Source of the DNA: Hyphomicrobiaceae bacterium
GTDB lineage: Bacteria > Pseudomonadota > Alphaproteobacteria > Rhizobiales > Hyphomicrobiaceae
Direction of reading: 5' to 3'
Assembly: GCA_016793635.1 (NCBI GenBank)
Contig: JAEUMD010000011.1
Span: 186,001 to 250,000 of the forward strand
DNA: 64,000 nucleotides
Shown here piece after piece: positions 1-64,000 of the stretch. How positions within the stretch are numbered: the first letter of the stretch is position 1; every line of letters starts with the position of its first letter. The notes beneath the pieces were generated by a model, which saw only the letters and a program-made list of their open reading frames with translations, was not told where the DNA came from and ran no database searches. The translations under genes were made by a program, and so were the position numbers.

Positions 1-954
1 CCGGCAAGAGGCAGCGTGACACCAGCCCCGGCCGCCTCGTCCGACGACATTACCGCGCTGAAAGAGCGCCTCGCCCGTCTCGAAGCCGAGGCGAAGACCC
101 GCGACGCGGCCCCGGCGACCGGCTCGATGATGAGCGCGGACGGCATCCGTCTGGCCGAACTGCGCGCCCGCGCCGCGAACGTCGACGACCTGGTGAAAGA
201 TCTGCAGAAGCGCTTGATGGACGCGCGTCGAGAGGAAGGCCGGGCCGCCAATTCGGAAGAGCGGATGAAACTGCTGCGGCGCTCGGGCGAGATCCAGATG
301 GAGTGGACCCGGCGGGGTCTCGACCTGAAAAAGCTGCGCGACGAAATCGCCACGCTCGAAGGCAAGGCCGCGCCCTCCGGCGCCAACGCCGAAGACAAGG
401 TGGCAGCAATTCCTCCGGTGACCCCGGCGCCCGATCCCAATGCCAGCGCGGCGAGCTTCGATGCCAGTGAGAACGTGCGCATCGATGGCACCGTGATCCG
501 CACGTTCAAGGCACCGAGCCCAGACGCTTGCCGTAACGCCTGCGCCGACGAGGCCCGGTGTGTCGGCTACCAGCATGGCCGCAAGATTGGCGTCATGGGG
601 CAGTGCGAGATGTTCTCCAAGATCGACAGCCGCCACGAGGATTCGAAGTGGCGCAGCGGCGTGCGCAAATCCGCTGGAGCAGGCGGAGCGAAGCTCGGCA
701 CGCCATCGCGAACGAAGCAGGGCTTCGCCTTCTTCGAAAACGTCATGGCGGTCGGGAAGATGATCAAGTCCGCTGAAGCCGACGGCGCCGATAGTTGCAT
801 GGTCGTCTGCCGCAACACCGCGGGCTGCACGGCGGCGGTCTTCTCTCAGCTCTCGCCCCAATCGAAAGCGTCGTGCATCGCTTTCGAATCGATCGAGAAG
901 ACCTCGCCCCACCTGCTCAGCGGCTCGTCGGTGGTGATGCTGCGCCAACACTGA
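1..954 (+). CDS. PAN/Apple-domain protein, 5' end outside the window
   Basis: The frame is open from base 1 and ends at TGA 952-954. A GTG at 16 is only the first possible start inside the window, so the gene probably begins upstream. Counting from that GTG, residues 1-125 are charged, heptad-like and rich in Ala/Arg/Glu, which suggests a coiled coil. A Pro/Ala linker follows, then two cysteine-paired modules at about 145-218 and 233-312. The first has the pattern C-x3-C-x4-C...C typical of PAN/Apple domains, which bind protein or carbohydrate outside the cytoplasm. Any signal peptide would lie in the missing part. The ligand is unknown. Confidence 0.75.
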   Translation, partial: PARGSVTPAPAASSDDITALKERLARLEAEAKTRDAAPATGSMMSADGIRLAELRARAANVDDLVKDLQKRLMDARREEGRAANSEERMKLLRRSGEIQMEWTRRGLDLKKLRDEIATLEGKAAPSGANAEDKVAAIPPVTPAPDPNASAASFDASENVRIDGTVIRTFKAPSPDACRNACADEARCVGYQHGRKIGVMGQCEMFSKIDSRHEDSKWRSGVRKSAGAGGAKLGTPSRTKQGFAFFENVMAVGKMIKSAEADGADSCMVVCRNTAGCTAAVFSQLSPQSKASCIAFESIEKTSPHLLSGSSVVMLRQH

Positions 955-1023
955 TTCTTCGATTCCGCCGGAAAGCGGCGCTTTCAGTCTCCGCGCGTGC
1001 TTGTCTGTCAATTGACCCGACTG

Positions 1024-1383
1024 TCAAACGTTGCCGAGCTGGCCCAGCGCCCAACTACTCGCCATCGTCAGCGCGATCGCTGCCGCCATGACGACCGGCC
1101 AGCTGAGGCGGCTCGAATGCCAAGCCCCCAGGCCGCCGATCAGAAGGCTGCCGCCAAGGATACCGAGCGGACCGCCGAACAGAAATGCGGTAAAAGCCGC
1201 GCCCTGCAACGCCTCGCCGGCGACGGGACCACTTTTCCAAATCATCAGCGCGCCCATGACGAAGACACCGGCGAGGAAGCTCAACGGCGCGGCGGCCAAA
1301 GCGAGCAACGCACCAACCGCCAACCCGCGCCAACGCGAAGACTTCGACGGACCACGGTCAATCAATCCACTCACCTTCGGCAT
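1024..1383 (-). CDS. small membrane protein, twin of the upstream gene
   Basis: A 119-residue protein with three or four hydrophobic segments (about 21-47, 60-88, 94-113). I chose the ATG at 1383 because the frame upstream of it overlaps the neighbouring gene and loses membrane character. The gene lies 23 bp downstream of the 1407-1730 gene on the same strand. The two proteins share a GGP-(L/I)-G turn and a final W-P-V hydrophobic helix ending near WAL, so they look like tandem paralogues in one operon. I do not recognise the family. Confidence 0.6.
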   Translation of the reverse strand: MPKVSGLIDRGPSKSSRWRGLAVGALLALAAAPLSFLAGVFVMGALMIWKSGPVAGEALQGAAFTAFLFGGPLGILGGSLLIGGLGAWHSSRLSWPVVMAAAIALTMASSWALGQLGNV

Positions 1384-1406
1384 CCGAGAGGCGCGAAGTT
1401 CCTGCC

Positions 1407-1730
1407 TCAATGCGTCGTCATGAAATGCAGCGCCCAGGCGCCGCACGCCGCGATGCCGAGAAGGATGATCCCGGCCACGGGCCATGTCAGGTGCTGCGCC
1501 AATCGCTGCAAGAGCCAGAACGTGAATGCCGTGCCCAGCACGAGGCCTATTGGGCCACCGATGAATATGGCCGAGTAGGCATCCGCAATCCGGCCCTCTG
1601 CGCTGCTCAACGGCCCGGTCACGGCGCGCCAAAGATGGATGCTTCCGGCCCCGAGGAAATACCACAACGGTGCGGCGGCAACAGCAGCGAGGCCACCGAA
1701 GAGATATCGTTGGTCCGCGACCGATGCCAT
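1407..1730 (-). CDS. small membrane protein, first of a twin pair
   Basis: A 107-residue, strongly hydrophobic protein with about three membrane segments (9-35, 50-72, 82-103) and short charged ends. It is the first gene of a two-gene operon with 1024-1383. Both proteins have a GGP-x-G turn between the middle helices and a (S/T)-W-P-V start to the last helix. No catalytic or metal-binding motif is visible, and the function is unknown. It could be part of a small transporter or a membrane stress protein. The membrane pattern and paralogy make it more likely than a chance frame. Confidence 0.6.
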   Translation of the reverse strand: MASVADQRYLFGGLAAVAAAPLWYFLGAGSIHLWRAVTGPLSSAEGRIADAYSAIFIGGPIGLVLGTAFTFWLLQRLAQHLTWPVAGIILLGIAACGAWALHFMTTH

Positions 1731-1852
1731 ACGTCACGCGCTCCAGAAGCCGCCGCTCGATACGTAGGACGACCACTGCAGATCGCCATGAAAAAGCGGG
1801 TGCATTGTGTCCGGCTGGCGAGAAATGATCCGCACGGCTGGCATCAAAACAC

Positions 1853-1896
1853 TTGCGGCGCCGGCATCGACGCAATCGCCGAGGCCGACGCCGCAA
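1853..1896 (-). terminator. intrinsic terminator of eno
   Basis: Two 13-base arms (1853-1865 and 1884-1896) pair with a single wobble mismatch. On the minus strand the stem is followed by GTGTTTT. It starts 27 bp after the eno stop codon, which fits a rho-independent terminator. Confidence 0.6.
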
Positions 1897-1922
1897 ATGA
1901 CGTGATTACGAGGCTCCGCCGA

Positions 1923-3272
<1,350 letters not shown>

Positions 3273-3393
3273 TCATAGTCGGCATGGCTTCTATACGCTT
3301 CCCTCGGGCGGGAAAAGCCCCGAACGGGTGGGTGAAACGGTAGCCGGGTCCCACCAGAAACGCAGCCCAATCGGTAGGAATTGAGATCAAACC

Positions 3394-3750
3394 ATGAACT
3401 CTGAGCGCTATTCCGGGAGTTGTCATTGCGGCGCGGTACGCTTCACGGCGAATGCCGATCTCGGCCAGACGATCACCTGCAATTGCTCGATCTGCCGGCG
3501 CACGGGCGCGATCCTTGCCTTCGTACCAGCGAACGAGTTCACGCTGGTGTCGGGAGCCGACGCCCTCTCCGATTATCAGTTCGGCCGTAAGAGCGTGCAC
3601 CACCTGTTCTGCCGCACCTGCGGTGTGCGCCCCTTCGGCCGCGGCACCGGGCCCGATGGCCGGGAGATGGTGGCGATCAACGTTCGCTGCCTCGACGACG
3701 TCGATCTTGCTAAGCTTCGGCCCGTCGCATTCGACGGAGCCAGCCTCTAG
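3394..3750 (+). CDS. GFA/CENP-V domain zinc protein
   Basis: A 118-residue protein of the glutathione-dependent formaldehyde-activating (GFA) / CENP-V fold, a single-domain mononuclear or dinuclear zinc protein. The cysteine layout is typical: SCHCGAV near residue 9, CNCSICRR near 29 and CRTCG near 72. The family includes Gfa, which accelerates S-hydroxymethylglutathione formation, but most members have no proven activity. A formaldehyde role would suit a methylotroph, yet no formaldehyde gene is adjacent. The gene is divergent from eno and ends 8 bp from the convergent DUF1810 gene. Confidence 0.85.
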   Translation: MNSERYSGSCHCGAVRFTANADLGQTITCNCSICRRTGAILAFVPANEFTLVSGADALSDYQFGRKSVHHLFCRTCGVRPFGRGTGPDGREMVAINVRCLDDVDLAKLRPVAFDGASL

Positions 3751-3758
3751 CCGGCCTC

Positions 3759-4211
3759 TCATCCCTCCGCCGCGAGCAGGGCCAGCGTTGCCTCGTCCCG
3801 CGAGCCGCCGCACATGCGTTCGATGGCCTCGCAGAAGACGCAGCCGCGGCCCGCCGCCACCTCGAACAGCGTCATACTCGAGCGGAACTTCAGATCGTCG
3901 GGGGTACCGAAGATCTGGTGGAGCGTGCGGTCGGGCACGCCCAGCACGAGGCCCGTCGTTGCCGTGAGCCGCGATCCAAGCAAGGGATGGCCAAGGTAGG
4001 CGCGCGCCTCGGCGAGAGAACGGATGGCAAAGCGACGAGCGGTTGCGCTGAGGCCGAGCCCCTTGATCTGTGGGAACACGAACCACATCCAATGCGTAAC
4101 TTTGCGGCCGGCACGAAGCTCGGCACATGCCTGCTCGAACATCCCGTCCTGAGCATCGCTAAAGCGCGCCAGGTCGTAGGGGTCACTCCCGCCGAGGCTC
4201 GGCATTGACAT
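3759..4211 (-). CDS. DUF1810 family protein
   Basis: A 150-residue soluble protein matching the DUF1810 pattern: DPYDLARFSDAQ at the start, then a KVTHWMWFVFPQ core, L-G-S-A and a C-terminal helix that includes FCEAIERM. The usual length is about 140 residues, so this copy is complete. Members are widespread in proteobacteria and some are distantly related to NADAR-type N-glycosidase folds; no reaction is established. A second ATG two codons in (4205) is an alternative start. It is convergent with the GFA-type gene and divergent from queC. Confidence 0.85.
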   Translation of the reverse strand: MSMPSLGGSDPYDLARFSDAQDGMFEQACAELRAGRKVTHWMWFVFPQIKGLGLSATARRFAIRSLAEARAYLGHPLLGSRLTATTGLVLGVPDRTLHQIFGTPDDLKFRSSMTLFEVAAGRGCVFCEAIERMCGGSRDEATLALLAAEG

Positions 4212-4308
4212 ATCTGCTCTTTCGCATCCAACTCCGCAGTCGAGCGAGCATAGTGGGCGAAGAAGCCCCCTGTCCCGCGCCTAGATGCAACTTGGAACCG
4301 GAGCGGCG

Positions 4309-5028
4309 ATGCTGGACCAACGCGCCCTCGTGCTCTTCTCTGGGGGGCAGGATTCGACCGTCTGCCTCGCGCACGCGCTCGAGACCTACGCGCATGTCGA
4401 GACGATCGGCTTCGCCTACGGCCAGCGCCACGATATCGAGCTGCGCACCCGCCTCACAATGCTCGCCGCCTTGAAGGAGACCTTTCCGCAGTGGGCCGAG
4501 CGGCTCGGCGCCGATCACCCGCTCGAGCTGCCGACGCTCGGTCGCATCTCCGAGACGAGCCTAACGCGCGAGGCGGCGATCGAGCTGTCCCAGAGCGGCC
4601 TGCCGAACACGTTCGTGCCGGGCCGCAACCTGCTGTTCTTCACCTACGCGGCGGCGCTCGGCTACCGGCGCGGCATCACGACGCTGGTCGGGGGGATGTG
4701 CGAGACGGATTTCTCGGGCTACCCCGATTGCAGGAACGAAACGCTGCGCGTTCTGCAAGCCGCGATAACGCTCGGCATGGACAAGCCTTACGAGATCGTG
4801 ACGCCGCTGATGTACGTAGACAAAGCGGGCACCTGGGCGATGGCTGAGCGCCTCGGCGGGCCGCGCCTCGTCGAGCTCATCGTCGAGCACTCGCATACGT
4901 GCTACCTCGGCGACCGCACGCACCGGCATGAATGGGGCTATGGCTGTGGTACTTGCCCGGCCTGCGAGCTGAGAGCGAAAGGATGGGAGACGTGGCAACG
5001 AGCGAAGTCATCCGTGCCGACCTCCTGA
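4309..5028 (+). CDS. queC: 7-cyano-7-deazaguanine synthase (QueC)
   Basis: ATP-dependent enzyme converting 7-carboxy-7-deazaguanine and ammonia to preQ0, the precursor of queuosine in tRNA. The PP-loop SGGQDST is at residues 11-17 and the C-terminal zinc site is the cluster of four cysteines in [12 protein letters not shown] and GCGTCPAC. I chose the ATG at 4309 because GGAG lies just upstream; an in-frame ATG at 4285 has no ribosome site. No queD, queE or queF lies nearby. The end of the gene overlaps the next small gene by 46 bp. Confidence 0.95.
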
Positions 5029-5258
5029 AGGCTGTCGACGCCGCGCTTGCGGGCGAGTGGGACGCCGCGCACACCCTCGCCCAACGCCACGAAGGATCTC
5101 CCGTCGCCGACTGGCTGCACGCTGTCCTGCACAAGATCGAAGGCGATGCCTCCAACGCGCGCTACTGGTACGCGCGCACCCACCTCGACTTCGAACGTTT
5201 TCCCGACCCCAAGGTGGAATTGCGCGCCATCCTTCACGAACTGCACCACGAGACGTGA
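4983..5258 (+). CDS. small conserved protein overlapping queC
   Basis: A 91-residue acidic, helical protein that starts inside queC in another frame, preceded by a GAGCGAAAGG ribosome site. The sequence resembles one or two TPR/Sel1-like helical pairs: an [16 protein letters not shown] segment followed by [22 protein letters not shown]. The overlap implies translational coupling with queC. No enzymatic motif is visible. I do not know a function; a structural or adaptor role is a guess from the repeat-like helices. Confidence 0.75.
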
Positions 5259-5369
5259 TGCGTCACCAGAGTGTTGTCGCCCTTCGATACGAAACGCGAA
5301 GGGTTGCTATCTCGACCGTTCGCACCGGCGCCCCAACTCAGCGATGCCTATACCCCCGAGAGGAAGCCC

Positions 5370-5711
5370 ATGATCGATCAGGCCGTCATCGTGCAGTTCA
5401 CCGGCTACGGCGAGCAGTTCTTCAAGCCCGGCAACCGCGATCTCGAGCCGCTGGCCCGCCTTCAGCTCGAGATCGAGGGTACGCTTGCGGTCGAGGGCAC
5501 GGGCGTTCTCGACGGGCACGAGATCGCCATAGATGGATCTGAGGGCACGTTCTATTTCTACGGCCCCGACGCGCGGGCTCTGTTCGAGAGCATCGAGGAA
5601 ATCCTAGATACGTCGCCGATCACGCGCGGTGGCACCGCGACACTCGTGTTCGGCGATCCAGCGGACGACGATGCGCCGGCCGAGATGGTTCGCCTCGGGT
5701 TGCCGGCTTAA
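5370..5711 (+). CDS. hypothetical small acidic protein
   Basis: A 113-residue acidic, soluble protein with alternating hydrophobic strands and a YFYGPDARALFESIEEIL helix. I chose the ATG at 5370 because GAGAGGAAG lies about 10 bases upstream; the in-frame extension to 5271 lacks coding character. No signal peptide, cysteines or membrane segment are visible. It follows the 4983-5258 gene by 111 bp on the same strand and converges on recJ. I do not recognise the family. Confidence 0.7.
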   Translation: MIDQAVIVQFTGYGEQFFKPGNRDLEPLARLQLEIEGTLAVEGTGVLDGHEIAIDGSEGTFYFYGPDARALFESIEEILDTSPITRGGTATLVFGDPADDDAPAEMVRLGLPA

Positions 5712-5730
5712 CTGAGCGCGACGTCGTTCC

Positions 5731-5760
5731 CGGCATGCTGGTTTCCGGCATGCAGGTTTC
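5731..5760. repeat. two tandem 15-bp repeats between convergent genes
   Basis: The unit CCGGCATGCtGGTTT is followed at once by CCGGCATGCaGGTTT, one base different. Each unit contains the palindrome GCATGC. It lies in the 87 bp between two converging genes. No function can be assigned. Confidence 0.6.
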
Positions 5761-5798
5761 GAGTGTCGCGGAAAGCGTCCGTCTTAAATCTAACCGCA

Positions 5799-7664
5799 TC
5801 AGCCTTGCCGGCGCGGGTCCGCTGCGTCCTCGATCTGTACCTCGATGCGATTGCGCCCGCCCCAGGTGTCCTTGCGCAGGTTGCCGGCCACGTGCAACGG
5901 CATGCCCGCGGAGCCGATCAGCAAGTCGCCGAGCGGCTGGCCGTGCGCGCGGAAGGCGATGGCATCGAGGCGCGAACCGTCGGCCGCTTCGAGCACGCAG
6001 CGAATGTGCGCCTCGCCGACCACCTTTGCGAACTTCACGCGATGCGCTGGAAAGGCGAAACGCGGCTGCGGGTTGCCCTGGCCATATGGACCGGCGCGTT
6101 CCAGCAGCTCGATGAGGGCATCATTGCAACCCGCCGGCTGCAAGGCGCCATCGATGTCGAGGGCGAGCGCCGAGCGCACCTCGCGCGCGGTGTGGCGCAA
6201 TCGCTCGCTCATGAACCGCGCAAGCTCGTCGAGGCGCTCGCGCGCGACGGTGAGGCCCGCGGCCATGGCGTGGCCACCGCCCTTGACGAGCAGGCCATCG
6301 GCGACGGCCGCCCGCACCGCGCCGCCGATATCCACTCCAGCGACAGAGCGCAGTGATCCCGTGCCCTGGCCGGGCTTCGCCCCCTCTTCCGTCTCCCACG
6401 AGATGACGCAGGTTGGCCGCTTGAAGCGCTCGGTGAGGCGGCTCGCAACGAGCCCGACGACGCCCTTGTGAAAGGCTTGCGACCCGATGAGCAGCAGTGG
6501 CACGTCGGGATCGGCCTCGACGAGCCGCTCGGCGTCGCTCATCGCCGCCTCCAGCATCTCCGTCTCGATCGCCTTGCGCTCGCGGTTGAGCTTGTCGAGC
6601 AGGGCGGCGATACGCGCCGCCTCGTTCTCGTCCTCCGTGGCCAGCAGGCGCGCGCCGAGCGCGGCATCGCCGATGCGACCGCCGGCGTTGATCCGCGGCC
6701 CGATGATGAAACCGAGGTGATAGGGCGTCGGCGCCATGTCGAGGGAGGCGACGTCGAGGAGCGCCTTGATGCCGGCATTGCGCCGCTGGCGCATGACCTT
6801 GAGCCCCTGCGTGACGTAGGCGCGGTTCAACCCTTGCAACGGCACGACGTCGGCGACGGTTGCCAGCGCCACCATGTCCAGAAGGTCCATCAGCGCCGGC
6901 TCGCTCGTGCCCGTCGTGGCATAGTGGCCCTCGCGGCGCAGATGCCGTTGCGTCGCCACCAGCACCATGAACGCGACACCCGCCGCACACAGGTGGCCAA
7001 GGCCCGAGATGTCGTCCTGCCGGTTCGGGTTCACGACCGCCTTGGCCGTCGGCAGCTCGGCATCCGCCTGGTGATGATCGATCACGACCACGTCGCAACC
7101 GAGCTTCGCGGCGACGGCGAGCGGCTCAAAGCTCGTCGTGCCGCAGTCCACCGTTACGATCAGTTTCGCGCCTTCCTTCACCAGGGTCTCGATGGCGGCC
7201 GGGTTCGGGCCATAGCCTTCGAAGATGCGATCTGGGATGTAGATGCGCGACGGCACGCCATGGTGATCGAGAAAACGCTTGAGCAGCGCACTCGAACACG
7301 CCCCATCGACGTCGTAGTCGCCGAAGACCGCCACCGGCTGACGAGACTTGACCGCGGCGGCGAGGCGTTCCGCCGCGCGGTCCATGTCCCGCAGCACGCT
7401 CGGGTCGGGCATCAGCGCCTTGATGGTCGGGTCGAGCACGACCTCTACCTCGTCGATGCCGACACCGCGCGCGGCGAGCACGCGGCCGAGAAGTTCGGGG
7501 AGCCCGTGGCGCTGCGAGATCGCCTCCGCGACGAGCCGCTTCTCCGGCGCGAGGCGATCGCGCCAGGCGTAGCCCTTGGCCGAGGCCGTGACGCCGAGAT
7601 AGCCCGCCTGCTGCTCGCCGCTGTCGTCCGCGCCCGAGTGACGCCTTTTCGCAGAAACCGCCAT
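5799..7664 (-). CDS. recJ: single-stranded-DNA-specific exonuclease RecJ
   Basis: 5'-3' exonuclease for single-stranded DNA in recombination repair, mismatch repair and fork processing. The 621 residues have the DHH-superfamily motifs in order: FGDYDVDG (motif I), TVDCGT (II) and VIDHHQ (III), then the DHHA1 GGGHAMAAG motif near residue 490 and a C-terminal OB-like region. The start ATG at 7664 lies in a 243-bp gap behind glpX. Two short hairpins are visible in that gap (around 7720 and 7870) but neither has a U-run. Confidence 0.96.
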   Translation of the reverse strand: MAVSAKRRHSGADDSGEQQAGYLGVTASAKGYAWRDRLAPEKRLVAEAISQRHGLPELLGRVLAARGVGIDEVEVVLDPTIKALMPDPSVLRDMDRAAERLAAAVKSRQPVAVFGDYDVDGACSSALLKRFLDHHGVPSRIYIPDRIFEGYGPNPAAIETLVKEGAKLIVTVDCGTTSFEPLAVAAKLGCDVVVIDHHQADAELPTAKAVVNPNRQDDISGLGHLCAAGVAFMVLVATQRHLRREGHYATTGTSEPALMDLLDMVALATVADVVPLQGLNRAYVTQGLKVMRQRRNAGIKALLDVASLDMAPTPYHLGFIIGPRINAGGRIGDAALGARLLATEDENEAARIAALLDKLNRERKAIETEMLEAAMSDAERLVEADPDVPLLLIGSQAFHKGVVGLVASRLTERFKRPTCVISWETEEGAKPGQGTGSLRSVAGVDIGGAVRAAVADGLLVKGGGHAMAAGLTVARERLDELARFMSERLRHTAREVRSALALDIDGALQPAGCNDALIELLERAGPYGQGNPQPRFAFPAHRVKFAKVVGEAHIRCVLEAADGSRLDAIAFRAHGQPLGDLLIGSAGMPLHVAGNLRKDTWGGRNRIEVQIEDAADPRRQG

Positions 7665-7907
7665 CGACCTTCTCCCTCTTCCCGGGTTGTAGGTCGATTC
7701 GTGCGCCAGCGCGGGCAGACGGGGACAACCGTCCCCAGCTCAGATGGCAGCAGATGCAGGGCGCCCGCGACTTCGTGTGCCGTCGCCCCCGAGGGCTACG
7801 TCACGACGACGGCCGACTGCCGGACAATCGTATGCAGGCGCAGTCCGGCGGATAACGCTTGGAGGCGGATGGTGCCCGGTCCGCCATGACGGCCCGCTCC
7901 AGCCTCC

Positions 7908-8894
7908 TCACGCCGGATAGCGCGTGTCGACGTCCCGGACCGTCGTCTTGATACGGCGGACGGTGCCCGTCTTCGAGCGCATCACCACCGTCTCCGTGGT
8001 TGCCGAACCGCCGGCGAAGAATACGCCCGAAAGCAGGGAGCCGCCGGTTATGCCCGTCGCGGCGAAGATGACATCGCCCGCCGCCATGTCTTCCATGTTG
8101 TACTTGCGCTTGATGTCGGTGATACCCATCGATTTGGCGCGCGCTGTCTCTTCGGCCTTCAACGGCATCAGGCGGCCCTGGATCTGGCCGCCGATGCAGC
8201 GCAGCGCAGCGGCCGCAAGCACGCCCTCGGGCGCACCGCCCGATCCCATGTAGATATCGATCCCCGTCTCGCGGCTGTCGGTGGTCCAGATGACGCCGGC
8301 GATGTCGCCGTCAGGGATCAGGCGGATCGCGGCGCCGGCGTCGCGCACGGCCTTGATGAGATCGGCGTGGCGCGGGCGATCGAGGATGCAGGCAGTGATC
8401 TCGGCGATCGGCACGCCTTTGGCCTCGGCGAGCGCGTTGAGGTTGTCGGCCGGCGAGCGGTCGAGATCGACCACGCCCGGTGGATAGCCCGGACCGATCG
8501 CGATCTTCTCCATGTACATGTCCGGCGCATGCAACAGTCCACCGCGCTCGGCGATGGCGAGCACGGCGAGCGCGTTCGGCATGGACTTGGCGCAGATGGT
8601 TGTGCCTTCGAGCGGATCGACCGCGATATCCACGGCGGGACCGGCACCCGTGCCCACCTCCTCGCCGATGTAGAGCATCGGCGCCTCGTCCATCTCACCT
8701 TCGCCGATCACGACGCGGCCCTTGATGGCCACCTTGCCGAGCTCGCGGCGCATGGCGTCGACAGCGGCCTTGTCGGCGGCCTTCTCGTTGCCGCGGCCCC
8801 TGAGCCGCGCTGCAGCGATGGCCGCCGCTTCCGTGACGCGCGCAACCTCAAGCACGAGAACCCTGTCGAGCCCGCTGCTCTTCTTGCCGGCCAT
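7908..8894 (-). CDS. glpX: class II fructose-1,6-bisphosphatase (GlpX)
   Basis: Metal-dependent phosphatase converting fructose 1,6-bisphosphate to fructose 6-phosphate in gluconeogenesis; some alphaproteobacterial homologues also act on sedoheptulose bisphosphate. The 328 residues fit the GlpX family. Visible metal and substrate motifs are GEGEMDEAPML (about 64-74), DPLEGTT (93-99), and IYMGSGGAPEG. It lies 64 bp downstream of hom on the same strand, the common hom-glpX-recJ order of this group. Growth on C1 or C2 compounds would require this gluconeogenic step. Confidence 0.95.
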   Translation of the reverse strand: MAGKKSSGLDRVLVLEVARVTEAAAIAAARLRGRGNEKAADKAAVDAMRRELGKVAIKGRVVIGEGEMDEAPMLYIGEEVGTGAGPAVDIAVDPLEGTTICAKSMPNALAVLAIAERGGLLHAPDMYMEKIAIGPGYPPGVVDLDRSPADNLNALAEAKGVPIAEITACILDRPRHADLIKAVRDAGAAIRLIPDGDIAGVIWTTDSRETGIDIYMGSGGAPEGVLAAAALRCIGGQIQGRLMPLKAEETARAKSMGITDIKRKYNMEDMAAGDVIFAATGITGGSLLSGVFFAGGSATTETVVMRSKTGTVRRIKTTVRDVDTRYPA

Positions 8895-8958
8895 GTCCGC
8901 CTCCTCATCAAAATCCGGTGGGTGCGCCCGTACGCGGCACGCTCCCGAGGCCGGGAAG

Positions 8959-10284
8959 TCAAAGCTCTTCGATGCGAATGAGCTGGGGCCGCTCCGCTAC
9001 TTTCCCGTCCGCCTCGATGGCATCGAGCGCGGTGCGGATCGCCTGCTCCGTCGTCGTATGCGTGATGAGTGTGACAGCAGCAGGCGTCCCCGGTGCCGTC
9101 ACCACCGGCGCGCCCGGCAGAGCCCCCTTCGGCCGCCGTTGAACGATCGATTCGAGTGAGACGCCCTGCTCGGCCATCCGCATGGTGATGGCCGCCATCG
9201 CACCCGGCTTGTCGTGCACTGAGAGGCGGACGTAGTAGGCTCCCTTGTGCTCGCCGAGCTTGGCGCGCGTGTGCGGCTTCAGCAGGCGCACGGGCGTCAC
9301 GAACGGCGGCACGACGATGCCGCGTGCAATGTCGACGATATCGCTCGCCACAGCGGACGCGGTGGCATCGCCGCCCGCGCCCGGCCCCGTCAGCAGCAGA
9401 TTGCCGACCCGGTCACCCTCGATGGCGACGCAATTGGTCACTCCCCAGACCTCGGAGATCTCCTCGTCCTGCGGCACCATCGCCGGGTGCACACGCGCCT
9501 CGATGCCGGTGCCGGTACGAACCGCGACACCGAGCAGCTTGATGCGGTAGCCGAGATCCTCGGCGGCGTTGATGTCGCCCTCGGTGATGTTCTCGATGCC
9601 CTCGACGTAGATTTCCTCGAGCGCGACCTTGGTGCCGAACGCGAGGCTCGTGAGGATGGCGAGCTTGTGGGCGGTATCGAAACCACCGACGTCGAAGGTC
9701 GGGTCGGCCTCGGCGTAACCGAGCGCCTGAGCTTCTGCGAGCACGTCGGCGAACGGACGCCCCTCCTCCTGCATCTTGGTCAGGATGAAGTTGCAGGTGC
9801 CATTCAAGATGCCGTACACGCGGTTGACGCTATTGGCGAGCAGACTTTCGCGTAGCGTCTTGATGACGGGGATTCCGCCCGCGACCGCTGCCTCGAAGTT
9901 GAGGGCGACGCCCTTCTCTTCGGCCAGTGCGGCGAGTGCGACGCCGTGCTTCGCCAGCAGCGCCTTGTTGGCGGTCACCACGTGCTTTCCCGATTCGAGT
10001 GCCGCCAGCACCGCTTCGCGCGCCACACCCTCGTCACCGCCGATCAACTCGACGAAACAATCGATGCCGGGAGCGGTCGCGAGCTTCACGGGATCGTCGA
10101 ACCAGTGGAACTTCGAGACGTCGCACCCGCGCGCCTTGTTCCGGTCGCGGCCCGAGACGGCGACGATGGTGATCTCGCGGCCGAGCATGGCGGCAAGACG
10201 CTCGCGATGTTCGGCGAGCAGCCGAACGAGGCCCGCGCCGACCGTGCCGAGGCCGGCGATGCCGAGTGTGAGAGGCGCTTTCAT
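8959..10284 (-). CDS. hom: homoserine dehydrogenase
   Basis: NAD(P)-dependent reduction of aspartate semialdehyde to homoserine, the branch to threonine and methionine. The 441 residues show the dinucleotide-binding GLGTVGAG near residue 10, the catalytic domain with GILNGTCNFILTKM, and a C-terminal ACT domain from about residue 355 for allosteric feedback. The start ATG at 10284 is 28 bp from the end of the upstream aminotransferase, so the two are probably co-transcribed. Confidence 0.97.
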   Translation of the reverse strand: MKAPLTLGIAGLGTVGAGLVRLLAEHRERLAAMLGREITIVAVSGRDRNKARGCDVSKFHWFDDPVKLATAPGIDCFVELIGGDEGVAREAVLAALESGKHVVTANKALLAKHGVALAALAEEKGVALNFEAAVAGGIPVIKTLRESLLANSVNRVYGILNGTCNFILTKMQEEGRPFADVLAEAQALGYAEADPTFDVGGFDTAHKLAILTSLAFGTKVALEEIYVEGIENITEGDINAAEDLGYRIKLLGVAVRTGTGIEARVHPAMVPQDEEISEVWGVTNCVAIEGDRVGNLLLTGPGAGGDATASAVASDIVDIARGIVVPPFVTPVRLLKPHTRAKLGEHKGAYYVRLSVHDKPGAMAAITMRMAEQGVSLESIVQRRPKGALPGAPVVTAPGTPAAVTLITHTTTEQAIRTALDAIEADGKVAERPQLIRIEEL

Positions 10285-10312
10285 GAAACCGGTCTGGAGG
10301 TTGGCGGGTGAC

Positions 10313-11539
10313 TTAGCGGGTGGCTTTCTGGGGAATGGGGATGACGTTATGCATCGTTTCCGGAGCCTGGGCGAGGAACTTCTTGATGTTCCGCGCCGCC
10401 TGCCGGATGCGATGCTCGTTCTCCACCATCGCGATACGGACGAAGCCCTCGCCGTATTCGCCGAAGCCGAGACCGGGCGACACGGCGACGTCCGCCTTCT
10501 CGATCAGCAGCTTCGCGAACTCGACCGAGCCGAGGCCCTTGAAGCGCTCGGGTATCGGCGCCCAGGCGAACATCGTCGCCGGCGGCGCGGGGATGTCGAA
10601 GCCGGCCCGGCCGAAGCTCTCGACCAGCGTGTCGCGCCGCTTCTTGTAGATCTGGCGAACCTCTTCGACGCAGTCCTGCGGGCCGTTGAGCGCTGCCGCG
10701 GCCGCGACCTGGATCGGAGTGTAGGCGCCGTAGTCGAGATAGGATTTGACGCGCGCCAGCGCATTGATCAGCCGTTCGTTGCCGACCGCGAAGCCCATGC
10801 GAAGGCCGGGCATTGAGTAGGTCTTCGACAGCGACGTGAACTCAACCGCCACGTCCATCGCGCCCGGCACCTGCAGCACCGACGGCGGCGGGGTGTCGTC
10901 GAAATAGATCTCGGCGTAGGCGATGTCCGACAGGATGATGATGCCGAGCCGCTTCGCCAGCTCGACGGCGGCCTTGTAGAAATCGAGGTCGGCCGTCATC
11001 GCCGTCGGGTTCGACGGGTAGGACAGCACCATCGCGATGGGCTTTGGAATCGTGTGCCGGCAGGCGCGATCGACGGAGCGCAGGAAATCTTCACCCGTGC
11101 TCGCGTGGATGTGGCGAACGGAGGCGCCCGAGATCAGGAAGCCGAACTCGTGAATCGGATAGGTGGGATTGGGGACGATGATGACGTCACCCGGCGCAGT
11201 GATGGCCTGCGCCATGTTGGCGAAGCCCTCCTTCGAGCCGAGCGTCGCGACGATCTGCGTCTCGGGATTGAGCTTCACACCGAAACGGCGCTCGTAGTAA
11301 GCCGCCTGCGCGCGGCGCAGTCCCGGAATGCCCTTCGACGCGGAATACCGGTTCGTGCGCGGCTTGCCGATCGTCTCGATCATCTTGTCGAGGATGTGCT
11401 GCGGCGTCGGCAGATCGGGATTGCCCATGCCGAGGTCGACGATATCGGCGCCGCGTGCGCGTGCCTCTGCCTTCAGCCGGTTGACCTCGGCGAACACATA
11501 CGGCGGCAGGCGCTTGATGCGGTGGAATTCCTCAATCAC
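10313..11539 (-). CDS. alaC: class I/II aminotransferase, AlaC / LL-DAP-aminotransferase-like
   Basis: PLP-dependent fold-type I aminotransferase of 408 residues. The N-terminus (FHRIKRLPPYVFAEVNRLK) and D-L-G-M-G-N-P-D resemble AlaC, the glutamate-pyruvate aminotransferase. Close homologues are often annotated as LL-diaminopimelate aminotransferase. The PLP lysine is Lys239 in SLSKTYSMPGLRMG and the aspartate is in LSDIAYAE. Its position directly ahead of hom, 28 bp away, suggests a link to aspartate-family or alanine metabolism. Substrate choice cannot be settled by eye. Confidence 0.85.
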   Translation of the reverse strand: MIEEFHRIKRLPPYVFAEVNRLKAEARARGADIVDLGMGNPDLPTPQHILDKMIETIGKPRTNRYSASKGIPGLRRAQAAYYERRFGVKLNPETQIVATLGSKEGFANMAQAITAPGDVIIVPNPTYPIHEFGFLISGASVRHIHASTGEDFLRSVDRACRHTIPKPIAMVLSYPSNPTAMTADLDFYKAAVELAKRLGIIILSDIAYAEIYFDDTPPPSVLQVPGAMDVAVEFTSLSKTYSMPGLRMGFAVGNERLINALARVKSYLDYGAYTPIQVAAAAALNGPQDCVEEVRQIYKKRRDTLVESFGRAGFDIPAPPATMFAWAPIPERFKGLGSVEFAKLLIEKADVAVSPGLGFGEYGEGFVRIAMVENEHRIRQAARNIKKFLAQAPETMHNVIPIPQKATR

Positions 11540-11878
11540 GGCATTTCGTCTTTCGTTAATAGTGGAGCCGACGCCTGCCGGATTCCGGTGCGTCGGGCGG
11601 TGGCCGGCCGGAGCCGGAGGTCGCGACCGGCGGGATCGCCGGGTCTTCTGTCAGGGTCTTCCGGGCGTGGCGCGTCCTGCCGGCGCCGCGTCAGGGAGCC
11701 GAATGGCACCCCACGGTGTCGAGCGGCTTGCTCTTCACCGCAACGGGAGGCGGACGCGGACGCGCCGCGTGCCGCCCAGGGCGACACACGACCATCCAGA
11801 CGAGACTCTGAAACCGGCGGCACTTTACGCCTGACGCCCGGCCGCCGTCAAAGGCCGCTGCGCGCCCCCTGCTCCCGC
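11540..11878. other. intergenic region between serA and the aminotransferase
   Basis: 339 bp with no gene I would defend; the open frames here are arginine- and proline-rich shadows. On the minus strand, TTGACG (11846-11851) and TAAAGT (11822-11827) are separated by 18 bp and could be the promoter of the aminotransferase-hom operon. That would give a long leader of nearly 280 bases. I see no convincing riboswitch or terminator. Confidence 0.35.
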
Positions 11879-13483
11879 TCAGAATCGCAAACGGCGGACG
11901 CGCACCACCTGCTCGAGGGCCTCGACCTTCGCTAGCACGCCGTCCGGCACCTGCTCGTCCACCGCGACAACGGCGATGGCGTCGCCGCCGGGGCGGTTGC
12001 GGCCCAGGTTGAACGTGGCGATGTTGACGCCCGCCGCACCCATCAGGGTTCCGAACTGGCCGATGAAGCCCGGACGGTCCTGGTTGCGGATGAACAGCAT
12101 GTGCGGCGTCACCTCGAAATCCATGTCGATGTCACGGACCTGAATGATGCGCGGACGGGCATTGGAAAACACCGTACCGGCGACCGACCGCTCGTACGCC
12201 GCGGTCTTCACCGTGAGCTTGACGTAGCTTTCGTAGACCCCGTGATCGCCGCACAGCACCTCCTCGACGGCGATGCCGCGCTCGCGCGCCATCGCGGCGG
12301 CCGAAACCATGTTGATCTCGGCGAGCGATGGACGCAGCAGGCCGGCGAGCGCCACTGCCGTCAACGGCTTCACGTTCAGCTTGGCGACCTCGCCGCAGTA
12401 CTCGATGCGCACCCCGAGCAGCGGCGCTTCGGTCAATTGGCCGGCGAACGAGCCGAGCTGCTCGGCGAGTTTGATGAACGGTGTGAGGCGCGGCGCCTCC
12501 TCCGCCGAGATCGACGGAAAGTTGACGGCGTTGGTGATGGCGCCCTTGAGGAGGTAATCGCTCATCTGCTCGGCGACTTGGAGCGCCACGTTCTCCTGCG
12601 CCTCGTTGGTGGAGGCGCCCAGGTGCGGCGTGGCGATCACGTTCTCGAGCGCGAACAGTGGGCTCTCCTTGGCGGGCTCGACTTCGAAGACATCGAGCGC
12701 GGCGCCCGCGACATGTCCGGATTTGATCGCCTCGTGCAGCGCCACCTCGTCGACGAGCCCGCCGCGTGCGCAGTTGACGATGCGCACGCCCTTACGGCAC
12801 TGGCTCAACGCATCGCGCGACATGATACCGCGCGTCTTGTCGGTCAACGGCGTGTGCAGCGTGATGAAATCGGCGCGACGCAGCAATTCGTCCAGCTCGA
12901 CCTTTTCGACGCCCAGCGCGAGCGCCCGCTCCGGCGAGAGGAACGGATCATAGGCGACGACCTTCATCTTGAGGCCGATGGCGCGGTCGGCGACGATGGC
13001 GCCGATGTTGCCGCAGCCGACGACGCCGAGCGTCTTGGAGTAAAGCTCGACACCGAGAAAGCGGTTCTTCTCCCACTTCCCGGCCTTGGTCGAGGCATTG
13101 GCCTCTGGGATCTGCCGGGCGAGAGCCATCATCATGGTAATGGCGTGCTCGGCGGTGGTGATGGAGTTGCCGAACGGCGTGTTCATGACGATGACGCCGC
13201 GCGCGGTCGCCGCCTTGGTGTCGACGTTGTCGACGCCGATGCCGGCGCGTCCGACGACCTTGAGCCGGGGCGCCGCGGCGAGCAGTTTGTCGGTGACCTT
13301 CGTCGTCGAGCGGATGGCGAGGCCGTCGAAATCGGCGATGACGCGTTCGAGGCGCTCCTTGTCCTTGCCGAGCTCAGGATCGAATGTCACGTCGAGACCT
13401 CGGTCGCGGAAGATCGCAACGGCGGTATCGGAGAGCGCGTCGGTGATGAGAACCTTCGGAGCGGCGTTTCGCGTGGCGGGCAT
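11879..13483 (-). CDS. serA: D-3-phosphoglycerate dehydrogenase
   Basis: First step of the phosphorylated serine pathway: 3-phosphoglycerate to 3-phosphohydroxypyruvate with NAD. The 534 residues are the long type 1 form: an N-terminal D-2-hydroxyacid dehydrogenase core (GRAGIGVDNVD near 80, GCGNIG near 155, catalytic Arg in NCARGGLVDE, His in TPHLGASTNEAQ), then an intervening domain and a C-terminal ACT domain (about 460-534). The ATG at 13483 is the real start; the frame stays open far upstream, but that part runs through serC in a different frame. It forms a serC-serA operon with a 149-bp gap. Confidence 0.97.
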   Translation of the reverse strand: MPATRNAAPKVLITDALSDTAVAIFRDRGLDVTFDPELGKDKERLERVIADFDGLAIRSTTKVTDKLLAAAPRLKVVGRAGIGVDNVDTKAATARGVIVMNTPFGNSITTAEHAITMMMALARQIPEANASTKAGKWEKNRFLGVELYSKTLGVVGCGNIGAIVADRAIGLKMKVVAYDPFLSPERALALGVEKVELDELLRRADFITLHTPLTDKTRGIMSRDALSQCRKGVRIVNCARGGLVDEVALHEAIKSGHVAGAALDVFEVEPAKESPLFALENVIATPHLGASTNEAQENVALQVAEQMSDYLLKGAITNAVNFPSISAEEAPRLTPFIKLAEQLGSFAGQLTEAPLLGVRIEYCGEVAKLNVKPLTAVALAGLLRPSLAEINMVSAAAMARERGIAVEEVLCGDHGVYESYVKLTVKTAAYERSVAGTVFSNARPRIIQVRDIDMDFEVTPHMLFIRNQDRPGFIGQFGTLMGAAGVNIATFNLGRNRPGGDAIAVVAVDEQVPDGVLAKVEALEQVVRVRRLRF

Positions 13484-13632
13484 CGGGCTACCTTCGAATC
13501 TGGCGCGGCATGGTCGAGCCACAGCCGGGCGCTTCACGCGCTCGGGCGGGCACCTGCCTTCGGTGGGAAATGCATGGAATGGGAATGGTGTTGGGCGCGC
13601 CCACGCCTGATGCGGGCGCGCGCCACGAAAGC

Positions 13633-14808
13633 TCACGCCGCCTTGGCGAGCGAGCCCTTGAGCGTTGCGAACGCCCATTCGAGCCACGGCACCAGCGCGG
13701 CGACGTCGCTCGTCTCCACGGTCGATCCGCACCAGATGCGCAGGCCCGGAGGCGCATCGCGGTAGGCGCCGCAATCGAACGCCGCCTTCTCCTTCTCGAG
13801 GAGCGCCACCATGTCCTTGGCGAACTTGGCCTGGCCCTCGGCGGAAAGCGCCGCCACCTCGGGATCGACGATCTTGAGGCAGACGGACGTATTCGACCAC
13901 GTCGCCGGATCGACCGCGAGGTTCGCGATCCAAGGCGTGCGCTCGATCCAGTCGAACAGCACCTTGGCGTTGGCGTCGGCGCGGCGTGCGAGTTCGGGCT
14001 GACCGCCGATGCGCTCGGCCCAGGCCAGCGCGTCCAGATAGTCCTCGAGTGCCAGCATCGACGGCGTGTTGATCGTTTCGCCCTCGAAAATGCCCTTGTC
14101 GAGCTTGCCGCCCTTGGTCATGCGGAACAGCTTCGGCAGGGCACGCGGCGGCGTGTACGTCTCGAGGCGCTCGATCGCACGCGGCGACATGATCAGCATG
14201 CCGTGCGCAGCCTCGCTGCCCATAACCTTCTGCCAGGAGAACGTGAGAACGTCGACCTTGCTCCAGTCGATGTCCTGAGCGAACGCCGCCGAGGTCGCAT
14301 CGACGAGCACCAGACCGCCGCGATTGCCCGGAACGAAATCGTAGCTCGGCAGGCGCACGCCCGCGGTCGTGCCGTTGGCGGTCAGCACCACATCGCGGTC
14401 GAAGTCGATCCGCTCGAGATCGGGGAGCACGCCGAAGGGAGCCTCGTAGACGTTGAGGTCGGTGAGCTTCAACTGCTTCACCGCGTCCGTGACCCAGATG
14501 CCGCCGAAGCTCTCCCACGCCAGCACGTCGACGCCGCGCGCGCCGAGCATGGACCACATCGCCGCTTCGAACGCACCGGTATCGGAGCCCGGCATGATGC
14601 CGCACACGAAGTCGGGCGGAACGCCGAGGATACTCTTGGTCTTGTCGATGGCGAGCTTCAGGCGCGCCTTGCCGTCCTTGGCGCGATGCGAGCGGCCGAG
14701 GAACGCATTGCCAAGCGCCTCGAACGTCCAGCCGGGGCGCTTGGAGCAGGGACCGGAGGAAAAATTGGGGTTGGCCGGGCGCGATGCCGGCTTCGTCGCT
14801 GTCGTCAT
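13633..14808 (-). CDS. serC: phosphoserine aminotransferase
   Basis: PLP enzyme transferring an amino group from glutamate to 3-phosphohydroxypyruvate to give phosphoserine; it also serves pyridoxine synthesis. The 391 residues belong to the long alphaproteobacterial SerC type. The PLP lysine is Lys194 in [13 protein letters not shown] and the phosphate-binding N-terminus is [22 protein letters not shown] lies 9 bases before the ATG. It heads the serC-serA operon and is preceded by a promoter and a structured leader. Confidence 0.97.
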
Positions 14809-14826
14809 GATCTACCCTTCCAGATA

Positions 14827-14884
14827 GCGGCTCCTCGTTGGGGAGGAGTGGCCCGCTGGCGGGTCTAGAGGCGCTTCGGCCTTG
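14827..14884 (-). ncRNA. serC leader-like structured 5' UTR
   Basis: The minus-strand leader between the predicted start of transcription (about 14884) and serC holds two adjacent hairpins: CCCG-CCAG-CGGG (14852-14863) and CTCCTC-CCCAAC-GAGGAG (14831-14848). The serC ribosome site follows directly. The tandem-hairpin layout, length and position match what I recall of the alphaproteobacterial serC leader family (Rfam serC). The regulatory signal for that family is not known to me. The family assignment is an inference; the hairpins are seen directly. Confidence 0.6.
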
Positions 14885-14890
14885 CGTCAA

Positions 14891-14920
14891 ATCATATCGT
14901 TGGCATGCCAGCGCGCCCAA
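14891..14920 (-). promoter_or_regulatory. promoter of serC-serA with internal palindrome
   Basis: On the minus strand, TTGGGC (14915-14920) and TATGAT (14891-14896) are separated by 18 bp, a good sigma-70-type promoter. The spacer contains the perfect 10-bp palindrome TGGCATGCCA (14901-14910), which could be a repressor site because a bound protein would cover both elements. Confidence 0.6.
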
Positions 14921-14925
14921 AACGT

Positions 14926-14957
14926 CGGCGGGGCGGGCATCTCTGCCCACCCCGCCG
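14926..14957 (-). terminator. GAGA-loop hairpin terminating the outer-membrane protein gene
   Basis: A 14-bp stem with one wobble and a TCTC loop (GAGA, a GNRA-type tetraloop, in the minus-strand RNA), 21 bp after the stop of the 14979-15962 gene. The RNA continues CGTTTT. It separates that gene from the serC promoter. Confidence 0.6.
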
Positions 14958-14978
14958 AACGAGAGCCCGTCCGCTGGC

Positions 14979-15962
14979 TCAGTTGATATCGAAGCGCAGA
15001 CCCGTGCGGATCTCGTGGTCGATGCGGTCGCCGATGTCGATCAGCGTGTCGCCGGCCGGCGTCGGCGAGACGAGCGCGATGGTGCCGCCCATCCAGGTCA
15101 TCTTGTAGCCGGTGTCGAGCGTGATGCCGGGATAGATCTCGGCGGAGAGACCCGCCTGGAGGTTGGCTGCAAAACCGAAACCGTAGGCGCTCTTGGTGTG
15201 AGACACGTTCTGGTCCTCGGCGTCGTCCGGGCAGGCAAGGCCGGGCGTGTCGTAGGGCCCAACGCCCGTGCCCGGATCCATCAACTCGTGCCGGGTGACG
15301 CTATCGCATTGTAGCGTGCCGGCGGCGATCGACTTGATGTAGTGATAAGCCGCGCCGACGCCCGCGCCGATATATGGCTTGAAGCGCGTTCCGGTATCGA
15401 TGTCGTAGTAGAGGTTGATGAAAGCGGTATCGCTTTCCGCGCGAATGCGACGCGTATAGTCGCCGATGTAGATACGCTCGTCGACGGAATGCAGCGTCGT
15501 CGTCATCTGAGTATCGACGCCATTGATGTTGGCGATGTAGGTGCGGTCGACGTCTGGCCCCTCGTGATAAGTGCTGAGAGAGATCACGTCTTCCTGACGC
15601 GCGATGGTGCGGCCGTTGCGCAGGTCTATGGTCACGTCAGCGCGCAGGCTCGGTGTCAGGTAGCGACCGAAGCCGAATGAGAAGCTGGCGGTCCCGCTGA
15701 GATCGTCGAGATCATTGTGCTCGATCGGAACGCCGGTCACTTCGACATCGGCCGACATCTTGAGCGCGTAACCGGCATCCATGCGCACGTACCACTCCGC
15801 GTCGTACATGGGCAGCGGAACAGGGGCCGGGACCGGAATGCCCGCAGCGCCGAAATCCTTGATGCTACCGCCGTAGTCGTAGACGTAGTCGCCGGCGGCC
15901 GCCGGCGCGACACCAGCGAGCAGCGCCAAGCCGGCCGCGAGGGAGGTGAGCTTCGAATTCAT
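14979..15962 (-). CDS. outer-membrane beta-barrel protein
   Basis: A 327-residue exported protein. Residues 1-24 are a classic signal peptide (MNSKLTSLAAGLALLAGVAPAA-AG). The mature part alternates Gly/aromatic/polar residues with strands such as EWYVRMDAGYALK, INLYYDIDTGTRFKPYIGAGVGAAY and ITLDTGYKMTWMGG, and ends in RTGLRFDIN, typical of small porin-like barrels. One pair of cysteines (CDS... and ACPDD) sits in a loop. The ATG at 15962 starts the signal peptide; the 14 residues before it in frame are not part of it. It is a paralogue in style of the next gene upstream. Confidence 0.85.
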   Translation of the reverse strand: MNSKLTSLAAGLALLAGVAPAAAGDYVYDYGGSIKDFGAAGIPVPAPVPLPMYDAEWYVRMDAGYALKMSADVEVTGVPIEHNDLDDLSGTASFSFGFGRYLTPSLRADVTIDLRNGRTIARQEDVISLSTYHEGPDVDRTYIANINGVDTQMTTTLHSVDERIYIGDYTRRIRAESDTAFINLYYDIDTGTRFKPYIGAGVGAAYHYIKSIAAGTLQCDSVTRHELMDPGTGVGPYDTPGLACPDDAEDQNVSHTKSAYGFGFAANLQAGLSAEIYPGITLDTGYKMTWMGGTIALVSPTPAGDTLIDIGDRIDHEIRTGLRFDIN

Positions 15963-16190
15963 GACTGTCGATCCCCGTTCTCGGCGCAGGCCATCGGCCA
16001 GCACGCCTCAATGCATGTGAACGCACACGTGACGTCCGACACTGCTCGGCTTCCTCTGCGGGAAGCACGCGGGAGATCAGGAGAGGCTTCTGGCGCGGCC
16101 CCGTGAGGGGACCACGAACGCGGGACGAGGAACCAAAAGTTCCGAAACGATTCCCGGCAGCCGGCTTTGCGCCGGTTACGCCGTCGGGTT

Positions 16191-16214
16191 GCGCGAGCCG
16201 GTTGCGGCTCGCGC
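16191..16214. repeat. perfect 10-bp stem-loop
   Basis: GCGCGAGCCG, loop GTTG, CGGCTCGCGC. It lies between the two outer-membrane protein genes, 12 bp beyond the first hairpin after the second barrel gene. No U-run follows on either strand, so it may be an mRNA-stabilising element rather than a terminator. Confidence 0.5.
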
Positions 16215-16225
16215 AGTCAACTCAT

Positions 16226-16247
16226 GGGCGGAGCTCTCGCCCCGCCC
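16226..16247 (-). terminator. GAGA-loop hairpin after the second barrel gene
   Basis: A 9-bp stem (one wobble) with loop TCTC on the plus strand, GAGA in the RNA, starting 15 bp after the stop codon of the 16263-17087 gene. It matches the hairpin at 14926-14957 in loop and in G/C-block stem, but lacks a U-run. Confidence 0.45.
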
Positions 16248-16262
16248 TAAACCTTGTCCGCG

Positions 16263-17087
16263 TTAGTTGAGATTGTAACGCAGGCCCATGCGGAGCTCGT
16301 GGGCGTGGATGTTTTCCACCACCGGGTCCTCGGAAACGACGGTGTTGCCGAAGCCGCGGACCACGCCTGTGGTGGCGTCGCCGAGATAGAGGTAGCGATA
16401 TCCGATATCGAGCAGGAGGCCACGATTGCTGGTGACGTAGACCGGGCCGTCCTTGGTGCTGCCGCCCGACACCATCTCGCTGCGCCCAGCCGTCAGGTTG
16501 ACGGAGAAGCCGGCCATCAGCGCGGCAGCGACACTGCCCTTCTTCTCGCCTTCGATCGTGCCGTCGCAACCGCAGTCACCGACGACGACGCCTGGTGTCG
16601 TCTCGTGGCGCACATAGCCGAGGCCGACACCGAGGTAGGGCGAGAAGCGACCGCCCTGGTTGAAGTCGTAGTAGAGGTTGGCGAGGAGCAGGTTGCTCTT
16701 CAGTCCGAACTCGCGCGTGCCGTTGAGATCGGCGTAGTGGTTGTCGAGGAAGCCCGTCGCGTCGGCCTCGAAGCGGTGCTCGTAGGTGACGTCCATGCGG
16801 AAGCCGTTGCCGAGGTAGCGACCGACGCCACCACCGATGGCCCAGGTGTTGCCGATGCCGGTGTCGACGAGATCGTAGATGTGATCCTCGACCATGATCG
16901 GATCGTCATAGTGGCTGTAGGAGCCGTCGATGCGGACGTACCACGACGAGGGCGCGGACGGGGCTGCATAGGCCGGTACGTAGCCGTCCTTCGCGCTGCC
17001 GCCGTAGAGATCCGCGGCCCCGGCGCTGATGCCGCTCAGGGCGAGTACGGCGATCGACAGAGCGATCGAACCGCGAATATTGCTCAT
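16263..17087 (-). CDS. outer-membrane beta-barrel protein
   Basis: A 274-residue exported barrel protein. The signal peptide ends near AGAADLYGG. Barrel strands include SSWYVRIDGSYSHYD, GNGFRMDVTYEHRF, LANLYYDFNQGGRFSPYLGVGLGYV and RGLLLDIGYRYLYLG, and the protein ends ELRMGLRYNLN. The ATG at 17087, with AAAGGGAA upstream, is preferred over an in-frame TTG two codons earlier. Architecture and C-terminus match the 14979-15962 protein, so they are likely paralogues. They are separately transcribed, judging by the hairpins and the 300-bp spacer. Confidence 0.85.
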   Translation of the reverse strand: MSNIRGSIALSIAVLALSGISAGAADLYGGSAKDGYVPAYAAPSAPSSWYVRIDGSYSHYDDPIMVEDHIYDLVDTGIGNTWAIGGGVGRYLGNGFRMDVTYEHRFEADATGFLDNHYADLNGTREFGLKSNLLLANLYYDFNQGGRFSPYLGVGLGYVRHETTPGVVVGDCGCDGTIEGEKKGSVAAALMAGFSVNLTAGRSEMVSGGSTKDGPVYVTSNRGLLLDIGYRYLYLGDATTGVVRGFGNTVVSEDPVVENIHAHELRMGLRYNLN

Positions 17088-17241
17088 TGCCAATTCCCTT
17101 TCCGAGTGCCCGGCTATGGACGGCGGATCGGGTCACGCACTGCGCCAGCCGCCTGTCGTAGTGCGACTGTCTCAGACAAACTTTAAGGAGCACTTAATCG
17201 GCGTGCCGAATTGAAGCATATGGGCATTTGTCAGACGCAGA

Positions 17242-17271
17242 GAGGGGGAGCACTGTGGCGCTCCCCCCCTC
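17242..17271 (-). terminator. G/C-rich hairpin downstream of soeC
   Basis: Arms GAGGGGGAGC and GCTCCCCCCTC (one extra C) around an 8-base loop, 49 bp after the soeC stop codon. It probably ends the soeABC transcript. No long U-run is present. Confidence 0.5.
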
Positions 17272-17320
17272 GTTCAATTCCAAAATTTGCCGGTCGACCC
17301 GCTGGCGGGTGCTACGCGGA

Positions 17321-18268
17321 TCAGACCGCCTCCTTGCCGTAGTAGAGCATCGAAACGTGCTCGGCCTCGGCGAAGAACAACCAGCGCTCGGTGACGAGGC
17401 CGACCACTGTCGAGCCGAGCGCGAGCAGCACGAGAGGCAACGTCAGCGGAGAGCCGACGACGAGCGTCGCCAGCAACAGGGCCGCGGGCACGACGAACAG
17501 CAGCAGATGCACCAGGCCGCGCAGCTTCTCTGCATGCTTGCGCGCGACCTCGTAGCCCATCTCGCGCATGACGAAGTTGGCCATCGTGTGCGGCGGATCG
17601 AGCGGGCGCACCTTGCCGAACCGGCCGAGACCGGTCGCGGCGCCGACAGTGTAGGTACGCTTCTCGCCCGCGACGGTGGACCAGTAGAGCGACTTCAGCA
17701 CGAAGCCGGCTGCGATGGCAGCAACCGACAGCCACACAGCCCACGACGGAACGCCCTCGAAGATCGCGAGCAGCAGTGTCAGCAGCACCGCGCCGCTGGC
17801 GAGGCCGAGCGCGATGTAAACGATTGGAACGAGCGGCTGATACCAGGCGCGGATGGTCGGCAGCGAAGCGTATATCATGCCGGTGGTGTAGATCGTGATG
17901 ACGGCGAGAACAGCCGCGACGACGCCGGCAACGGCAACCGCGCCGTCGGTTATTCCCATGATGCCCCAGCCGATGCCCAGGACGCCGGTCGGGATATACG
18001 TCAGCACCGCCGAGACGCCCTCGCGCGACAGCCAAGACGAGCGCCATTGCGAGAACGCGCGCCACGCGCGCTCGGGGCGGCCGAGATGGAAGGTCGACGA
18101 CATCAAGCCGGCGCTGAGCAACACGACGGCGAGACCGACGCCGAAGAAGCCGAACCACTGCGACTTCGGCAACAGCTCGAGCGCGTTGCCGAGACCGAGC
18201 CAGGCGAGCAGGCCGAGACCGGCGCCTGAAGCAGTGGTGAAGAAAATGACCGAGTAGGCGGGATGCAT
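17321..18268 (-). CDS. soeC: SoeC: DmsC-type membrane anchor of sulfite dehydrogenase
   Basis: A 315-residue integral membrane protein of the DmsC/PsrC-like NrfD superfamily with about eight hydrophobic helices. It opens MHPAYSVIFFTTASGAGLGLLA and contains the family motif SSTFHLGRPERAWRAFSQWRSSWLSREG near residues 57-85. It anchors the catalytic subunits and passes electrons to the quinone pool. GGAGA precedes the ATG at 18268, 20 bp after soeB. The gene order A-B-C and the untagged A subunit argue for SoeC rather than the DMSO reductase anchor. Confidence 0.85.
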   Translation of the reverse strand: MHPAYSVIFFTTASGAGLGLLAWLGLGNALELLPKSQWFGFFGVGLAVVLLSAGLMSSTFHLGRPERAWRAFSQWRSSWLSREGVSAVLTYIPTGVLGIGWGIMGITDGAVAVAGVVAAVLAVITIYTTGMIYASLPTIRAWYQPLVPIVYIALGLASGAVLLTLLLAIFEGVPSWAVWLSVAAIAAGFVLKSLYWSTVAGEKRTYTVGAATGLGRFGKVRPLDPPHTMANFVMREMGYEVARKHAEKLRGLVHLLLFVVPAALLLATLVVGSPLTLPLVLLALGSTVVGLVTERWLFFAEAEHVSMLYYGKEAV

Positions 18269-18288
18269 GTTCTTATCTCCTCACTCGA

Positions 18289-19038
18289 TCAGCGCGTCAG
18301 GACCTTGTCGGCCCAGGCGAGGAACTTCTCCATGCGCGAGCCGTCCGTCGCCATGATCGGCGCCTTAGCCTTGGCGTCGTTGTTGGTGACGGCGTCGCGC
18401 CGCGGCCGCGGCGGCAGGTACTTGTTGACCGGCTTGTAGCCGATGTCCGGCAGCAGGTCGTAGCCGCCGCGCTCCTTCACGAGCTTCGAGATTTTGCTCT
18501 TGGGATCGCCGAGATCGCCGAAGTGGCGAGCACCCGTCGGACAGGCACGCACGCACGACGGGACGCGGTCCTCCTCCTTGAGATGCGGGTTGTAGATGCG
18601 GTCAACACAGAGCGTGCACTTGCGCATGACGCCAACCGCGTAATCGTATTCGCGCGCACCGTAAGGACACGCCCACGAGCACAGCTTGCAGCCGATGCAC
18701 ATGTCCGGGTTGACGAGCACGATGCCGTCCTCGGCGCGCTTATAGGAGGCGCCGGTCGGGCAGACCGTGACGCATGCAGGCGTCTCGCAGTGAAGGCACG
18801 AGCGCGGGAAGTGCACCGTGCGCGAGCGACCCTCGCCCTCCACCTCGTAGGAGTGGATGCGGTTCAGCCAGGTGCCGTGCGGGTCCGCACCATAGGGCTC
18901 CTGATCGGACAGGGGCGCCGAATAGCCGCCCGTGTTCCATTCCTTGCAGCTCGTCGCGCAGGCATGGCAGCCGACGCAGATGTCGAGATCGATCACGAGC
19001 CCGAGCTTCTTCTCGGTCGTCTCCGGAAGCGTTGTCAT
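18289..19038 (-). CDS. soeB: SoeB: four-cluster ferredoxin subunit
   Basis: A 249-residue iron-sulfur protein that wires the molybdenum subunit to the membrane anchor. Four cysteine groups are visible in order: CVGCHACATSC, CLHCETPACVTVC, CIGCKLCSWAC and CTLCVDRI...CVRAC, enough for four [4Fe-4S] clusters. The start at 19038 overlaps the soeA stop as ATGA, so the two are translationally coupled. There is no signal peptide. Length and order match SoeB of the SoeABC sulfite dehydrogenase; DmsB and PhsB are close relatives, so the assignment rests partly on context. Confidence 0.85.
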   Translation of the reverse strand: MTTLPETTEKKLGLVIDLDICVGCHACATSCKEWNTGGYSAPLSDQEPYGADPHGTWLNRIHSYEVEGEGRSRTVHFPRSCLHCETPACVTVCPTGASYKRAEDGIVLVNPDMCIGCKLCSWACPYGAREYDYAVGVMRKCTLCVDRIYNPHLKEEDRVPSCVRACPTGARHFGDLGDPKSKISKLVKERGGYDLLPDIGYKPVNKYLPPRPRRDAVTNNDAKAKAPIMATDGSRMEKFLAWADKVLTR

Positions 19039-21911
19039 TTGCCGGCCTCCCGGAAGCTCGCGCCGAACATCGAAACATCGGGCAGGACACGGCCCGAAGG
19101 ATTGACCAGCCGCTCGAAGCGCGGTGACGTCTCGTGGGCTTCGTCGGGCCGGGCCGGCTCGATCGCGACGCGCAGGTCGTACCACGCAGCCTGGCCGGTG
19201 ACGGGGTCGGAGTTAGAGAAGCGATAGCCGCCCGCGCGCTCGGGCAGAAGTTCGCTGATGAGATGGTTGAGGAGGAAGCCCTGCGTCGCCTCCGGCGCGT
19301 CGTCGGCGAGGTTCCAGGCGCCCGACCGCTTGCCGATCGCGTTCCAGGTCCACACCGTCTTCTCGTTGACGCCGTCCATCAGGCGAACCTGGCAGCGCAC
19401 GCGGCCAATCTCGCTCTTCACCCACACCCAGCCGTCATCCTTGACGCCGAGCTGACGCGCCAACTCGTAGTGCATGTAGAGGCGGTTGGCGGCCGTGATC
19501 TGGCGCAGCCAGGCGTTCTGCGAGCCCCACGAGTGATACATGTGCATCGGGCGCTGCGTCACCGCGTAGAACGGGAACTTCGCCTCGTCCACCAGAGAGC
19601 CTTCGAACGGCTTGTACCAGAAGGGCAGCGGATCGAAGAACGCTTCGATGCGCTTTCGGTGTGACTCGGGCGGCTTCACGGCTCCATGCCCGCGCGCGGC
19701 GAGACGGAACTTCTGCATCGGCTCGAGGTAGAGCTGGAAGATGATCGGATCGGACGAGCCGATGAAGCCGACGCTCTTCGCCCACTCCAGATAATCCTTG
19801 TTGGCGTGCTTGAAGTAGCGCTGCTCGGGCTTGAGGTGGTGCGCATAGAAGCAGCCGTTGGCGATGTACTGGTCGAGCTGCCGGGGATTGACCTCGCCCT
19901 TGCCGTAGCTCTTGCCGTCCTTGCCGCGGAAACCGGCGAGCGGGCCGAGGCCCGGTGCGCGCTCGTGGTTGACGATGTAGTCGGCATAGCCGCCCGGGTA
20001 TTTCGGCTGCCCGTCGTCGTTGACGAAGCCCGGCAGCTTGAGACGCGCGCCGAGATCGATCAGCACGGTCTGGAAACCGCGCACGTCACGGTCGGGCTGC
20101 ACCACCGGCTGGCGGATCGAATCCGCAGCCGCGTCCGGCTCGGAGACTGGGCGGTCGAGCAGCGAGATGCAGTCCCAGCGCTCGAGGTAGGTGGTATCGG
20201 GCAGGATCAGGTCGGCGTATGGCACCATCTCCGAGAAGTAGCTGTCGGAGTAGATGATCTTCGGGATCTTGTAGTCGCCGGTCTTCGGGTCCTTGTCCGT
20301 CAGGTACTTCAGCACCGCCGGAACGTTCATCGTCGAGTTCCAGCTCATGTTCGCCATGTACATGAACAGGACGTCGACGGGATACGGATCACCGAGCGCC
20401 GCGTTGGTGATGACCATGTGCATCAGGCCGTGGGCGGCAAGGGGCGCGTCCCACGAGTAGGCCTTGTCGATGCGCTCGGGATTGCCCTCGGCATCGACGA
20501 GGAGATCCTCGGGCCCCATCGGGAATCCGAGCGGCGGGCCGGTCAGCGGCGTCATCGGCTTCACCGTGCCGGCCTTGCCCGCGGGCTTCAGCGGCGGCGG
20601 CGTCGGCCGCGGATAGGGCGGCTTGTAACGGAAGCCGCCGGGGCAATCGATGGAGCCGAGCAGGATCTGCACGAAGTGAAGCAGGCGAGCCGTGTGGAAG
20701 CCGTTGGAGTGGGCCGAGATACCACGCATGGCGTGCATCGAGATCGGGCGGCCGATCATCTTCTCGTGGCGGCGGCCGGCCCAATCGGTCCACGGCACGT
20801 CGAGCACGACCTCCTGCTTGAAGGCGACGTCGGCGAGCTCCTGGGCGATACGGCGCGTGGTGGCGGCCGGGATGCCGCTCTCCTTTTCGGCACGCTCGGG
20901 CGAGTATTCCGCGGAGAGATAGCGCTCGGCGAGGATCTGGAACGACGGCACGGCGGTGCGGCCGTCGGCGAGCGTGTACGAGCCCGTGAGAGCCGGCGTC
21001 ACGTCGACGCCGGTCGCGTCTGCCAGGGCACCCTTCGTCTTGTCGAAGCAGAGCGGCTTGCCGTTGGCGTCACGCGCGAACAGTCCGTCGTCGGCGGCGC
21101 CAGGATCGCGGATCACCAACCATGGCGCGTTGGTGTAGCGCACGAGGAACGGCAGATCGACCTGCTCGGTGCGCAGAAGCTCGTGGATGAGCGCGCCGAT
21201 GAACACGCCATCGGTACCGGGCTTTAGGCCGATCCACTCGTCGGCGATCGCCTGATACCCGGTGCGCACGGGATTGACAGTGACGACCTTGACGCCGCGC
21301 TCTTTGAGTTTGCCGAGACCCATCTTGATCGGGTTCGAGGCATGATCCTCGGCGACGCCGAAGAGCATGAAATACTTCGTGCGCTCCCAGTCGGGATCAC
21401 CGAACTCCCAGAACGCGCCGCCGAAGGTGTAAAGGCCGCCCGCCGCCATGTTCACCGAGCAGAAGCCGCCGTGCGCGGCGAAGTTCAACGTGCCGAACTG
21501 CTGCGCCCACCAGCCGGTGAGCGACTGCGACTGGTCGCGGCCAGTGAAGAACGCGAGCTTCTTGGGATCGGTCTTTCGCACGTCGCCGAGCCACTTGGCC
21601 GCCGTCTCCAGCGCCTCGTCCCACGAGATCTCGACATACTCTCCCGAACCGCGCTCACCGACCCGCTTCAGCGGCGCCTTGAGGCGTGCCGGCGAATAGT
21701 GCTGCATGATGCCGGCGGAGCCCTTGCCGCACAGCACACCCTTGTTGACGGGGTGGTCGCGGTTGCCCTCGATGTAACGGACCTTGCCGTTCTTCAGGTA
21801 CACCTTGATGCCGCAGCGGCAGGCGCACATGTAGCATGTCGAGGTCTTGATCTCGTCCGCAGGCGATACGTCGATTGCCACGTGCGGCTCGTTCGACGAC
21901 GAAATGCTCAT
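19035..21911 (-). CDS. soeA: SoeA: molybdopterin catalytic subunit of cytoplasmic sulfite dehydrogenase
   Basis: A 958-residue DMSO-reductase-family enzyme. The N-terminal [4Fe-4S] motif is exact: Cys26-x2-Cys29-x3-Cys33-x27-Cys61. The likely molybdenum ligand is Cys151 in HGGFCSVNM, as in SoeA, PhsA and PsrA but not DmsA (Ser). No Tat signal precedes the cluster, so the enzyme should face the cytoplasm. This is the key difference from periplasmic thiosulfate/polysulfide/DMSO reductases and fits SoeABC, which oxidises sulfite to sulfate. The start at 21911 has a strong GGGGAGGAAG site. A possible persulfide-repressor operator lies 120 bp upstream. Confidence 0.85.
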   Translation of the reverse strand: MSISSSNEPHVAIDVSPADEIKTSTCYMCACRCGIKVYLKNGKVRYIEGNRDHPVNKGVLCGKGSAGIMQHYSPARLKAPLKRVGERGSGEYVEISWDEALETAAKWLGDVRKTDPKKLAFFTGRDQSQSLTGWWAQQFGTLNFAAHGGFCSVNMAAGGLYTFGGAFWEFGDPDWERTKYFMLFGVAEDHASNPIKMGLGKLKERGVKVVTVNPVRTGYQAIADEWIGLKPGTDGVFIGALIHELLRTEQVDLPFLVRYTNAPWLVIRDPGAADDGLFARDANGKPLCFDKTKGALADATGVDVTPALTGSYTLADGRTAVPSFQILAERYLSAEYSPERAEKESGIPAATTRRIAQELADVAFKQEVVLDVPWTDWAGRRHEKMIGRPISMHAMRGISAHSNGFHTARLLHFVQILLGSIDCPGGFRYKPPYPRPTPPPLKPAGKAGTVKPMTPLTGPPLGFPMGPEDLLVDAEGNPERIDKAYSWDAPLAAHGLMHMVITNAALGDPYPVDVLFMYMANMSWNSTMNVPAVLKYLTDKDPKTGDYKIPKIIYSDSYFSEMVPYADLILPDTTYLERWDCISLLDRPVSEPDAAADSIRQPVVQPDRDVRGFQTVLIDLGARLKLPGFVNDDGQPKYPGGYADYIVNHERAPGLGPLAGFRGKDGKSYGKGEVNPRQLDQYIANGCFYAHHLKPEQRYFKHANKDYLEWAKSVGFIGSSDPIIFQLYLEPMQKFRLAARGHGAVKPPESHRKRIEAFFDPLPFWYKPFEGSLVDEAKFPFYAVTQRPMHMYHSWGSQNAWLRQITAANRLYMHYELARQLGVKDDGWVWVKSEIGRVRCQVRLMDGVNEKTVWTWNAIGKRSGAWNLADDAPEATQGFLLNHLISELLPERAGGYRFSNSDPVTGQAAWYDLRVAIEPARPDEAHETSPRFERLVNPSGRVLPDVSMFGASFREAGK

Positions 21912-22031
21912 CAAGCTTCCTCCCCTTGGCGGCCGGCTTCGTTCGGTCCGGTCCTGTCGAGGCACAACGACATGCTGCTCGACAAGCCGCCCCGAGGACG
22001 GCGTCGCGAAAACAGATTGGTTCGCGCCTCA

Positions 22032-22049
22032 TATTCAATATGTCGAATA
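22032..22049. promoter_or_regulatory. ATTC-N8-GAAT palindrome upstream of soeABC
   Basis: TATTC, 8 bases, GAATA: perfect 5-base half-sites in an AT-rich island within GC-rich DNA, 121 bp before the soeA start. ATTC-N8-GAAT is, as I recall, the consensus for SqrR/BigR-type ArsR repressors that sense sulfide or persulfide. No arsR-type gene is in the window. Confidence 0.55.
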
Positions 22050-22504
22050 CATGGCGTGACGGCGTTCAAGCAAGCCCCTTGGCGGCAGTCCACGCGGGAA
22101 CGCACCGGGAAAGCGGCGCCCGACACGCGCCCGGTGCCCAACCCGCCGCAACGCGACAATAGCGGCCAACCGCCTGTTTCTCGACTGTTATGCGTTCCGG
22201 CCCGGCGACATCGTCGGCGACGTCCGGCTGCCGGAGCACCCACCCGGGCGGTTTGTCGCATCGCTCGCACACGCCGCCAGCGCGCTCCGGTTTGGTGCTC
22301 GCCGGATCGCCACCGCCATCGGCACCGCGATTGCACCGCCGGTTTCGCCCTACGCTCCTGCTCGCATCAAGAAAGTTACCGGGCGACCAAGTGCGCTGCC
22401 ATCTCGTGCGATCCGATGCTCTCGCAAGACGCCCTCTCACGTTTCGCCGAAAGCGTGAAAGCCAAGCACAGCTCATGGTTTAAAGTCCTCCTCGCCACGG
22501 CTAT

Positions 22505-22522
22505 GGAACAAGTGCTTGTCCC
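22505..22522. promoter_or_regulatory. inverted repeat upstream of the crotonase gene
   Basis: GGAACAAG-TG-CTTGTCCC, seven of eight positions paired, 52 bp before the 22574 start. It could be an operator for that gene. The binding protein is unknown. Confidence 0.3.
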
Positions 22523-22573
22523 GCGCAGCCCCAAGCACGCGAGTGCCCCACGCACGCTCGCCGTCAGTGAAAG

Positions 22574-23365
22574 ATGCCAATGTCCTCAGATCACCTGCTT
22601 TACGAGACACTGCCTGGCGGCATTGCCCTGGCGACACTCAACCGCCCCGAGGCACGCAACGCCCTCACGTTCGAGATGTATGAGCGCTTGGCCGATGTTT
22701 GCCGCGCGATCACTCCAGGCGGCCCGGTGAAGGCCTTGATCGTGACGGGGGCGGGAACCAAGGCTTTCGCCGCCGGCACGGACATCTCCGCATTCCGCGA
22801 TTTCCGCACCCCCGAGCAGGCCATAGCCTACGAGCGCAAGATGGACGGCGTGCTGGGTGCCATCGAGACCTGCGCCGTGCCGACGATCGCCGCGATCTCG
22901 GGCGCCTGCACCGGCGGCGGCGGCGCCATCGCGGCGTGTTGCGACCTGCGTATCGCCACCCGCGACATGCGTTTCGGGTTTCCGATCGCTCGCACGCTCG
23001 GCAACTGCCTGTCGATGACCAATCTCGCCCGCCTCGCCGCTCTGATCGGCGCCGCGCGGACCAAGGAGATCCTGTTCACGGCACGCCTCATCGAGGCGTC
23101 CGAGGCGTTGGCCTGCGGGCTCGTCAGCGAAGTGCTCGACGATCATGCGGCGCTGATGCAGCGGGCGGGCGACCTCGCCCGCCAACTCACCACCCATGCG
23201 CCGCTCACTTTGCGCGCCACGAAGGAAGCGCTGCGGCGCCTGCGCGACGCAGGCGAGCCGGGCCGCGACCACGATCTGATCGCTCTCTGCTATGCGTCGG
23301 AGGACTTTCGCGAGGGCATGGATGCCTTCCTCGCCAAGCGACAACCGGAATGGAAGGGCCAGTGA
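22574..23365 (+). CDS. enoyl-CoA hydratase/isomerase (crotonase) family protein
   Basis: A 263-residue crotonase-fold protein acting on a CoA thioester. Both oxyanion-hole segments are clear: KAFAAGTDISAF (about 65-76) and SGACTGGGGAIAACCDL (about 108-124). The position of the first catalytic glutamate of true hydratases (usually F-P-E) reads FGFPIARTLGN here, so a classical hydratase reaction is doubtful. Isomerase, thioesterase-like or decarboxylase chemistry is possible. GTGAAAG precedes the ATG; a second ATG two codons in is an alternative. A small hydrolase gene follows 18 bp later. Confidence 0.85.
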   Translation: MPMSSDHLLYETLPGGIALATLNRPEARNALTFEMYERLADVCRAITPGGPVKALIVTGAGTKAFAAGTDISAFRDFRTPEQAIAYERKMDGVLGAIETCAVPTIAAISGACTGGGGAIAACCDLRIATRDMRFGFPIARTLGNCLSMTNLARLAALIGAARTKEILFTARLIEASEALACGLVSEVLDDHAALMQRAGDLARQLTTHAPLTLRATKEALRRLRDAGEPGRDHDLIALCYASEDFREGMDAFLAKRQPEWKGQ

Positions 23366-23383
23366 CTGCATGAGCGCCGCCAC

Positions 23384-23992
23384 ATGAAAACGTCCGATGT
23401 CGAGATCCTCATCGTGCCCGGTTGGTCGGGTTCGGGTCCTGACCACTGGCAGTCGCGGTGGCAGCGAAATCTACGTACCGCGCGCCGGGTGGAGCAAAGC
23501 GACTGGCTGCATCCCGACCGTGACGCCTGGGTCGCGGCTTTGATCGAGGCGGCGGCGACAACGGCGCCCGACAAGCCCGTCATCCTCATCGCCCACAGCC
23601 TCGGCGTCGCCACCGTCGCACACGCGGCAGCGCGGCTTCCTGCGGGCAGCATCGCCGGCGCGTTCCTCGTCGGGCCGGCCGACGTCGACAACGCGGACCG
23701 ATGGCCGGTGACAGAGGGCTACACGTTCAACAAATCGCATAACGGCTTCGCGCCGCTGCCGCTGCGGCCGCTCGGCTTCCCGTCCGTTCTGATAGCGTCG
23801 TCGAACGATCCGTATTGCTCGTTCGACCGCGCCACGGCTCTCGGAGCGGCCTGGGGATCGACACTCGTTCCCGCGGGCGAGGCCGGACACATCAATGTCG
23901 CGTCCGGCCATGGACCCTGGCCCGAGGGTCTGATGCGGCTCGGCTGGTTCCTGAAAAAGCTCGGTGAGCCGCCGGCGCGAAGCCTCCACTGA
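23384..23992 (+). CDS. RBBP9/YdeN family alpha/beta hydrolase
   Basis: A 202-residue serine hydrolase of the RBBP9/YdeN family. The N-terminal VPGWSGSGPDHWQSRW is diagnostic. The catalytic triad appears as Ser72 in AHSLG, Asp141 in SSNDPYC and His168 in EAGHIN. Natural substrates are unknown; family members hydrolyse small esters in vitro. It lies 18 bp behind the crotonase gene, so it may act on a product of the same pathway, but that is inference. Confidence 0.9.
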   Translation: MKTSDVEILIVPGWSGSGPDHWQSRWQRNLRTARRVEQSDWLHPDRDAWVAALIEAAATTAPDKPVILIAHSLGVATVAHAAARLPAGSIAGAFLVGPADVDNADRWPVTEGYTFNKSHNGFAPLPLRPLGFPSVLIASSNDPYCSFDRATALGAAWGSTLVPAGEAGHINVASGHGPWPEGLMRLGWFLKKLGEPPARSLH

Positions 23993-24123
23993 AAGCGCCA
24001 AACCCCGCACGAGCAGATTGACTCGCGCGGGGCCACAGTCACGAAGGCAAGGAACCCTGGGCGTCGCGAAATCTGCGCGCGCACCGTTTGGTCAGAGGCG
24101 ATCGAGCGCGAGAATCGTGCCCG

Positions 24124-24447
24124 TTACTTCGACGCCTCGATCTCGGTCACGGCCTTGGCGAGAAACTCGCTCATCACGTTGCGCAGCTCACCTTCGGAAA
24201 CCTTCACGCCCTTGGCGTCGAGGTCGCCCTTCACCTTGCGCATCACGTCGTCGTCACCCTTCTCGGCGAGGTCGGCGCGACGCACTTCCTTGACGTACTC
24301 CTCGATCTCGGCAGCCGACTTGCCGAGCTTCGCTCCAGCCCACTCGGCCAACATCTTGTTACGCCGCGACTCGGCTTTGAACTTCAGCTCCGCATCGTGC
24401 GCGAACTTCTTCTCGTAGCCCTTTTCGCGATCGTCGAACGTCGTCAT
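24124..24447 (-). CDS. F1-ATPase inhibitor zeta subunit (DUF1476)
   Basis: A 107-residue, highly charged helical protein of the DUF1476 family. This is the zeta subunit, characterised in Paracoccus denitrificans, that blocks ATP hydrolysis by the F1FO-ATPase. The N-terminal inhibitory segment MTTFDDREKGYEKKFAHD is typical. I chose the ATG at 24447, which has GGAGG upstream, over an ATG four codons earlier. It stands alone, divergent from purC across 371 bp, the usual neighbourhood in alphaproteobacteria. Confidence 0.92.
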   Translation of the reverse strand: MTTFDDREKGYEKKFAHDAELKFKAESRRNKMLAEWAGAKLGKSAAEIEEYVKEVRRADLAEKGDDDVMRKVKGDLDAKGVKVSEGELRNVMSEFLAKAVTEIEASK

Positions 24448-24818
24448 TCCTGCCTCCAAATTCGCTCAACCTCGGCGCGAGTCGCGCCAAAATGACACGC
24501 AAAGCGTGCTGCCAGTTGCATCCGCGCCAGCCGTGGCCGAGGAGCAATACCCCGCAGCCCCCGCGAAATCAACGGCTTGCCGACCCGGTTAACGACTTGG
24601 CGTCGCGCCCTGCCGTCAAGATTGTTTCCGCCACCCGGTTCGGCTAGTGTCGGGGCGAAAATAAAGTGGCGCGGACGAGCCCGGCGCGGCCCTCGAAGGG
24701 GCGAAACTCGCTGCTACATCAATGGGTCTGTGGCGGCCGCCTTCAGGTGCCGGCCGAAATCGTCGCCGGAGCGCCGCCAGCAACGAGAATAAAAGAGCAC
24801 ATGATCAGAGGACTACCG
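24448..24818. other. divergent promoter region between zeta subunit and purC
   Basis: 371 bp with no credible gene. The frame into purC is open from 24666 but its first 51 codons lack coding character. I see no riboswitch; the area must hold both promoters, but no -35/-10 pair stands out. Confidence 0.4.
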
Positions 24819-25607
24819 ATGAACAAGCGTCGTCGTGTCTACGAGGGCAAGGCCAAGGTACTCTACGAGGGACCGGAGCCGGGCACACTCATCCAGCATT
24901 TCAAGGACGACGCCACCGCGTTCAATGCGAAGAAGCATGCATTGATCGAAGGCAAGGGCGTGTTGAACAACCGTATCTCCGAGGTGATCTTCACGCGCCT
25001 CGGCGAGATCGGCGTGCCGACGCACTTCATCAAGCGCATCAACATGCGCGAGCAGTTGATCCGCGAAGTCGAGATCATTCCGCTTGAGGTCGTCGTGCGC
25101 AACGTCGCCGCGGGCTCGCTGGCGACGCGCCTCGGTCTCGAGGAAGGCACACCGCTGCCGCGCTCGATCATCGAGTTCTACTACAAGGCCGACAACCTCA
25201 ACGATCCGATGGTCGCGGAAGAGCACATCACCGCGTTCGGCTGGGCCGCGCCCTCCGAGATCGACGAGATCATGCAGCTCGCGCTGCGCATCAACGACTT
25301 CCTCGTCGGCCTGTTCCTCGGCATCGGCATCCGCCTCGTCGACTTCAAGGTCGAGTTCGGCCGCCTGTGGGACAACGACACGATGCGCATCGTGCTGGCC
25401 GACGAGATCAGCCCGGATTGCTGCCGCCTTTGGGACATGCAGTCGGGTGAGAAGCTCGACAAGGATCGCTTCCGTCGCGATCTCGGCGGCATGCTGGAGG
25501 CGTACCAGGAGGTCGCGAAGCGTCTCGGCGTTCTGGCGGAGCCGCGCCCGCCGAAGGGCGCGGGCCCGGTGCTCGTCGCGTCGAACGGCGGCACCAAGCC
25601 GAACTGA
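24819..25607 (+). CDS. purC: SAICAR synthetase
   Basis: Phosphoribosylaminoimidazole-succinocarboxamide synthase, the purine step adding aspartate to CAIR with ATP. The 262 residues begin [15 protein letters not shown], with the family's GKAK motif; [14 protein letters not shown] and the [12 protein letters not shown] motif are also present. AGAGGA lies 7 bases before the ATG at 24819, better than the ATG at 24801. The C-terminus carries an extra tail of about 20 residues rich in Pro/Gly. It starts the pur gene cluster. Confidence 0.96.
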
Positions 25608-25730
25608 CCGGGGCCGAGTAGCTCCAAAGGCGGCGAGCGGCTTCCAAGTCGCTCGCTGTCTCGTATCCGCGGCGCCCCGGCGACGTCACGGCGCTCCGCA
25701 CCGCCATCCCAACCACTCCCGGCGAGCATC

Positions 25731-25973
25731 ATGAAAGCCCAGATCAAGATAACCCTCAAGAACGGCGTTCTCGACCCGCAAGGCAAGGCCATTGGTCATG
25801 CTCTCGAAGGGCTCGGATTTTCAGGAATCGGCGACGTGCGCCAGGGCAAGTACATCGAGGTCGCCCTCACCGAGACGGACGAGGCGAAGGCACGGGAAGC
25901 TGTCGAGCGCATGTGCAAGGACCTGCTCGCCAACACGGTAATCGAGAACTACTCCTTCGAAATTGTCGGCTGA
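25731..25973 (+). CDS. purS: FGAM synthase subunit PurS
   Basis: Small subunit (80 residues) of the three-part phosphoribosylformylglycinamidine synthase PurLQS; it bridges PurL and the glutaminase PurQ and helps channel ammonia. The sequence has the PurS pattern: K-I-x-L-K-N-G-V-L-D-P-Q-G-K-A-I near the start and ending NTVIENYSFEIVG. It lies between purC and purQ. purL is not in the window. Confidence 0.95.
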   Translation: MKAQIKITLKNGVLDPQGKAIGHALEGLGFSGIGDVRQGKYIEVALTETDEAKAREAVERMCKDLLANTVIENYSFEIVG

Positions 25974-25986
25974 GGCGGGCCGGACC

Positions 25987-26130
25987 ATGAGCCCAATGGA
26001 CCAGCACGGGCAGGGGAAGGATGGCGGTGACGCCGGCAAGGCGGTCGCCTTCCTTGCCGTCAAGGCCGCCATTTTCATTCTGCTTCCGCTGATCGCAGCC
26101 GTTGTCGCTGCTCTGGTGATGCTCAAATGA
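25987..26130 (+). CDS. 47-residue single-helix membrane protein of the purSQ cluster
   Basis: ATG at 25987, 13 bp after the purS stop, to TGA 26128-26130. The protein has a polar Gly/Asp/Lys-rich N-terminus of about 18 residues and one strong hydrophobic helix (residues 19-45) ending MLK. Its stop overlaps the next start as ATGA, so it is coupled on both sides. I recall an alphaproteobacterial family described as a small membrane protein associated with FGAM synthase, and the position fits. It may tether the PurLQS complex to the membrane, but that is speculation. Confidence 0.75.
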   Translation: MSPMDQHGQGKDGGDAGKAVAFLAVKAAIFILLPLIAAVVAALVMLK

Positions 26131-26681
26131 CAGCGACGAAGGAGTTCGGTAGGTCGGCGACCGTCGCGCTCGCCATCGTTCTCTCTGCGACCCTGTCCCG
26201 CGCAGCCGAGCCACCTGCAAAGCCCGTCGTATCCCAACAGGCGCTCGCTCTGGCCCCTGGCGTACCCGTGCAGATCGCCTGCGCAACCAAGTCCGTCGTC
26301 GTCGCCACGGGTGCGGCGAACGCGACCAGCGGGAACCTTATGCTCAAGCTGGAGCTTGCCGCCGAGGGGGAGACCAAGGGCCTGTGGAGCATTCTCGCGG
26401 TCGACCCCAACCACAAAGGCTCGCTGGCCACCATGCAGGCGGAAACCTGCGCAAATGGCTGTCCGCTGGCGCTCGGCGAAGCCGATGTGCAGCTCTGGGC
26501 TCCGGCGCCGAAGGGCGTTGTCGAACTCGGCGCGGACGAGTTGCTGATGCTTGCCGTGCTTAAAACGGCGAGCCTCGAGCTCAAGGTTTCGACGTTCCGC
26601 GGCCAGCAGATCGAGGCGCTCGAGAGCGGTACGTGCCGTGCCGCATCGGAACCGGACAAAGCCGAACCGGCTAAGCCCTGA
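26127..26681 (+). CDS. exported hypothetical protein in the pur cluster
   Basis: A 184-residue protein with a signal peptide (residues 1-26, cleavage near SRA-AEP) and a beta-rich mature domain with three cysteines, including CANGC near residue 110. It ends in a Lys/Glu/Pro tail. The ATG overlaps the stop of the 47-residue gene, so it is translated from the same message as purS. No family is recognised. A periplasmic product from a purine operon is unexpected; it may simply share the promoter. A 6-bp hairpin (26690-26706) follows between convergent genes. Confidence 0.7.
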   Translation: MTATKEFGRSATVALAIVLSATLSRAAEPPAKPVVSQQALALAPGVPVQIACATKSVVVATGAANATSGNLMLKLELAAEGETKGLWSILAVDPNHKGSLATMQAETCANGCPLALGEADVQLWAPAPKGVVELGADELLMLAVLKTASLELKVSTFRGQQIEALESGTCRAASEPDKAEPAKP

Positions 26682-26721
26682 CACGCCCTGGCACCTCTAT
26701 GGTGCCGCCTTCGCCATACTG

Positions 26722-27360
26722 TCAGAACCAGCCCGTATTGCGCTCGACCGCCGGCCGGCGACGCCCACCCGCTGCCGCTGGCCGTCCGAAGATCGAGCTG
26801 CGAGGCCCCTTGCGTGGTGCCGGCTTGTGCTCACGCGGGACCGAAGTGTTGGCCGCGCCCCCGGCCTCGCCCCCTCGCCCGAAGAACGTGGACCGAACCG
26901 CCAGGAGAAGCGCGCCTGCTGCCATGCCGGCGAATCCGAGATGCATGTCGCTAAGCTTGCGATGGGGCGCGAGCGAACTCGGCGACCATCGGCGATAGAT
27001 GACGTCGACACGCTCGCCGACCCTTAGCCTGCGGGCGGCGGGCGGCAACCAAATGCCACTTTCGCGGACGAAATCGATCCGCCCGGGCGCAGCGACGGGC
27101 GTGTCTCGCTCCACTTTGACGGGTTTATCCATGCGGCGGACGTGATGAGACGCCGCCACCGCCGAGACGCGCCGCCCCTCGGCATCGGCAAAGCCCACCT
27201 CGACCTTGCCGTCCGGACGGACAAATTCGACGACGGCTGCAGCGTGGTTGCATGTCAACCAGTCGTAAACCTGCACGCCGACCGGCAGGAGCCCGGCAAA
27301 CAAGGCGATGAGGCCGAGCTTCAGCAGCATGTCGGACATCATTTCGCGGAACGGGGCCAT
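26722..27360 (-). CDS. DUF3592-like membrane protein
   Basis: A 212-residue protein with an N-terminal membrane helix (about 11-30), a beta-rich extracytoplasmic domain (VVEFVRPDGKVEVGFADAEG, then a V-G-E-R-V-D-V-I-Y-R segment near 115), a second helix (about 142-158) and a basic Pro/Arg/Gly tail. The domain between two helices with a VGExVxVxY motif resembles DUF3592. It lies on the opposite strand between the pur genes and purQ, so it is not part of that operon. Function unknown. Confidence 0.65.
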   Translation of the reverse strand: MAPFREMMSDMLLKLGLIALFAGLLPVGVQVYDWLTCNHAAAVVEFVRPDGKVEVGFADAEGRRVSAVAASHHVRRMDKPVKVERDTPVAAPGRIDFVRESGIWLPPAARRLRVGERVDVIYRRWSPSSLAPHRKLSDMHLGFAGMAAGALLLAVRSTFFGRGGEAGGAANTSVPREHKPAPRKGPRSSIFGRPAAAGGRRRPAVERNTGWF

Positions 27361-27469
27361 GGCTCCTCCCTTTCAGGAGACGAGCCTAAACGGTGAGGGT
27401 TGAGTTGCCGTAAAGCATGCCGCGCTGCTAAAAGGGCGCCAGTTCGAGCCTGGCCAGAGAGAGTCGAGC

Positions 27470-28174
27470 ATGATCCGCGCTTCCGTCATCGTCTTTCCCG
27501 GGTCCAACTGCGACCGCGACGTCAAGGTCGCCATCGAACGGGTCACAGGCTTTGCGCCGAAGATGGTGTGGCACGGAGAGACGAGCGTACCGTCGTCCGA
27601 TTTCATCGTGCTGCCGGGCGGATTTTCCTACGGCGATTACCTGCGCTGCGGCGCCATGGCCGCCCACTCGCGAATCATGCGTGACGTGATCGCCAAGGCG
27701 AAGGCCGGCACACCCGTCATCGGTATTTGCAACGGCTTCCAGATCCTGACCGAGTCCGGCCTGCTGCCGGGCGCGCTGATGCGCAACAAGAGTCTCAAGT
27801 TCATCTGTCGCGACGTGCACCTGCGGGTCGACCGCAATGAGACGTTCTTCACCAGCACGTACCGCTGCGGCGAGGTGGTCAAGGTTCCAATCGCCCACGC
27901 CGAGGGCAATTACTTCGCGGACGACGAGACGATCGCGCGGATCGAAGGCGAGGGACAGGTGGTGGTGCGCTACTGCTCGCCCGACGGTCGCATCACGCCC
28001 GACTCGAATCCCAACGGCGCCATGAACAACATCGCCGGCATCTGCGACGAGACCGGCCGCATCGTCGGCATGATGCCCCACCCCGAGCGGCTCTACGAAA
28101 ACAAGCTCGGCGGCACGGACGGACGTCGCGTGTTCGAAAGCGTGATGGTCGGCGTCGCCGCGGCGATGGGCTGA
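27470..28174 (+). CDS. purQ: FGAM synthase glutaminase subunit PurQ
   Basis: Class I glutamine amidotransferase supplying ammonia to PurL in de novo purine synthesis. The 234 residues show PGGFSYGDYLRCGA, the nucleophile cysteine in GICNGFQ (about residue 86) and the His-Glu pair in MMPHPER near 203. GAGAGTCGAGC lies upstream of the ATG. It is separated from purS by two small genes and one antisense gene, so it may have its own promoter in the 109 bp upstream. Confidence 0.96.
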   Translation: MIRASVIVFPGSNCDRDVKVAIERVTGFAPKMVWHGETSVPSSDFIVLPGGFSYGDYLRCGAMAAHSRIMRDVIAKAKAGTPVIGICNGFQILTESGLLPGALMRNKSLKFICRDVHLRVDRNETFFTSTYRCGEVVKVPIAHAEGNYFADDETIARIEGEGQVVVRYCSPDGRITPDSNPNGAMNNIAGICDETGRIVGMMPHPERLYENKLGGTDGRRVFESVMVGVAAAMG

Positions 28175-28350
28175 ACAGCGCCATCCTTTCCCGCGCCGCG
28201 CTTGCCGTTCTTGGCCGCAATAGACAGCGCCCTCTACCGGGGTGCGGGGGCAGGATTGCTTTCTGTACGACCCCTCTAAGGGTTCATCCGCCTTCGAATG
28301 CCGCCGCTGCTTCGCGGTGTCTTGCGATACGCCGAAAAATTGGGGTCGGC

Positions 28351-28809
28351 TCACGCCGCGCCGCCTGGGCGGTCGTCGGTGGCCGCGGCACCGCCCGCTG
28401 TATCGCGGCTGACGGTCTGACCGCGCGTTGTGCCGCTCGAGCCCCACTGTTCCTCCGAGCCCCCTGCGTCGTCGAGCGAGGTCATGGACGCGGCCGCGAG
28501 GCGATAGATGTAGCGGTTGGTCCAACGCCGCGTCGTCCACGATGTGAACGCCATCACGGCGGCCACGATCGCGGCATACCGCTCGGCCTGAAACCCCGTT
28601 TCGCCCGCCCACGCGAACGCCCAGTAGAGGTCGCCGAAGCCGAGCGTCAGCAGCGTCGCGAGCCCGGCAAGGACCCCGCGCTCCATGTAGGCGGCGAGCG
28701 ACACCAGCGCGTGCAGCGTGAGGTAGACGATACCGACGATGAGGAAGACACGTTGCAGCCGCGCCAGTTTACGCTCCGCGGCCTCTCGAATACCCGCAGC
28801 CGTGCTCAT
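28351..28809 (-). CDS. hypothetical membrane protein downstream of the 2OG dioxygenase
   Basis: A 152-residue protein with about three membrane helices (residues 20-42, 46-68, 76-92) and a disordered, Ser/Thr/Gly/Ala-rich C-terminal tail of about 40 residues. The ATG at 28809 follows the dioxygenase gene by 28 bp on the same strand. The frame stays open into that gene but is out of phase with it. No known family is recognised. Co-transcription with an iron-dependent dioxygenase is the only clue. Confidence 0.65.
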   Translation of the reverse strand: MSTAAGIREAAERKLARLQRVFLIVGIVYLTLHALVSLAAYMERGVLAGLATLLTLGFGDLYWAFAWAGETGFQAERYAAIVAAVMAFTSWTTRRWTNRYIYRLAAASMTSLDDAGGSEEQWGSSGTTRGQTVSRDTAGGAAATDDRPGGAA

Positions 28810-28837
28810 TCCGCGTCCCCTTTCAATTGCCGCCCCT

Positions 28838-29506
28838 TCAGACGTCGGCCCAGCGCCGCAGCAGGTTGGCGTAGGTCTTCGAAATGAGATCGAACGCCTC
28901 GCACTTGCCCTGCTTTTCGAACACCTGCCGCCGTGCCCGTTCCAGGTCGAACAGCGCTTCGCGGCACGCGGCATCTCGGACACGGCTCTCCGCCCACGTT
29001 GCCGCCACCAGGCGTTCTCCGCGGGTGACGGGATCGACCCGGTGCAATGTGGTCGAAGGATAGACCGCAGCGTCCCCAGCCGCGAACTTGGCCGTCTCCT
29101 CCCCCGCCAGCGTCTCAACGACCAGCTCTCCGCCGTCATAATCCGCCGGATCACTGAGGAAAACGGTGATCGAAACGTCCGTCCGCAGCAGCGAGGCGCG
29201 GCCCATGATCGCATCGTCGATGTGAGTACCGTAGCCCTCGCCGACGCCGCTCAGGGAAACGATCGGCGGCGCGATCCGCCGAGGCAGGACCATTGCGGAA
29301 AACACGGAATGGGTGCCGAGCGCGTTCACGATCGTATCCTGCACATGGCGCAGAGCCGAGGAGCCGACCGCCTGCATGTTGGACTTGACCAGCCGAGCAT
29401 GCCATCCCGCGGTCTTCGAGCCCGGCTCGAAGGCGAGACGGCGTGCGCGCTCCTGGAGGTCAGTCAGGACTTCTCCTGCGAGAAGACTAGGAATATGTAC
29501 GATCAT
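28838..29506 (-). CDS. PKHD-type Fe(II)/2-oxoglutarate dioxygenase (PiuC/YbiX family)
   Basis: A 222-residue hydroxylase using Fe(II), O2 and 2-oxoglutarate. The facial triad is readable: His95 and Asp97 in GTHIDDA, His155 in TTLHRVDP and the 2OG-binding Arg165 in TRGER. The family includes PiuC and YbiX, often linked to iron uptake; the hydroxylation target is unknown. I chose the ATG at 29506 because the in-frame extension to 29587 overlaps the divergent gene and is not family-like. The next gene on the other strand starts 30 bp away. Confidence 0.88.
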   Translation of the reverse strand: MIVHIPSLLAGEVLTDLQERARRLAFEPGSKTAGWHARLVKSNMQAVGSSALRHVQDTIVNALGTHSVFSAMVLPRRIAPPIVSLSGVGEGYGTHIDDAIMGRASLLRTDVSITVFLSDPADYDGGELVVETLAGEETAKFAAGDAAVYPSTTLHRVDPVTRGERLVAATWAESRVRDAACREALFDLERARRQVFEKQGKCEAFDLISKTYANLLRRWADV

Positions 29507-29535
29507 CAGCGGGACAATGGTGAAGGGAAGCTCGA

Positions 29536-30360
29536 ATGGCACGACGACTGAGCCGCAGAGCCTGGACCACTCTAACCGCAGCGGCAACGCTGTTGCCAGC
29601 TTCGACGTTCGCTCTCGCCCTGGGCGAAGGCGATGCGCCGTCGCCTCCAGCCATCGTGATCGCCGCCGCCGAAGGCGGTGAGGGTGGCGAAGGCGGTGAA
29701 GGTGGCGAAGGTGGCGTCGACCTCTCGCACGTCGCGAGCGACCCCGTCACCTATCTGACCGCGCTCGACATCATCGCCGCCCATTACCATGCCGGTCTCG
29801 CAGCCTATCGCGCCGGCGAGCATAACGAGGCGGGCGAGATGTTCGCCCACCCGATAGCCGAGGTCTACGCCGACCTCTCGGAGAAGCGAACGGACATCGG
29901 CTTCGCCGATTTCGGTCCGCAGATGGAGAAGGCGAGTGAGCTGGCCCTCGCCAATGCCGAGCCCGCCGCCGTCGAGGAAGCGGCCAAGCGCGTCCTCGAC
30001 GCACTCGCCGACGCCGAGCGCAAGGCGCCTGCCTCAACCAGCGTCTCGCCTGAAAGCGCGCGCGCAGAAGTCTTCGCCGACATGCTGGATCGCGCGGCCA
30101 TGCAATACAACGTCGCGCTCAATTCCTCTGACAGCGAGCCCTATCTCGACGGCTTCGGTTTCCTCGCCGCAGCAAAGGCGCGGGCCGAAACCGTGATCGC
30201 GGAGCTTTCAGCGCGCAAGCCTGAAGCCGCCGATGCCGCGCGCCACGCGCTCGACGTCATCACCAAGGCATATCCCTCGATCGAGCGCCCGAAGGATGCA
30301 CCAGTTCCAGCGGACGAGCTTCTGGCCGCGGCATCGCGCCTGCGCATCGCACTCAAGTGA
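29536..30360 (+). CDS. exported helical protein with Glu-Gly-Gly repeats
   Basis: A 274-residue protein with a signal peptide (residues 1-28), an acidic glycine stretch of five E-G-G units (about 46-60) and a long helical domain rich in Ala/Glu. Segments HYHAGLAAYRAGEHNEAGEMFAHP and the following FADFGPQMEKASELAL resemble the helical periplasmic domains of imelysin/EfeO-type metal proteins, but I cannot see their diagnostic motif. GAAGGGAAG precedes the ATG. It is divergent from an iron-dependent dioxygenase, so a role in iron or another metal is possible. Function unknown. Confidence 0.7.
   Translation: MARRLSRRAWTTLTAAATLLPASTFALALGEGDAPSPPAIVIAAAEGGEGGEGGEGGEGGVDLSHVASDPVTYLTALDIIAAHYHAGLAAYRAGEHNEAGEMFAHPIAEVYADLSEKRTDIGFADFGPQMEKASELALANAEPAAVEEAAKRVLDALADAERKAPASTSVSPESARAEVFADMLDRAAMQYNVALNSSDSEPYLDGFGFLAAAKARAETVIAELSARKPEAADAARHALDVITKAYPSIERPKDAPVPADELLAAASRLRIALK
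29671..29715 (+). repeat. five 9-bp coding repeats (Glu-Gly-Gly)
   Basis: Five consecutive 9-bp units of the form GA(A/G)GG(C/T)GG(T/C) inside the 29536 gene. They vary only at third codon positions. Slippage could change copy number without breaking the frame. Confidence 0.8.
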
Positions 30361-30555
30361 ATTCAACAGCAAGGCGGCCGCTCCCGGCGAATGCCGCGAG
30401 CTTCGCCTGTTTGCCGCGTAAATCCGCGCGTGAACGGCCATGATGACCTCGACCGGGGCGTTACGCCCGCGGTCCGCGAGCAACCATGGCGGCGTCACAG
30501 GCTAAATGCCGCGGCGCCCGCCGCTAGCCCACAAACCTCTCTCCCGCGAGGCCCC

Positions 30556-30978
30556 ATGCGCCGTCTCGTCCCTGCCCTCGTCCTCGCCCTCCTCGGCGCG
30601 CTCGCCGTGCCCGCCGCAAGCGAGCCCGAACCACGGATCGACTGCGAAAACGCCATGTCGACCTACGAAATGAATGTCTGTGCCGAGAGGGACTTCAAGG
30701 CGGCCGACGATGCTCTCAACGCTGCCTACCGAGACGCCCTGAAGAAGGTGCCGGGCCTCGCCATCGGCGAGATAGAGCAGTTCAATGCGGCGGCGTGGGA
30801 AAAGGCGCTGCGTCAGAGTCAGCGCGCGTGGCTCGCATTCCGCGACGCCGAGTGCCGCGACCACATCCCGATGTTCTGGTCCGGCGGCACCGGCACCACG
30901 GTCGCCGTGCTCGGCTGCATGATCGAAAAGACCAAGGCGCGGACCAAGGAGCTGATCGAGAATTACGAGACGAAATGA
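30556..30978 (+). CDS. LprI-like (DUF1311) exported protein
   Basis: A 140-residue exported protein. The signal peptide covers residues 1-23. The mature domain has the DUF1311 / lysozyme-inhibitor LprI pattern: DCENAMSTYEMNVCAERDFKAADDALNAAY followed by WLAFRDAEC and a final C-M-I-E-K-T-K-x-R. The four cysteines probably form two disulfides. Family members include lysozyme inhibitors, but most are uncharacterised. I chose the ATG at 30556 because the signal peptide begins there and GAGG is upstream. Confidence 0.85.
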   Translation: MRRLVPALVLALLGALAVPAASEPEPRIDCENAMSTYEMNVCAERDFKAADDALNAAYRDALKKVPGLAIGEIEQFNAAAWEKALRQSQRAWLAFRDAECRDHIPMFWSGGTGTTVAVLGCMIEKTKARTKELIENYETK

Positions 30979-31145
30979 ATTCCGCGGTTTTCTGGTCGCG
31001 CAGGGCGCGCGTGTGAGCTGCAGTGTTGCCCATCCGAGGCTGCGACGGAGCGCCCTATCGGTCACTTGACTTATGTGAAATGCAGCTGCGGCGAGCTACG
31101 CCATTGCGCTCTTCGATGATGCGATCCGGAGTGCGCCACGGGGCG

Positions 31146-31412
31146 ATGACGAACGAGGCTTTCGAGATCTGGCTGGTCTGGTCCGACCGCACGTTGCACG
31201 TGCCGGCCGGCGTCTCCGCGCTCGAAGTACTGCAGGCCGCTGGTGTGCCGATCGATTCCGGTTGCGGGCACGGCTCGTGCGGAACGTGCACGACCGACTA
31301 TGTCGAAGGGGACGTCATCCACAAGGACACTATTCTCTCCCTCGCCGACCGCGAGCGCGAGTTCTGCCCCTGCGTCTCGCGCGCCCGGGGCCGCCTTGTT
31401 CTGCCATTCTGA
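31146..31412 (+). CDS. plant-type [2Fe-2S] ferredoxin
   Basis: An 88-residue single-domain ferredoxin. The cluster ligands are Cys40, Cys45 and Cys48 (C-G-H-G-S-C-G-T-C) and a later Cys74 or Cys76, giving C-x4-C-x2-C-x(n)-C. The sequence resembles the C-terminal ferredoxin domain of phthalate-dioxygenase-reductase-like proteins, here as a stand-alone protein. The ATG at 31146 gives the usual length. No oxygenase or reductase lies next to it, so its partner is unknown. Confidence 0.85.
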   Translation: MTNEAFEIWLVWSDRTLHVPAGVSALEVLQAAGVPIDSGCGHGSCGTCTTDYVEGDVIHKDTILSLADREREFCPCVSRARGRLVLPF

Positions 31413-31428
31413 CCGGCGCTAAAAATGC

Positions 31429-31469
31429 ATCCGATCAAGGGACGCGCCTGCGGTTCCGTCTGATCGGAT
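31429..31469. repeat. dispersed palindromic repeat, copy 1
   Basis: Perfect 9-bp arms ATCCGATCA and TGATCGGAT around a 23-base loop, flanked by GCGCT on the left and AGCGC on the right. Read on the minus strand it aligns with the element at 38026-38074 (CTAGAGC, ATCCGATCAGA, CCGCA, GTCCCTT in order). It lies between convergent genes and may also act as a bidirectional terminator. Confidence 0.65.
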
Positions 31470-31475
31470 AGCGCT

Positions 31476-32732
31476 CTAGGTCAAGTGCCCCATCCAGTAG
31501 GCCAGCGCCTTGAGTATCCTCTGGTCCTCGTAAAGCCCTGAATGGCGCAATCCTCGCTTCGCATCCGCCGCGGCGGTGAACGGCACTTCGATGTGAGAAT
31601 AGGACCTGGCTTCGAGCCCTTCCGCTTCGGGTGCCACGCCCACCGCGACATGCGCGTGAATTGAGGGACGCTCCCAGCCGAAGCCCGCCGGATGCCCGCG
31701 CAGCAGCGACAGCACGTAACGCAGCGCCGCCAGCAGTACGAGGGCATAGAGCGTGCCCAAGACGATGAACGCGAACCCCGATGCAAGGGCGTTGCTGAGC
31801 GCCTTGTCGTCGAAGCTCACGATATCCTTGGCGATCACCAGCGCTACTCCCAGTCCGATCACGAGTAGATAGAGGCCGCCGAGAAAATGGCGCGCGTTTT
31901 CCTTGATGAACCCGATCGCCGCCGTCGGAGCCGCCGTCGTTACCTCGAGCGCGTCGAGCACCCGCCCCGCCTCGTCCCCCGGATAGATGAAGCTCAGAAC
32001 ATGCGTTGCAGGCATCGGCGCGAGGCGCACCGCATCGGCCAGACGAACCGCCGCGCGCTTGCCACCGCGCAGGTGCCAGAAACGGGCGATGGCTGGAAAG
32101 ACGAGTGTTGTCAGGTAGCCCGCGAGTCCACCCGTCGCGGCAGCCGCCGCCGCGGCCCAGTACCAGGCATCGAAGGCGCTATCGCGTAGCGCCGTTCCGT
32201 AAATGAGCCACGAGACGAACGCCAGGAACCAGCCAATCGCGTGGGCGACACCTTCGGTGTATCGCGGCGCCTCGGTGAGAAGCTCGTCGAGAGATTTGCC
32301 GTCGAGATCTGCACTCAATCGGGCTTGGAGGAAGGGTGTTCCGAGCGTCGCGATGCCCAGCGCATGAAACACGTTCGGCAAGTGCTTGTGAGCGAACAGC
32401 GCGACGTTGCCGCCATGGCTGTGGGCGACGATGAAATGCTTGCATCTCGGGTATCGCGTCCTCAGCTCCGCCACGTGGGCCGCCAGCGCATAGCCCGCCT
32501 TGACGCGCGCCTTGTGCGTATTCCGGCCTGACCATTCGAACGTGTCGAAAACGACGTGCCGGCCGGGAAGCGCGGCAGTGATCTCGTCGCGCAGCGCCGA
32601 GCCCTCCTTCGTCCAGGGAGCACCTGTCGCGAACGTTCCGTGCACCAGCGTCACGACGATCGGCGTGCGTCCGACATGGATGGGGTCGTCTCCGTGACGA
32701 GCAGCCTCGCGAGCATCCATCTGGATGTTCAT
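31476..32732 (-). CDS. membrane-anchored alpha/beta hydrolase, tandem copy 2
   Basis: A 418-residue protein with an N-terminal alpha/beta-hydrolase region and a C-terminal membrane region. The N-terminal part has the oxyanion segment VTLVHGTFATGAPW (about 27-40) and nucleophile Ser105 in VAHSHGGN, a variant of G-x-S-x-G. Four or more membrane helices follow (about 177-200, 216-236, 308-325, 340-370). The end, including LRHSGLYED and ILKALAYWMGHLT, is shared with the next gene upstream. GGGAGGA precedes the ATG at 32732. Lipid or ester hydrolysis at the membrane is plausible but unproven. Confidence 0.8.
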   Translation of the reverse strand: MNIQMDAREAARHGDDPIHVGRTPIVVTLVHGTFATGAPWTKEGSALRDEITAALPGRHVVFDTFEWSGRNTHKARVKAGYALAAHVAELRTRYPRCKHFIVAHSHGGNVALFAHKHLPNVFHALGIATLGTPFLQARLSADLDGKSLDELLTEAPRYTEGVAHAIGWFLAFVSWLIYGTALRDSAFDAWYWAAAAAAATGGLAGYLTTLVFPAIARFWHLRGGKRAAVRLADAVRLAPMPATHVLSFIYPGDEAGRVLDALEVTTAAPTAAIGFIKENARHFLGGLYLLVIGLGVALVIAKDIVSFDDKALSNALASGFAFIVLGTLYALVLLAALRYVLSLLRGHPAGFGWERPSIHAHVAVGVAPEAEGLEARSYSHIEVPFTAAADAKRGLRHSGLYEDQRILKALAYWMGHLT

Positions 32733-32824
32733 TCCTCCCGTTATGAGTTGCCGCAACACTCTTGCCGCTCGAAAGGCTGGGCGCAACCCCATGCCGCGTC
32801 ATCCCTGCACGCGGGGAACGACTG

Positions 32825-34075
32825 TTACCTCACGTGACCGATCCAGAACGCCAGCGCCTTCAGGATGCGCCGGTCCTCGTAGAGACCGGAGTGGCGAAGG
32901 CCAGCACTGACCGCCTCTGCCTTGTAAGGAACCGTTTCGGCGACGTTCGAGCGGGACGCGGGAACCTCGGCGCTCGCCGTTGCGCCGATCTCCGCCCAGT
33001 TGTGCAGCGCGGGGCGTTCCCAGCCGAAGCCCGCCGGATGGCCGCGCAACAGGCTCAGCACATACCGGACAGCGAGAAACAGGAGCCACAGGCCGATGAA
33101 GCCCAGGTAGAGAGCCATGAACGCTTTGATGGCAAAGTCGGCCACGCGCTCTGCGTCGAAGCCGAAATAATCACCCGCGACAACGTTGGCGACCGATGCA
33201 TAAGGCGCGATGAACAACATCGGCGCCAGCACCAGAAGCCCTATGCCGAACACCCACTCCATGATCCGCGTCGGCGCCTTGGTCGTCAGTTCGAGCGTGT
33301 CGAGCAGCAGGCCCGCCTCGTCGCGCGGGTAGACAAAGCTCAGGATGTGCGTGTCGGGCAGCGCTGGAAAAGCAATGGCGTCGGCGAGGCGCATGGCGGC
33401 GCGCTTGCCACTGAAGCGGAACAGCAGACGGACGAGATGCGGCGTGACGAAACGCTGGAACAGCGGACGCGCGGCGTACCCCACCGCTAAAGCAACCGCG
33501 AACGCCCACCACCAGGCGTTCGACAACCGGCCTTCGAAGGTGTTGCCGAGCACCGCGACCGTCGCGACCGTCAGCGCGAACGCGAACATCGCCGCGGCAA
33601 GCTGGTTCTCCTCGACGGCCTCCCGTTCGAGCGAGCGCAGCGTCTTGAACGCGAGATCCCCGCGTAGGCGCGCATGCAGGAACGGTGTGCCGAGTGTCGC
33701 GATGCCGAGAGCATGCTGGGCCACATCGAGGTGCTTGTGCGCGAGGAGCGCGACGTTTCCGCCGTGGCTGTGCGCGACGATGAAGTGTCGGCACGCCGGC
33801 ATCCGGCGCCGTAGCTCGCGGATATGGTCTGCCAGTTCGTAGCCGGCCTTCACCCGAGCCTTGTGCGCGTTTCTGCCCGACCATTCGAACACGTCGAAGG
33901 CGACGCCACCCGCCTCCGCTCCGAGCGCCTCTGCGATCTCGTCGCGCAGGACCGATCCTTCCCTCGTCCACGCTGCGCCCTGCGCGAAGGTTCCGTGGAC
34001 CAGTGTCACGACGATCGGCGCCAGCGGTTCGAGACCGCCGCGCGCATTCGCCCCCGGTTCCTCGCCTCGTGTCAT
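32825..34075 (-). CDS. membrane-anchored alpha/beta hydrolase, tandem copy 1
   Basis: A 416-residue paralogue of the gene 92 bp downstream. It shares VTLVHGTFAQGAAWTREGS, FEWSGRNAHKARVKAGY, nucleophile Ser103 in VAHSHGGNVALLAHKHL, the GTPFLHARL segment, several membrane helices and the nearly identical end LRHSGLYEDRRILKAL. The ATG at 34075 gives the same architecture as its twin; the longer open frame upstream is arginine/glycine-rich non-coding DNA. Two diverged copies in tandem imply an old duplication with separate roles. I know no characterised member. Confidence 0.8.
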   Translation of the reverse strand: MTRGEEPGANARGGLEPLAPIVVTLVHGTFAQGAAWTREGSVLRDEIAEALGAEAGGVAFDVFEWSGRNAHKARVKAGYELADHIRELRRRMPACRHFIVAHSHGGNVALLAHKHLDVAQHALGIATLGTPFLHARLRGDLAFKTLRSLEREAVEENQLAAAMFAFALTVATVAVLGNTFEGRLSNAWWWAFAVALAVGYAARPLFQRFVTPHLVRLLFRFSGKRAAMRLADAIAFPALPDTHILSFVYPRDEAGLLLDTLELTTKAPTRIMEWVFGIGLLVLAPMLFIAPYASVANVVAGDYFGFDAERVADFAIKAFMALYLGFIGLWLLFLAVRYVLSLLRGHPAGFGWERPALHNWAEIGATASAEVPASRSNVAETVPYKAEAVSAGLRHSGLYEDRRILKALAFWIGHVR

Positions 34076-34251
34076 CGCGCAAGAGCCCCCTCCACCCGAG
34101 GCCCCGCCACTCTCGGGGCCACCCCAGGCCCACTTTCGCCGCCCAGGAGACAGCTCGCAACCCGTCGCGGCACACCGGCGGCGGCGCGGTCCATTCGCGG
34201 TCCATTGAGGAGGAGCAAATTGCGAGGCGCGCACCGCCGGTGACGGTTGGG

Positions 34252-34785
34252 CTACTCGAACATCTCGCTGGTCAGCACGGCTCGAAGGCTCTGTGTCAAA
34301 GGAGGGCGCTCCAGCAGCCGCAGCCTGTCGCCAGCCACGAGTTCGGGCCTTGCCACCTCGATTCCAGATTCGAGGAGTTGGGCGTGCTCCTGCGGCGATA
34401 TCTTGCGCAATTGAGCGGTCACGTCGCACTGCGAGCCGAGGACGTAGAGCAGATCGCCGGCCCCATTGAAGATGGGCAGCAGGAAAACGATGTTCTCGAA
34501 CTCGCTGCCATCTCGCCTGTAATTGGTGATCTGGACGAGGGCTTCCGTGCGCTGCTCAATCGCCGCGCGCAGCTGGCCACGCACCTTCGGGTCGGTGTTG
34601 CGGCCTTGCAGAAACCGGCAATTGCGGCCGATGACATCGTCGCGCGCGTATCCCGTGAGCTCCAGGAAGGAATCGTTGCACAGGATGATCGGGCAATCGT
34701 CGAACACAGGCGATGCCAGCGTCAGCGGAATCGGCGACGCGTCGATATAGGTCTTCAGCGTCTTAGACGTGATCTCGGAGAACAT
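34252..34785 (-). CDS. short LOV blue-light photoreceptor
   Basis: A 177-residue protein that is essentially one LOV (PAS) domain plus a C-terminal helical extension of about 50 residues. The flavin motif is clear: NDSFLELTGYARDDVIGRNCRFLQG, with Cys56 as the photo-adduct cysteine. The later strand NYRRDGSEFENIVFLLPI also fits the LOV fold. No kinase, HTH or GGDEF output is attached, so it is a short-LOV protein that would signal by dimer or partner changes. It is transcribed alone, with non-coding DNA on both sides. Confidence 0.92.
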   Translation of the reverse strand: MFSEITSKTLKTYIDASPIPLTLASPVFDDCPIILCNDSFLELTGYARDDVIGRNCRFLQGRNTDPKVRGQLRAAIEQRTEALVQITNYRRDGSEFENIVFLLPIFNGAGDLLYVLGSQCDVTAQLRKISPQEHAQLLESGIEVARPELVAGDRLRLLERPPLTQSLRAVLTSEMFE

Positions 34786-35246
34786 CGCCGCACCCCTCGC
34801 CTCAACTCTCGCCGTATCTCACTCACCCAATCCCCCGAACGTCACGACCGCAGCGGCCCCCACCCCGCGGCATGAACTCCGACGGCCCAGGCCGCCGAAT
34901 GCGCCGCGAGTCCGAACACTCCCGACGCAACCTGCGACCGAACGGCTTTGGGCGAACAGCGCCTTCGTCACGTATTGCACCGTGAAAGAGGCTCAGCGGA
35001 AATTGTCCGATGGTCGCAGAACGACTGTTTCGTTATTGTTCTTAGGTGCCACTTGAAATCACCATTGCGTGAACATGGCATTCGAAAGTGTGAATTTTGC
35101 TCTGCCGTTAGGCACTCGCCCGGCAACGGGGCAGCAATCCGGGCGCACAATTCACCTCGCCTCGGTGCACGCACCTTTTTCGGTTGGCAGGTCGGCGCAA
35201 ACCGTGAATTGAAGGCCGAAAGGCTTCGAATATTCCGGGAGCGGCT
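34786..35246. other. intergenic region between the LOV gene and an SDR gene
   Basis: 461 bp with no credible gene. The half nearer the SDR gene is less GC-rich (about 35015-35100), as expected of a promoter. GGGAGCGG lies just before the SDR start. I see no defined operator. Confidence 0.4.
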
Positions 35247-36077
35247 ATGTCATCGAGACGCACAATCCTCATCACCGGCGCGTCCTCCGGCATCGGCCTC
35301 AGCGCGGCGGGCGCACTGCGGGCGCGGGGCTGGCACGTTCTTGCCACGGCGCGGCGGACCGAGGATCTCGAACGGCTGCATCGTGAGGTCGGTGTCGAGG
35401 CGCTCCCGCTCGAGCTTGGCGACCCGCGCTCGGTCGAAGCCTGCGCGCAAGCCGCGCTCGACCTTGCGGGCGGCACCGTCACGGCTCTCTTCAACAATGC
35501 GGCGTTCGGTCAGGTCGGCGCCATCGAGGATATCGAGCCGAGTGCGTTGCGCCATCAGATCGAGGTGAACGTCATCGGCACGCACGACCTCACGCGGCGG
35601 ATGATTCCGGCGATGCGGCGCAACGGCCACGGACGCATCGTGCAATGCTCGTCCGTGCTGGGCCTCGTGGCGGTGCCTTACCGCGGGGCTTACTGCGCCT
35701 CGAAGTTCGCGCTTGAAGCCTTGAGCGACGCGATGCGGCTCGAACTCGCCGGCAGCGGCATTTCCGTGTCGCTGATCGAGCCTGGCCCTATCCGCACGCG
35801 CTTCGTCGAAACGGCCCTCGCGAACTTCCGCGCCAACGTCGATATCGAAGGCTCGGCGCACCGCGAGCGATATCTCGCCCGGCTGCAGTCGATGGAAAAG
35901 GGCGGCCAGCAGCGCGGCAAGCTCGAGCCGGAGGCGGTCGTCCGCCGCCTCGTTCACGCGCTCGAGTCGCGTCGTCCGAAGGCCCGCTACTTCGTCACCA
36001 ACCAGACCCACGTCGCCGCCGCTATCCGGCGCGTCCTGCCGACAGTCCTGCTCGACCGCATCGTCGCGAAAATCTGA
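35247..36077 (+). CDS. short-chain dehydrogenase/reductase
   Basis: A 276-residue classical SDR with an NAD(P)-binding TGASSGIG at 10-17, the NNA motif near 88, the catalytic Ser in CSSVLGL and the YCASK tyrosine-lysine pair near 150. The long C-terminal part resembles the SDRs acting on hydrophobic substrates such as retinol- or steroid-type dehydrogenases. Arg residues after the first Gly-rich loop (ARRTEDL) suggest NADP preference. It stands alone; the substrate is unknown. Confidence 0.9.
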   Translation: MSSRRTILITGASSGIGLSAAGALRARGWHVLATARRTEDLERLHREVGVEALPLELGDPRSVEACAQAALDLAGGTVTALFNNAAFGQVGAIEDIEPSALRHQIEVNVIGTHDLTRRMIPAMRRNGHGRIVQCSSVLGLVAVPYRGAYCASKFALEALSDAMRLELAGSGISVSLIEPGPIRTRFVETALANFRANVDIEGSAHRERYLARLQSMEKGGQQRGKLEPEAVVRRLVHALESRRPKARYFVTNQTHVAAAIRRVLPTVLLDRIVAKI

Positions 36078-36099
36078 GATCGCCCGCGGCGCTCGCGGT

Positions 36100-36582
36100 T
36101 CATGCACGGTGGTAGGGATGCCCTGCTAGAATGGTGATCGCCCGATAGATCTGCTCCGCCAGAATCACACGAACGAGACCATGGGGCAGCGTCATCGGCC
36201 CGAGGGTGAGCTTGGTTGCGGGCAGGGCCCTGACCGCTACACCGTGGCCGTCGGGTCCACCAATCAGGAAAGCGATCTCTCGCGCGCCCTGGTCACGCTC
36301 GCTGGCGAGCCAACGCGCGAACGCCTCGCTCCCCATAGCCTTGCCGCGCTCGTCGAGGATGACGCGGACATCGGCGCGCGCGCTCGCCTCGACCAGGCGC
36401 GAACCCTCGTCGGCCGAACGGCCCGGCGCATCACTCAAGCGGGATTCGGGAAATTCGGTGATTGAGAGCGGCCCGAGCGCCAGCCCCCGGCCAGCCCCCT
36501 CTATCCGCTCGCGATAACGGGCGACGAGTTCAGCTTCGCCGCCGTCCTTCAAGCGGCCGATGGCGACGATCGAAATGCGCAT
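36100..36582 (-). CDS. rlmH: 23S rRNA pseudouridine-1915 N3-methyltransferase
   Basis: SPOUT-type methyltransferase that modifies pseudouridine 1915 in helix 69 of 23S rRNA. The 160 residues start MRISIVAIGRLK, with LDERGKAMGSEAFA, FLIGGPDGHG for SAM binding and the C-terminal LPHGLVRVILAEQIYRA...HPYHR. The ATG at 36582 matches the family start. It follows rsfS and nadD in the conserved nadD-rsfS-rlmH order. Confidence 0.96.
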   Translation of the reverse strand: MRISIVAIGRLKDGGEAELVARYRERIEGAGRGLALGPLSITEFPESRLSDAPGRSADEGSRLVEASARADVRVILDERGKAMGSEAFARWLASERDQGAREIAFLIGGPDGHGVAVRALPATKLTLGPMTLPHGLVRVILAEQIYRAITILAGHPYHRA

Positions 36583-36713
36583 GCACGACACCTTTGCGCC
36601 AAGCAACGCATTTCAAGCGTCGCTCGTGCCGATGGCCTTGACCGAGTGTGCGAACCCGCGTCCGATGAAAACGCGTGGCGCCTTCATCACTCGATCAAAC
36701 TCGAGCCCAGGCT

Positions 36714-37124
36714 TCAATGGGCCGTAGCGTCGCTCGGACGGTCCATGCTCCACATCTTCTCGAGGTTGTAGAAATCTCGCACCTCGGGACGGAACACATG
36801 AACAATGATGTCGCCCGTGTCGATCAGCACCCAGTCGCAGGCTTCCATGCCCTCGACGCGAACGCCGGACACGCCGCCTTCCTTCAATTTGCGCTGAATC
36901 TGATCGGCAATGGCGCCAACGTGACGGTCGGTGCGACCCGAGGCGATCACCATGTAATCGCCCATCGACGATTTCCCTTCGAGATCGATGGTGACGATCT
37001 CTTCGGCCTTGGCCTCGTCAAGCCAGTGGCACACCATCTCGAGAAGGGCCTTCGAGGCGTCCTTGGCGGACAGTGCCTCGGCGGAAGCGATGCCGGTTCC
37101 GGCACCCGCTGTTGCGGTTCTCAT
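36714..37124 (-). CDS. rsfS: ribosome silencing factor RsfS
   Basis: Binds ribosomal protein L14 and blocks 30S-50S joining in poor nutrient conditions. The 136 residues contain the family core KAEEIVTIDLEGKSSMGDYMVIASGRTDRHVGAIADQI and the end WVLIDTGDIIVHVFRPEVRDFYNLEKMW. The ATG at 37124 leaves an N-terminal extension of about 25 residues typical of alphaproteobacteria. The frame is open further upstream but not conserved in character. Confidence 0.95.
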   Translation of the reverse strand: MRTATAGAGTGIASAEALSAKDASKALLEMVCHWLDEAKAEEIVTIDLEGKSSMGDYMVIASGRTDRHVGAIADQIQRKLKEGGVSGVRVEGMEACDWVLIDTGDIIVHVFRPEVRDFYNLEKMWSMDRPSDATAH

Positions 37125-37295
37125 CGTGAGGTGGACGTCCTTCTTCGCTTGCTTCGGTGAATCGGGAAAACAGGCCGGGCGGCCCAATGCAGACTCGCCC
37201 ACTCTGAAGATAGGCGCGACGATGCCCCTCCGGCAACCCGTTTGCGCCACCGCCGTTACCGACCACGCACCCCGGCTGCTCAACCCGAGCTCCCT

Positions 37296-37922
37296 TCACG
37301 TTGTCCTCAGACGTCGGATGGAAGTCGAGGACTGGGGGTTCAATCGGGTCGAAAGGAATGTCCAAGCGGGTGGCTTGGCGCATGGCAGGCGGCGCGCCAG
37401 GCGCTCGTCGAGACGGCGGCGTGCCATCGTCCGGGCGACCGGTGAAGAGAGTGCCTTGAAGCGCCACCCCGGCCGGTCCACGACCGCGATTGGCGCGAGC
37501 GCAGCGATATCCCGCCAGTTCCGCCAGCAGTGCATCTCGGCGAAACCGTCAGCCCCCATCACCCAGACGAACCGGGTGGATGGAAATCTGCGGCGGAGGG
37601 CGGCCAGCGTGTCGACGGTGTAGCGAGTCCCAAGCCGCGCCTCGAGGTCGGACGCAATCATTCGCCGATCGGGCAACAGGCGTTGCAGTGCCGCGACGCG
37701 ATCGTCGAGGCGCGCGAGCTCGTGATGGGATTTCAGCGGATTGCCAGGGGAGACGAGCAGCCAGAGGCGGTCGAGTGCCAGACGCCGCATCGCCGCGCGC
37801 GCCACGGCGACATGTCCGGAATGCGGTGGATTGAACGAACCGCCCATAAGGCCGATGCGCAAGCCAGCGGGAGCTGCCGGTGCCGCCACCGCAAGCGCAC
37901 TCCTCGCTTCCACTTGATGCAA
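37296..37922 (-). CDS. nadD: nicotinate-nucleotide adenylyltransferase
   Basis: NAD synthesis enzyme forming nicotinic acid adenine dinucleotide from NaMN and ATP. The 208 residues have the nucleotidyltransferase motif GGSFNPPHSGH near residue 27 and the C-terminal NPQSSTSIRRL motif. It belongs to the proA..nadD-rsfS-rlmH block; here the 38132-38545 gene and a repeat element lie between proA and nadD. Confidence 0.95.
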   Translation of the reverse strand: MHQVEARSALAVAAPAAPAGLRIGLMGGSFNPPHSGHVAVARAAMRRLALDRLWLLVSPGNPLKSHHELARLDDRVAALQRLLPDRRMIASDLEARLGTRYTVDTLAALRRRFPSTRFVWVMGADGFAEMHCWRNWRDIAALAPIAVVDRPGWRFKALSSPVARTMARRRLDERLARRLPCAKPPAWTFLSTRLNPQSSTSIRRLRTT

Positions 37923-37994
37923 AGCCGGCCCGTCCTTGGCGCCAGAGCATCATCCGGCCGCACGCGAACCCAAGGCTGATGGGGTTCGGCCACC

Positions 37995-38016
37995 GATGCT
38001 TCAGTGATGCTTCAGT
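37995..38016. repeat. two tandem 11-bp repeats
   Basis: GATGCTTCAGT occurs twice in direct succession, just upstream of nadD and next to a dispersed palindromic repeat. Its meaning is unknown. Confidence 0.6.
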
Positions 38017-38025
38017 ATCGTAAAG

Positions 38026-38074
38026 CTAGAGCACCCCGATCCGATCAGAAGGCCGCATGCGGTCCCTTCTCGTC
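38026..38074. repeat. dispersed palindromic repeat, copy 2 (partial)
   Basis: Contains CTAGAGC, GATCCGATCAGAAGG, CCGCATGCGG and TCCCTTCTCG in the same order as the minus-strand reading of 31413-31475. Here the second long arm has decayed. It lies in the 209-bp gap between nadD and the Lys-rich exported protein. Confidence 0.55.
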
Positions 38075-38094
38075 AATTGGCGCCCACGTGACGA

Positions 38095-38120
38095 CCGGAG
38101 TGGCGCGATCGCCACTCCGG
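38095..38120 (-). terminator. 11-bp perfect stem-loop after the Lys-rich protein gene
   Basis: CCGGAGTGGCG, loop CGAT, CGCCACTCCGG, 11 bp beyond the stop codon of the 38132-38545 gene. It is a likely transcript end, although no U-run follows. Confidence 0.5.
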
Positions 38121-38131
38121 AGCCCATCATT

Positions 38132-38545
38132 TCAGGACTTCTTGCCCTTGACCTTGTCAATGGCCTTCTTGACCTTCTTCTTCCCTGCCCGGTAAGCGGC
38201 TTTCGCTTTGCGCTTCGCGGTCTTGCCCGCCTCTTTGATGCGCTGACGGAGCTTGCCGATCTTGGATTCCGGCCCCTTGCCCCACTGATCGCGCTCCTTG
38301 AGCAACTCGGCAGTGGACTTGGTGCTGAGCGCAGGACGCCCCGCGACCGTCGGGCCTGTCGGCATGGCTGCAGCCTGGGCGCTGGTCATGGACGGCTTCG
38401 AACCCCAAACCTCGCGCTGCTTGATCAGATCCTGCGTGGACTTGGTGACGAGCGCCGGGCGCCCGGCGACATCGGCGTCCTGCGCGAGGCTCGGGCCGGC
38501 CGTGACGGCGGCGAGCGCGGCGGCGAGGACTAGGCGGCGGATCAT
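38132..38545 (-). CDS. exported protein with two 22-residue repeats and a Lys-rich tail
   Basis: A 137-residue protein. Residues 1-21 form a signal peptide ending SLA-Q. The mature part holds two copies of a motif, AGRPAL-x-TKST-x-(D/E)-L-(I/L)-K-(Q/E)-R-(E/D)-x-WG, at about 27-48 and 68-89. The remainder is strongly basic, with runs such as KTAKRKAKAAYRAGKKKVKKAIDKVKGKK. GGGGAG precedes the ATG. The Lys-rich end resembles nucleic-acid- or surface-binding tails. I do not recognise the family. Confidence 0.75.
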   Translation of the reverse strand: MIRRLVLAAALAAVTAGPSLAQDADVAGRPALVTKSTQDLIKQREVWGSKPSMTSAQAAAMPTGPTVAGRPALSTKSTAELLKERDQWGKGPESKIGKLRQRIKEAGKTAKRKAKAAYRAGKKKVKKAIDKVKGKKS

Positions 38546-38763
38546 GCGTCAACTCCCCTGAATGGCTTTCGTACTCTTGGCTCTTCTTGTTCTGGCAACT
38601 GCCGAGCGGCACGTTAACGGAAATACAATTCGCGCAAAAGAGCTTTGACTTTCGATGGTTGAGAGCGCCGGTGCCGCCGGTGGTGCAACTTCGCCAAGCC
38701 GAATGCCGCAGTAACGCAAGGGAGCCCTGCTCCGGAGTCTTATCGTCTTCTTGCGGATGAATA

Positions 38764-40059
38764 TCAGCCGGGGCGCACCTGGCCATCGCCGCGAACGACA
38801 TATTTGAAGGTCGTCAATTGCTCGACGCCGACCGGCCCCCGCGCGTGCATCTTGCCCGTCGCGATGCCGATCTCTGCCCCCATTCCGAACTCGCCGCCAT
38901 CGGCGAACTGCGTCGAAGCGTTGTGCAGAACGATTGCGGAATCCACCCGTTGCAGAAACTTGTCGGCACTCGATTGGTCGGCGGTGACGATAGCATCCGT
39001 ATGCTGCGAGCCGTAGCGCGCGATGTGACGGATAGCGCCGTCGACGCCATCGACGGTCTTCACGGCGATGACGGCATCCAGGAACTCGTGTCCGTAATCG
39101 TCGGGCGAGGCGGCACGAACGCGCGGATCGGCTTTACGGGCAGATTCGTCGCCGCGCACCTCGCAGCCCGCGTCGAGTAGGGCCTTGACCAGAGGCCCCA
39201 TCAGATCCTGGCGCGCGTTCGCATCGACGAGCAGGCACTCGGTCGCGCCACAGACGCCAGTCCGCCGCATCTTGGCATTGACGACGATGCGCCGCGCCAT
39301 TTCGAGATCCGCGGCGGCATCCACATACGTATGACAAATGCCTTCGAGATGGGCGAACACCGGAACGCGCGCCTCGTTCTGCACGCGCTCGACGAGGCTC
39401 TTGCCACCGCGCGGCACGATCACGTCGATGGTGCCGCCGAGGCCGCGCAGCATCGCACCCACCGCCTCGCGGTCGGTCGTCGGTACGAGTTGTATCGAGT
39501 CTTCGGGCAGACCCGCCGCGGCCAGTCCTCGCTTCAGGCAGCCGAGGATCGCGACACTCGATGCATGGCTGTCGGAGCCGCCGCGCAGGATCGCAGCGTT
39601 GCCGGACTTGAGCGTCAGAGCCCCGGCGTCGGCGGTCACGTTGGGGCGGCTCTCGTAAATGATGCCGACCACACCGAGCGGTACGCGAACGCGCGAAATG
39701 ACCAAACCGTTCGGCCGCGTCCAGCGCGCTATGGTGTCGCCGACCGGATCGTCGAGAGCGGCGACGGCCTCGAGCCCCTTGGCGATGCCTTCGATGCGCG
39801 ACGGGTTGAGCATCAGCCGGTCGAGATAGGCGGCATTGCGCCCCGCCGCACGGGCAGCCGCCAAGTCGGTCTCGTTGGCGGAGAGGATCGCCGGCACGCT
39901 CTCGCGCAGAGCGCGTGCCGCCTCGTTGAGTGCCTTGTCCTTCACAGAGCGCGGAGCGAGCGCCAACTCGGCCGCAGCCGCGCGCGCCGCATGGCCGAGA
40001 TCGAGCATCAGCCGGTCGACATCCTCGGCGGTTGCGGGGATCTTGATAGCGGTGGCCAT
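38764..40059 (-). CDS. proA: gamma-glutamyl phosphate reductase
   Basis: Second step of proline synthesis, NADPH-dependent reduction of gamma-glutamyl phosphate to glutamate semialdehyde. The 431 residues have the ALDH-like core with [15 protein letters not shown] (about 127-140), the [11 protein letters not shown] segment and the probable catalytic Cys270 in RTGVC. I chose the ATG at 40059, with GAGGAAGAGG upstream, over one 15 codons earlier. proB is not adjacent in this window. Confidence 0.97.
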
Positions 40060-40106
40060 GGTGAACGCCTCTTCCTCGCGAACGGATCGGTGCACGCATA
40101 GCACAA

Positions 40107-40138
40107 GCCCCGCCGGACCGACAAAGTCCGGACGGGGC
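40107..40138 (-). terminator. intrinsic terminator of ccr
   Basis: A 12-bp stem with one bulged base (arms 40107-40118 and 40126-40138) and a short TTTGTCG-type loop, 52 bp after the ccr stop codon on the minus strand, followed by TTGTGC. It separates ccr from proA. Confidence 0.6.
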
Positions 40139-40190
40139 CTGAGATCGTCAACAGTGATGGAGACCGGCGCAGCGATCCGCGCCGTTCCGA

Positions 40191-41516
40191 TCAGCTATGG
40201 CGCTGCTGGCTTGCCTCGAGAACGTCCTCGAAGGTCCTGAGGCCAGTCGTCGGCGCCTGCACCAGCACGGCCATGTTGCCGGGCTTGTGCTGGTTACGCA
40301 GCATGCGCATGTGCGCCTTCGGAATCTGCGCCCAGGAGAACACTTCCGACATGCACGGATCGATGCGGCGCTCGACGACGAGCTTGTTGGCCTGGGCCGC
40401 CTGCAGCAGGTTGGCGAAGTGCGAGCCCTGCACGCGCTTCTGATGCATCCAGAGGTAACGGGCGTCCATGGTCAGGTTGTAGCCGGTGGTGCCGGCGCAG
40501 ATCACGACCATGCCGCCGCGCTTCACCACCTGCACCGAGACGGGGATCGTCGATTCGCCCGGATGCTCGAACACGCAGTCGACATTGACGCCCTTGCCGG
40601 TGATGTCCCAGATGGCCTTGCCGAACTTGCGCATCTCCTTCAGCCAGTCGTTATACTCAGGCGTGCCGACCTTCGGCAGCTGGCCCCAGCACTTGAAGTC
40701 CTTGCGGTTGATGACACCCTTGGCGCCAAGTTGCATGACGAAGTCACGCTTGTCTTCTTCCGAGACGATGCCGATCGCGTTAGCGCCGGACGTGGCGCAG
40801 AGCTGGACCGCGAACGAGCCGAGGCCTCCCGAAGCACCCCAGACCAGCACATTGTGGCCCGGACGCAGAACGTGGGGACGATGGCCGAACAGCATGCGGT
40901 AAGCCGTCGCCAGCGTCAGCGTGTAGCAGGCGCTCTCTTCCCAGGTGAGATGCTTCGGACGCTCGAGAAGCTGGCGGTCCTGCACACGGGCGAACTGGGC
41001 GAACGAGCCGTCGGGCGTCTCGTAACCCCAGATGCGCTGGCTCGGCGAGAACATCGGGTCGCCGCCGTTGCACTCCTCGTCGTCACCGTCGTCCTGGTTG
41101 CAGTGGACGACCACCTCGTCGCCGACCTTCCAGCGCTTCACCTTCGAACCGACCGCCCAGACGATGCCCGAGGCATCCGAGCCAGCGATGTGGAACGGGT
41201 TCTTGTGCACATCGTTGATCGGCGAGATGGGCGTGCCGAGCGAGGCCCAGACGCCGTTGTAGTTGACGCCGGCGGCCATCACGAGAACCAGCACGTCATG
41301 GCTGTCGAGCTCCCAGGTGGGGAGGACCTCGACCTGCATCGCCGAATCCGGCTCGCCATGACGGTCGGCCCGGATCGCCCAGGCGTACATGTTCTTCGGG
41401 ACGTGACCGAGCGGAGGAATCTCGCCGATCTCGTAGAGATCCTTCTTGGCGGCGACAATCGCTGGCGTGCCCAGCTCGGTGTCATCGGATTTCTTCGCGC
41501 TGCTCGTGCTCGACAT
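40191..41516 (-). CDS. ccr: crotonyl-CoA carboxylase/reductase
   Basis: Key enzyme of the ethylmalonyl-CoA pathway: reductive carboxylation of crotonyl-CoA to ethylmalonyl-CoA with NADPH and CO2. The 441 residues are an MDR-superfamily protein. CCR-type features are the long N-terminus ([22 protein letters not shown]), [44 protein letters not shown] and the cofactor loop [15 protein letters not shown] near 218. The gene is divergent from ecm, as in several methylotrophs, with a small membrane protein gene between. A terminator follows. Confidence 0.97.
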
Positions 41517-41868
41517 GTCTCGGCTCTCTCCCGGCACTCGTGTCTGGTGCTTTGTCTGCTTCGTGAAGGTTTCGTGTCGCCCGTCCCGGTCGCAGCCGTC
41601 CCGTACGACTTGGCTTGGCGGCGAACTCAAAGCGGCGTCGCACACCGTCTGCGGCCGGAAGAGAGCACGCCTGAGTGGGCGCACGCTTGGCCCCCGAAGG
41701 CTGCAGCGCGCGCAATCAAGCACGATTTTGCGCTGCAATAAAGAGCCTTCCGGTAGGGTATTTGACGGCCTTCATCAGTTCTTCACGGCCACCGGTTATG
41801 AATCGTCATCCTTTTGTCGATCGCTCGGCAGGCTGGGCCAACCGAGGCTCCTCCGGAGGACTTGATCC
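41517..41868. other. divergent control region upstream of ccr
   Basis: 352 bp with no credible gene. TTGC-GCT-GCAA (41728-41738) is a perfect short inverted repeat in an AT-rich patch and could be an operator for ccr. TTGACG at 41761-41766 is a possible -35 for the rightward gene. Nothing else is clear. Confidence 0.4.
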
Positions 41869-42192
41869 GTGGACGATTTCATATTGCATATCAAGGACCT
41901 GGACGCGACAACCTTGGTTGCCATGTCGATGTTGGTGGGGTCCGGCGCCCATCTCGTGGAAATATTCCTCGATTCGCGCCTGCTAACCTTGATGTTTGGT
42001 TTCGCCTTCATGACCGGGGCTCTTGCCTCGGAGTATTACTTCTCGACTCAGGGAATCGTGGTCCACTCCGACCCCGACGCCAACCTGCTGCTGATCAGCA
42101 TCGGCGGGATGATCGTCGCCCTGCTGCTGCTCCTGGGTCTCAGGAAGACTCTCGAAGCGATGACCGAGAAGAAAGCGATCGTGCGCGAATAA
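41869..42192 (+). CDS. small membrane protein between ccr and ecm
   Basis: A 107-residue protein with three or four hydrophobic segments (about 14-33, 39-60, 72-92) and an acidic amphipathic N-terminus. The start is a GTG with GGAGG nine bases upstream; no ATG is available before residue 19. The C-terminus is charged (RKTLEAMTEKK). It is in the same direction as ecm, 193 bp upstream of it. No family is recognised, and a role in acyl-CoA metabolism would be guesswork. Confidence 0.55.
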   Translation: MDDFILHIKDLDATTLVAMSMLVGSGAHLVEIFLDSRLLTLMFGFAFMTGALASEYYFSTQGIVVHSDPDANLLLISIGGMIVALLLLLGLRKTLEAMTEKKAIVRE

Positions 42193-42385
42193 CCTCGCGG
42201 GGCCGCCTCTGCCATACGTCCACGACGACGAGGCACGGTCGCCCCCCGGCCGTCGAAAGTCCTTTTGATCCTCAGCTTGTTGCTGTGCAATAAATGCGAC
42301 CAGCAATATGCGCCGCGCGCCCCGCGCACGGCGCTCATGGATGTTTGTTTTCTCGCCCGGCGGCAGCCGGGCAGGCTAGAGGGGC

Positions 42386-44407
42386 ATGCGAATGGCTGAG
42401 ACACCGCGCGACAAGTCTGTGAACAGCCAATCCTCGGCCAAACCGGCGCGCGACAATCCCTGGCTGTTCCGCACTTACGCCGGCCACTCGACGGCTGCAA
42501 AGTCGAACGCGCTTTACAAGATGAACCTGTCGAAGGGGCAGACCGGCCTTTCGATCGCCTTCGACCTGCCGACACAGACCGGTTACGATAGCGACCACGA
42601 GCTCGCCAGGGGCGAGGTCGGCAAGGTCGGCGTTCCCGTTTCTCATCTCGGTGACATGCGCACCCTGCTCGAGGGTATCCCGCTCGATCAGATGAACACG
42701 TCGATGACCATCAACGCGACCGCGGCGTGGCTGCTCTCGCTCTACGTCGCGTTCGCCGACGAGCAGGGCGCTGCGCGCACCAAGCTCACCGGCACCATCC
42801 AGAACGACATCATCAAGGAATACCTGTCGCGCGGTACCTACGTATTTCCGCCCGAGCCGTCGCTGAAGCTCATCAAGGACACCATCGTGTTCTCGACGGC
42901 CAATGTGCCGAAGTGGAACCCGACCAACGTCTGCTCCTATCACTTGCAGGAGGCCGGCGCGACGCCGGTGCAGGAGCTTGCCTTCGCGCTGGCGACCGCC
43001 ATTGCCGTGCTCGACACCGTGAAGGCGTCGGGCGAGGTGAAGCCCGAGCAGTTCGGCAACGTCGTCGGCCGCGTCTCCTTCTTCGTCAACGCGGGCCTCA
43101 AGTTCGTGACGGAAGTGTGCAAGATGCGCGCTTTCACCGAACTGTGGGACGAGATCGCCCGCGACCGCTATGGCGTCACCGACGCCAAGCATCGCATGTT
43201 CCGCTATGGCGTGCAGGTGAACTCGCTCGGCCTCACCGAGCCGCAGCCCGAGAACAACGTCTATCGCATCCTGATCGCCGCGCTCGGCGTCACACTGTCG
43301 AAGAATGCGCGCGCCCGCGCCCTCCAGTTGCCGGCGTGGAACGAAGCGCTCGGCCTGCCGCGCCCGTGGGACCAGCAGTGGTCGCTCAGAATGCAGCAGA
43401 TCCTCGCCTACGAAACCGATTTGCTCGAGTACGCCGACATCTTCGACGGCTCTGTCGCGATCGCGAACAAGGTCGCGGCGCTTAAAGAGGAAGCGAAGAC
43501 CGAGCTTGCGACCATCGAGAAGATGGGAGGCGCGGTCGCTTCGATCGACTACATGAAGCGCCGTCTCGTCGAGAGCAATACGTCCCGCCTCGCCGGCATC
43601 GAGTCGGGTGAACAGATCGTCGTCGGCGTCAACAAGTGGACCGAGACAGAGGCCTCACCCTTGTCCGCGGGCGAAGGCGCGATCCAAGTCGTCGATCCGG
43701 CCGTCGAGCTTGAGCAGGTCGAGCGGCTCAAGGCGTGGCGCGCCTCCCGCGACGCCAAGGCGGTGAACCTGGCGCTCGCCGATCTCGAGCGGGCGGCGAA
43801 GGAAGGCCGCAACGTGATGGAGCCGTCGATCGCCTGCGCCAAGGCCGGCGTCACGTCGGGCGAATGGGGCGGACTGTTGCGCCGCATCTATGGTGAGTAC
43901 CGCGCGCCGACCGGTGTCTCGCAAGCTGCAGCCGCGCGCGACGGCGCGGCCCTCGACAGCGTCCGCGCCACCGTCGAGACCGTCTCGAACAAGCTCGGCC
44001 GCCGCATCAAGTTCCTTGTCGGCAAGCCGGGTCTCGACGGCCACTCCAACGGCGCCGAACAGATCGCCGTCCGTGCCCGCGACGTCGGCATGGAGGTGGT
44101 CTACGAAGGCATCCGTTTGACACCATCGCAGATCGTCCGTGCGGCGCTCGATGAAAGCGTGCACGTCGTCGGCCTGTCGATCCTGTCGGGCAGCCACGTG
44201 CCGCTCGTCAAGGAAGTGATGGAACGTATGCGCGCGGACGGGCTCGACGACGTGCCGGTCGTCGTCGGCGGCATCATTCCGCCCGAGGACGCCAAGGTCT
44301 TGAAGGCTTTCGGCGTCGCCGCTGTCTACACGCCGAAGGACTTCCAGTTGAACGACATCATGGCCGACATCGTGCGGCTGGTGGACGGCCAAGCTAAGGC
44401 TGCGTGA
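42386..44407 (+). CDS. ecm: ethylmalonyl-CoA mutase
   Basis: B12-dependent mutase converting (2R)-ethylmalonyl-CoA to methylsuccinyl-CoA. The 673 residues have the methylmalonyl-CoA-mutase large-subunit barrel (FRTYAGHSTAAKSNALYK, SIAFDLPTQTGYDSDH, SMTINATAAWLLSLY) and a C-terminal B12-binding domain with the ligand His553 in LDGHSNG. The single-chain form and closeness to ccr favour Ecm (formerly MeaA) over methylmalonyl-CoA mutase. A second ATG two codons downstream is an alternative start. Together with ccr it implies acetyl-CoA assimilation without isocitrate lyase. Confidence 0.95.
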   Translation: MRMAETPRDKSVNSQSSAKPARDNPWLFRTYAGHSTAAKSNALYKMNLSKGQTGLSIAFDLPTQTGYDSDHELARGEVGKVGVPVSHLGDMRTLLEGIPLDQMNTSMTINATAAWLLSLYVAFADEQGAARTKLTGTIQNDIIKEYLSRGTYVFPPEPSLKLIKDTIVFSTANVPKWNPTNVCSYHLQEAGATPVQELAFALATAIAVLDTVKASGEVKPEQFGNVVGRVSFFVNAGLKFVTEVCKMRAFTELWDEIARDRYGVTDAKHRMFRYGVQVNSLGLTEPQPENNVYRILIAALGVTLSKNARARALQLPAWNEALGLPRPWDQQWSLRMQQILAYETDLLEYADIFDGSVAIANKVAALKEEAKTELATIEKMGGAVASIDYMKRRLVESNTSRLAGIESGEQIVVGVNKWTETEASPLSAGEGAIQVVDPAVELEQVERLKAWRASRDAKAVNLALADLERAAKEGRNVMEPSIACAKAGVTSGEWGGLLRRIYGEYRAPTGVSQAAAARDGAALDSVRATVETVSNKLGRRIKFLVGKPGLDGHSNGAEQIAVRARDVGMEVVYEGIRLTPSQIVRAALDESVHVVGLSILSGSHVPLVKEVMERMRADGLDDVPVVVGGIIPPEDAKVLKAFGVAAVYTPKDFQLNDIMADIVRLVDGQAKAA

Positions 44408-44588
44408 GCCGCAACCGCGGCCCGCGAGCGGGTCGAGGATTGAGAACCCGACGGACCTCCGGGCCCTCGGGGCTCTTCGTCCAGTATTGACCGGCCGGCA
44501 CGCCATCAACATCGATGGGGGCACGAGATGCTCCCATCGGGGGCAAGCTCAACTCAGGGTAGGTATCAAGCCGCTGCACTCGCAGCGA

Positions 44589-44909
44589 TCATTCAATCGG
44601 AAATGCCTCGCACGTCGTCGCGCCTCCGTCCACGCAGCAGCATGCCGTCCACGACTCGACGTAGAAGCAGGCCGGATTGACCTCGCACATGTTCTCCAAC
44701 AGCCTGGAGCGCCGCGCCAATTCCGGATACTTCTTCGCGACGGCCGAGAGTTCATGGACGAAGCTTCTGTTCTCGGCCGGAATGTTGATCGTGCCGCTGC
44801 GTGCGGTGAACTGCCTGTCGTCGGCGCTGGCCGGCGGTGAGAATGTCAGCGCCGTCAGAACAGCAGCGAGAACGACGGGCGAGCGGAATAGGCGCCCAAC
44901 TTCGAGCAT
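44589..44909 (-). CDS. small exported cysteine-rich protein
   Basis: A 106-residue protein with a signal peptide (residues 1-29, ending PASA-DD) and a C-terminal cysteine cluster: M-C-E-V-N-P-A-C, then T-A-C-C-C-V-D-G and a final T-C-E. Six closely spaced cysteines suggest disulfides or a metal site in the periplasm. GGGAG lies about seven bases before the ATG. No family is recognised. It is flanked by non-coding DNA and other small orphan genes. Confidence 0.65.
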   Translation of the reverse strand: MLEVGRLFRSPVVLAAVLTALTFSPPASADDRQFTARSGTINIPAENRSFVHELSAVAKKYPELARRSRLLENMCEVNPACFYVESWTACCCVDGGATTCEAFPIE

Positions 44910-45043
44910 TGCAATGCTCCCGAAGCAAAGATGTTGAAGAGCTATCGATCATAAAAATGCGCCTTGAAATCTACCACTCGGCGTGAGCGAAACTAAGTGA
45001 ATTCGGCAGCCAGCACATTGCGGCGACCTGAGGGCCCGAGACG

Positions 45044-45385
45044 ATGAGACACGAGACACGCCTGAAGCTCGACCGCGAGCTGCGCCTGCGGCAACTGAAG
45101 TTCGCCGGCATCGGCCTCGCCATCCTGGCCGCAGTGGTCGGCGGCTTCTTGCTCGTCGATCTCGATTCACATGAGACCAAGACGCGCGTCGCCGGCACAA
45201 TCGAGAGCGTGGCGACGCCGGCGCAAAAGGGCGCGCTGGATGGGCTCGAAGTGGGCGTCAAGCTTGAGGACGGCCGCCACGTCCGTGTGCTCGCCATGAA
45301 GTCGCGCGATCCCCACGTCGGCGACCGCATCGAGGTGACAGAGCACCATCATCTCACCGGACGCACCACCTTCACATTCCGCTGA
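45044..45385 (+). CDS. one-helix protein with a small beta domain
   Basis: A 113-residue protein: a basic N-terminus, one membrane helix (about 21-38) and a C-terminal beta domain with VKLEDGRHVRVLAMKSRDPHVGDRIEVTEHHH, which looks like an OB or SH3-like barrel. Start ATG at 45044. The 45773-46153 protein has the same layout and a related core (LVKLDDGREVVAYNV, then PGDRVTVAE), so the two may be distant paralogues. Function unknown. Confidence 0.7.
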   Translation: MRHETRLKLDRELRLRQLKFAGIGLAILAAVVGGFLLVDLDSHETKTRVAGTIESVATPAQKGALDGLEVGVKLEDGRHVRVLAMKSRDPHVGDRIEVTEHHHLTGRTTFTFR

Positions 45386-45471
45386 GTGTTACGTTTGCGC
45401 TGAGGCGCCCGGAGTGATCGTGGTGGCAGCTATGCCTCCGCGCAGCCGACTGCCGTTCGCCGCGCCAGAAA

Positions 45472-45696
45472 TCACCGCGCGAGATACCAGAACAGCAGCG
45501 AAAGCGGCACGGTTACGACGCTCACTCCGATCAGTGTTCCAAGAGCATAACTGTAATTGCCGTCCCGCACTGCCGTCAGAATGCGCCGGTTCTCCAGGGC
45601 GAGAGCGGTCAGCACACCCAGCATGACGGCCCACAAATACCACAACTCCACGCACACCTCCGTCCATATCGGCTCACACTCTCCCTCGATTGCCAT
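45472..45696 (-). CDS. small membrane protein
   Basis: A 74-residue protein with two membrane helices (about 14-35 and 50-70) joined by a polar loop (NRRILTAVRDGNYSYA). The ATG at 45696 is chosen over one ten codons earlier because the upstream residues lack membrane-protein character. It lies between two genes on the other strand. No family is recognised; the two-helix pattern is the only support. Confidence 0.45.
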   Translation of the reverse strand: MAIEGECEPIWTEVCVELWYLWAVMLGVLTALALENRRILTAVRDGNYSYALGTLIGVSVVTVPLSLLFWYLAR

Positions 45697-45772
45697 ATCG
45701 CGCGGCCCTGCGGAAGAGCTGCGCACCGGGGATTCTCTTCCGGATGCACGCGCGCTCGGGTAGGCTCACGCC

Positions 45773-46153
45773 ATGAGCGGACCGAGATCATCTTCTTTGC
45801 GTGACTGGATGCTGCCCGGAGCCGCTGTGGCACTCGTCGTCGTCGCCGTGGCCGGTACGTACCTCTGGAAGCCGAAGGACGAACCACCGCGCGAATGTGG
45901 CCTCACCCCCGCCGCCCACCATCAGGGCTCTTTCCTCAACTGGCGGCTTTCGATGAGCCCGGGCGAGGGCATGAGCGGAGAGGTTTCCGCCCTCGTCAAG
46001 CTCGACGACGGGCGCGAGGTCGTCGCCTACAACGTCACCAGCGCTGGCGGACTATCGCCCGGCGACCGCGTGACCGTCGCCGAGATCGTGTGCGTGCACC
46101 GCGTCGTCTATACGCTGACGGCGTTCGGCGCTTCGTCGACACCGACGAACTGA
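45773..46153 (+). CDS. one-helix protein with a small beta domain
   Basis: A 126-residue protein with a membrane helix at about 13-31 and a beta-rich C-terminal domain (SGEVSALVKLDDGREVVAYNV, then LSPGDRVTVAEIVCVHRVVYTLTAF). It resembles the 45044-45385 protein in layout and core motif. Two cysteines (near 42 and 106) might pair. It ends 99 bp before tRNA-Leu. Function unknown. Confidence 0.7.
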   Translation: MSGPRSSSLRDWMLPGAAVALVVVAVAGTYLWKPKDEPPRECGLTPAAHHQGSFLNWRLSMSPGEGMSGEVSALVKLDDGREVVAYNVTSAGGLSPGDRVTVAEIVCVHRVVYTLTAFGASSTPTN

Positions 46154-46252
46154 TGGTGCCGGCTTTGCCCGCCACCGACGAACCCGATTGACTGCCCCTC
46201 GCCACCCGCTATTAATCGCCGCTCCGAGCGGGCCATCGCCCGCATGCGGCAA

Positions 46253-46338
46253 GCCTCTGTGGCGGAACGGTAGACGCGGCAGACTCAAAATCTGCTATCC
46301 GCAAGGGTGTGGGGGTTCGAGTCCCTCCAGGGGCACCA
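46253..46338 (+). tRNA. tRNA-Leu (anticodon CAA)
   Basis: A class II tRNA of 86 bases including an encoded CCA. The acceptor stem GCCTCTG pairs with CAGGGGC (one G-T). The anticodon stem GCAGA/TCTGC encloses loop CTCAAAA, giving anticodon CAA (reads UUG). A long variable arm and the T-arm GGGGGTTCGAGTCCCTC follow. All parts can be folded by eye. Confidence 0.95.
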
Positions 46339-46643
46339 TTTGTTCTCATCGTGGAGCGTTACGGCGACAGGACTTCACGCCAACGCGATGAACAGTACGG
46401 TTCCAAGTGACGACTGCACGTCACTGTAACCGTTGAACCTCCGATTTTTTGCAGTCGATTTCCACGGTCGATCGGAGATTGGCAATCGTCGAAAAACGAC
46501 CGTGACGCCAAGCCCCTCTCCGGCACCACTGCGTGGACCAGCAAGCCTAATGCTACTCCCGACTGCTCTGTGCCCAACGCGTCCTCTTTCGAGGCTTGAG
46601 ATCGCGGCCTTCTAGCCCGCCGGTGGGCTGGTATCGTCAGCCC
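46339..46643. other. gap between tRNA-Leu and the chromate genes
   Basis: 305 bp without a gene. It contains the hairpin/T-run at 46397-46450, an 8-bp inverted repeat (CACGGTCG 46463-46470, CGACCGTG 46497-46504), a tRNA-3'-end-like string at 46509-46528 and a small stem at 46614-46629 that could end chrA. The mixture of inverted repeats and a tRNA-like end would suit an old insertion boundary. Confidence 0.4.
46397..46450 (+). terminator. strong hairpin and T-run behind tRNA-Leu
   Basis: Nested arms ACGGTT and AGTGACG pair with CGTCACT and AACCGT around loop ACTGCA (46397-46433). TTTTTT follows at 46445-46450. It is probably the tRNA transcript terminator, although the T-run is 11 bases beyond the stem. 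Confidence 0.45.
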
Positions 46644-47969
46644 TTAGCTCATCATCCGGATCAGGAGCGACAGAGCAGCGGCGGCGGCGAGCGTCCAGGC
46701 GATCCCTGCATGCCGAAACAGCAGCAAATAGGCGCTAACGGCAGCGATAGCGACGACCCGCCAGTCGAGTGTCGAGAACTCCGGCAACCAGAATGAAAGG
46801 GGGCCGGATACGACGTGATCGACCTTGCCAAAGAAGACGTGCAGGCCGAACCACACGGCCAGATTGAGAATGACCCCGACGACGGCAGCCGTGATGGCCG
46901 ACAGCGCTCCCTTCAGCCGCGGCTGCGCAATAATCCACTCGATGTACGGGGCGCCTGCAAAAATCCAGAGAAAGCACGGGGCGAACGTCGCCCAGAGCGC
47001 GACCACCGCTCCCATGATCCCCATCGCCAGTGCCGGCCCGCCGCCATGCTGATAGGCGGCGAGGTAGCCTACGAACTGGGTCACCAGGATGAGAGGCCCC
47101 GGTGTCGTTTCAGCAAGCCCGAGGCCATCCATCATCTGCCCAGCATCGAGCCAACCGAAATGTGTAACGACATCCTGCCCCATGTAGGCGAGCACGGCGT
47201 AGGCGCCGCCGAACGTCACGACGGCGAGCTTGGAGAAAAACCAACCGAGTTGCGCCAGCACATGATCCTTGCCGAAAATCGCCGCGACCAGCAGGAGCGG
47301 TATGATCCATATCGCCAGCCATGCCGCGACCGTTCTGGCGGTGCTCGTGAAAGCGACTTGCGGAGGTGCCTTGATCGCTGACGCACTTGCTGCGTCGCTC
47401 ACCCGCCAAAATCCAAAGAGAGCGGCGGTGAATACGATCAGCGGGAACGGCAGGCCAAGAAAGAAGATCGCCGCAAATGAAAGGCCCGCCAGAACCCAGT
47501 GCCAGCTGGCCTTGAGGGCGCGCTTGGAAATCCGCAGCAGCGCCTCGATAACGATGACGAGTACAGCGGCTTTCACCCCAAAGAAGATGGCTTCCACGAG
47601 CGGCACATTGCCGAACGCAGCGTAGATCATGGACAAGGCGAGCACGACCGCCGCGCCCGGCAGCACGAACAGCAATCCCGCCGCAAGACCGCCCGCCAAT
47701 CCGTGCAGGCGCCATCCGGCGTAGGTGGCAAGTTGCATCGCCTCCGGCCCCGGTAGCAGCATGCAGAAGGACAACGCGTTGAGATACTGCTGCTCGCTCA
47801 GCCAACGCTTCTCGTCGACGACGATGCGGTGCATCAGCGCGATTTGCGCCGTCGGTCCGCCGAACGACAGAACTCCAATCCGGCCCCACGTCGCGAGCGC
47901 TTCGCTGAATGTGGGCGGGTCGGCCACCTCGGCGTTCCCTTCACCGGGCGCGTTCACTCGATTCCCCAT
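46644..47969 (-). CDS. chrA: chromate transporter ChrA
   Basis: CHR-superfamily membrane protein that exports chromate. The 441 residues form the long, two-domain type: two homologous halves of about six helices, each with its signature (SFGGPTAQIALM near residue 35 and TFGGAYAVLAYMGQDVV near 255) and a PGP motif (LLPGPEAMQ and TTPGPLILV). It is the second gene of a chrB-chrA operon with a 9-bp gap. Sulfate-like or other oxyanion transport is a lesser possibility. Confidence 0.93.
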   Translation of the reverse strand: MGNRVNAPGEGNAEVADPPTFSEALATWGRIGVLSFGGPTAQIALMHRIVVDEKRWLSEQQYLNALSFCMLLPGPEAMQLATYAGWRLHGLAGGLAAGLLFVLPGAAVVLALSMIYAAFGNVPLVEAIFFGVKAAVLVIVIEALLRISKRALKASWHWVLAGLSFAAIFFLGLPFPLIVFTAALFGFWRVSDAASASAIKAPPQVAFTSTARTVAAWLAIWIIPLLLVAAIFGKDHVLAQLGWFFSKLAVVTFGGAYAVLAYMGQDVVTHFGWLDAGQMMDGLGLAETTPGPLILVTQFVGYLAAYQHGGGPALAMGIMGAVVALWATFAPCFLWIFAGAPYIEWIIAQPRLKGALSAITAAVVGVILNLAVWFGLHVFFGKVDHVVSGPLSFWLPEFSTLDWRVVAIAAVSAYLLLFRHAGIAWTLAAAAALSLLIRMMS

Positions 47970-47978
47970 ACTCGTCTC

Positions 47979-48794
47979 TCAGGCTTGAGGTTTACTGGCA
48001 GGCCAGTTGTGCGTCTCGTCGGTCGCATCGCGACACCAGCGATAGAACCCGTCGTAGATACTCATTGCCGCGGCAAGTTGAGTGAGGTCGTCGCGGTACA
48101 TCCGCGAGAAGCCCAGGGAAACGGCGAGCAAGCCCGCCGCCTCGGGCGCCAGATCGAGGCGCGCCGTATCGGCAGCCCTGACGATCGTCGCCAAGCGGCG
48201 CAGCGGAGCGATCTCAAGCCCGAATTCGTCGAGCATGGCGTCGAAGGTGCACGTCTCGCCCCGATGGCTCCAGAAGACATCGTCAATGTCGAAGGGTGCG
48301 CCACCATGGCGCTCCGCAACGGCGACAACATCGCCAGCCGGCACGAACAGCATGACGGCGTTGGGGTCGACAAAGCGACGGATCAGCCAGGGGCAGGCGA
48401 TGCGGTCGATCTTCGGACGTTGCCGCGTGACCCAGACCGTTCTGCCTTTCGCGTCGAGCGCCGGTAGCTTGCCGGTTTTGATGGTCGGATGCGCGGCGGC
48501 TTGCCAGGCCGAATATCCGCCAGCGAGCGTTTCGGCCGCGATGCCACAGGTACGCAGGAGTGCGGCGATACCCTGGCTCGATGCGCCGCCGTTCTCGCAG
48601 ACCACGACCACGGGTTTGCCCGCGAAGTCGCTCGCCCAGCCGCCGACGTCGTGTGGATCGCGCGGGAATGTTCCAGGTATCCGCATGTCGTAAGCGACGC
48701 CACCGATCGGGCGAACGTCCACGATTGCAGGTGAGCCGGGCAAGCCGATCAGGCGGACCAGCTGAGCCGGTGTGATTTCGGTTGGCGAGGGCAT
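47979..48794 (-). CDS. chrB: rhodanese-ChrB fusion, chromate-resistance protein
   Basis: A 271-residue protein combining an N-terminal rhodanese domain (about 1-105, active-site Cys66 in VVVVCENGGASSQG) with a ChrB C-terminal domain (about 115-265, starting TVWVTRQRPKIDRIACPWLIRRFVDP). ChrB proteins sense chromate or support its efflux and reduction; the rhodanese part may handle sulfur species. It lies just ahead of chrA. I chose the ATG at 48794 because the 39 codons before it are not family-like and precede the rhodanese start. Confidence 0.9.
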   Translation of the reverse strand: MPSPTEITPAQLVRLIGLPGSPAIVDVRPIGGVAYDMRIPGTFPRDPHDVGGWASDFAGKPVVVVCENGGASSQGIAALLRTCGIAAETLAGGYSAWQAAAHPTIKTGKLPALDAKGRTVWVTRQRPKIDRIACPWLIRRFVDPNAVMLFVPAGDVVAVAERHGGAPFDIDDVFWSHRGETCTFDAMLDEFGLEIAPLRRLATIVRAADTARLDLAPEAAGLLAVSLGFSRMYRDDLTQLAAAMSIYDGFYRWCRDATDETHNWPASKPQA

Positions 48795-49052
48795 AAAGCG
48801 TCCGTCCTTCGAACGAAGGTTGCATGGACGCGATCCTTGGGCTGACGCCTCACGGGGCGGTCGCGTTTGCCCCTTGGCGGGCATGAAAAGGTGAAGCCGG
48901 AGAATTGTCAACGACGTTCGTCGGCGGCCTCGGTGGCAATGGTCTCAGCAACGAAGGCATGCAGCGGCCTATTGTTACACTCTGAAACATTGGCGAAATC
49001 CCCCTGCAACGCGAAGCATGCACTTGTTTCCACTTCGGGGGCTCGCCGGAAG

Positions 49053-50822
49053 ATGGACACTATGCGCAAGGCTTTATCGCTCGCTCTTTCCCTAGCCACA
49101 GGGCTGCTCGTACTGATGAGCACGAGCCTCCTCGCCAATGCGCATGAGGGGCACGACCACGACAAGCCGCCGCCGCTCAATCTGCCGGTCGCGCCGCGCG
49201 TGCTCGCCGTAACGCCGGAGTTGGAGCTCGTCGGCGTGTTGTCCGGAAAAAACCGCCTCACGGTCTTCCTGCACTCATTTGCGTCCAACGAGCCAGTCGC
49301 CGGCGCAAAGATGACGGTCTCGACCGACAGCGGTTCAGTGGCAGGGAAGGCAGGAGGCGCCGGCGTTTTCACAGTCGCTGCACCATGGATCGGCAACGCC
49401 GATTCGACCGACCTCATCTTCGCGCTGACGCTGGCGGACGGGAGCGAGGATCTGCTGACCGGCCGTCTCGAGGTGCCACAGTCGCTGGATAAAGGACAGG
49501 TGACGGCGAAGGCCGACAAGATGGGTTGGTTGTCGATGAACCCGGTGCTGCTTTGGGGCTTGGGTGGCGGCTTTGCAGTCGGCGTCTTGCTGACACTGCT
49601 TGTTACTGGAGTGCGCTCGCGCACCGGGAACCGCGCTGAGCAAGAGGTCGGCGCAACTGAACACGAGCCCGTCCAAGCCGCGAGCGCGGTGCACTTGGTG
49701 CGCCGCACTGTAGGCATCATGATCTTGGCCGGCTTCTCCGCAAGCTTAGCGGCCTTCGACGTACGCGCCGCCGAAGGCACTTCAGTTGCACCCGATCTCC
49801 CCTCGGTGCCATCGACCATGGCGACCGATCAACCTCAGCGTATGCCCGATGCGACGCTGTTCATTCCCAAGGCTACGCAGCACCTTCTTTCTATCCGTAC
49901 CCAAGTGGTGGAGCGGACAAAGGCGGCGCGCGCCGTCGAGTTGACGGGGCGTGTCATCGTTGGCCCCCAGAATCTCGGTCGGGTGCAATCAAATCGTCCT
50001 GGCCGCTTCATCACGGCCGGCGAACAGGTCGGCTTTGTCGGTATGAAAGTAAAAGCCGGTCAGCTGCTTGGCTTCGTCGAAACCTATATCGAGGCCGCGG
50101 ACCGAGCCAACATCGTCAGCCAAATCGCCGAGACCGAGGCGAGGATCACCAAGAACCGAACAATTCTGTCGCGATACGAGAAGTCGCCGGGCGCGGTACC
50201 CCAGGTCAAGATCGACGAGGTGCGCGGAGAGTTGCAGGCCTTGATCCAGCGGCGCGAGGAACTCGTGCCAAGCACCTCGGCACGCGAGCCGCTCGTAGCG
50301 CCCATCAGCGGTGTCATCTCGGCGGCCCGTGTCGTCGTCGGTCAAGTGATCGAACCACGGGATGTGCTGTTCGAGATCATCGACCCCTCGGAATTCTGGA
50401 TCGAAGCGATAGCGCCCCACTCGGAGGACATCGTCGGCGCAGCCTCGGCCATCGCCACTGTGCATGACCACCACAAGCTCGAACTCGAATATCTCGGCCG
50501 GGGTCTGGCTCTTCGCAATCATTCCACGGTGCTGAATTTCAAGGTGTTGACGGTTGGCGAGGAACTCGCCGTCGGCATGACGGCGCGCGTGATGCTGAAA
50601 CTCGATCACGAGGTCGAAGGCTTCATCCTGCCCAATTCCTCCGTCGTGCGAGGGCCGACCGGTTTGCCCATCGTCTGGTTGAAGAACTCGCCCGAGCGTT
50701 TCGAGCCGCAGGTGGTGAAGATTGAGCCGTTCGACGGCAGCTCGGTGGTCGTAACGGCCGGATTGAAGGCCGACCAGCGCGTGGTGACCGATGGCGTGAC
50801 ACTCCTCAATCAGGTCCGTTGA
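49053..50822 (+). CDS. RND efflux adaptor fused to an N-terminal metal-type domain
   Basis: A 589-residue periplasmic adaptor, longer than usual (about 350-450). In order: signal peptide (1-29), His-rich HEGHDHDKPPP, a beta domain (about 45-165, like YtkA/carboxypeptidase-regulatory folds), a membrane helix (about 172-196), a second hydrophobic stretch (about 225-245) and an HlyD/CusB-type region with barrel-sandwich halves around a short hairpin (about 280-580). It serves the RND pump 12 bp downstream. ATG 49053 is chosen; ATG 49062 is possible. The fusion of an anchored metal-type domain to the adaptor is unusual. Confidence 0.85.
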   Translation: MDTMRKALSLALSLATGLLVLMSTSLLANAHEGHDHDKPPPLNLPVAPRVLAVTPELELVGVLSGKNRLTVFLHSFASNEPVAGAKMTVSTDSGSVAGKAGGAGVFTVAAPWIGNADSTDLIFALTLADGSEDLLTGRLEVPQSLDKGQVTAKADKMGWLSMNPVLLWGLGGGFAVGVLLTLLVTGVRSRTGNRAEQEVGATEHEPVQAASAVHLVRRTVGIMILAGFSASLAAFDVRAAEGTSVAPDLPSVPSTMATDQPQRMPDATLFIPKATQHLLSIRTQVVERTKAARAVELTGRVIVGPQNLGRVQSNRPGRFITAGEQVGFVGMKVKAGQLLGFVETYIEAADRANIVSQIAETEARITKNRTILSRYEKSPGAVPQVKIDEVRGELQALIQRREELVPSTSAREPLVAPISGVISAARVVVGQVIEPRDVLFEIIDPSEFWIEAIAPHSEDIVGAASAIATVHDHHKLELEYLGRGLALRNHSTVLNFKVLTVGEELAVGMTARVMLKLDHEVEGFILPNSSVVRGPTGLPIVWLKNSPERFEPQVVKIEPFDGSSVVVTAGLKADQRVVTDGVTLLNQVR

Positions 50823-50834
50823 GGGAGCGCACGG

Positions 50835-53800
50835 ATGTTCAACTTTCTGGTCGCTGCCAGCCTCCGAAACCGGCTTTTCGTCATAGCGCTGGCGGGCCTC
50901 CTTGTCGTCTACGGCGCGCTCGCTCTCAAGACACTGCCCGTCGATGTCTTTCCCGACCTCAACCGTCCGACCGTAACGCTGATGACGGAGTCGGCGGGCT
51001 TGGCGCCGGAGGAGGTCGAGACCCTTGTCACGTTCCCTATCGAGACGGCGATGAACGGCATGGCCGGTGTGACCCGCGTCCGCTCGGTCTCCAGTGTCGG
51101 CCTTTCGATCGTCTACGTCGAGTTCGACTGGGGCACCGACATTTTCCTCAACCGCCAACAGGTGAGCGAGCGACTCAACATCGTGCGCGAGCAGCTCCCC
51201 CAAGGCGTCGTTCCGCAGATGGCTCCCGTGACCTCGATCATGGGCGAGATCATGCTGATCGCGGTTTCGAGCACATCGAAAACACCGATGGAGACGCGCG
51301 AAATCGCCGACTGGACGTTGAGGCCGCGGCTTCTCACGATTCCCGGCGTCGCGCAGATCATCCCTATCGGCGGCGAGGTGCGCCAGTACAGGGTCGCGCT
51401 CGACACCGCTCAAATGGCGCTGCTCGACATTTCGCGTGAGGTGGTCGAGCAGGCGATCGCCAAGTTCGGCTCCAATACGGCCGGGGGTTTCGTCGATCAA
51501 CACGCACGCGAGTATCTGATCCGCAATCTTGGACGAACGACGCGGCTCGAGGACCTGCGCAACCTGCCCGTCGCCTATCGCGACCACGTACCGGTTCGCC
51601 TGTATCAGGTGGCCGAGGTCGATTACGCCGCACGCGTCAAGCGCGGTGACGCCGGCTACATGGGCAATCCTGCCGTCATCCTGTCAGTGCAAAAGCAACC
51701 GGCGGCCGACAGCCTGAAGCTCACCGATGAGATCGAGTCCTCGCTCGCCGCTCTGCGCAAAGTGCTGCCTGCGGATGTCCAGGTCAGCGTGTTGTTCCGC
51801 CAGGCGGACTTCATCAAGACCTCCGTCGACAATGTGCAGAAGGTGTTGCTCGAGGCGATGGTCGTCGTCGCCATCGTGCTGTTCGCCTTCCTGCTCAACT
51901 GGCGCACCACAGCGATCTCGCTCACTGCTATCCCGATCTCAATCCTGATCACCGTTATCGTGTTCCAGTGGTTCGGCCTCACTATCAACACCATGACGCT
52001 CGGTGGATTGGCCATTGCCATCGGCGAGCTTGTCGACGACGCCGTGGTCGACGTGGAGAACGTGTTCCGCCGCTTGCGCGAGAACGCCGCCAAGGCCGTG
52101 CCGAAGCCCGTGCTTCAGGTGATCGCCAGCGCTTCGCAAGAGGTGCGCTCGGGCATCATATATGCGACCTCTATCATCATTCTCGTGTTCATCCCGCTCT
52201 TCGCCTTGTCTGGCATCGAGGGGCGCTTGTTCGCACCGTTGGGCGTCGCCTACATCGTTTCAATCCTCGCGAGCCTCATCACCTCCATCACCGTAACGCC
52301 GGTGCTGTGCTACTACCTCCTGCCGAAGTCTGGTGCGATGGCACATGGCGACGGATGGCTCGTGCGGTTGCTGAAAGCCGGCAATCGGCGGTTGCTCGGT
52401 TGGGCGTTCCGCCAGCAGGCGTTCGTCATGACAGCAGCCCTCTTTGCCGTGATCGCCGCAGCGATCTCTGCGACGTATCTTCCGCGCGCCTTTCTGCCGG
52501 CGTTCAACGAAGGCACGCTCACGATCTCCATGCTATTCCGGCCGGGCATCTCGCTCGCCGAGTCGCACAAGGTCGGGCTCATCGCCGAGCGGCTGATCCT
52601 CCAAGTGCCGGAGGTCGAGACGGTCGGCCGCCGTACCGGCCGAGCCGAACTGGACGAGCACGCGGAGGGTGTTCATTCCGCCGAAATCGATGTCGACCTC
52701 AAAGCCTCCGGTCGGGGACGCGAGGAGATCATCAGCGATATCCGCGCCCGGCTCGCGGTGCTGCCCGCCAATATCAACGTGGGACAGCCGATCTCGCACC
52801 GCCTCGACCACATGTTGTCGGGCGTACGTGCGCAAATCGCGCTCAAGATCTTCGGCGACGACCTCGACACACTCCGCTCGCTCGCCGAGCAAATGAAGAC
52901 GCGGCTCGAAAGCATCCCCGGCTTGGTCGACATCTCGGTCGAGCGTCAGGTTCGCATCCCGCAGGTTCAGGTCGCCGTCGACTACGATGCCGCCTATGCA
53001 CACGGCGTCGCACCGGCTGCCATCACCGAGGCGCTCGGCCGTCTCATCAACGGGCGTGTTGTATCGGAGATCGTAGAAGGCAGCCGCAGGCATGATGTCG
53101 TGTTGCGTGTCGTCGATCGCGACCGCACGACCCAGGGATTGAAAAACCTCAATGTCGAAACACCGGCCGGTCCTATCGCACTGTCCACCTTCACCCGCAT
53201 CGTCGAGGACGACGGGCCGAACCAGATCTCGCGCGAGAACACCAAGCGCCGCATTTTCGTATTGGCCAACTCCGACGGCTCGGACATGGCTCGCATCGTC
53301 GAGGACATCCGCGCGATGCTCACCACACAGGAACTGCCAGGCGGCTATTTCACCTCGCTCGAGGGCACTTTCCAGGCGCAGGAAGACGCATCGCGAATCA
53401 TCTCGCTGTTGTCGCTCGTATCCCTCGCCGGCATCTTCACGGTGCTCTACAGCCGATACAAATCCGCCGTCCTTTCACTCATCATCATGGGTAACGTGCC
53501 GCTCGCGCTCATCGGCAGCGTTGTAGCCCTATCGATGGCCGGGCAGACGCTTTCTGTCGCCACCATGATCGGCTTCATCACGCTCGCCGGCATCAGCGCA
53601 CGCAACGGAATCCTGAAGATCAGTCATTATATCAACCTCACCCTGCTCGAGGGCGAGAGCTTTGGCCGAGACATGATTGTTCGAGGCAGCCTCGAGCGGC
53701 TCGTTCCCGTTCTCATGACGGCGCTGTCGGCGGGGCTGGCACTCATCCCGCTCATGATCGGAGCCGATGCTCCCGGCAAGGAAATCCTACACCCCGTGGC

Positions 53801-53954
53801 CATCACGATCTTCGGCGGCCTCGTCAGCTCCACACTTCTCGACACCGTGCTGACGCCAATCCTTTTCCTGCGCTATGGCGAAAAACCTCTGCGCAGGCTC
53901 ATGGCGGAGAGCGAAGTACGTTCGCTCGCGCCTGCCACCCACGAGGCCTATTGA
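50835..53954 (+). CDS. heavy-metal RND efflux pump (CzcA/CusA family)
   Basis: Proton-driven trimeric inner-membrane transporter of 1039 residues with twelve helices and two large periplasmic loops. The start (MFNFLVAASLRNRLFVI), LPVDVFPDLNRPTVTLMTE and the helix-4 segment ending VDDAVVDVENVFRRLRE mark the heavy-metal (HME) group. The usual CzcA D-F-G-x-x-x-D-G-A-V/x-V-E-N reads A-I-G-E-L-V-D-D-A-V-V-D-V-E-N here, so the metal is uncertain. No outer-membrane factor gene is present; a TolC-like channel must come from elsewhere. Confidence 0.92.
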   Translation: MFNFLVAASLRNRLFVIALAGLLVVYGALALKTLPVDVFPDLNRPTVTLMTESAGLAPEEVETLVTFPIETAMNGMAGVTRVRSVSSVGLSIVYVEFDWGTDIFLNRQQVSERLNIVREQLPQGVVPQMAPVTSIMGEIMLIAVSSTSKTPMETREIADWTLRPRLLTIPGVAQIIPIGGEVRQYRVALDTAQMALLDISREVVEQAIAKFGSNTAGGFVDQHAREYLIRNLGRTTRLEDLRNLPVAYRDHVPVRLYQVAEVDYAARVKRGDAGYMGNPAVILSVQKQPAADSLKLTDEIESSLAALRKVLPADVQVSVLFRQADFIKTSVDNVQKVLLEAMVVVAIVLFAFLLNWRTTAISLTAIPISILITVIVFQWFGLTINTMTLGGLAIAIGELVDDAVVDVENVFRRLRENAAKAVPKPVLQVIASASQEVRSGIIYATSIIILVFIPLFALSGIEGRLFAPLGVAYIVSILASLITSITVTPVLCYYLLPKSGAMAHGDGWLVRLLKAGNRRLLGWAFRQQAFVMTAALFAVIAAAISATYLPRAFLPAFNEGTLTISMLFRPGISLAESHKVGLIAERLILQVPEVETVGRRTGRAELDEHAEGVHSAEIDVDLKASGRGREEIISDIRARLAVLPANINVGQPISHRLDHMLSGVRAQIALKIFGDDLDTLRSLAEQMKTRLESIPGLVDISVERQVRIPQVQVAVDYDAAYAHGVAPAAITEALGRLINGRVVSEIVEGSRRHDVVLRVVDRDRTTQGLKNLNVETPAGPIALSTFTRIVEDDGPNQISRENTKRRIFVLANSDGSDMARIVEDIRAMLTTQELPGGYFTSLEGTFQAQEDASRIISLLSLVSLAGIFTVLYSRYKSAVLSLIIMGNVPLALIGSVVALSMAGQTLSVATMIGFITLAGISARNGILKISHYINLTLLEGESFGRDMIVRGSLERLVPVLMTALSAGLALIPLMIGADAPGKEILHPVAITIFGGLVSSTLLDTVLTPILFLRYGEKPLRRLMAESEVRSLAPATHEAY

Positions 53955-53984
53955 GCCTCGCCAATCTCACTTGAAGGAGCACTT

Positions 53985-54374
53985 ATGCTGCGCACTCTCT
54001 TGCTTCTCGTCGCTCTCGCGTTCGCCGGTCCTTCACTGGCGCATTCCGACCACAAATTCGTTCAGGGCCCCAATGGCGGCCACCTCATCGATGCCGGCGG
54101 CGGTGCTCAACACTGGGAAGTGGTGGCAACAGGCAACCAACTCACACTCTATGTGACCGATAGCAGCGAGAAGCCGGTAGACACGGCCGGCGGCAAAGCG
54201 GAGGGCAAGGTATTGATCGACGGCAAGACGCAAACCGTCTCATTCACCCCGGCCGGGGCCAACACCATGAAGGCGACGGGCGACTTCACCGCCGCCAAAG
54301 GTATGAAGGTCATCGTCAAGACCGATGGAGTTGGCGGCAAGAGTTTCCAGGCACGTCTCACGCCGATGATGTAA
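53985..54374 (+). CDS. small exported protein of the metal-efflux operon
   Basis: A 129-residue protein: signal peptide (1-19, ending SLA-HSD) and a beta-rich domain starting HSDHKFVQGPNGGHLIDAGGGAQHWEVV. The N-terminal histidines (H20, H23, H34, H43) could bind metal. The fold resembles the N-terminal beta domain of the fused adaptor in this operon. GAAGGAG precedes the ATG 30 bp after the pump. It may be a periplasmic metal chaperone, by inference from context. Confidence 0.8.
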   Translation: MLRTLLLLVALAFAGPSLAHSDHKFVQGPNGGHLIDAGGGAQHWEVVATGNQLTLYVTDSSEKPVDTAGGKAEGKVLIDGKTQTVSFTPAGANTMKATGDFTAAKGMKVIVKTDGVGGKSFQARLTPMM

Positions 54375-54809
54375 GCGGCTTGACCGCACGCCTGCAGGCG
54401 TATCGAGACGGACGCACGACGGTAGCGACAGTCAGTCGCCGCGGGCGCCTCCCGATGCGCTCATCCTGCTCTGTGACGCCCCCCCGGCTGCGACAACTGC
54501 TGGGCAGTGTCCTGCGTCATAGCTTCTACCGCGTGACACCCATCGGCGACGGCCGGAACGTTTTCCAGCATGTCGCCGATGCTGATTTCGATCTCCCGTT
54601 CCTCGATCTATTGCTCTTGGTGAAATGCTCGGAGGCCGCCCGCATCGTTGGCCTCGAACTCTGACCTGCGTCCGCTCTCGCCTATCAAACCGACGCTCCG
54701 ACCGGCGCGCGCTGCTTCTGCGCGGTGCGATTCGGAAGCGGGAAACGATACGGGGCCGCCGATCAACGGCAGCCCCGGAATCAAAGGCGAAAATGAAAAT
54801 ATGCACGCC
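54375..54809. other. gap between the metal operon and metY
   Basis: 435 bp between convergent genes with no frame I would defend. A terminator for metY lies at 54752-54776. No tRNA-like repeat or integrase remnant is visible, so the right border of any island cannot be placed here. Confidence 0.4.
54752..54776 (-). terminator. hairpin terminator of metY
   Basis: Arms GGGGCCGCCG and CGGCAGCCCC (one wobble in the RNA) around a 5-base loop, 33 bp after the metY stop codon. Weakly T-rich sequence (GTATCGTTTC) follows on the minus strand. Confidence 0.55.
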
Positions 54810-56102
54810 TTACCGGAGTGCTGCCAGCGCCTGGTCGAGATCGGCGATGATATCGGCCTTGTCCTCGATGCCGATGGAAAGGCGCACCACGTCCGAGCCC
54901 GCCCCCGCTGCCATGCGCTGCTCGTCGGTGAGTTGTCGGTGCGTGGTCGAAGCCGGATGAATCACGAGGCTGCGGGTATCGCCGATGTTGGCGAGGTGCG
55001 AGAAGAGCTTGAGCCCCTGCACCAGCCTGACGCCCGCGTCGTAGCCACCCTTCAATCCGAACGTGAATACGGCACCCGCGCCCTTCGGTACGATCTTCTG
55101 GGCGAGCGCATGATATCGGTTCGACGGCAGTCCGGCGTAATTCACCCACGCCACCGCGGGATGCTTTTCAAGATGGGCGGCGACGGCGAGCGCGTTCTCG
55201 CAATGAGCGCGCATGCGCAGCGGCAACGTCTCGATGCCGGTCTGTATCAGGAATGCATTGAACGGCGAGATGGCCGGTCCGAGATCGCGCAACCCCATCA
55301 CGCGCGCGGCGATGGCGAAGGCGAAGTTCCCGAATGTCTCCGCGAGCTTCATGCCGCCGTATGACGGATTGGGCTCGACCAGTGTCTTGTAGCGATGCTT
55401 CGCCCCCAACCAGTCGAACGTTCCGCAATCGACGAGCACGCCGCCGACCGAGTTGCCGTGACCACCGAGAAACTTGGTCAGCGAATGCACGACGATGTCG
55501 GCACCGAACTCCTTCGGACGGCAGAGGTAGGGTGTCGCCAGCGTATTGTCGACGATCAGCGGCACTCCAGCGTTCTTAGCGATCGCGGCAATGGCGGGAA
55601 TGTCGATGACGATTCCGCCGGGATTGGCGACCGACTCGATGAAGATCGCGCGTGTGCGCGGCGTGATGGCGCGCTCGAACGATGCTGGATCGGTCGAGTC
55701 CGCCCACACCACGTTCCAATTGAACTTCTTGAAGGAGTGATTGAACTGGTTGATCGAGCCGCCATAGAGCTGGCGCCCGGCGACGAACTCGTCGCCCGGC
55801 TCGAGCAGCGTGTGGAACACCAGGAACTGCGCCGCATGGCCTGAGGCGACGGCGAGCGCCGCCGTGCCGCCCTCGAGCGCCGCCATGCGTGCTTCGAGAA
55901 CGCCTTGGGTCGGGTTCATGATGCGGGTGTAGATGTTGCCGAACGCCTCGAGCCCGAACAGCGCGGCGGCATGGTCCGCATCGTTGAAGACGTAGGATGT
56001 TGTCTGGTAGATCGGCGTCGCGCGGGCACCCGTGGTCGGATCGGGCGCGGCGCCGGCATGTATCGCTTGCGTCGCGAAGTGAGGGCCAGTGTCTTCAGCC
56101 AT
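54810..56102 (-). CDS. metY: O-acetylhomoserine sulfhydrylase/aminocarboxypropyltransferase
   Basis: PLP enzyme of the Cys/Met-metabolism family that makes homocysteine from O-acetylhomoserine and sulfide. The 430 residues fit MetY, with FATQAIHAGAAPDPTTGARATPIYQTTSY at the start, the PLP lysine Lys210 in VHSLTKFLGGHGNSVGG and the C-terminal IEDKADIIADLDQAL. GAGGAGGAA precedes the ATG at 56102. It stands alone with its own terminator. Direct sulfide assimilation would connect it with the sulfur genes of this genome, but they are 33 kb apart. Confidence 0.95.
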   Translation of the reverse strand: MAEDTGPHFATQAIHAGAAPDPTTGARATPIYQTTSYVFNDADHAAALFGLEAFGNIYTRIMNPTQGVLEARMAALEGGTAALAVASGHAAQFLVFHTLLEPGDEFVAGRQLYGGSINQFNHSFKKFNWNVVWADSTDPASFERAITPRTRAIFIESVANPGGIVIDIPAIAAIAKNAGVPLIVDNTLATPYLCRPKEFGADIVVHSLTKFLGGHGNSVGGVLVDCGTFDWLGAKHRYKTLVEPNPSYGGMKLAETFGNFAFAIAARVMGLRDLGPAISPFNAFLIQTGIETLPLRMRAHCENALAVAAHLEKHPAVAWVNYAGLPSNRYHALAQKIVPKGAGAVFTFGLKGGYDAGVRLVQGLKLFSHLANIGDTRSLVIHPASTTHRQLTDEQRMAAGAGSDVVRLSIGIEDKADIIADLDQALAALR

Positions 56103-56445
56103 GTGGTTCCTCCTCGGGTTTTCTTCTCCGACGCTCCGGTCGTGGTGCCCTTGTGCGTGGGCGGCGTCGCCACCCGTGCGGCAAATCGTCGGCGCGGTCA
56201 ATCGGCCTACTCAATTCATGCCAGTCTGCCTTGCAGAAGAGGCCGAGCTATGGGGCTCGCACACGGAATGGCTTTGACATAAACCAGTGCCATACTTGCT
56301 GCGTCGCAGCATCGAGTCCCCGCCGAGGCCGCCCGTCGTGGCGCCCGCGTAGCATCCGCCTCCGCCCCACGCATTTGGCGCCACCTGGTCGCCGCCAACC
56401 GGTCGATGCAGGCCAGTCGCCCTCATCTGAAGAAAGAGCAGCCCC
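56103..56445. other. divergent control region between metY and the acyl-CoA synthetase gene
   Basis: 343 bp without a gene. TTTGACATA (56271-56279) contains a consensus -35 for the rightward gene, but no good -10 follows at normal spacing. TCTGC-CTT-GCAGA (56224-56236) is a small hairpin. I looked for a SAM-type riboswitch ahead of metY and did not find its conserved core. Confidence 0.4.
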
Positions 56446-59130
56446 GTGACCATTCGCAATCTCGAGCACATGCTCGCGCCCGATTCCGTCGCCCTCATCG
56501 GTGCATCGGCAGAGGCGGGCAGCGTCGGCGCGTGGCTTGCGCGCAATCTCGCGGCAGGCTTCGAGGGGCGCCTCGATTTCGTCAACCCGAAGGGCGGCAG
56601 GATCGAGGGACGCACGGTCTACCGCAGCATCGCCGAGTTGCCCGCGCCCCCGTCCCTCGCCGTGATCTCGACACCCGCCGCGACGGTCCCCGGCATCATC
56701 GCCGAGCTCGGGCGTCGCGGCACGCGCGCCGTCGTCGTTATCACCGCCGGCATCAAGGGCGAGCTGCGCCAGGCCATGCTCGATGCCGCGCGACCCCACT
56801 GCTTGCGCGTGCTCGGACCGAACTGCATCGGCCTGATGCTGCCGGAACGCGGCGTCAATGCCTCGTTCTCGCACATAGCCGCTCCGCGCGGCGACCTCGC
56901 CTTTCTCTCGCAGTCCGGCGCGCTCGTCACCGGCATCCTCGACTGGGCGGCGAGCCGCGACATCGGCTTCTCCCACGTCGTTTCGCTCGGCGACATGGCC
57001 GACGTCGACTTCGGCGACATGCTCGACTATCTCGCGGGCGATACCGAGAGCCGGGCGATCCTCGTCTACATGGAGGCACTGACGCACGCGCGGAAGTTCA
57101 TGTCCGCAGCCCGCCGCGCGGCGCGCTCGAAGCCGGTCATCATCATCAAATCGGGCCGTCACGCCGCGGGCGCCCGCGCCGCAACTTCGCATACCGGCGC
57201 ACTAGCCGGCCTCGATGCCGCCTATGATGCCGCGTTCCGCCGTGCCGGCCTGCTGCGCGTTTTCGAGCTCGAGGACCTCTTCAATGCGGCCGAGGTTCTT
57301 TCCCGCATGCCACGGATCTACGGCGAGCGGCTCACCATCGTCACCAACGGAGGCGGTGCCGGTGTGCTCGCGACCGACCGCGTTGTCGATCTCAAGGGCG
57401 CTCTCGCCGAGCTTTCGCGCGAGACAATCGCGCGCCTCGACGAAGCGCTGCCGGGCACGTGGTCGCGCGCCAACCCCATCGATATTATCGGCGACGCCGG
57501 TCCGGAACGATACGGCGCCGCGGTGGAAGCAGCGCTTGGCGACCCGGCCACGGATGCCGTGCTGGTCATCAATTGCCCGACCGCCGTCGCATCGAGCACG
57601 GAAGCCGCGAAGGCGGTGATCGCCGCGCGCGATCGCGACAAGGAAAGTCGCGGTCGAGCGAAGCCCCTCGTCACCAACTGGCTGGGTCAGTCCGGTGCCG
57701 ACGACGCGCGCCACCTGTTTGCCGCAGCCGGGATACCGTCGTTCGAGACACCGGGTAGCGCCGTCGAGGGATTCATGCACCTCGTCGCGCATGCACGCGC
57801 CCAGAAGCAGCTCATGCGCGCGCCGCCGTCACGCTCGATCGGCCGTGAACCGGACCGAGCTGGGGCGCACGCCATCATCGCCCGCGTTCTAGCGAGTGGC
57901 CGCACGCTGCTGAGCGAGCTTGAGGCCAAGGAGCTTCTCGCCTGCTACGCCATACCGACGGTGCCGACGCGCTTCGCGCCCTCACCGGCGGCAGTCCGCG
58001 CGGCGGCGGCCGACATCGTTCCGGAGCATGGTGCCGTCGTCGTGAAAATCCTGTCGGAGGACATCACGCACAAATCCGACGTCGGCGGCGTCGCGCTCAA
58101 TCTCGATAGCCCCGAAGCTGCCGAAACCGCCGCGGCGAGCATGCTCGCGCGCCTTGCAAAGTCCCACCCTGATGCCCGTATCGCCGGCTTCACGGTGCAG
58201 GCGATGGTGCGCCGCCGGCTCGCGCACGAACTCATCATCGGTGTCTCGGAGGACCAGACGTTCGGCCCCCTGGTCATGTTCGGCGCGGGGGGCACGTCGG
58301 TCGAAGTCGTGCGTGATACCTGCCTCGCGCTGCCCCCGCTCGACCTCAAGCTCGCCGAGGACTTGATTGCGCGGACCCGGGTTTCGCGCCTGCTGCAAGG
58401 ATACCGAGACCGGCCGGCCGCGGACCTCGACGCGATCTGCGATACGCTGGTCAAGATCAGCCAGCTCGTCAGCGATCACGCCGAAGTGCGAGAGCTCGAC
58501 ATCAATCCATTGATCGCCGACGACAACGGCGTCATCGCCCTCGACGCGCGCGTCCGGGTCGCCGACGAGGCGGCTGAGCCGCGCCGCCCGATGGCCCTGC
58601 GACCCTATCCGATTGAATGGGAGCGCCTGATCCGGCTTCCCGAAATAGGGCCCGTTCTGATCCGCCCGATCCGCCCTGAGGATGAGCATCTCTACGCCCG
58701 CTTCTTCAAGGACGTCACCGCCGCTGATAGCCGTATGCGGTTCTTTTCGCCGATGAAGGGGTTGACGCACGAGTTCATCGCGCGACTGACGCAGGTGGAC
58801 TACGCGCGTGAAATCGCATTCGTCGCACTGTCAGACATCGGCGAGCTGCTTGGCGTCGCGCGCTTCAATGCAGATCCCGACTACGAGACCGCTGAATATG
58901 GCATCCTGATCCGGTCCGACCTCAAGGGGCGCGGGCTCGGCCGGCGGCTGATGCAGCACCTGATCGACTACGGCCGAGCCGAAGGCTTGAAACGGATCAT
59001 CGGTTACGTGCTGGCCGAGAATGCCGGCATGCTCGGTCTTGCGATCTCGCTCGGTTTCACCTCGACGACGCCCGACGACGATCCGACGCTTCGCCGGGTC
59101 GTCATCGAGCTCACTGGCAAACCGGGCTGA
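56446..59130 (+). CDS. Pat-type acyl-CoA synthetase (NDP-forming) with C-terminal GNAT domain
   Basis: An 894-residue fusion like PatZ/YfiQ, the protein lysine acetyltransferase of enteric bacteria. Order: CoA-binding domain (1-130), succinyl-CoA-ligase-like domains with the catalytic histidine in SHTGALAG (about 246), an ATP-grasp region (about 490-700) and a GNAT acetyltransferase (about 725-894, with RSDLKGRGLGRRLMQHLIDYGRAEG). The synthetase part is usually inactive in Pat proteins. Here the histidine is kept, so a bifunctional enzyme is possible. Acs control is the likely role. It stands alone. Confidence 0.92.
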   Translation: MTIRNLEHMLAPDSVALIGASAEAGSVGAWLARNLAAGFEGRLDFVNPKGGRIEGRTVYRSIAELPAPPSLAVISTPAATVPGIIAELGRRGTRAVVVITAGIKGELRQAMLDAARPHCLRVLGPNCIGLMLPERGVNASFSHIAAPRGDLAFLSQSGALVTGILDWAASRDIGFSHVVSLGDMADVDFGDMLDYLAGDTESRAILVYMEALTHARKFMSAARRAARSKPVIIIKSGRHAAGARAATSHTGALAGLDAAYDAAFRRAGLLRVFELEDLFNAAEVLSRMPRIYGERLTIVTNGGGAGVLATDRVVDLKGALAELSRETIARLDEALPGTWSRANPIDIIGDAGPERYGAAVEAALGDPATDAVLVINCPTAVASSTEAAKAVIAARDRDKESRGRAKPLVTNWLGQSGADDARHLFAAAGIPSFETPGSAVEGFMHLVAHARAQKQLMRAPPSRSIGREPDRAGAHAIIARVLASGRTLLSELEAKELLACYAIPTVPTRFAPSPAAVRAAAADIVPEHGAVVVKILSEDITHKSDVGGVALNLDSPEAAETAAASMLARLAKSHPDARIAGFTVQAMVRRRLAHELIIGVSEDQTFGPLVMFGAGGTSVEVVRDTCLALPPLDLKLAEDLIARTRVSRLLQGYRDRPAADLDAICDTLVKISQLVSDHAEVRELDINPLIADDNGVIALDARVRVADEAAEPRRPMALRPYPIEWERLIRLPEIGPVLIRPIRPEDEHLYARFFKDVTAADSRMRFFSPMKGLTHEFIARLTQVDYAREIAFVALSDIGELLGVARFNADPDYETAEYGILIRSDLKGRGLGRRLMQHLIDYGRAEGLKRIIGYVLAENAGMLGLAISLGFTSTTPDDDPTLRRVVIELTGKPG

Positions 59131-59196
59131 GGGTGCGTGTCGAGCACCTGCACCACGAGTCCTGGCCATTCGCAGAGGGGTACGTCGCGCGACGGC

Positions 59197-59403
59197 TCAT
59201 GCCTTGGCGATCTGGCGGGCCGGGCCGCAGCGCCACTTGGCGACGCGCCACTTCGGATGCTCCTCGATCCACTTGGCCATCTCGGCCTGCCCGTTCATCA
59301 TGCACTGGTGCGGCGTGACGGTCTGCGCCATGTAATTCAGGCGGACGTCCTCGCAACGCGTGGGCTCGGAAATTATGCAGACCGACATCACAATCTCGAT
59401 CAT
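59197..59403 (-). CDS. small conserved cysteine protein
   Basis: A 68-residue protein with three or four spaced cysteines (MSVCIISEPTRCEDV, then HQCMM and a final KWRCGPA). The sequence is typical of a small alphaproteobacterial orphan family. GGAGAAG precedes the ATG at 59403; the open frame continues upstream but is not coding in character. No signal peptide or membrane helix. It is convergent with the Pat-type gene, and its function is unknown. Confidence 0.7.
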   Translation of the reverse strand: MIEIVMSVCIISEPTRCEDVRLNYMAQTVTPHQCMMNGQAEMAKWIEEHPKWRVAKWRCGPARQIAKA

Positions 59404-59811
59404 GGATGCTTCTCCAAGGCTCGACCAGCCTGCCTCTGCGGCAGGGTGCTGAAGTCTTGGGCGTCCATCCCTCGGCTGCTTGTTATGATTCGAGGCTATG
59501 CGACTCGTGCCCGGCGGCTCAAGGTCGATTTCCAGGCGTTGTGATGCCCGAAATTCGGGCGATTTGGCCGCTGCCGCGATTGTCGCACGCCTGACGTAAG
59601 ACAGCGGATCGACAGCCAAGTCCTTCCTTGCGGCTCACGATTCGCCGCTGACGCCGTACCCGAAACCTGCGCGCGTTCCGTCGCGCGGCATTTATTTGAA
59701 CGGTGATGAATTTTTTTGTTGCTTTGCGATAGACTGACGCATGTTGCGGCAATACCCCAATCGCGGGCATAGATTCTGACCTACGGCGGCATTTTCGGGT
59801 GTTTGACGCGC
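59404..59811. other. region upstream of the FixL-like kinase
   Basis: About 400 bp without a credible gene. An AT-rich patch with a run of seven T (59709-59715) lies about 100 bp before the kinase start and is the likely promoter area. I looked for an Fnr/FixK box (TTGAT-N4-ATCAA) and saw none. Confidence 0.4.
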
Positions 59812-61779
59812 ATGAACGACGCGAGCAGAGCGAACGACCGCACCGAATGGGTTGAAATGGAGCCCAAGGCGGAGGCGTTGAAGCTCAAGGCCATTCTTGA
59901 AACCGCCGCGGCCGGTATCATCGCCATCGACGCCAGCGGCATCATTCGAACAGTTAATCCGGCCGCCGTGCGGATGTTCGGCTTCTCGCGCGAGGAGCTG
60001 CTCGGCCGCAACGTCTCGATCCTCATGAATTCCGGCGATGCCCAGCGCCACGACGACTACATGAGCCGCTACCTCACGACCGGAAACAGCCGGATCATCG
60101 GCATCGGGCGCGAGGTGACGGGCGTTCGCAAGGACGGCACGCTGTTTCCCCTGCACCTGTCGATCGGCGAATACAGCATCGGCGGCGAGACCTTCTTCAC
60201 CGGCGTGCTCATCGACCTCACCCGCCAGAAAAAGGCGGAGGACAGCCTCGTCCACCAGCAGGCGCTATTCCGCGTCGTGTTCGACTGCCTACCCGATCCG
60301 CTCGTCATCAGTGACTGCGACCGCATGGTGCAGAACGTAAATCCGGCGTTCGAGCGCGTCTTCGGCCGCAACAGCGATAGCTTGGCCCACTCCACCCCCG
60401 AGCCGATCTTCGAGAACAAGGACGAGTGGCTGCGGCACGATGCTGCGACGTGCAGCCCCTGCCCGCAGACCAGCGGCTCTGGCCACCACATCGCCCATTT
60501 CCGCCGGCCAAACGGCGAAGTTTTCCCCGGCGCCGTCGTGCGCACCGAGATCCGCACGCCGGAGCACCAGCAGCTCGGATTTCTTGAGCTGATCCGCGAC
60601 ATTTCGGGCGAGCGCCGGCGTGAGGCGCAACTCATGCAGGCGCAGCGGATGGAGGCCATCGGCCAACTCACCGGCGGAATAGCGCACGATTTCAACAATA
60701 TTCTCACGGTCGTTCTCGGCAATATCGAGCTGATCGAGATGCGCCTTCACGGCGACGACAACCTTCTCGCCCTCGCCCGCGAGGCGCGCGAGGCGGCCGA
60801 AATGGGCGCGCGCCTCACCGACCGGCTGCTCACCTTCGGCCGGCGCCAATTGCTCGAGACGCGACGCATCAACCTCAACGAATTCGTGCTCGGCCTGATG
60901 GAGTTGATCCGGCGCACCATAGGCGAGGACATCGACGTATCGACAGCACTCTCCTCCGATCTCGCCCTCACCGAGGTCGATCCGGGCCAGGTCGAGAACG
61001 CAGTGCTGAACCTCGCCATCAACGCCCGCGATGCGATGCCGAAGGGCGGACGCCTGGTGATCGAGACGCGCAATGTCTACCTCGCTGACAGTTCCGTGGC
61101 AGAGGCACCGGACTTGGCATCAGGCGGTTACGTCTGCCTTTCGGTCTCGGATACGGGACACGGCATGCCGCCCGAGGTGAAGGAGCGCGCCTTCGAGCCA
61201 TTCTTCACCACCAAGGACAAAGGCCGAGGCAGCGGCCTCGGGCTCGCAACCATCTACGGCTTCGCCAAGCAGTCAGGCGGACACGCGACCATCGCCAGCG
61301 CGGTCGGCCGCGGCACGACCGTAGAACTGCTCCTGCCAGCCGTCGGTGAGGCCGGGGAGATGCCGGTTGTCGAGGCCCCGCCTCAAGCCACGCCGCACGG
61401 CATGGGGCGGCGCATCCTGGTGGTCGAGGACAACGACAGCGTGCGCCGGTTGGCGCTGCGGCGTCTGACCGAACTCGGATATGCCGTCGAGGAGGCGGAG
61501 AACGGAGTGAAGGCGCTCGAGATCCTGGCTGCGGGCGCCGACATCGACCTCGTGTTCAGCGATGTCGTCATGCCGGGCGGGATCAACGGCGTCGACCTCG
61601 CCCGCGAAGTCCGCTGGCATTTTCCCAAGGTCGCGGTCGTGCTGACCACGGGCTACGCGGAAGCCATGTTGACTCTCGACGAGCACGAATCTGCTGGGCA
61701 GATCATCCTCCGCAAGCCCTATCACCAGAGCGAGCTTGCCCGCACCCTCGCCGAGGCCCTGGAACGACACGAGACGTGA
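59812..61779 (+). CDS. FixL-like PAS-PAS hybrid histidine kinase
   Basis: A 655-residue cytoplasmic sensor: PAS1 (about 20-140), PAS2 (about 145-265), HisKA (GQLTGGIAHDFNN, about 280), HATPase (NLAINARDAMP, DTGHGMP, GRGSGLGL) and a C-terminal receiver (533-655, phospho-acceptor Asp584). PAS1 keeps FixL haem-pocket residues: His80 (ligand), Arg86, Ile95 and Arg100 in a HDDYMSRYLTTGNSRIIGIGR segment; Arg94 replaces FixL His214. An O2-sensing role is therefore likely. I chose the ATG at 59812 over an in-frame TTG three codons earlier. No membrane helix is present. Confidence 0.9.
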   Translation: MNDASRANDRTEWVEMEPKAEALKLKAILETAAAGIIAIDASGIIRTVNPAAVRMFGFSREELLGRNVSILMNSGDAQRHDDYMSRYLTTGNSRIIGIGREVTGVRKDGTLFPLHLSIGEYSIGGETFFTGVLIDLTRQKKAEDSLVHQQALFRVVFDCLPDPLVISDCDRMVQNVNPAFERVFGRNSDSLAHSTPEPIFENKDEWLRHDAATCSPCPQTSGSGHHIAHFRRPNGEVFPGAVVRTEIRTPEHQQLGFLELIRDISGERRREAQLMQAQRMEAIGQLTGGIAHDFNNILTVVLGNIELIEMRLHGDDNLLALAREAREAAEMGARLTDRLLTFGRRQLLETRRINLNEFVLGLMELIRRTIGEDIDVSTALSSDLALTEVDPGQVENAVLNLAINARDAMPKGGRLVIETRNVYLADSSVAEAPDLASGGYVCLSVSDTGHGMPPEVKERAFEPFFTTKDKGRGSGLGLATIYGFAKQSGGHATIASAVGRGTTVELLLPAVGEAGEMPVVEAPPQATPHGMGRRILVVEDNDSVRRLALRRLTELGYAVEEAENGVKALEILAAGADIDLVFSDVVMPGGINGVDLAREVRWHFPKVAVVLTTGYAEAMLTLDEHESAGQIILRKPYHQSELARTLAEALERHET

Positions 61780-61822
61780 TTCCGCGCCCCCGGCAGCCGG
61801 GCCGGTCCGGCACCCGTAGGGC

Positions 61823-62566
61823 TCAGTGCCCGACCCGCGCGGTGAATACGTAGCCGAGGCCCCGCACCGTCTTCACCAACGAAGGATCGTCGGGCACGGA
61901 TTCGATTTTCTTGCGCAACCGCGCTACCAGGTTGTCGATGCTACGGTCGAGCGGCGACCATTCGTGCCCTTTGAGCAGATCCATGATCTGATCGCGGGTC
62001 AGCACGCGATTGGCGTGCTCGACGAAGATCGAGAGCAGACTGAACTCGGCCGTGGTCAGCGGACAGAGCGCGCCGCTCGCGTCGCGCAGCTCGCGCATGT
62101 CGGGATCGAGTTCCCAGCGATCGAAGTGGAGACGCGTGCGAGCCCCTTTCGTCTCGCGGGCCGACGCTGCCGTCGCTCCATTGGCCTCAGCCGCCGTTCG
62201 GCGCAGCACCGCGCGCACACGCGCCAGTACCTCTCGCAGGTGGAACGGCTTCGAGATGTAGTCGTCGGCGCCGACCTCCAGCCCGATCACGCGGTCGATC
62301 AGATCACCCTTGCCGGTCACCATGATGATCGGCACACGCGAGCGCTCACGCACGGCGCGCGCCACGGCCAGGCCATCCGTGTCGGGCAGGGTCAGGTCCA
62401 GCGTGATGAGATCGAACGAGCGCCCCTCCAGCGCCGGCAACACGTCAGACCCGCGCGCAGCCTCGGCGACCTGGAATCCCTCGCCCTCGAAGCAGCGCCT
62501 GAGCAACAGGCGCACCTTCTGGTCATCGTCCACCACGAGGATGTTGACGTTATGGCCGTCGCTCAT
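61823..62566 (-). CDS. OmpR/PhoB-family response regulator
   Basis: A 247-residue two-component regulator. The receiver has acidic residues Asp13/Asp14, phospho-acceptor Asp57 (LITLDLTLPD), a Thr in IIMVTGKGD and Lys in DDYISKPF. The C-terminal winged-helix domain shows LTTAEFSLLSIFVEHANRVLTRDQIMDLLKG and RSIDNLVARLRKKIE...VRGLGYVF. It converges on the hybrid kinase gene (43-bp gap) and is divergent from the Crp/Fnr gene. The ATG at 62566 starts the receiver. Likely target repeats lie at 62737-62762. Confidence 0.93.
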   Translation of the reverse strand: MSDGHNVNILVVDDDQKVRLLLRRCFEGEGFQVAEAARGSDVLPALEGRSFDLITLDLTLPDTDGLAVARAVRERSRVPIIMVTGKGDLIDRVIGLEVGADDYISKPFHLREVLARVRAVLRRTAAEANGATAASARETKGARTRLHFDRWELDPDMRELRDASGALCPLTTAEFSLLSIFVEHANRVLTRDQIMDLLKGHEWSPLDRSIDNLVARLRKKIESVPDDPSLVKTVRGLGYVFTARVGH

Positions 62567-62736
62567 GTCCGTCGCATCGCTTGCATTCACTCCACACGTG
62601 GGCCGGACCGCCACAAGTGCCGCCCCGCGCACACGGGCGCAGCTCCTCGGCACCTTGCCCATCTGGCACCTCCCCCGCGCCGCTCAGCGCCTGGCCAACA
62701 CGCGAAAAGCGGCCGAGGCTATGTCCTCCGCCATCC

Positions 62737-62762
62737 CGTTACAAATCGTTACACACCGTTAC
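62737..62762. promoter_or_regulatory. three CGTTAC direct repeats at 10-bp spacing
   Basis: CGTTAC occurs at 62737, 62747 and 62757, each separated by four bases, in the 270-bp divergent region between the OmpR-type regulator and the Crp/Fnr gene. One-turn direct repeats are the usual binding pattern of OmpR/PhoB-family dimers, so this is a good candidate site for the adjacent regulator. Confidence 0.65.
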
Positions 62763-62836
62763 GACTGACAGAAATCAGTGAGACATGCCGCTGGTTAGAT
62801 CACCATAAAGGAAGAATGGCACGGAGGAGACCTCGC

Positions 62837-63553
62837 ATGCTCGCCCTTTCTGCAATGCCGGATACCGTGAGCGACAGCCCTCGGAACGTATTTGCACTGC
62901 CGCTTCCGCCCCGTCGCGATGAAATTTCCGAGCCGATCACGGAGCAGTTGGTCCAGGCCATGCCGTCCGTCTACTCGGCCCGTGAGGACCTGTTTCTGGA
63001 AGGTGACGAGTCGTCTCACATCCTCGAGGTGGTCGAGGGCGTGATCTGCGCCTATCGCCTGCTCCCGGACGGGCACCGCCACGTCGTCTCGTTCTACTTC
63101 CCCGGCGACCTGATCGGCTACTGCTCACCCTCGACGCAGACGTTCAGCGCCCAGGCGCTCACCAAGGTGCGCGTCCGGCGCATCCCGCGCCACCTGCTGA
63201 ACCAGCTCATCGAGACGCGCCCGCAGTTCGCCCGTCGCCTGCTGAAGCTCGCGGCCGACGAACTCACCATGACGCGCGAGCACATGCTCTGTCTTGCCGC
63301 AAAATCGGCGGAAGCCCGCATGGCGGTATTCCTTCTGGCGCTGGCGCGGCGCAACCGCGAAACGGGAGCCGATCCGACTCGCGTTGATCTGGCCATGACG
63401 CGCGTCGATATCGGCGACTACCTCGGTCTCACCATCGAAACCGTGAGCCGCACGTTCTCGAAGCTGAAAAGGGCTGGAATCATAGCGCTGCCGCGCACGA
63501 CGACGGTGCTGATCCGCGATGCCGCGGCACTGCACGAGATGGCTCAGGGCTAA
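62837..63553 (+). CDS. Crp/Fnr-family regulator (FixK-like)
   Basis: A 238-residue transcription factor: N-terminal cyclic-nucleotide-type beta-roll (EDLFLEGDESSHILEVVEGVICAYRLLPDGHRHVVSFYFPGDLIGY), a dimer helix, and a helix-turn-helix with VDIGDYLGLTIETVSRTFSKLKRAGII, whose E-x2-SR contacts a TTGA-type half-site. The Fnr-type N-terminal cysteine cluster is missing, as in FixK. GGAGGAGA precedes the ATG at 62837; an ATG at 62816 with AAAGGAAG is an equally possible start. It is divergent from the response-regulator gene. Confidence 0.92.
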   Translation: MLALSAMPDTVSDSPRNVFALPLPPRRDEISEPITEQLVQAMPSVYSAREDLFLEGDESSHILEVVEGVICAYRLLPDGHRHVVSFYFPGDLIGYCSPSTQTFSAQALTKVRVRRIPRHLLNQLIETRPQFARRLLKLAADELTMTREHMLCLAAKSAEARMAVFLLALARRNRETGADPTRVDLAMTRVDIGDYLGLTIETVSRTFSKLKRAGIIALPRTTTVLIRDAAALHEMAQG

Positions 63554-63633
63554 CTGCCCTGCTGCACCTGACACCGCATCGGCGGCCTTTCCGCCGGTGC
63601 GAACGTTCGTCCGCGACTCGGCGGAGCTGCCAC

Positions 63634-64000
63634 ATGTCACCCGACACCCTTGAGCTTACACGGCCACCGCGACCACCCCGCCGCCTCACGCTCGCCATCG
63701 GCCTTTTTGAAGGTCTGATCGAGGTCCAGTCGGCTTTGCGCGACCTTTCCAATCACGGTTTCGGATTAGAGCGGGTGCGCCTCGTGGCGAGCACCGAATC
63801 GAACACCTTCGATCAGTTCGGCCGTGCGCCCGGCGAGGGCCGCGGCTTTTATCGCATCGATACCGCCCCAGACGTCGATCCCGCGGACTGCATCCAGGAG
63901 ATCCTGCAGGAAGCGGTGCCGCTGCCGCGCACAGGCTTGTTGGCCGGCATTCCTTCCCCTCCGGCATCGCTGGCGGCATTCGCCATGTCAGGCCTCGAGC
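63634..64000 (+). CDS. hypothetical protein, 3' end outside the window
   Basis: The frame opens at ATG 63634, with GGCGGAG upstream, and is still open at base 64000 (122 codons visible). After a Pro/Arg-rich N-terminus, the segment LTLAIGLFEGLIEVQSALRDLSNHGFGLERVRLVAS has the beta-alpha-beta pattern of general-stress YflT/17M-type domains, which begin with a hydrophobic strand and a helix over a G-F. The rest is Pro/Gly-rich. It is the same strand as the Crp/Fnr gene, 80 bp behind it. The assignment is weak. Confidence 0.6.
   Translation, partial: MSPDTLELTRPPRPPRRLTLAIGLFEGLIEVQSALRDLSNHGFGLERVRLVASTESNTFDQFGRAPGEGRGFYRIDTAPDVDPADCIQEILQEAVPLPRTGLLAGIPSPPASLAAFAMSGLE

Follow-up and report, generated by a model that had tools for sequence, protein, structure and literature searches.

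Does the palindrome that precedes the predicted sulfite dehydrogenase genes soeABC of a Hyphomicrobiaceae bacterium serve as the operator of a repressor of the SqrR/SoxR type, and which other genes would then answer to the same signal? The window, by which we mean the whole stretch of 64,000 nucleotides that was analysed, belongs to genome G000; G001, G002 and G003 are the other three genomes of the genus.

The palindrome upstream of soeABC

The sequence TATTCAATATGTCGAATA occupies positions 22032-22049 of the window, where it was picked out as an operator candidate, with no strand assigned, by pattern search and by its recurrence in relatives. It is the perfect TATTC-N8-GAATA that the original prediction had placed before soeA, and in its extended form it reads CATATTC-N8-GAATACATG. 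A gap of 120 bp separates it from the ATG of soeA (complement of 21909-21911). A promoter scan of 21900-22600 recognised no sigma-70-like promoter. The consensus ATTC-N8-GAAT, which the original prediction had named, is in print: the available text of PMC9774250 cites it as the operator consensus of SqrR in Rhodobacter capsulatus, with the same core and spacing as the window site.

The genes that follow lie on the complementary strand. The first, soeA (19035..21911), codes for a molybdopterin catalytic subunit of 958 aa with matches to Molybdopterin, Molybdop_Fe4S4 and Molydop_binding; the second, soeB, codes for an iron-sulfur subunit (Fer4_11) and is listed as the open reading frame 18289..19185, although its true start is probably internal to this frame, near the end of soeA. 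The third, soeC (17321..18268), encodes a DmsC/NrfD-like membrane anchor (DmsC, 4.4e-16). Inspection by eye revealed no twin-arginine signal in SoeA, as in the SoeA described in the available part of PMC6620896. The more specific molybdoenzyme models listed all fell below their cut-offs for the soe subunits. A presumably cytoplasmic 4Fe-4S molybdoprotein without a TAT signal, an iron-sulfur subunit and a DmsC-like anchor are joined in one operon, and SoeABC is a predicted sulfite dehydrogenase, its name coming from the original prediction together with family resemblance and operon make-up. Gene calls throughout are crude, being based on codon-position GC, and the names SoxR-like, SoeB, Qmo, sHdr and xsc are provisional assignments that draw on family matches. 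On the other side of the palindrome, at a distance of 524 bp, an enoyl-CoA hydratase gene (22574..23365, plus strand), identified as an open reading frame and by comparison with congeners, runs divergently to soeA.

The full 10-base form TATTC-N8-GAATA occurs once in the window versus not at all in 100 shuffles. The 8-base core ATTC-N8-GAAT gives two matches versus a shuffle mean of 0.75, and two or more were reached in 17/100 shuffles. The whole genome (3.82 Mb) contains 21 copies of this core, fewer than the number obtained by scaling the window shuffle rate to the genome; the core pattern read backwards, used as a control, has one genomic match, but it is a different and rarer word. Given these 21 copies and the shuffle mean, most genomic 8-base cores are chance occurrences, and since the genome-wide count does not exceed chance the core is weak evidence by itself. 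The window's other core, at 35080-35095, has poor flanks and is followed after 151 bp by a short-chain dehydrogenase-like gene; it scores near zero outside the core, its partner in a congener is weak and differently placed, and we set it aside as unrelated or, probably, as chance.

Recurrence before soeA and other sulfur genes

Nine sulfur-gene sites, all from other genomes, were used to build a position weight matrix, with which the 21 cores of G000 were scored on the positions outside the core. The window site, which was outside the training set for this ranking, came second with 11.6, behind an intergenic palindrome flanked by the genes for an alpha/beta hydrolase and a DUF2147-like small protein (13.3) and ahead of the soxY site (3.6) and a second palindrome in the hydrolase region (1.7); the remaining 17 cores scored below zero. 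This and the other matrices were built on 9 to 11 sites picked by gene context, and their scores are accordingly rough. The window site belonged to the training set for the scans of dsrA, soxA and the soeA genes of the genus.

Spacing was examined in the region from 450 to 30 bp before residue 19 of SoeA at 110 loci. The exact core with N8 was present in nine of these upstream regions, a count that includes the window (L018) and its near twin L019, while spacings of 4-7 and 9-12 together yielded six matches. Leaving out the window and the near twin, seven N8 cores remain (Poisson P 1.4e-5 versus the mean of the other spacings). The far flank, 421.9 kb in all, contains one N8 core and three to six matches for each other spacing. 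A further matrix, to which no soe site contributed, was trained on 11 sites, three of them from G000 (soxY, hydrolase region and dsrA). At a score of at least 16 it recognised 10 of 108 soeA upstream regions, i.e., the 110 without the window and its near twin, versus 1 of 567 length-matched flank segments (Fisher P 7e-8), and ten shuffled matrices each found zero or one region at score 16. The window site itself reached 22.9 by this soe-free matrix; no flank segment attained 18, and one shuffled matrix reached 20 on a single occasion.

The remaining 98 of the 108 sampled soeA upstream regions scored below 16. Within the genus the core precedes soeA in three of four genomes (G000 included), no site being found upstream of soeA in the congener G003, and sites are also associated with soeA in scattered other genera. 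Recurrence in relatives, on which the original prediction depended, therefore holds for two of the three other genomes of the genus and for some other genera, and fails for most of the soeA genes sampled.

The same site was found before sox genes, where a search had been proposed. In G000 the exact core precedes soxYZ, in a region divergent to a flavoprotein gene. Among the 30 soxY loci returned, one of which had 348 bp of upstream DNA, seven carry the core within 700 bp before soxY, versus two matches over eight other spacings; every one of the four genus members has it, at a distance of 217 to 250 bp upstream of the aligned start. Upstream of dsrA a core with one mismatch is present in 4/4 genomes of the genus (scoring between 17.6 and 21.8), in G000 at L275:5512-5527 on contig C9. 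A TauD-family dioxygenase gene (L275:5595-6692) runs divergently from the region that holds this dsrA site. Elsewhere in the 17.5 kb dsr stretch of G000, two further places reach 15.5 and 16.8, a little lower than the dsrA sites. No site with a score of at least 9 was found upstream of soxAXB in G000 or G002; soxA of G003 is preceded by a variant site that scores 18.9.

A chance palindrome in an AT-rich stretch would be in keeping with the unremarkable genomic count of the core and with the 17 cores that fall below zero by the held-out matrix. It is contradicted by the N8-specific enrichment before soeA and soxY, by the rank of the window site under the held-out matrix and by the flank and shuffled-matrix controls; we reject a chance origin and consider it hardly credible. 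From this comparison, i.e., spacing, held-out rank and controls, we surmise that the window copy is very probably a genuine SqrR/SoxR-type operator, common to genes of sulfur oxidation.

A real site might instead serve the divergent enoyl-CoA hydratase gene and not soe, and it does lie in the intergenic region divergent to that gene, in G002 as well as in G000. The site is nevertheless 120 bp from soeA versus 524 bp from the hydratase gene, the relocated soeA of G002 has a site of its own with no hydratase gene called alongside, and the site recurs at some soeA genes in other genera. We regard service to the hydratase gene as very improbable, and take soeABC to be the likely target.

The hydrolase/DUF2147-like region carries the palindrome twice in G000 (L137:4929-4944 and 5226-5241, corresponding to G000:C11:214928 and 215225), once in G002 (L206:2268) and once in G003 (L262:1522), with an identical 16-mer in G000 and G002; it is a predicted conserved member of the regulon. 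A gene nearby (L137:6079-7863) reads like sulfoacetaldehyde acetyltransferase, presumably xsc, and its product might also supply the cell with sulfite. The comparison of cores between congeners covered 36 of the 38 in G002 (two near contig starts were left out) and all 26 in G003; cores of G001 were listed in part, and those of G001, G022 and G009 stood outside it. Three pairs, L143/L216, L141/L217 and L138/L237, have a flanking gene in common, but the core is intergenic in G000 and intragenic in G002, and they were discarded as not conserved.

Candidate repressors

The search for ArsR/SqrR homologues in the genome, on which the proposal likewise hinged, returned two ArsR proteins, both with the two sensor cysteines of SqrR/BigR. 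The first, a SoxR-like protein (G000:C11:16973-17383, minus strand; HTH_5), is encoded on contig C11 in a group with soxZ, soxY, a flavoprotein gene and a cytochrome gene. It aligns to the solved SqrR structure (6O8N group) with both cysteines matched, the entry 6O8N being named SqrR in the available text of PMC9774590. Against the BigR model it scores 64 bits (8.9e-18), the curated cut-off being 155. The second, BigR-like protein also remains below this cut-off, although it is closer to the model; its gene adjoins an SQR-like gene and an RND pump on contig C25. Among 60 relatives, 55 have BigR-family matches at E 1e-8 or better, two of them above the curated cut-off.

The operator could be genuine and yet be read by the BigR-like protein of contig C25, or by both regulators; we consider this unlikely. 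In its favour, the BigR-like protein retains both cysteines and resembles the BigR model more closely than the SoxR-like protein does, and the available part of PMC12423496 describes a pair of such repressors in H. denitrificans that bind identical fragments. However, the divergent promoter of the BigR-like gene itself (L049:8980-9025, on C25) contains a palindrome with a different half-site, ATTAG-N6-CTAAT, and in G002, where sox, soeA, soeBC and sat/qmo all have sites, the search at E 1e-8 or better found no BigR-family member apart from the SoxR-like protein of the sox cluster. Because G002 offers no other such match, the regulator is most likely the SoxR-like protein of the sox cluster. 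The palindrome ATTAG-N6-CTAAT has the same 16-base geometry and is perhaps a variant operator. A nearly identical palindrome, ATTAGATATTGCTAAT, occurs upstream of a soeA gene of another family (L035). An ArsR gene divergent to soeA in G026 (L043) was considered as a soe regulator and rejected, its cysteine pattern appearing by eye to be of the arsenic type.

Several known systems resemble the one proposed here. As in R. capsulatus, an SqrR homologue with two cysteines accompanies the operator in G000; the SqrR of R. capsulatus, in the accounts seen in part, is tied to sulfide-dependent photosynthesis, whereas the target in G000 would be sulfite oxidation through soeABC. BigR of Xylella and YgaV of E. 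coli belong by sequence to the same repressor family as the G000 proteins, and the promoter of YgaV itself contains a sequence similar to ATTC-N8-GAAT; their targets, detoxification and anaerobic respiration genes, differ from soe (PMC9774250, available text). Control of sulfur oxidation by SoxR-type repressors in Hyphomicrobium, as stated in the original prediction, is documented: SoxR and sHdrR of H. denitrificans control the sox and lip-shdr genes (PMC12423496 and PMC10451225, available portions), and G000 likewise encodes a two-cysteine ArsR repressor together with its sox genes. H. denitrificans is said, in the part of PMC12423496 available, to lack efficient sulfite-oxidising enzymes and to possess a sulfite exporter that responds to thiosulfate independently of SoxR and sHdrR. 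G000, in contrast, has sulfite-oxidation genes that carry the operator, a DsrA, and no match to an sHdr-like query.

Among the matches listed in the full-text literature, a body of text outside which most subscription journals lie, no report of a SqrR/SoxR-type site before soe genes, or of such control over them, was found, in agreement with the original prediction. SqrR/SoxR-type control of soe is likewise absent from the available portions of PMC9769926, PMC9774590, PMC12930554, PMC6620896, PMC8147356 and PMC2864759. Within the literature searched, the soe genes would be a new addition to the targets of an established switch.

The predicted switch across the genus

We propose, with good confidence, that the palindrome is the operator of a two-cysteine ArsR repressor of the SqrR/SoxR type whose reduced form would repress soe and which persulfide would release, binding, repression and release all being inferred. 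A dimer of the reduced repressor would sit on the soeABC promoter and block transcription. As sulfane sulfur rises during the oxidation of thiosulfate or sulfide, sulfur atoms would bridge the two cysteines and the repressor would leave the DNA. SoeABC would then be made along with SoxYZ and probably Dsr, and, given this joint expression of SoeABC and SoxYZ, cytoplasmic sulfite could be oxidised as it is formed. SoxB and DsrA exceed their cut-offs in 4/4 genomes of the genus, and an sHdr-like query from G003 has no match in G000 and finds only itself; for these reasons a route from thiosulfate through Sox, Dsr in reverse and Soe to sulfate is plausible in G000.

The soe genes of G002 (L207:4262-7240 and L210:1777-2532) are divided between two contigs, with soeA on C42 and soeBC on C47, and each locus has its own palindrome. 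That of soeBC sits between soeB and the divergent counterpart of the enoyl-CoA hydratase gene of the window. Both sites fit a common frame, ATGTATTCG-N7-GAATAT-N-AG. A rapid tree of 107 SoeA proteins does not group G002 with its congeners but joins it to G022, a genome of another genus (support 100); it appears likely from this that the soeA of G002 was replaced by a foreign copy, a case of subunit replacement. The soeA genes of G002 and G022 both carry the site, and the site label (12 rows) requires at least eight changes on the SoeA tree. A further palindrome of G002 lies between sat and qmo/hdr-like genes, sat/qmo being the other known way of sulfite oxidation. In G003, palindromes precede a dsrE-shdr-like gene and a lipS1-like gene, the LipS1 and LipS2 matches being below their curated cut-offs; the targets of SoxR and sHdrR in H. 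denitrificans, as far as the available accounts go, include the lip-shdr genes.

A broader reading, which we hold to be somewhat more probable than its contrary, is that in this genus a single sulfane-sulfur repressor, encoded in the sox cluster, governs the path from thiosulfate to sulfate, the downstream module of each species carrying the operator and modules joining by acquiring it. The modules would be soeABC in G000 and G001; the relocated, foreign-looking soeA, the separate soeBC and the sat/qmo-like genes in G002; the dsrE-shdr-like and lip-like genes in G003; and dsr, with its near-consensus site, in all four. If modules do acquire the operator in this manner, the upstream signal, rather than sulfite, would switch sulfite removal. 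Sulfite is a toxic compound, and the means by which sulfur oxidisers couple its removal to its formation are of general interest. The matrix provides a means of reading the regulon from genomes, and the prediction for the organism is that soe would be induced by thiosulfate or polysulfide and not by sulfite. In G000 the oxidation of sulfite appears to be prewired to a sulfane-sulfur sensor that also faces the sox and probably the dsr genes.
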